Source: a candidate division TA06 bacterium SM23_40
Lineage (GTDB): Bacteria; LJUI01; SM1-40
Assembly: GCA_001303705.1 (NCBI GenBank)
Contig: LJUI01000065.1
Span: forward strand, 1-16,510
DNA length: 16,510 nt
Reading direction: 5' to 3'
Shown in pieces: positions 1-16,510 of this stretch (position 1 is its first letter; each line of letters starts with the position of its first letter). A program made the position numbers and the translations under genes. The notes under the pieces are model-generated. The model did not search any database. It had not been told where the DNA came from and worked only from the letters and a program-made list of their open reading frames with translations.

Positions 1-30
1 TGTCTGCCCGGGGGAGATTCGGTGCGATGA
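1..30 (+). CDS. Possible 3' end of an upstream gene
   Basis: Reading in frame from base 1 gives nine codons ending CLPGGDSVR and a TGA stop at 28-30, which overlaps the ATG of the next gene as ATGA. Such overlaps recur downstream (for example at 2368-2371), so this is plausibly the tail of an upstream operon member. Too little is visible to name a product, and the open frame could be chance. Confidence 0.35.
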   Translation, partial: CLPGGDSVR

Positions 31-989
31 GAGTGTCGGTCGTCACGACTGTGAAGAACGAGGAGGCGACGATCGGAGAGTATCTCTCTGCTCTCGCCGC
101 ACAGTCGCGTACGCCGGATGAGGTCGTGATCGTGGACGGCGGCTCGAGCGATGAAACGGTGGCGGCGATCCGCGAGCGACACCTCTCTGGTATCGCCGTG
201 GAGGTGATCGAGGAGCCCGGCGCGAACATCGCACGGGGGAGAAACATCGGTATCGCACGAGCGAGTTCCGAAGTCATAGCGGTGACTGATTCGGGATGCA
301 GGCCCGATGGGAGCTGGCTGGAGAACCTCCTGCGACCCCTCGATGAGGATCCCTCAGTCGATGTCGTTGCAGGCGTGGTCCTCGGGGATGCCCGCACGCC
401 GTTCGAGCAGTGTGTCGTCGATGTGGCCGTCGTCGACCCGGCACTCTTCGATGAGGAGAGATTCCATCCCATCTCACGAAATGTTGCGTTTCGCAAGAGC
501 GCGTGGCAGAGGGTGGGTGGGTACCCTGAGTGGCTGTATACCGCAGAGGATACTCTGTTCAGCGTTCTGTTGAGAGAAGCGGGGTGCCGGATCAGGTTGG
601 CACGGGACGCGCGTGTGTACTGGCGACCGCGTGGGACATTCCGCCAGCTCTTCAGGCAGTACTTCCTGTACGGCGTCGGGAACGGGAGGGCCAATCTCTT
701 TCCGCCCGAATATCGCAGGCGAATCATCTCTCACGTGCTGGCTCTGGGCGGCGTGGTCGTGCTGGTCATCGCAGGGAGCATCTGGCTCTGGGCTGCAGCC
801 GTGGTACTACTCCTATTATATCTTCACCGTCGGTCTCCCCGCTCCCGCCGAGGGCTGAGGCGGTATCTCATGCTGCAGGCAGTGCGCCGCGTGCGCTTCA
901 GTGCAGAGATGTTGGGCTACGCTGTGGGCACCCTGAGACGGCTCCTGGCTCCGGGTGAACGTCGCCCGAAGCGGCGCATCTTGACATAG
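27..989 (+). CDS. Family 2 glycosyltransferase with C-terminal membrane segments
   Basis: This is a probable GT2 (GT-A fold) enzyme of 320 aa that transfers a sugar from a nucleotide donor to a lipid-linked EPS intermediate at the inner face of the cytoplasmic membrane. The N-terminus MRVSVVTTVKNEEATI is the typical GT2 opening. VIVDGGSSDET (around residues 34-44) is the nucleotide-binding segment, and TDSG (87-90) sits where the DxD metal motif lies. The acidic pair ED (174-175) in YTAEDTLFSVLL matches the usual catalytic-base motif. Residues about 234-266 are strongly hydrophobic and likely form one hairpin or two membrane spans, followed by an Arg-rich cytoplasmic tail. The ATG is preceded by GGGGGAG (10-16) at a good distance. 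Donor and acceptor sugars cannot be read from the sequence. Confidence 0.88.
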   Translation: MRVSVVTTVKNEEATIGEYLSALAAQSRTPDEVVIVDGGSSDETVAAIRERHLSGIAVEVIEEPGANIARGRNIGIARASSEVIAVTDSGCRPDGSWLENLLRPLDEDPSVDVVAGVVLGDARTPFEQCVVDVAVVDPALFDEERFHPISRNVAFRKSAWQRVGGYPEWLYTAEDTLFSVLLREAGCRIRLARDARVYWRPRGTFRQLFRQYFLYGVGNGRANLFPPEYRRRIISHVLALGGVVVLVIAGSIWLWAAAVVLLLLYLHRRSPRSRRGLRRYLMLQAVRRVRFSAEMLGYAVGTLRRLLAPGERRPKRRILT

Positions 990-1072
990 AGGGCCTGACG
1001 CCGGAGACCCGTCCTGGCATGAGGGAAGGGGCTGCGCATCGGTCGGAAGGCAGGGAGACGAGGCGTTGGACC

Positions 1073-2371
1073 ATGAACGAGACGGGCATTGACAGACTGC
1101 TCATCATAACCTATGTGGATCATGGGAAAGATGCCAACCAGCGGACACATCATCTGGTCGACTATTTCAAACATCGCTGTCGGGAAGTGGTCGTTGTCTA
1201 TCGCGGAGGGCCGGTACCTCGTTCAAAGCGGTCGGAGCTTCTCGGGCTCGCCAGGTGCAGGTTATTGTGGTCGGCGAGCGAGAACGTGCGAATCCTGAGA
1301 GTCGAGCCACCGCTCAACTACACATATGGCCTGGGGATGAAGCTCCTCGGGTATGAAGGAGTCGACACGAGTGTTCAGCGGGGAATTCGGGGTCTGGTGG
1401 GGAAGATACTGCGCAGAGCGGGAGGGCTGAGACACTGGGTCGCTCCCCTCGCCGTCTGGCTCGGCACGGCGCTGGAGGTCCCGGGGCGTTTCGATGTCTG
1501 CATATCCGAAGGACCGTGGGAGACCTGTCTCGGTTACGTACTTCGACGCCTGGGACGCGTGCGTCTGCTCATCTATGAAGATGTAGATTTTCTTGGTGGG
1601 CTGGGCAGCACACTGTATGACCGGGCGACTCACGCCCTGGAGGTCTTCTGCGGGAAGCAGGCTGACATGACGATCGCCGCCGGGAACCTTCTTGCGCAGC
1701 TTCGTGAGAGACAGACCGGGAGGCGGCCTATCGTCGTCCATAATGGTGTCGACTACAGGGCGTTCGTCCGCGCTCAGAAGAGGGAGCCGCACCCGCCCAC
1801 GCTCATTTACACGGGGATGATCAGCGATTGGTCCGCGCTCGACGTAGCGATTGCGGCCCTGCCTCGAATCCGCCAGAGTGTGAGCGGAATCCGCCTGTTC
1901 ATAGTGGGCACTGGCATCTCACGTCACGAAGAGTGGCTGAGGCAACTGGCGAGGGACATGGGTGTGGAGCACGAGGTTTCTTTCTTTGGACGGAAGCCGT
2001 ATCACGAGCTACCTCTCTATCTGCGCCAGGCTGATATCGGGCTCGCCAACTTCCGACTCACGCCGTTCAGGAAGTATGCGTTTCCGCTCAAGGTGATCGA
2101 GTACATGGCGGCGGGGCTGCCGGTCATAGGCACGAAAGAATCGGAGACCGCAGACATCATTACGAGGTACAGGTGTGGCACAGCGATCGACTGTTCGCCG
2201 GAGGCGCTAGCCGAAAGTGTTGTCGATCTACTGAGCGATAGCGCGAAGTACAGGCGCATGGCCGCGAGCGCCAGCGAAGCGAGCGCTGCATTTGACTGGG
2301 AACGGGTGCTCGCGCAGGAGTACTGGCATATCACTAGAGCCTTGACCCATCGAGGACTGCGGAGGATATGA
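1073..2371 (+). CDS. Family 4 glycosyltransferase, copy A
   Basis: This GT-B fold GT4-type enzyme of 432 aa probably adds a sugar to the EPS repeat unit in the cytoplasm. The frame is open from an ATG at 1019. The ATG at 1073 is preferred because GAGG (1060-1063) precedes it and because its paralog at 3419 starts in register (RLLIITYVD here, RLLIVTEMD there). Both share the unusual N-terminal block NQRTHHLV, then RFDVCI[SA]EGPWE and NGVD. The C-terminal domain starts around PTLIYTG. The donor-site motif reads RKYAFPLKVIEYMAAGLP: the second Glu of the GT4 E-x7-E pair is present and the first is replaced. The stop overlaps the next start as ATGA, so translational coupling is likely. Confidence 0.85.
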   Translation: MNETGIDRLLIITYVDHGKDANQRTHHLVDYFKHRCREVVVVYRGGPVPRSKRSELLGLARCRLLWSASENVRILRVEPPLNYTYGLGMKLLGYEGVDTSVQRGIRGLVGKILRRAGGLRHWVAPLAVWLGTALEVPGRFDVCISEGPWETCLGYVLRRLGRVRLLIYEDVDFLGGLGSTLYDRATHALEVFCGKQADMTIAAGNLLAQLRERQTGRRPIVVHNGVDYRAFVRAQKREPHPPTLIYTGMISDWSALDVAIAALPRIRQSVSGIRLFIVGTGISRHEEWLRQLARDMGVEHEVSFFGRKPYHELPLYLRQADIGLANFRLTPFRKYAFPLKVIEYMAAGLPVIGTKESETADIITRYRCGTAIDCSPEALAESVVDLLSDSAKYRRMAASASEASAAFDWERVLAQEYWHITRALTHRGLRRI

Positions 2372-3406
2372 AGATCGGTCTCGACACATCATACGTCGGC
2401 CTCTCCGGGAATCCTAGAGGCGGCGCATACCAGTACATCGTCAACTTGACGCAGGCGATCCTCTCCGTCGACCACGAGAATGAATACCGGCTTTCGTTCA
2501 ACTACGTTCGTCGGAAGCATGCCCGCACCTTGAATGAGGTCAAAAGGCTCTTCCCAGGCGGGCGGTGCATCGTCAGACGGATTCCTTTTCGCAGTTGGAT
2601 CCCCTATCCAGCAGAGTTCTACGTTGGAAGGGTTGATGTCTTTCATGGCATGTATGAGAGCCTCCCCCCCGTGCTTGAGTGCCGTACTGTGGTCACGGTC
2701 CACGATTCCGCATACAAGAGGCGACCCGACTCGCTCCGGCCTGAGTGGGTGCAGCGCCTGGGAAGACAGATCCCGGAGGCGATCGGCCGCGCGGACCTTG
2801 TGATCACCGTCTCCCGATTCACCAAGGGCGATCTAGAGGAGATGTTGGGTGTACCAGAGGAGAAGATCAGGGTGATCTACCATGGGGCGAATTCCGCATT
2901 TTTCCGCATTGCGAGTGAACCGGTCGAGGCGTCGGAGTCGGTCAGGATGGCATATGGGATCCGGCGCCCATATATCCTCTACGTCGGGGTGCTTCAACCG
3001 AGCAAGAACATCGGCGGGCTCGTGGAGGCGTTCGCCCGGCTCAAGGCGAGGATCGATATCCCACATCGTCTCGTCATCGTGGGAGCCAGGGGGTGGATGT
3101 ATGAAGACATCTTCGTGAAGATGCAGGAATCGGGGGTGGAGGATGTAGTCGATTTTCCGGGTGAAGTGCAGGACGCCGGTGGTAGCGGCCCGGGCGTGCT
3201 CGCTTCCGGAGGTGGTGGGAGATGCCGGCGTGCTGGCAGATCCCCATTCCCCGGAGGAGATCGCGAGGGCAATGGAGCGTGTCGTCACTGATGAACAACT
3301 GCGGCGTGATCTGAGGGTCAGGGGGACAAAGCGCGCCAGCACGTTCACCTGGGAGGAGGCGGCGAGGCAGACGATCGATGTGTATCGGGAGGCGTCCGCT
3401 CTGTAG
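2368..3406 (+). pseudogene. Family 4 glycosyltransferase, frameshifted by an internal deletion
   Basis: The N-terminal part reads as a normal GT4 mannosyltransferase-like enzyme: MKIGLDTSYVGL, a GGAYQY loop, TVHDSAYKRRP, VITVSRFTKGDL, VIYHGA, and the C-domain opening YILYVGVLQPSKNIGG. It is intact to VVDFPGEVQD (codons ending at 3174). From there the original frame gives low-complexity Gly/Arg/Pro sequence until a stop at 3291. The +1 frame from 3161 resumes a convincing GT4 C-terminus (MKCRTPVVAA, SLPEVVGDAGVLADPHSPEEIARAM) and ends at TAG 3404-3406. The stretch of about 30 residues normally between these parts, including the E-x7-E donor motif, is missing. The overlapping 13 nt TGAAGTGCAGGAC (3162-3174) make sense in both frames, as expected after deletion between direct repeats. 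The product should be inactive unless the lesion is an assembly error. Confidence 0.85.
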
Positions 3407-3418
3407 CGAGGAGTTACG

Positions 3419-4744
3419 ATGCGACGGCTATTGATCGTGACGGAAATGGATCTCTGGGCGTTTCCCAACCAGAGGACACATCACCTCGTTCGTCACCTCT
3501 CTCCGAAATTTGATGAGATCGTCGTGCTTTGTTGTTCGAAGGTAACCGACAGATCGTTTGTCGGGCAACTGAAGGGTCTCATGATGCGCACACAGGTGCT
3601 GCCGCTGGGCGATGCGACCCTAGTCCGGATCAATCCGTTTCTCAATCACGTCGAGAGCCTCGGGTTGACGATGCTGGGGCTGGAGAGCCCCTACAGCGAG
3701 CGGAGGAGGGGAGTACGGAGAGTGGTGAGTAGCATCTTGAGCAACATTGGCTGTGTCGCCGAGTTCGCAATACTCCCGTCTCTCCTTCTCACGTTCTTAC
3801 TCAGGGCGAGGGGGCGGTTCGATGTCTGCATCGCGGAGGGGCCGTGGGAGGCGGCGTTGGGCATGATCCTGCGACGGATGGGGTACCTCAAGTTGCTCGT
3901 CTATGATGATATCGATTTCACCCCTGGTTATCATTCCATTAGCCGGTTCAGGCGGAACTACCGCCTCTTGATGGAGCGGTGGTCGATGAAAAGTTCCGAC
4001 CTCATCACGGCAGTCGGAGACCTGTTGGCCGAACTGAGACACAAGCTGACTGGCAAGCCTGTGACGGTAGTGCCGAACGGCGTCGACCTGGAGCACTTCA
4101 GTCGCGCACAGAAGAAGGTTGCCCATCGGCCGACGCTGGTGTATACTGGAAATGTTGCCGGGTGGGCTGGGATCGACCTCGCCATAGAGGCGCTCCCCCT
4201 GATCGCCGAGCGTATATCCGACATCCGCCTTCTCGTCGTCGGCTTCAGTTCGCCTGAATACAGTGCAGTGATGGAGTCGCTGGTGGAGAAGTCCGGTGTT
4301 AGGGGTCATTTCTCCTATGTGGGGCAGAAGGAATACCGAGAACTTCCGGAGTTCCTGAGGCAGAGTGACATCGGGCTTGCGGTCTTTCGTCCTGTTGAGG
4401 TGCGGAAGTATGCGTTCTCACTCAAGGTGATTGAGTACATGGCAGCGGGGTTGCCGGTCATCGTCACCTGCGGGACGCAATCGGAACGAGTCGTCGAGCG
4501 CTATCGCTGCGGCGAGGCGATCGATTTCGATCCCCAAGCGTTCGCCGATTGTGCAATCCGGATGATACTGGATAGGGAACGCTACCACCGTTATGTAGAG
4601 AATGGCATCCGGGCAAGCAGAGAGTTTGCCTGGCCTGCTCTTGTCGAGCGGGAGTACGATCTTATTGCAGAGAGCTATGCCCAGCGCTTCTGTAGCGCTG
4701 GCAATATCCATCGAGGGGAGGTACACAAGCCATATGCGGCGTAG
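3419..4744 (+). CDS. Family 4 glycosyltransferase, copy B
   Basis: This GT4-type enzyme of 441 aa is paralogous to the one at 1073-2371. Shared blocks in the same order are NQRTHHLV, RFDVCIAEGPWE, LLVYDDIDF, VPNGVDLEHFSRAQKK, PTLVYTG, the segment RKYAFSLKVIEYMAAGLP, and ERYRCGEAIDF. As in copy A, the first Glu of the canonical E-x7-E pair is absent and the second is kept. An excellent ribosome site GAGGAG (3408-3413) precedes the ATG. It lies 12 nt after the broken GT gene and overlaps the following lipoprotein gene by 11 nt. It probably transfers a second, similar sugar in the EPS repeat unit. The C-terminal extension (about 15 residues after QRF) has no counterpart in copy A. Substrate unknown. 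Confidence 0.87.
   Translation: MRRLLIVTEMDLWAFPNQRTHHLVRHLSPKFDEIVVLCCSKVTDRSFVGQLKGLMMRTQVLPLGDATLVRINPFLNHVESLGLTMLGLESPYSERRRGVRRVVSSILSNIGCVAEFAILPSLLLTFLLRARGRFDVCIAEGPWEAALGMILRRMGYLKLLVYDDIDFTPGYHSISRFRRNYRLLMERWSMKSSDLITAVGDLLAELRHKLTGKPVTVVPNGVDLEHFSRAQKKVAHRPTLVYTGNVAGWAGIDLAIEALPLIAERISDIRLLVVGFSSPEYSAVMESLVEKSGVRGHFSYVGQKEYRELPEFLRQSDIGLAVFRPVEVRKYAFSLKVIEYMAAGLPVIVTCGTQSERVVERYRCGEAIDFDPQAFADCAIRMILDRERYHRYVENGIRASREFAWPALVEREYDLIAESYAQRFCSAGNIHRGEVHKPYAA
4681..4701 (+). promoter_or_regulatory. Perfect 7-bp hairpin just ahead of the lipoprotein start
   Basis: CCAGCGC (4681-4687) and GCGCTGG (4695-4701) are exact reverse complements around a 7-nt loop. The hairpin lies in the last codons of the preceding glycosyltransferase, 12 nt upstream of the GAGGGGAGG ribosome site (4713-4721) of the GH39-like gene. 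It could tune coupling between the two genes or protect a processed mRNA end. No T-run follows, so it is not an intrinsic terminator. Function is inference. Confidence 0.3.
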
Positions 4745-6812
4745 CATCATGAGAACTGTTGTCGGACGGAGACACTCTCAAGCAGGTTCTTTGCTGCGTG
4801 GTCTGGCAGTCGGGATGCTTATCTGCTCTTGTGTCGGCTGTGCCACGACTACGGATCACGACGTCGCTGTCGGTGAAGCCGAGGAAGACGCGGGAGCAGG
4901 GGATGAAGAGGGGGTACCCGGTGTCGGCCAGGCAATCCGTATCGATACGGTGCGCATCGATTGTGGATCTCCAGGTGATCCGATCGGCGCCGTCTTTCGC
5001 CCCGGAGTGCAGGTTCATTTCTTCGGGCCCGGGATCGATAGAATGTTCCGTCAATTCCTCGAAGATATGCGTGTCGGCGTCGTCAGGATTCGGATTGAGG
5101 GCGCGTTGCGCTACTCTACGAGTTACGCTGAGTTTCGCCAACACGTATCCGATCACGATCGACGAATCCGTGCCGTCATCGATCGCGGAGGTCAGGTGAT
5201 CATCCAGCTGCATCAGATGCCCCGGTGGCTGTCGAGCGTAAGATCGGAGGATCCAATTCCGGGCCGCAACGATCCGCGCTATCTCATCGCTCCTCCGCGT
5301 GACTATGCTCTGTGGGAGGATGTGGTCTATGAGGTCGTCAAACACTTCAACCGAGACCTGGGCCTGGACCTCCTCTACGAGATCTGGAACGAGCCTGAAT
5401 TCGCCACCATGTGGAGTGGCAATATGGAAGACTACTTCAAGCTCTACCGCCACGCGGTGATCGGCGCCAGAGGTGCGGATCCGGACGCGCGAGTGGGTGG
5501 CCCGGCGCTGGGATGGTGGAGTTCCGGCTACGGGCTCCCAGGTCGTCTTCTTGAAGAGCAGGGAAAGGATGCACTGAAACAGAGTATACTCTATCAATGG
5601 CTCGCATATGCGAGTTCGACCGCTCTGCCCGAAATGAAGATGGATCGACTGCCGGTCGATTTTGTGAGCTGGCATCAGTATATCGACCAGACCTCCTATG
5701 TTGGCACGCCGGTCAAGACGATCAGAGACTGGCTGGAGGAGTTCGGATATGGTCGTGACACGCCGCTCATTATTGATGAGTGGAATAGTGGCGGTCCACG
5801 ATTTCACGATCCAAGACGGGATACTCCTTACGGTGCTGCCTTTAGCGCAGCGATGATCGTGGAGATGGATAGGGCAGGTCTCGATGGGCATTCGTTCTTC
5901 GAACTCCGGAGTGACTGGCCCGAGGACCCGCAGTTCACAGGCGATCTCGGACTCGTGACACCTATCGGGATCGTCAAACCGGCCTACAATGCCTTCCGTC
6001 TGATCTCGATGCTCGACGGCAGACGTCTTGACACAGAGAGGAGTGCTGAGTCATCTCTCGGCATTGTGGCGTCGCGGAACGAGGAGCAGATATGTCTCCT
6101 AGTCGTGAATTTTCTCACGGGCGACTCTCCCTTCCGCGAGGCGGGGAGATTTCTTACCGAGCGCGGTTATCAACAGGAGGATCTAAGGCGCCTTGGCCTG
6201 ACAGCGAAGGAGTTGCATCTGATTTTTCAGGGCAGGAGGAATACGGACGGACTGAGGCTCAGCCCGGCAGAACGTGAGGATCTGGATGCCGCTGCTGCTC
6301 TCTATGAGCAAGTAGGAGAGCTCGTCAGCTCGAGTCGTACGGTGGTGCTCGAATTCGTCGATGTTCCCTACGATTCCATCGTGCTTTGCGAGCGCTATCT
6401 GATCGATGAGGAACATGCCGGTCTTCACCGGGAGCAGGCAAGGATCGAGAAATACCTCGAGGGGTTGAAAGAACTGAGCAAGGAGGCCGCGCTCGACTAT
6501 CTCAGGCGTCGCGGATACTCGGCGGTCGAACTCGATCGATGGAGACGTGACTCCCAGGCCGCTGTCGATGCTTACCAACAGGCTCGCGGCAAGCGGCGGC
6601 AAGACCTCGGTGCCGCGCTTGAGCTGTTCCGAGAAGAGCGCCGTCGGAGATTAGCACAGGGTGTCAGAGAGATTAACCAATGGGATGGCGTAGCCCTGAA
6701 GCCCGAAATAGAGCGGTGTCGGCTAATCGACCGGACGGTCACAATCAGAGTGACACTCGAACCACAGGCGGTGAGCCTCATTTCGCTGCGTCCGGTGGCA
6801 TCCCGCCGGTGA
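4734..6812 (+). CDS. GH39-like glycoside hydrolase lipoprotein (PslG-like role)
   Basis: This is a predicted exported lipoprotein of 692 aa with a GH39-type (clan A, TIM barrel) glycosidase domain. The ATG at 4734 follows GAGGGGAGG (4713-4721); a second ATG at 4749 is possible. The N-terminus is Arg-rich, then hydrophobic (LLRGLAVGMLICSCVGC), with Cys33 or Cys36 as the likely lipidated residue; neither lipobox is perfect. An acidic linker follows (EAEEDAGAGDEE). The catalytic acid/base is in IWNEPEF (Glu220) and the nucleophile in IIDEWNSG (Glu349), both in GH39-typical settings. The C-terminal beta-sandwich is recognisable (VVNFLTG, ERYLIDEEH, RTVTIRVTLEP) but is interrupted by two charged, probably helical segments, about 463-525 and 562-643. 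PslG, a GH39 enzyme in the Pseudomonas Psl locus, acts on its own EPS; a similar glycan-trimming role is inferred. Other activities, such as beta-xylosidase, remain possible. Confidence 0.82.
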   Translation: MRRSIMRTVVGRRHSQAGSLLRGLAVGMLICSCVGCATTTDHDVAVGEAEEDAGAGDEEGVPGVGQAIRIDTVRIDCGSPGDPIGAVFRPGVQVHFFGPGIDRMFRQFLEDMRVGVVRIRIEGALRYSTSYAEFRQHVSDHDRRIRAVIDRGGQVIIQLHQMPRWLSSVRSEDPIPGRNDPRYLIAPPRDYALWEDVVYEVVKHFNRDLGLDLLYEIWNEPEFATMWSGNMEDYFKLYRHAVIGARGADPDARVGGPALGWWSSGYGLPGRLLEEQGKDALKQSILYQWLAYASSTALPEMKMDRLPVDFVSWHQYIDQTSYVGTPVKTIRDWLEEFGYGRDTPLIIDEWNSGGPRFHDPRRDTPYGAAFSAAMIVEMDRAGLDGHSFFELRSDWPEDPQFTGDLGLVTPIGIVKPAYNAFRLISMLDGRRLDTERSAESSLGIVASRNEEQICLLVVNFLTGDSPFREAGRFLTERGYQQEDLRRLGLTAKELHLIFQGRRNTDGLRLSPAEREDLDAAAALYEQVGELVSSSRTVVLEFVDVPYDSIVLCERYLIDEEHAGLHREQARIEKYLEGLKELSKEAALDYLRRRGYSAVELDRWRRDSQAAVDAYQQARGKRRQDLGAALELFREERRRRLAQGVREINQWDGVALKPEIERCRLIDRTVTIRVTLEPQAVSLISLRPVASRR

Positions 6813-6846
6813 TTCGACAGAGCAGACAGCGAATGGTGTTGATCGT

Positions 6847-8325
6847 ATGATGCGTGCAGGTGCAACGCATGGTGGGCTCGTCAAATGGCTACCGCGTCCG
6901 GCATACCTTATTACTGCTCTGGTCGGCGGTCTGGGTATCGGGGCATTGGTTGCCGTAGAGCCGTACGTCCGTGGAACACTTGAGCTTACCATCAAGGAAT
7001 ACAATCTGCTGGACCTCTTTCCCTACCAGCTTCTCCTGTTGATTCTCGGCGCGGCAATGGCTCTACTCGTCGTGCCGTATGTGGGCGACAATCGTATCGA
7101 GCGGTTCATCGTGTTTCTCCTTTTCTTGCCGCCTCACTTCAGAGGCTTAACGGTAATTACTGGTCCAGCGGTTACAGTCCTGGCGCTCGCTTTTCTTCTC
7201 GAGAGGAGGTTCTACTACCGGGATACAAGCTGGAATCCTACGCCGGTCTACATACTTGCTCTGGCAACGGTCCCGATGAACTTCGTCTCTGTATCCGTCG
7301 TTGGCGGCGCAGTAGGATGGGTCCGGGAGGGGACAATCGAGTCACTTCACGTCATTCTGCTGTTCATCCTGATCAATGCGATCATCACCAGGGAGCGGCT
7401 CAAGAGTTGTTTTCGCTATCTCGTGGGGATAGGCGTCTTCTCCTCTATCGTGGCTATCGTCACTTTCTTGCTTTACATGTTCACCGGTTTCGGCATCAGC
7501 ACCGCATCTAGTGAGTATCGAATGGGAGAGACGCCATGGGGTGTGACGATGCGTGCAACCGCTTTCGCTGGACACCCAAACAGTCTGGCCATTCTGCTCG
7601 GCGCTCCGGCGGTTATGCTGCTATATCTGGCCCTCTCTCCTCTGGCGCTTTCGAGGCGGCAGCGCCTCGTTCTCCTGGGCGTCACAGGCGTTTTTCTTCT
7701 GGCCATCTATACGACTTTGAGCAGAGGATCGTGGGTGGGAATCGCGGCGGCAATCGCGGTCATGCCGTTCTTCCGTAAGCCTTCCTGGTGGCCGTTTTTT
7801 TTGGCCGTCATCGCGATAGCGATCTCGGTAGGCTTAACGACGGGCATGTTGCAACAAGGTGTCTCTTCGTTCTATGCGTCGTTTGTCGAGCAAAGGGCAG
7901 AGGCAGTTGAGTGCAGGATGTACTATATATGGAGGGGAGTGGGAATTCTCCAGCGCTATCCGCTGACTGGGATCGGGTTGGGGGCCTTCGGACGCTACAA
8001 CCCGGACCCTGCTGCTGTTGGCATTCACAATCTGGAAATGCAACTTGCCACCGAGGTCGGGATCCCCGGTGCTCTGATCCATATGGGTCTCATCATCCTG
8101 GTGACGGTACGGGCCTTCCTGGCAATGCTATCGGCTCGGAGCACTGAGGGACGGACGATAATGCAGATGGTCCTTCTTGCACTCGTGATGACATTGGTAC
8201 ACGGACAGTTTGACATTCTTGCGTTCACATACCATATTTGGTTTGTGCTGGGAATGGCAGAGGCAGCAACTCTCTGTATTAGGCGCAGTGAGGCGGTCGG
8301 GGCTGGACCATCCTTTGCCCGATAG
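6847..8325 (+). CDS. O-antigen ligase / Wzy-type polymerase-like membrane protein
   Basis: This 492-aa polytopic inner-membrane protein has roughly 12 hydrophobic segments and the Wzy_C (O-antigen ligase) signature. Visible landmarks are TLSRGSWVGIAAA (Arg293 in the usual SRG-W motif), the large periplasmic loop, then YPLTGIGLGAFGRYNP, and IHNLEMQLATEVGIPG with His394, matching the conserved HN...E.G block. In Wzy-dependent pathways such proteins polymerise undecaprenyl-linked repeat units or transfer finished glycan to an acceptor on the periplasmic side. Being directly upstream of a Wzz-like gene favours the polymerase role. The start is ATGATG with no clear ribosome site, 34 nt after the previous stop, so coupling to upstream translation is plausible. 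Confidence 0.83.
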   Translation: MMRAGATHGGLVKWLPRPAYLITALVGGLGIGALVAVEPYVRGTLELTIKEYNLLDLFPYQLLLLILGAAMALLVVPYVGDNRIERFIVFLLFLPPHFRGLTVITGPAVTVLALAFLLERRFYYRDTSWNPTPVYILALATVPMNFVSVSVVGGAVGWVREGTIESLHVILLFILINAIITRERLKSCFRYLVGIGVFSSIVAIVTFLLYMFTGFGISTASSEYRMGETPWGVTMRATAFAGHPNSLAILLGAPAVMLLYLALSPLALSRRQRLVLLGVTGVFLLAIYTTLSRGSWVGIAAAIAVMPFFRKPSWWPFFLAVIAIAISVGLTTGMLQQGVSSFYASFVEQRAEAVECRMYYIWRGVGILQRYPLTGIGLGAFGRYNPDPAAVGIHNLEMQLATEVGIPGALIHMGLIILVTVRAFLAMLSARSTEGRTIMQMVLLALVMTLVHGQFDILAFTYHIWFVLGMAEAATLCIRRSEAVGAGPSFAR

Positions 8326-8369
8326 GGCTGTTGGCCGGATCGGAAGACTTTTCGGGAATGTGGATTTAT

Positions 8370-8400
8370 TCTTGCAGCAAGAGTTAAGGGGGTCTTGCAG
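8370..8400 (+). promoter_or_regulatory. Alternative hairpins around the ribosome site of the Wzz-like gene
   Basis: TCTTGCAG occurs twice, at 8370-8377 and 8393-8400. GCAAGA/CAAGA between them can pair with the first copy (5 bp, 3-nt loop) or with the second (GCAAGA 8377-8382 with TCTTGC 8393-8398). The second pairing puts the ribosome site AAGGGGG (8386-8392) in the loop and the GTG start beside the stem. The two folds are mutually exclusive, so they could modulate translation. The stems are short and this may be chance. Confidence 0.22.
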
Positions 8401-9668
8401 TGGGAGAGAACGACTTCACTGCCTACCTGCGGGCGATCTGGCGAAAGCGGGGCGTAGTGGCGGTTGTGCTCCTGTCCTCGCTCGTCGGTACGACACTGCT
8501 TACGCGGCAGCTTCCGCCCGCATATGAAGCCAGGGTGACGCTCTACCCTCCAGCCAGACTTACTCAGGAAACCTTCCTCCTGCAACGCATGACACTGCCA
8601 GGTCCGTTCGTTCCGGTTATCAATCCCACCGTTGCGAGAGGTTACGTCGGCATTATGGAGAGTCGGACCGTGGCGGAGGAAGCAGAAAAGCTTGTAGAGG
8701 GAGCTTCGGCCCGCAAGTTCTCGAAAAATTCGAGCTTCCACGTGACGGCCAGGAACTTGATGGAGATTGTGGTGCGCGATCGCGATCCGGAGAAAGCTGC
8801 AGAGATGGCCAATGCTCTCGCCCAAGCCTTCAACCTGGTCTTCATGCGGTTCCGAACGGAAGCTAATGAGCACCTGCGAGAGTTCCTCACCGAACAGCTC
8901 GAGATGGCGAAGAGAGACGTCGAGGTTGCTGAAGACGCGTTGCTCCAATTCGAGCGGGACCGGGGACTCATTCTACCGGATGAGGAATTCTCGCGGCTCG
9001 TCGCAGACATGTCTCGGATTCGAGCAGAACGAAATGATACAGAGATTCGAATCGCCGAGATCGATCGGAATCTCTGGCGGGTGCGTGCGTCCAGCAACGA
9101 CTCTTCGCTTGTTGACATTTCGGAAGAGGTTGCCGTCGATGACCCCACAGTACAGCGGCTGAGAAGCCGCCTGGCGGAGCTCCAGATCGAGCTGGCGCGA
9201 ATGCTGACAGGGCATACGGAGGCCCATCCACGGGTGGTAGCCCTCAGAGCCGAGCTCCAGGAAGCTACGGTGGCTCTTCGGGAGCAAACGATGATCCGTC
9301 TGGAGGGTGAACGCAATTCACTCAGTGCTCTCCATCTTTCGCAGGAGAGCACCCTGCGGAGGATTGAGGAAGACCTCACCCAGATTCCCGAAATCGGAAG
9401 TGATTTCGCTCACCTGACAAGAGAGATAGCCAGACGTCAGGGGATATACGACAGGCTCTTCAGCGAGGTGCAGGAACTCCTCCTGCAGGAGAGCAGAGAG
9501 TGGCAGAGCTTTGTAATCGTCGATTCGGCCATACCTCCGAGGAAACCGGCGTTCCCCGTGTTGTGGATGAATCTTCTGGTAGCTCTCGTCTTTGGCTCAA
9601 TTGGGGCAGTCTTTCTTGCGCTCTTTCTGGACTTCCTGGAGATGCGGCGTGGGATGCATATTGTATGA
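8400..9668 (+). CDS. Wzz/GumC-type polysaccharide co-polymerase, no kinase domain
   Basis: This 422-aa inner-membrane chain-length determinant-like protein starts at GTG 8400 with AAGGGGG (8386-8392) seven bases upstream. An N-terminal membrane span lies around residues 18-35, followed by a periplasmic domain. That domain holds the Wzz-type segment YEARVTLYPPA and a long charged coiled-coil region (about 135-365; MAKRDVEVAEDALLQFERD and similar). The Pro-rich approach to the second span (AIPPRKPAFP) precedes a span at about 389-412. The cytoplasmic tail is only about 10 residues, so the Walker-motif tyrosine kinase domain of Wzc-type proteins is absent. Such proteins control polymer length with Wzy and contact the outer-membrane exporter. 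The neighbouring Wzy-like and Wza-like genes support this. Confidence 0.86.
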   Translation: MGENDFTAYLRAIWRKRGVVAVVLLSSLVGTTLLTRQLPPAYEARVTLYPPARLTQETFLLQRMTLPGPFVPVINPTVARGYVGIMESRTVAEEAEKLVEGASARKFSKNSSFHVTARNLMEIVVRDRDPEKAAEMANALAQAFNLVFMRFRTEANEHLREFLTEQLEMAKRDVEVAEDALLQFERDRGLILPDEEFSRLVADMSRIRAERNDTEIRIAEIDRNLWRVRASSNDSSLVDISEEVAVDDPTVQRLRSRLAELQIELARMLTGHTEAHPRVVALRAELQEATVALREQTMIRLEGERNSLSALHLSQESTLRRIEEDLTQIPEIGSDFAHLTREIARRQGIYDRLFSEVQELLLQESREWQSFVIVDSAIPPRKPAFPVLWMNLLVALVFGSIGAVFLALFLDFLEMRRGMHIV

Positions 9669-9691
9669 GGCGGCGCCGCCGAACTCGGGTA

Positions 9692-9718
9692 GAACCCTCG
9701 CCTGTAGGGCCAGGGTTC
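9692..9718 (+). promoter_or_regulatory. Strong hairpin between the Wzz-like gene and the small membrane genes
   Basis: GAACCCT (9692-9698) pairs perfectly with AGGGTTC (9712-9718). Inside, after a C-C mismatch, GCC pairs with GGC around the loop TGTAG, so the stem extends to about 10 bp. No T-run follows, arguing against a standard intrinsic terminator. A 12-nt GC palindrome GGCGGCGCCGCC (9669-9680) lies directly after the previous stop. The structure could stabilise an upstream mRNA 3' end or lower expression of the following genes. Confidence 0.4.
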
Positions 9719-9735
9719 CGGAGTGGATAGGGAGT

Positions 9736-9963
9736 ATGGCTCTCACCGAAAACGAGAAGGCGAGGATCAGAGAAGAGGAGCGGAAGGCGGTCTGGTGCCA
9801 GCTCTACCGGCAGGCGCAGGAGCGGGGGGAGGTGCCGCCTGAACCCTTCCTTCTCGCAGATCGGCTCCGTCGGCCCTTAGAGTTCGCAGCTTCGATCATC
9901 GTGGGATTGGTGATGGCGTTGGGTGCGGTCTTCCTGTTGGTGGCACTCCTCCGGCTCATATGA
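9736..9963 (+). CDS. Small single-span membrane protein, unknown function (first of a pair)
   Basis: I do not recognise this 75-aa protein. A charged, probably helical N-terminus (MALTENEKARIREEERKAVW) is followed by a Pro-containing linker (EVPPEPF) and one C-terminal hydrophobic span (about residues 51-73, SIIVGLVMALGAVFLLVALL). The frame stays open upstream, but ATG 9736 is chosen because the upstream part is unlike a protein and contains the hairpin. GGAG (9720-9723) and AGGGAG (9729-9734) are imperfectly spaced ribosome sites. Only 13 nt separate it from the next small gene, which has the same layout. Its position between Wzz-like and nucleotide-sugar genes suggests an accessory role in EPS assembly; that is inference. 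Confidence 0.6.
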   Translation: MALTENEKARIREEERKAVWCQLYRQAQERGEVPPEPFLLADRLRRPLEFAASIIVGLVMALGAVFLLVALLRLI

Positions 9964-9976
9964 GCAAGGTGGTGTG

Positions 9977-10288
9977 ATGCGACTACGATTGCGCCAGAAG
10001 AGACTACGAAGCGGACAAGGTGTCCCGCTCTCAGAGGCCGAGCAGTATCGTGCGAGTGTGCGCGAGGAGCTGTATCGCGAGCTCGACAAAGAGCGGGAAC
10101 GCCAGCAGGAAGCGGGCCGGTACCCGTACAAGGGCACGTGGAAGAGACGGGAGGAGGTTCTGAGACTCCAGCGTTCCTCCAGAGTGATGCACATCGAGTT
10201 GACGTTCCTGATGCTCCTCGGGTTTCTGTTTGGTCTGTTTGTGATATGGAGGTTCTTTAAGCTGGCGCGGGCAATTCTCTTCCCATGA
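9977..10288 (+). CDS. Small single-span membrane protein, unknown function (second of a pair)
   Basis: This unrecognised protein has 103 aa. It has a very basic N-terminus ([13 protein letters not shown]), a charged helix ([19 protein letters not shown], then [14 protein letters not shown]), and one hydrophobic span at about residues 72-93 ([19 protein letters not shown]). A short basic tail follows. The ATG has AAGG (9966-9969) seven bases upstream. The pattern L[ST]E-x-E...REE, then a Pro linker and C-terminal span, recalls the preceding 75-aa protein, so the two may be diverged duplicates. Its stop overlaps an ATG (ATGA at 10285) that is probably not used by the next gene. Expression as part of the EPS operon is likely. 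Confidence 0.68.
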
Positions 10289-10344
10289 GTAACCGCGGTG
10301 CTCTCGTCCCCGACAGCGAGGAGCGTAGAGGAGAAGTTCAGGCT

Positions 10345-11328
10345 ATGAGGATACTGATCACGGGCGGAGCAGGGTTCATAGGTTCTCATCTATGTGATTT
10401 CCTGCTGGCGAGAGGCCATTTCGTCATATGCATGGACAATCTCTGCACCGGGGCGATTAGGAATGTGGAACACTTGGCAGGCCACGATAGATTCACGTTC
10501 ATCAAGCAGGATGTCACCGAATACTTGTTCATCGGAGGAGACATCGACTGGATACTTCATTTCGCAAGTCCTGCAAGTCCCATGGACTATCTGCGTCTTC
10601 CCATCCAGACTCTGAAGGTCGGATCGCTCGGGACCCACAAGGCGCTGGGGCTGGCGAAGGAGAAGGGTGCCGGATTTCTGCTTGCCTCGACCTCAGAGGT
10701 ATACGGAGATCCGCTCGTGCATCCGCAGTCCGAGGAATACTGGGGGAACGTCAGTCCTATCGGTCCGCGAGGGGTATACGATGAGGCCAAGAGGTTTGCC
10801 GAGGCTCTGACGATGGCATACCATCGGAGTCATGGTATCGATGTGAGAATCGCGAGGATATTCAACACCTTCGGTCCTCACATGCGAAAGGATGACGGGC
10901 GAGCTGTGCCGACCTTCATTCAGCAGGCTCTTGAAGGGGAAGACGTAACTGTCTTTGGAGACGGGCAGCAGACGAGGAGTTTTTGCTATATCGACGATCT
11001 CGTGGACGGTATCTGTCGATTGATGCAGGCGCCGGTCAACGGTCCTGTGAATCTCGGCAATCCTGAGGAGATGACTGTTCTCGAGATGGCGGAATTGATC
11101 ATCGGCCTGGCAAAGAGTGAAAGCGCGGTGGTGCACCGTCCTCTGCCTGTTGATGATCCGCGAGGACGACGGCCGGACATTACAAAGGCAAGATCCATTC
11201 TGGGATGGAAACCGAGGACATCCGTTCGGGTTGGCATTGAACGCACTATCGACTGGTTTCGAACGGAAGTGGTACCCTCTTCGAAGGAGCAGTCAGAGGA
11301 GACTCAGTCGAAATCTCTACGTCAATAG
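10345..11328 (+). CDS. UDP-glucuronic acid decarboxylase (UDP-xylose synthase)-like SDR enzyme
   Basis: This 327-aa extended SDR enzyme probably oxidises and decarboxylates UDP-glucuronate to UDP-xylose in the cytoplasm. The NAD-binding motif [12 protein letters not shown] (Gly7, Gly10, Gly13) begins right after the start. STSEVYGDP (Ser117, Glu118) and the catalytic YxxxK in [11 protein letters not shown] (Tyr145, Lys149) are classic UXS features, followed by [17 protein letters not shown]. An in-frame ATG exists at 10285, but GAGGAGAAG (10329-10337) sits seven bases before ATG 10345 and the Rossmann strand starts there, so 10345 is chosen. Length suits bacterial UXS. A dTDP-glucose 4,6-dehydratase is the main alternative; the [11 protein letters not shown] motif argues for UXS. 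It would supply xylose for the EPS. Confidence 0.85.
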
Positions 11329-11381
11329 GAGTGTAGAATTGATCGAGGCTAGCTATACCGGCGGTCACAAGGAAGGTAGAG

Positions 11382-12041
11382 ATGAGATACACTGTGATAT
11401 CTAGAGTGATCTGTGCCTCGTTGGCATTCTGTCAACTACTCCTGGGATTTGCATCCGGTCAGTCTTTGGAGTATGTAGTTGGCCCCCAGGACGTGTTGAG
11501 GGTCTATATCTTCGATCACCCCGAGCTAAGCACCGATGCTGTGGTGTCGGCCGACGGGTATGTCTTTCTCCCCCTCGTAGGCGCCGTGTCGGTCGGGGAT
11601 CTGACCATTCGTGAAGTGGAAGGAGTGCTGACAGAGGCCTTTGGCTCCTATATCGTCGATCCAAAGGTGACCGTCGGGCTTGCTATGGAGACTCGGAAGA
11701 GGGTGTATGTCATCGGCCAGGTCCGGCGTCCCGGGGCCTATCCCTATGTCGAGGGAGGTCGCTTGAGCGACTACTTGGGCCAGGCGGGAGGCTTTGACGG
11801 CGGTGCGGATATCCGCCGGACAAGAATCACCCGCCTCAGCTCTGAGGGGTGGCTCGTCTACTATATCGATGTCGACAGGATATACGAGCAGGGTCGTCGA
11901 GATCTTGACATCGAAATGGAGGCCGACGATACTGTGTTTGTGCCGGAGACACTTGCTTCGCGCATTCGCTGGTGGCTTCCGGTTGTAGGATTTGGAGTGG
12001 GAATTGTGACAACGTTCATAGTGTGGAGAGCAAGGAGATAG
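11382..12041 (+). CDS. Wza/GumB-like polysaccharide export protein with C-terminal hydrophobic anchor
   Basis: This 219-aa export protein has a signal peptide (residues 1 to about 26, ending FASG) without a lipobox Cys at the cleavage region. A polysaccharide export (PES) domain follows (31-102: YVVGPQDVLRVYIFDHPELS, VSADGYVFLPLVG). One SLBB domain lies at about 107-155 (RVYVIGQVRRPGAYPY, LSDYLGQAGGF). The last 23 residues include a hydrophobic segment (197-215, WWLPVVGFGVGIVTTFIVW) and a basic end. In Wza the C-terminal helix forms the outer-membrane pore; the segment here may do likewise or be a plain membrane anchor. AAGGAAGG (11369-11376) precedes the ATG. It is shorter than E. coli Wza (one SLBB instead of more), like GumB-type exporters. 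Confidence 0.86.
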   Translation: MRYTVISRVICASLAFCQLLLGFASGQSLEYVVGPQDVLRVYIFDHPELSTDAVVSADGYVFLPLVGAVSVGDLTIREVEGVLTEAFGSYIVDPKVTVGLAMETRKRVYVIGQVRRPGAYPYVEGGRLSDYLGQAGGFDGGADIRRTRITRLSSEGWLVYYIDVDRIYEQGRRDLDIEMEADDTVFVPETLASRIRWWLPVVGFGVGIVTTFIVWRARR

Positions 12042-12045
12042 AGGG

Positions 12046-13137
12046 ATGCCTGGGATGATTGAGGGGCTGAGTTCGCTGCGTCACGCGAGAGCGTTGAGCA
12101 GGCGATACTTCCACGATACGAGTCTTCTTACCAAGTGGCTGTACATAAGGCGGCAGCTGAGGAAACTGGTTAGGCGTGGCGGTCCGATACAGCTCTGGCT
12201 CGGTATGACGTACCGTTGTCAGTGCAGATGTGTTCACTGTTGCCAGGGGCCGTATCTTGGCTCGGATGTCTCGGAGCTAAGCGAGGAGCAACTCCGCGAA
12301 TTGATTGACATATCGCGTCGTCTGGGGGCGCTGGAGGTTGTCTTGTTTGGGGGAGAGCCGTTGCTCAGGCATGATACGATTCCCCTCATCGCCTACGCAC
12401 ACCGTCGCGGGATGTTGTCCCACCTCTTCACCAACGGCATTCTCCTCGATGAGGAGAGGACGCATGCCTTGAAGGAGGCAGGACTCTTCCGCGTCAATAT
12501 CTCGATCGATGCAGCTGATGCCGAGGAACATGACAAACGGCGCCGACTCCCCGGATGCTACGAGAAGGCAATCGCGGGGATCGAACGGCTGGTCGCACTC
12601 AACATCAGATGCATAATCTGGACATACGCATCGAAGCGAGATGTAGCGCAGAAGAACATGTCCGATCTGAGGGGCGTCATCGCGCTGGGAAAGGAACTCG
12701 GCGTGAACGGTGTCTACGTCTGCTTCCCCGTGGCTACAGGTAACTGGGCCTGCGGACAGCACGAGATGCTGACGCTCGAGGAGCGTAACCGGGTTCGTGT
12801 CTTCCAGAGCGATCCCTTTGTCGAGCTCGAATTCCCTGAAGAGACTAGTCCCTGCCGGGGAGGAATCCGCATGCTCTATGTCTCCCCGGACGGCCGCCTG
12901 AGCCCGTGTCCATGCATACCTTACATCTACGGCGACGTCCGCGAGGAGCCGCTGGACGCGATTGCAAAGCGTATGTGGAACGAGATGCTGCACTACCAGC
13001 GACAGGCAGGCGGCCAGTGTATCATGCAATATCCCGCATACAGACGTCTTGTGTACGGCGACGACGCTCCCGCTATCACCCCCCTGCCGTGCATGCAGGA
13101 GCCTGAGAGCACGGCCACGACCGAGCAGAGCGAATGA
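12046..13137 (+). CDS. Radical SAM protein with SPASM-like C-terminus
   Basis: This 363-aa cytoplasmic radical SAM enzyme has its cluster-binding motif CxxxCxxC at Cys58, Cys62 and Cys65, within a Cys-rich run (CQCRCVHCC). GGEPLL follows as the SAM-contact motif, and then NISIDAADAEEHD. The C-terminal part has Cys270, Cys288, Cys290, Cys325 and Cys349 around YVSPDGRLSPCPCIPYIYGD, typical of SPASM/twitch domains that bind auxiliary Fe-S clusters. AAGGAG (12032-12037) overlaps the stop of the export gene, so it is co-translated with the EPS genes. The N-terminus (SLLTKWLYIRRQLRKLVRRGGP) is basic and amphipathic. The substrate is unknown; sugar, lipid or peptide modification are all possible. 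Confidence 0.85.
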   Translation: MPGMIEGLSSLRHARALSRRYFHDTSLLTKWLYIRRQLRKLVRRGGPIQLWLGMTYRCQCRCVHCCQGPYLGSDVSELSEEQLRELIDISRRLGALEVVLFGGEPLLRHDTIPLIAYAHRRGMLSHLFTNGILLDEERTHALKEAGLFRVNISIDAADAEEHDKRRRLPGCYEKAIAGIERLVALNIRCIIWTYASKRDVAQKNMSDLRGVIALGKELGVNGVYVCFPVATGNWACGQHEMLTLEERNRVRVFQSDPFVELEFPEETSPCRGGIRMLYVSPDGRLSPCPCIPYIYGDVREEPLDAIAKRMWNEMLHYQRQAGGQCIMQYPAYRRLVYGDDAPAITPLPCMQEPESTATTEQSE

Positions 13138-13149
13138 GGTTCGCAGCCG

Positions 13150-14043
13150 ATGCTCTCTGATCTGATCCGCTCCATGCGGCCCCGACAGTGGACGAAGAAC
13201 CTTCTCATCTTCGCCGGCCTCGTCTTTTCGAGAAATGCGTTCGAAGGACCGCTCGTTCTGCGAGCGGTATTCGCTTTCTTTCTCTTCTGCCTGGCTTCCA
13301 GCTGTGTCTACCTGGTGAACGATGTCTACGATGCATCGAGGGACCGTGAGCACCCCTTGAAGCGTGCGCGGCCCATTGCGTCAGGACGGCTTTCCTCTCG
13401 TGTTGCACTCATAGTTGCCCTCCTTGGAGGGGGCATAGCGATTTCTGCCTCCTTCTGGCTCGGGTGGAGTGTCGGTATCGGGCCGTGGTTCGGATTGACT
13501 ACGGTCAGCTACATCCTGTTGATGCTTCTCTACACGGTCTCTCTACGACAGTTCGTCATCATCGACGTGCTGACGATCGCGATAGGATTCGTCATCCGGG
13601 CTGTGGCCGGTGCGGTAGTTATCGACGTCGAGATTTCCTCGTGGCTCCTCGTCTGCACCATTCTGCTCGCTCTGTTTCTCGGATTGGCAAAGAGACGTCA
13701 CGAGGTCCTGCTGCTTGACGAGACCGCGCCCAGCCATCGGCGGAGTCTCGTCGAATACACACCCGCGTTGCTCGATCAGATGATCGCGATCGTGACCGCA
13801 GCCGTCGTCGTTGCCTACGTCCTGTACACCGTGTGGCCCGACACCGTGGCCAAGTTCGGTACGACCAGACTGGGTCTCACGCTTCCCATTGTGCTGTACG
13901 GGCTGTTCCGATACCTCTATCTCATATACCGCAGGGAAGAGGGAGGAGAACCGGATCGTTCCCTCCTGGAGGACAAGCCGCTGCTTCTTGCGGTTGCGCT
14001 CTGGGCGATAACCGCGGCGATCATCGTTTATCATATGCCGTAG
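13150..14043 (+). CDS. UbiA-family membrane prenyltransferase, decaprenyl-phosphate phosphoribosyltransferase-like
   Basis: This 297-aa integral membrane protein has about eight or nine spans. The N-terminus (MRPRQWTKNLLIFAGLVFS) and the first aspartate-rich motif NDVYDASRDREHPLKRARPIASG (Asn57, Asp58, Asp61, Asp65) are hallmarks of the UbiA group. That group includes mycobacterial Rv3806c, which joins phosphoribose from PRPP to decaprenyl phosphate. The second cytoplasmic motif region is LAKRRHEVLLL (from about 179). There is no fused phosphatase domain. GAGG (13136-13139) precedes the ATG. Next to a GT-C enzyme, a role in making a lipid-linked pentose donor is a reasonable inference; a quinone-type prenyltransferase is the weaker alternative. 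Confidence 0.8.
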   Translation: MLSDLIRSMRPRQWTKNLLIFAGLVFSRNAFEGPLVLRAVFAFFLFCLASSCVYLVNDVYDASRDREHPLKRARPIASGRLSSRVALIVALLGGGIAISASFWLGWSVGIGPWFGLTTVSYILLMLLYTVSLRQFVIIDVLTIAIGFVIRAVAGAVVIDVEISSWLLVCTILLALFLGLAKRRHEVLLLDETAPSHRRSLVEYTPALLDQMIAIVTAAVVVAYVLYTVWPDTVAKFGTTRLGLTLPIVLYGLFRYLYLIYRREEGGEPDRSLLEDKPLLLAVALWAITAAIIVYHMP

Positions 14044-14073
14044 ACTGAGTGATCGCAGGTAGGTTGAACTCCT

Positions 14074-15342
14074 ATGCGAAAATTACTCAAGTATCTGAGT
14101 AGTCTCAGGTATGTCGGATGCTATGTGGCCTTGGTTGGGGTAGTTCTGTCAGCCGCGGTCTCATTCGGGGTTTATCCCAAAGTTGCTGTTGTGGCCGATG
14201 CTCCGGTGGATCCGGACGAGTACGGCGTTCTGGGGTTCGGCCTTTGGAAGAATGGCACGCTTTCACCCTATCCGGACGATCAGCCAACGATAAGACGAGG
14301 ACCAGTCTATCCTGCCTTCGTGGCTGCTTTGCTGATGGCTACCAACGGTTGGTACCCGTATAGCGTTCAGGCGGCGCAGTGTGTTCTATTCGGACTCACG
14401 TGTCTTATGGTATTCTGGATATCGAAGACTCTCTGGAACGCCAACGTCGCATTGCTGGCTTCAGGAGTCTGTGCTTTCCATCCGTTCCTGATCTGGTACA
14501 CCAGCAGGATATGGGTGGAGACGTTGACAACATTCCTCTTCACTGCGCTATTCGCCAGCGCCCTCTACTTGAGCTTAAGGCCGACCAAGTTGAGGACTGT
14601 CGTAGTTGGCTGTATCCTGGGTATCAGTGTGCTCTCCAAGGCGACTTTCTTGCCTTTCATTGTCATCGTTCCGCTACTGCTCGGCTGGGTGAAAGACAGG
14701 AAGATCGGGTGGCGTCTCGCCTGGGGCACTCTCCCTGTCGCATTGGTGATCGTGTTCCCCTGGACTGTTCGTAACTGGAATCTTACAGGTAAATTGATCC
14801 CCGTCCACCTGGGGGCTGGATATACTTGTTACATAGGCGACAGTGTTGTGGAAACCTGGACCCAGTCACCATTTTCGCACATCGATCACTTTCATATCGG
14901 TCACAAGAAAGCACTCTCCTTGATGGAGCCAAGTATCACAGGGGAGTTGAAGAGATGGGAGACGGAGGTTCTTTCGGAGTCGATTCTGCGCAAAGACTGT
15001 ATTGCCAGATACGTCGAGGATCCATGGTTTTTCGTCAGGAAACTGGCTCTGAATTCCTGGAGGTTCTGGATTATCGGCGGAACAACACCCAAAACCGCGC
15101 TTATTAGCATAGTACAGATTCCTCTGTTGGTGTTCTTCATGCTGTCCACCATTAGAACGTTGAAGCAGAAACGTCTGAGGACGATCCAGGGTACCATGCT
15201 ATCACTGGTGTGGTTGTATTTCCTGTTCCATCTTCCCGTGCTCGCCAAGGCGAGGCTGTCTCTTCCCTTAGTTCCGACGATGCTCATATGTGTCTTTGGG
15301 CTACTTGAGTCAGCACTGAATGGAGGAGAGCGGTCTACCTGA
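14074..15342 (+). CDS. GT-C membrane glycosyltransferase (GT39/ArnT-like)
   Basis: This 422-aa polytopic membrane protein has a GT-C architecture with about ten hydrophobic spans. After the first span, the periplasmic loop carries an acidic motif (Asp46, Asp48, Glu49 in VDPDEYGVLGFGL) where these enzymes keep their catalytic acidic residue. RRGPVYPAFVAALL follows, matching the usual r-x-PlyP segment. Later landmarks are FHPFLIWYTSRIWVETLTTFLF, LSKATFLPFIVIVPLLL and FPWTVRNWNLTGKLIPV, all typical of the dolichyl-phosphate-mannose mannosyltransferase/ArnT superfamily. Such enzymes use polyprenyl-phosphate sugars on the outer side of the membrane. It follows the UbiA-like gene by 30 nt and is the last gene before the boundary at 15343. 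Donor and acceptor are unknown. Confidence 0.8.
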   Translation: MRKLLKYLSSLRYVGCYVALVGVVLSAAVSFGVYPKVAVVADAPVDPDEYGVLGFGLWKNGTLSPYPDDQPTIRRGPVYPAFVAALLMATNGWYPYSVQAAQCVLFGLTCLMVFWISKTLWNANVALLASGVCAFHPFLIWYTSRIWVETLTTFLFTALFASALYLSLRPTKLRTVVVGCILGISVLSKATFLPFIVIVPLLLGWVKDRKIGWRLAWGTLPVALVIVFPWTVRNWNLTGKLIPVHLGAGYTCYIGDSVVETWTQSPFSHIDHFHIGHKKALSLMEPSITGELKRWETEVLSESILRKDCIARYVEDPWFFVRKLALNSWRFWIIGGTTPKTALISIVQIPLLVFFMLSTIRTLKQKRLRTIQGTMLSLVWLYFLFHLPVLAKARLSLPLVPTMLICVFGLLESALNGGERST

Positions 15343-15348
15343 AAATCC

Positions 15349-15391
15349 GGCCATGGTAAGCCAACTCCGACTGAGTTGAGTGCGCGTGGCC
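15349..15391 (+). other. Nested hairpin after the last EPS gene
   Basis: GGCCATG (15349-15355) can pair with CGTGGCC (15385-15391) with one G-U pair. Inside it, CAACTC (15362-15367) pairs perfectly with GAGTTG (15373-15378) around the loop CGACT. It lies 7 nt after the stop of the GT-C gene and marks the end of the EPS run. No T-run follows, so Rho-independent termination is doubtful; it may protect the 3' end or assist another termination mode. Confidence 0.4.
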
Positions 15392-15411
15392 TGTGACAGG
15401 GAAGCCTTGCC

Positions 15412-15440
15412 GGGAAGGTACCTTGACTCGGGTACTTCCC
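15412..15440 (+). terminator. Strong hairpin in the operon boundary, possible terminator
   Basis: GGGAAG plus TACC (15412-15422, one bulged G) pairs with GGTACTTCCC (15431-15440) around an 8-nt loop, a stem of 10 bp with a single bulge. It is the strongest fold between the EPS genes and the J-domain gene and lies 20 nt upstream of the -35 box. A T-run is missing, so it may be a U-less terminator, a 3'-end protection hairpin or an operator-like inverted repeat. Of these, terminator is the best guess from position. Confidence 0.4.
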
Positions 15441-15460
15441 AACCGGAGTCCGTAATTTGC

Positions 15461-15490
15461 TTGACACATACAGGTGAGGTGCAGTACAAT
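15461..15490 (+). promoter_or_regulatory. Sigma-70-type promoter for the J-domain operon
   Basis: A perfect -35 box TTGACA (15461-15466) and a near-consensus -10 box TACAAT (15485-15490) are separated by 18 nt. Transcription would start near 15497, about 30 nt ahead of the J-domain gene. The placement after hairpins and before a new functional group fits an operon boundary. I found no comparably good promoter elsewhere in the window. Confidence 0.65.
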
Positions 15491-15528
15491 TATCAGGGAG
15501 GTGAACTAAGAGTGATCTTCGGGGGAGG

Positions 15529-16242
15529 ATGGAGTTGGATCGGTCTACGGACTACTACCGGACACTCGGCGTAGAGCGGAACGCGACGAGGAACGAAATC
15601 CGGCTCGCCTATCTGCGTCTCGCCAAGGAGTCTCATCCGGATCATGTGCCGCACGAGGGGAATTGGGATCGAGCCAACGAACAGTTCGCCCGTGTTACTG
15701 AGGCCTACTCGACCCTGATGGATCCCGAGAAGCGGCGGCGATATGATCTCTCCCTGGTCGGCGGGCAGCGGTTAGAATCGGGTGGTGATGATCCCGGCAA
15801 GATACAGGCGGTCAATGCCTTTCGTCAGGGTGTCCAGTCCCTCAACCGCGGCAACCCATCGCGCGCGTTGCTCTACTTCGAGGCGGCGGTGCGGTACAAT
15901 GAGTCGAAAGCTATCTATCGGAGCTACTACGGTCTCGCTCTCGCGAGAGCGAGGCGCGAGTTCAAGCGTGCGGAAGAGGAGTGTCGCAAGGCCATCGGAG
16001 CGGAGATTTTCAATCCCGACTGCTATGTGAATCTCGGGCTCGTGTACAACCTCATGGGCAACAAGGGGCAGGCCCAAGAACAGTTTCATGAGGCTCTCAA
16101 CTGGGACCCTGAACACGCACGCGCGAAAACCGAACTGGAGGCAGCAGGAAGCGATAAGGGTGGCGGAATCCTCGGCAGGATCTTCCAGAGGAGGACATCC
16201 GATGAACGGCGGAGAGAGAGGTCCGGTCGATTACGAGAGTAG
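15529..16242 (+). CDS. J-domain protein with TPR repeats
   Basis: This 237-aa cytoplasmic protein has an N-terminal J domain (residues about 7-73: DYYRTLGVERNATRNEIRLAY, then SHPDHVPHEG). The HPD motif (36-38) stimulates DnaK ATPase. The end of the domain is recognisable in DPEKRRRYDL. Tetratricopeptide-like repeats follow (about 93-205: AVNAFRQGVQSLNRGNPSRA, NPDCYVNLGLVYNLMGN), then a basic tail (GRIFQRRTSDERRRERSGR). There is no Gly/Phe or zinc-finger region, so it is not a classical DnaJ but a specialised co-chaperone/scaffold. GGGGGAGG (15521-15528) abuts ATG 15529 but is ideally placed for the in-frame TTG at 15535, which may be the true start. The end overlaps the roadblock gene by 41 nt. 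Confidence 0.85.
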   Translation: MELDRSTDYYRTLGVERNATRNEIRLAYLRLAKESHPDHVPHEGNWDRANEQFARVTEAYSTLMDPEKRRRYDLSLVGGQRLESGGDDPGKIQAVNAFRQGVQSLNRGNPSRALLYFEAAVRYNESKAIYRSYYGLALARARREFKRAEEECRKAIGAEIFNPDCYVNLGLVYNLMGNKGQAQEQFHEALNWDPEHARAKTELEAAGSDKGGGILGRIFQRRTSDERRRERSGRLRE

Positions 16243-16510
16243 GCTCAGGGATGCAGTAGAACGGGTGCCGGGTGCTATTGCCGCAAGCCTGGTGGGGCTT
16301 GACGGCATTCCTCTTGCAGGGCACAACATCGAGGCCTCATACGAGCCGGCTGTTGCCGATGCTGAGCTCGCGACCATCCTCTCTTGGGTTGCACGTACGG
16401 CTACGAGTCTCGATATCGGCGGTCTCCGCGAGTTCATGTTCGTAGCAGACAATGTGACGTTGGTGGCACGCATGGTCGGAAGAGAGTTCTTCGTCTCGAT
16501 CGCCCTCAAG
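16202..16510 (+). CDS. Roadblock/LC7 (MglB-like) domain protein, truncated by window end
   Basis: 103 codons are visible with no stop before the window ends. After MNGGERGPVDYESRLRDAVE comes the roadblock pattern VPGAIAASLVGLDGIPLAG, a central helix (ADAELATILSWVARTATSL), then FMFVADNVTLVARMVGREFFVSIAL, the typical beta-strand pair. MglB-type roadblock proteins act as regulators of Ras-like GTPases and scaffold polarity or motility systems; other members are uncharacterised. The ATG is supported by AGAGGAGGA (16187-16195) and lies inside the 3' end of the J-domain gene in another frame, which implies translational coupling. A partner GTPase, if any, would be beyond the window. Confidence 0.8.
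   Translation, partial: MNGGERGPVDYESRLRDAVERVPGAIAASLVGLDGIPLAGHNIEASYEPAVADAELATILSWVARTATSLDIGGLREFMFVADNVTLVARMVGREFFVSIALK

Follow-up and report, generated by a model that had tools for sequence, protein, structure and literature searches.

The window analysed here is a whole contig (C6) of 16,510 bp from a draft genome of 2.88 Mb that comprises 189 contigs and is 89.8% complete. It carries a gene cluster of the polysaccharide type, with all genes on the forward strand: a GT2 gene, three GT4 genes, a gene for a GH39-type protein, Wzy-like and Wzz-like genes, and genes for an NAD-dependent sugar epimerase/dehydratase, a Poly_export (Wza-type) protein, a radical SAM/SPASM protein and UbiA, followed by a weak PMT_2 match and then by DnaJ-TPR. 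The second of the three GT4 genes (2368 to 3406) is broken, and hmmscan finds it as a GT4 glycosyltransferase spread over two reading frames. The next GT4 gene, at 3419 to 4744 on the same strand, gives an intact GT4 profile match, has its own likely ribosome-binding site, GAGGAG at 3408 to 3413, and should remain translated.

The upstream open reading frame of the broken gene runs from 2368 to 3291. Its segment from 2368 to 3174 represents the 5' part of the gene in the original frame and encodes the N-terminal Glyco_transf_4 domain (PF13439, E 7.1e-15, residues 18-175) together with positions 15-82 of Glycos_transf_1 (PF00534). Beyond residue 269 no family match was detected in this frame by hmmscan, and the reading frame runs on after the junction as an out-of-frame tail of 38 codons and a stop (3175 to 3291). 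The 3' part of the gene lies in a shifted frame (3161 to 3406, forward strand), where it matches PF00534 positions 113-171 and keeps the original stop; a GTG at 3161 is a possible start for it. Glycos_transf_1 is not complete in any one frame, and the two-frame match leaves a gap of 30 profile positions (83-112). At the junction stands the stretch TGAAGTGCAGGAC (3162 to 3174, forward strand). The frame of 2368 translates it as GEVQD and the one ending at 3406 as (V/M)KCRT, and both readings are family-like. Neither half of the gene contains an internal stop.

Codon usage points to the same break. A model trained on parts of this genome gives the 5' part 0.20 per codon and the 3' part 0.16 in its own frame, values close to those of its two GT4 neighbours (0.16 and 0.17). 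The out-of-frame tail falls to -0.12, and the Viterbi path of the model changes frame near 3203. Both flanks are still coding-like, and apart from the missing segment the gene is without visible decay, in keeping with the initial annotation, to which the rest of the gene looked under selection. This fits a recent event, one of the possibilities proposed there, but weakly so, because neither the genome collection nor the other genomes searched supplied an orthologue near enough for a dN/dS test, the best match being 40% identical and none coming from the same species. The plasmid collection yielded matches of only about 30%, and a search of solved structures with the N-terminal part gave none at E 0.001.

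The size of the missing segment was obtained from a MAFFT alignment of 28 homologues from other genomes, to which the two gene fragments were added separately. The distance from the D of GEVQD to the V or M before KCRT is 29 residues in 27 of the 28 homologues and 31 in the remaining one. In the GEVQD reading the first base of the 13-mer is the third of the G codon, and in the (M)KCRT reading it is the second of the M codon, which makes the two registers differ by one base less than 34 codons. The offset is therefore 101 nt, not a multiple of three, wherever in the 13-mer the join falls. The skipped block contains EGFGxPxxE, the E-x7-E stretch, a conserved and characteristic motif of this glycosyltransferase domain (PMC2446393). 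The alignment thus bears out the earlier proposal of a frame-breaking loss of about 100 bp that takes the E-x7-E site with it, and the two readings of the 13-mer do fit the family at places about 30 residues apart. A family in which both parts are naturally adjacent, the case that had been named as evidence against a deletion, is rejected, the block being found in all 28 aligned homologues. The two-frame Pfam match, the alignment and the codon-usage frame switch put the break far beyond chance, and we have very little doubt that the gene, as assembled, is broken and 101 nt short. Its product as read would almost certainly be inactive, since the E-x7-E site and the last segment of the domain are missing from it.

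The same alignment bears on the reading that the gene is a natural short variant, an enzyme that functions in split or frameshifted form although the block is missing. Coding-like codon use in both halves and the GTG at 3161, from which the 3' part could start, would suit such an enzyme, but the universal presence among the aligned homologues of a block that includes the motif characteristic of the family argues against it, and ribosomal frameshifting at the junction would leave the block missing all the same. We regard this explanation as very improbable.

The initial annotation attributed the loss to recombination between two copies of the 13-mer. What the sequence retains of this is the double reading: family-favoured residues occur in both frames of TGAAGTGCAGGAC (G, V and D in the upstream frame; M, C and T in the downstream frame), whereas the 13-mer itself is single, a second exact copy being absent from the window and from the genome. 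Simulations based on the family profiles and on local codon usage gave the frequency of such readings by chance. An equally good downstream reading arose in 0.06% of trials when the 13-mer was taken wholly from the upstream side, and an equally good upstream reading in about 4% when it was taken wholly from the downstream side. For most intermediate blunt joins the summed score was reached in 1.5-8% of trials, and for the extreme join in 24%, where the statistic is uninformative. A double reading that is modestly unlikely by chance in this way (1.5-8% for most joins, about 4% for a downstream-only origin) suggests, but does not prove, that the 13-mer is a former direct repeat whose second copy went with the deletion. 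Substrates for such an event would be ordinary in the sampled genome, which holds about 79 exact direct repeats of at least 13 nt spaced 40-200 nt apart per Mb.

The explanation that we favour, and consider reasonably probable, is a real deletion of 101 nt in a GT4 gene of an exopolysaccharide cluster, bounded by a short match and most likely produced by RecA-independent replication slippage. Slippage between two matching stretches of about 13 nt would have removed one of them together with the 88 nt that separated it from the other, 101 nt in all, taking out the E-x7-E motif and shifting the frame, so that translation would stop at 3291, 38 codons beyond the junction. Deletions that replication slippage causes at short homologies are described as contributing significantly to the variability of bacterial genomes (PMC2884548), and the present deletion resembles them in that a segment was lost beside a short repeat well below 30 bp; it differs in that the second repeat copy is deduced instead of observed.

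Genes for surface glycans are often switched on and off, and the broken gene had also been labelled as possibly phase-variable, meaning that the deletion would turn it off reversibly. Frequent switching among genes of this kind is what speaks for the label; against it, the 13-mer is unique in the genome, the region is present once, and slippage on a single repeat copy cannot bring the lost 88 nt back. We found no donor, alternative allele or second copy of the GT4 region in the same genome. Reversal in place is impossible from the DNA present in this genome, so the label is unwarranted and we think a switch of this kind highly improbable.

A survey of frame breaks in sampled stretches of this genome, 1.65 Mb in all (L035-L154), on contigs partly chosen for their GT4 genes, showed that about nine genes besides the one described above look truly broken, by short duplications or by apparent deletions. 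The duplications include an exact 10-nt tandem duplication (GCGGAGCCGA twice) in a gene for a C25-protease propeptide (L037 14781-14800, C3, reverse strand; profile positions 6-72 and 75-194 in two frames), exact 13-nt tandem duplications in a gene at L085 4331-4356 (C43, reverse strand) and in a YacP-like NYN gene (L095 2754-2779, C100), and a 33-nt tandem duplication that introduces an in-frame stop (L120 3197-3263, C58). Frame changes with an apparent deletion were seen in a second GT4 gene, where about 67 residues (about 200 nt) are missing relative to the closest homologue, 46% identical (L150 about 15000, C170, reverse strand), in a methyltransferase (L064 about 9160, C20, reverse strand), in a subtilase (L065 about 4880, C21, reverse strand) and in a PMT_2-type transferase (L145 about 15930, C149); a beta-helix repeat protein shows a frame change with an apparent deletion or repeat change (L111 about 13358, C117, reverse strand). 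The deletion cases often concern glycosyltransferases (C6, C170 and C149), which counts for little given that contigs were partly picked for GT4 genes.

Three further stops lie within otherwise readable frames of the surveyed stretches. An in-frame TGA in LICG-TGA-HLGECHYLEGN (L077 8774-8776, reverse strand, C35) lies in a sequence that resembles an MvhD-type hydrogenase subunit with selenocysteine and may belong to one. A TAG at L039 1636-1638 (C5) and a TGA at L122 464-466 (reverse strand, C60) each interrupt an otherwise open repeat-type frame and are possible nonsense changes.

The broken genes also raise the question of whether the deletion exists outside the assembly. If read or contig ends on the two sides of a coverage gap were merged on the strength of a spurious match of about 13 nt, 101 nt of a gene that is in fact intact would be lost from the assembly. 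The draft is fragmented and incomplete (189 contigs, 89.8%), the same assembly contains the exact 10-, 13-, 13- and 33-nt tandem duplications inside genes as well as the GT4 gene on C170 that lacks about 67 residues, and uncollapsed or spurious overlaps could yield both deletions and tandem duplications. The 1.65 Mb surveyed contain 40 exact tandem duplications of 10-39 nt, and 0.4 Mb from two genomes of other lineages, each a single contig, contain none. This comparison is indicative only, as the control lineages differ in composition and assembly type. Flagged frame jumps, however, are not clearly commoner than in the controls (18 in 1.65 Mb versus 4 in 0.4 Mb; the numbers are small and each set includes false positives), so that a general excess of broken genes in the assembly is not apparent from them. 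In addition, 24 of the tandem duplications have lengths not divisible by three; 14 of these fall outside frames scored as coding and several more at the ends of open reading frames, whereas assembly errors should fall randomly in a mostly coding genome. Taken together, the deletions and tandem duplications can be explained by misjoining or non-merging at short overlaps or equally by replication slippage; the distribution of the duplications, which is what purifying selection would leave, and the rate of flagged frame jumps both speak for slippage. We therefore treat a misassembly as a serious possibility, although a somewhat doubtful one, and retain a real slippage deletion, probably present in living cells, as the preferred reading, with further length changes at short repeats elsewhere in the same genome in its support.

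A broader possibility is that this uncultured lineage is unusually prone to gain or lose short tandem copies and repeat-bounded segments, and that its surface-glycan and secreted-protein genes switch thereby. The exact 10- and 13-nt duplications would then act as switches that can revert, and the GT4 deletion would be an irreversible outcome of that process. We judge this to be unlikely.

In domain order, in the motifs outside the lost block and in gene neighbourhood, the broken gene is like other GT4 glycosyltransferases (PF13439 and PF00534) of polysaccharide clusters; it differs from them in lacking 101 nt, E-x7-E included, and in being out of frame. The break is an ordinary frame-breaking small deletion or an assembly slip, and not a new kind of system. 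A close parallel is gtr76, a capsular glycosyltransferase of Acinetobacter baumannii in which a slippage deletion arose under phage selection (PMC9247103). Both are small deletions in a glycosyltransferase gene for a surface glycan, but the one in gtr76 is of 6 bp, in frame and experimentally shown, whereas the deletion reported here is of 101 nt and breaks the frame. Cases in which glycosyltransferases for surface glycans are lost or altered under selection by phages are documented elsewhere (PMC9247103).

For annotation, the finding means that the cluster encodes one working glycosyltransferase fewer than its gene count implies, and that the frame-broken genes of this draft need a read check before they are labelled as pseudogenes. 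If real, the deletion would be another case of a polysaccharide locus losing an enzyme through a short-repeat deletion.
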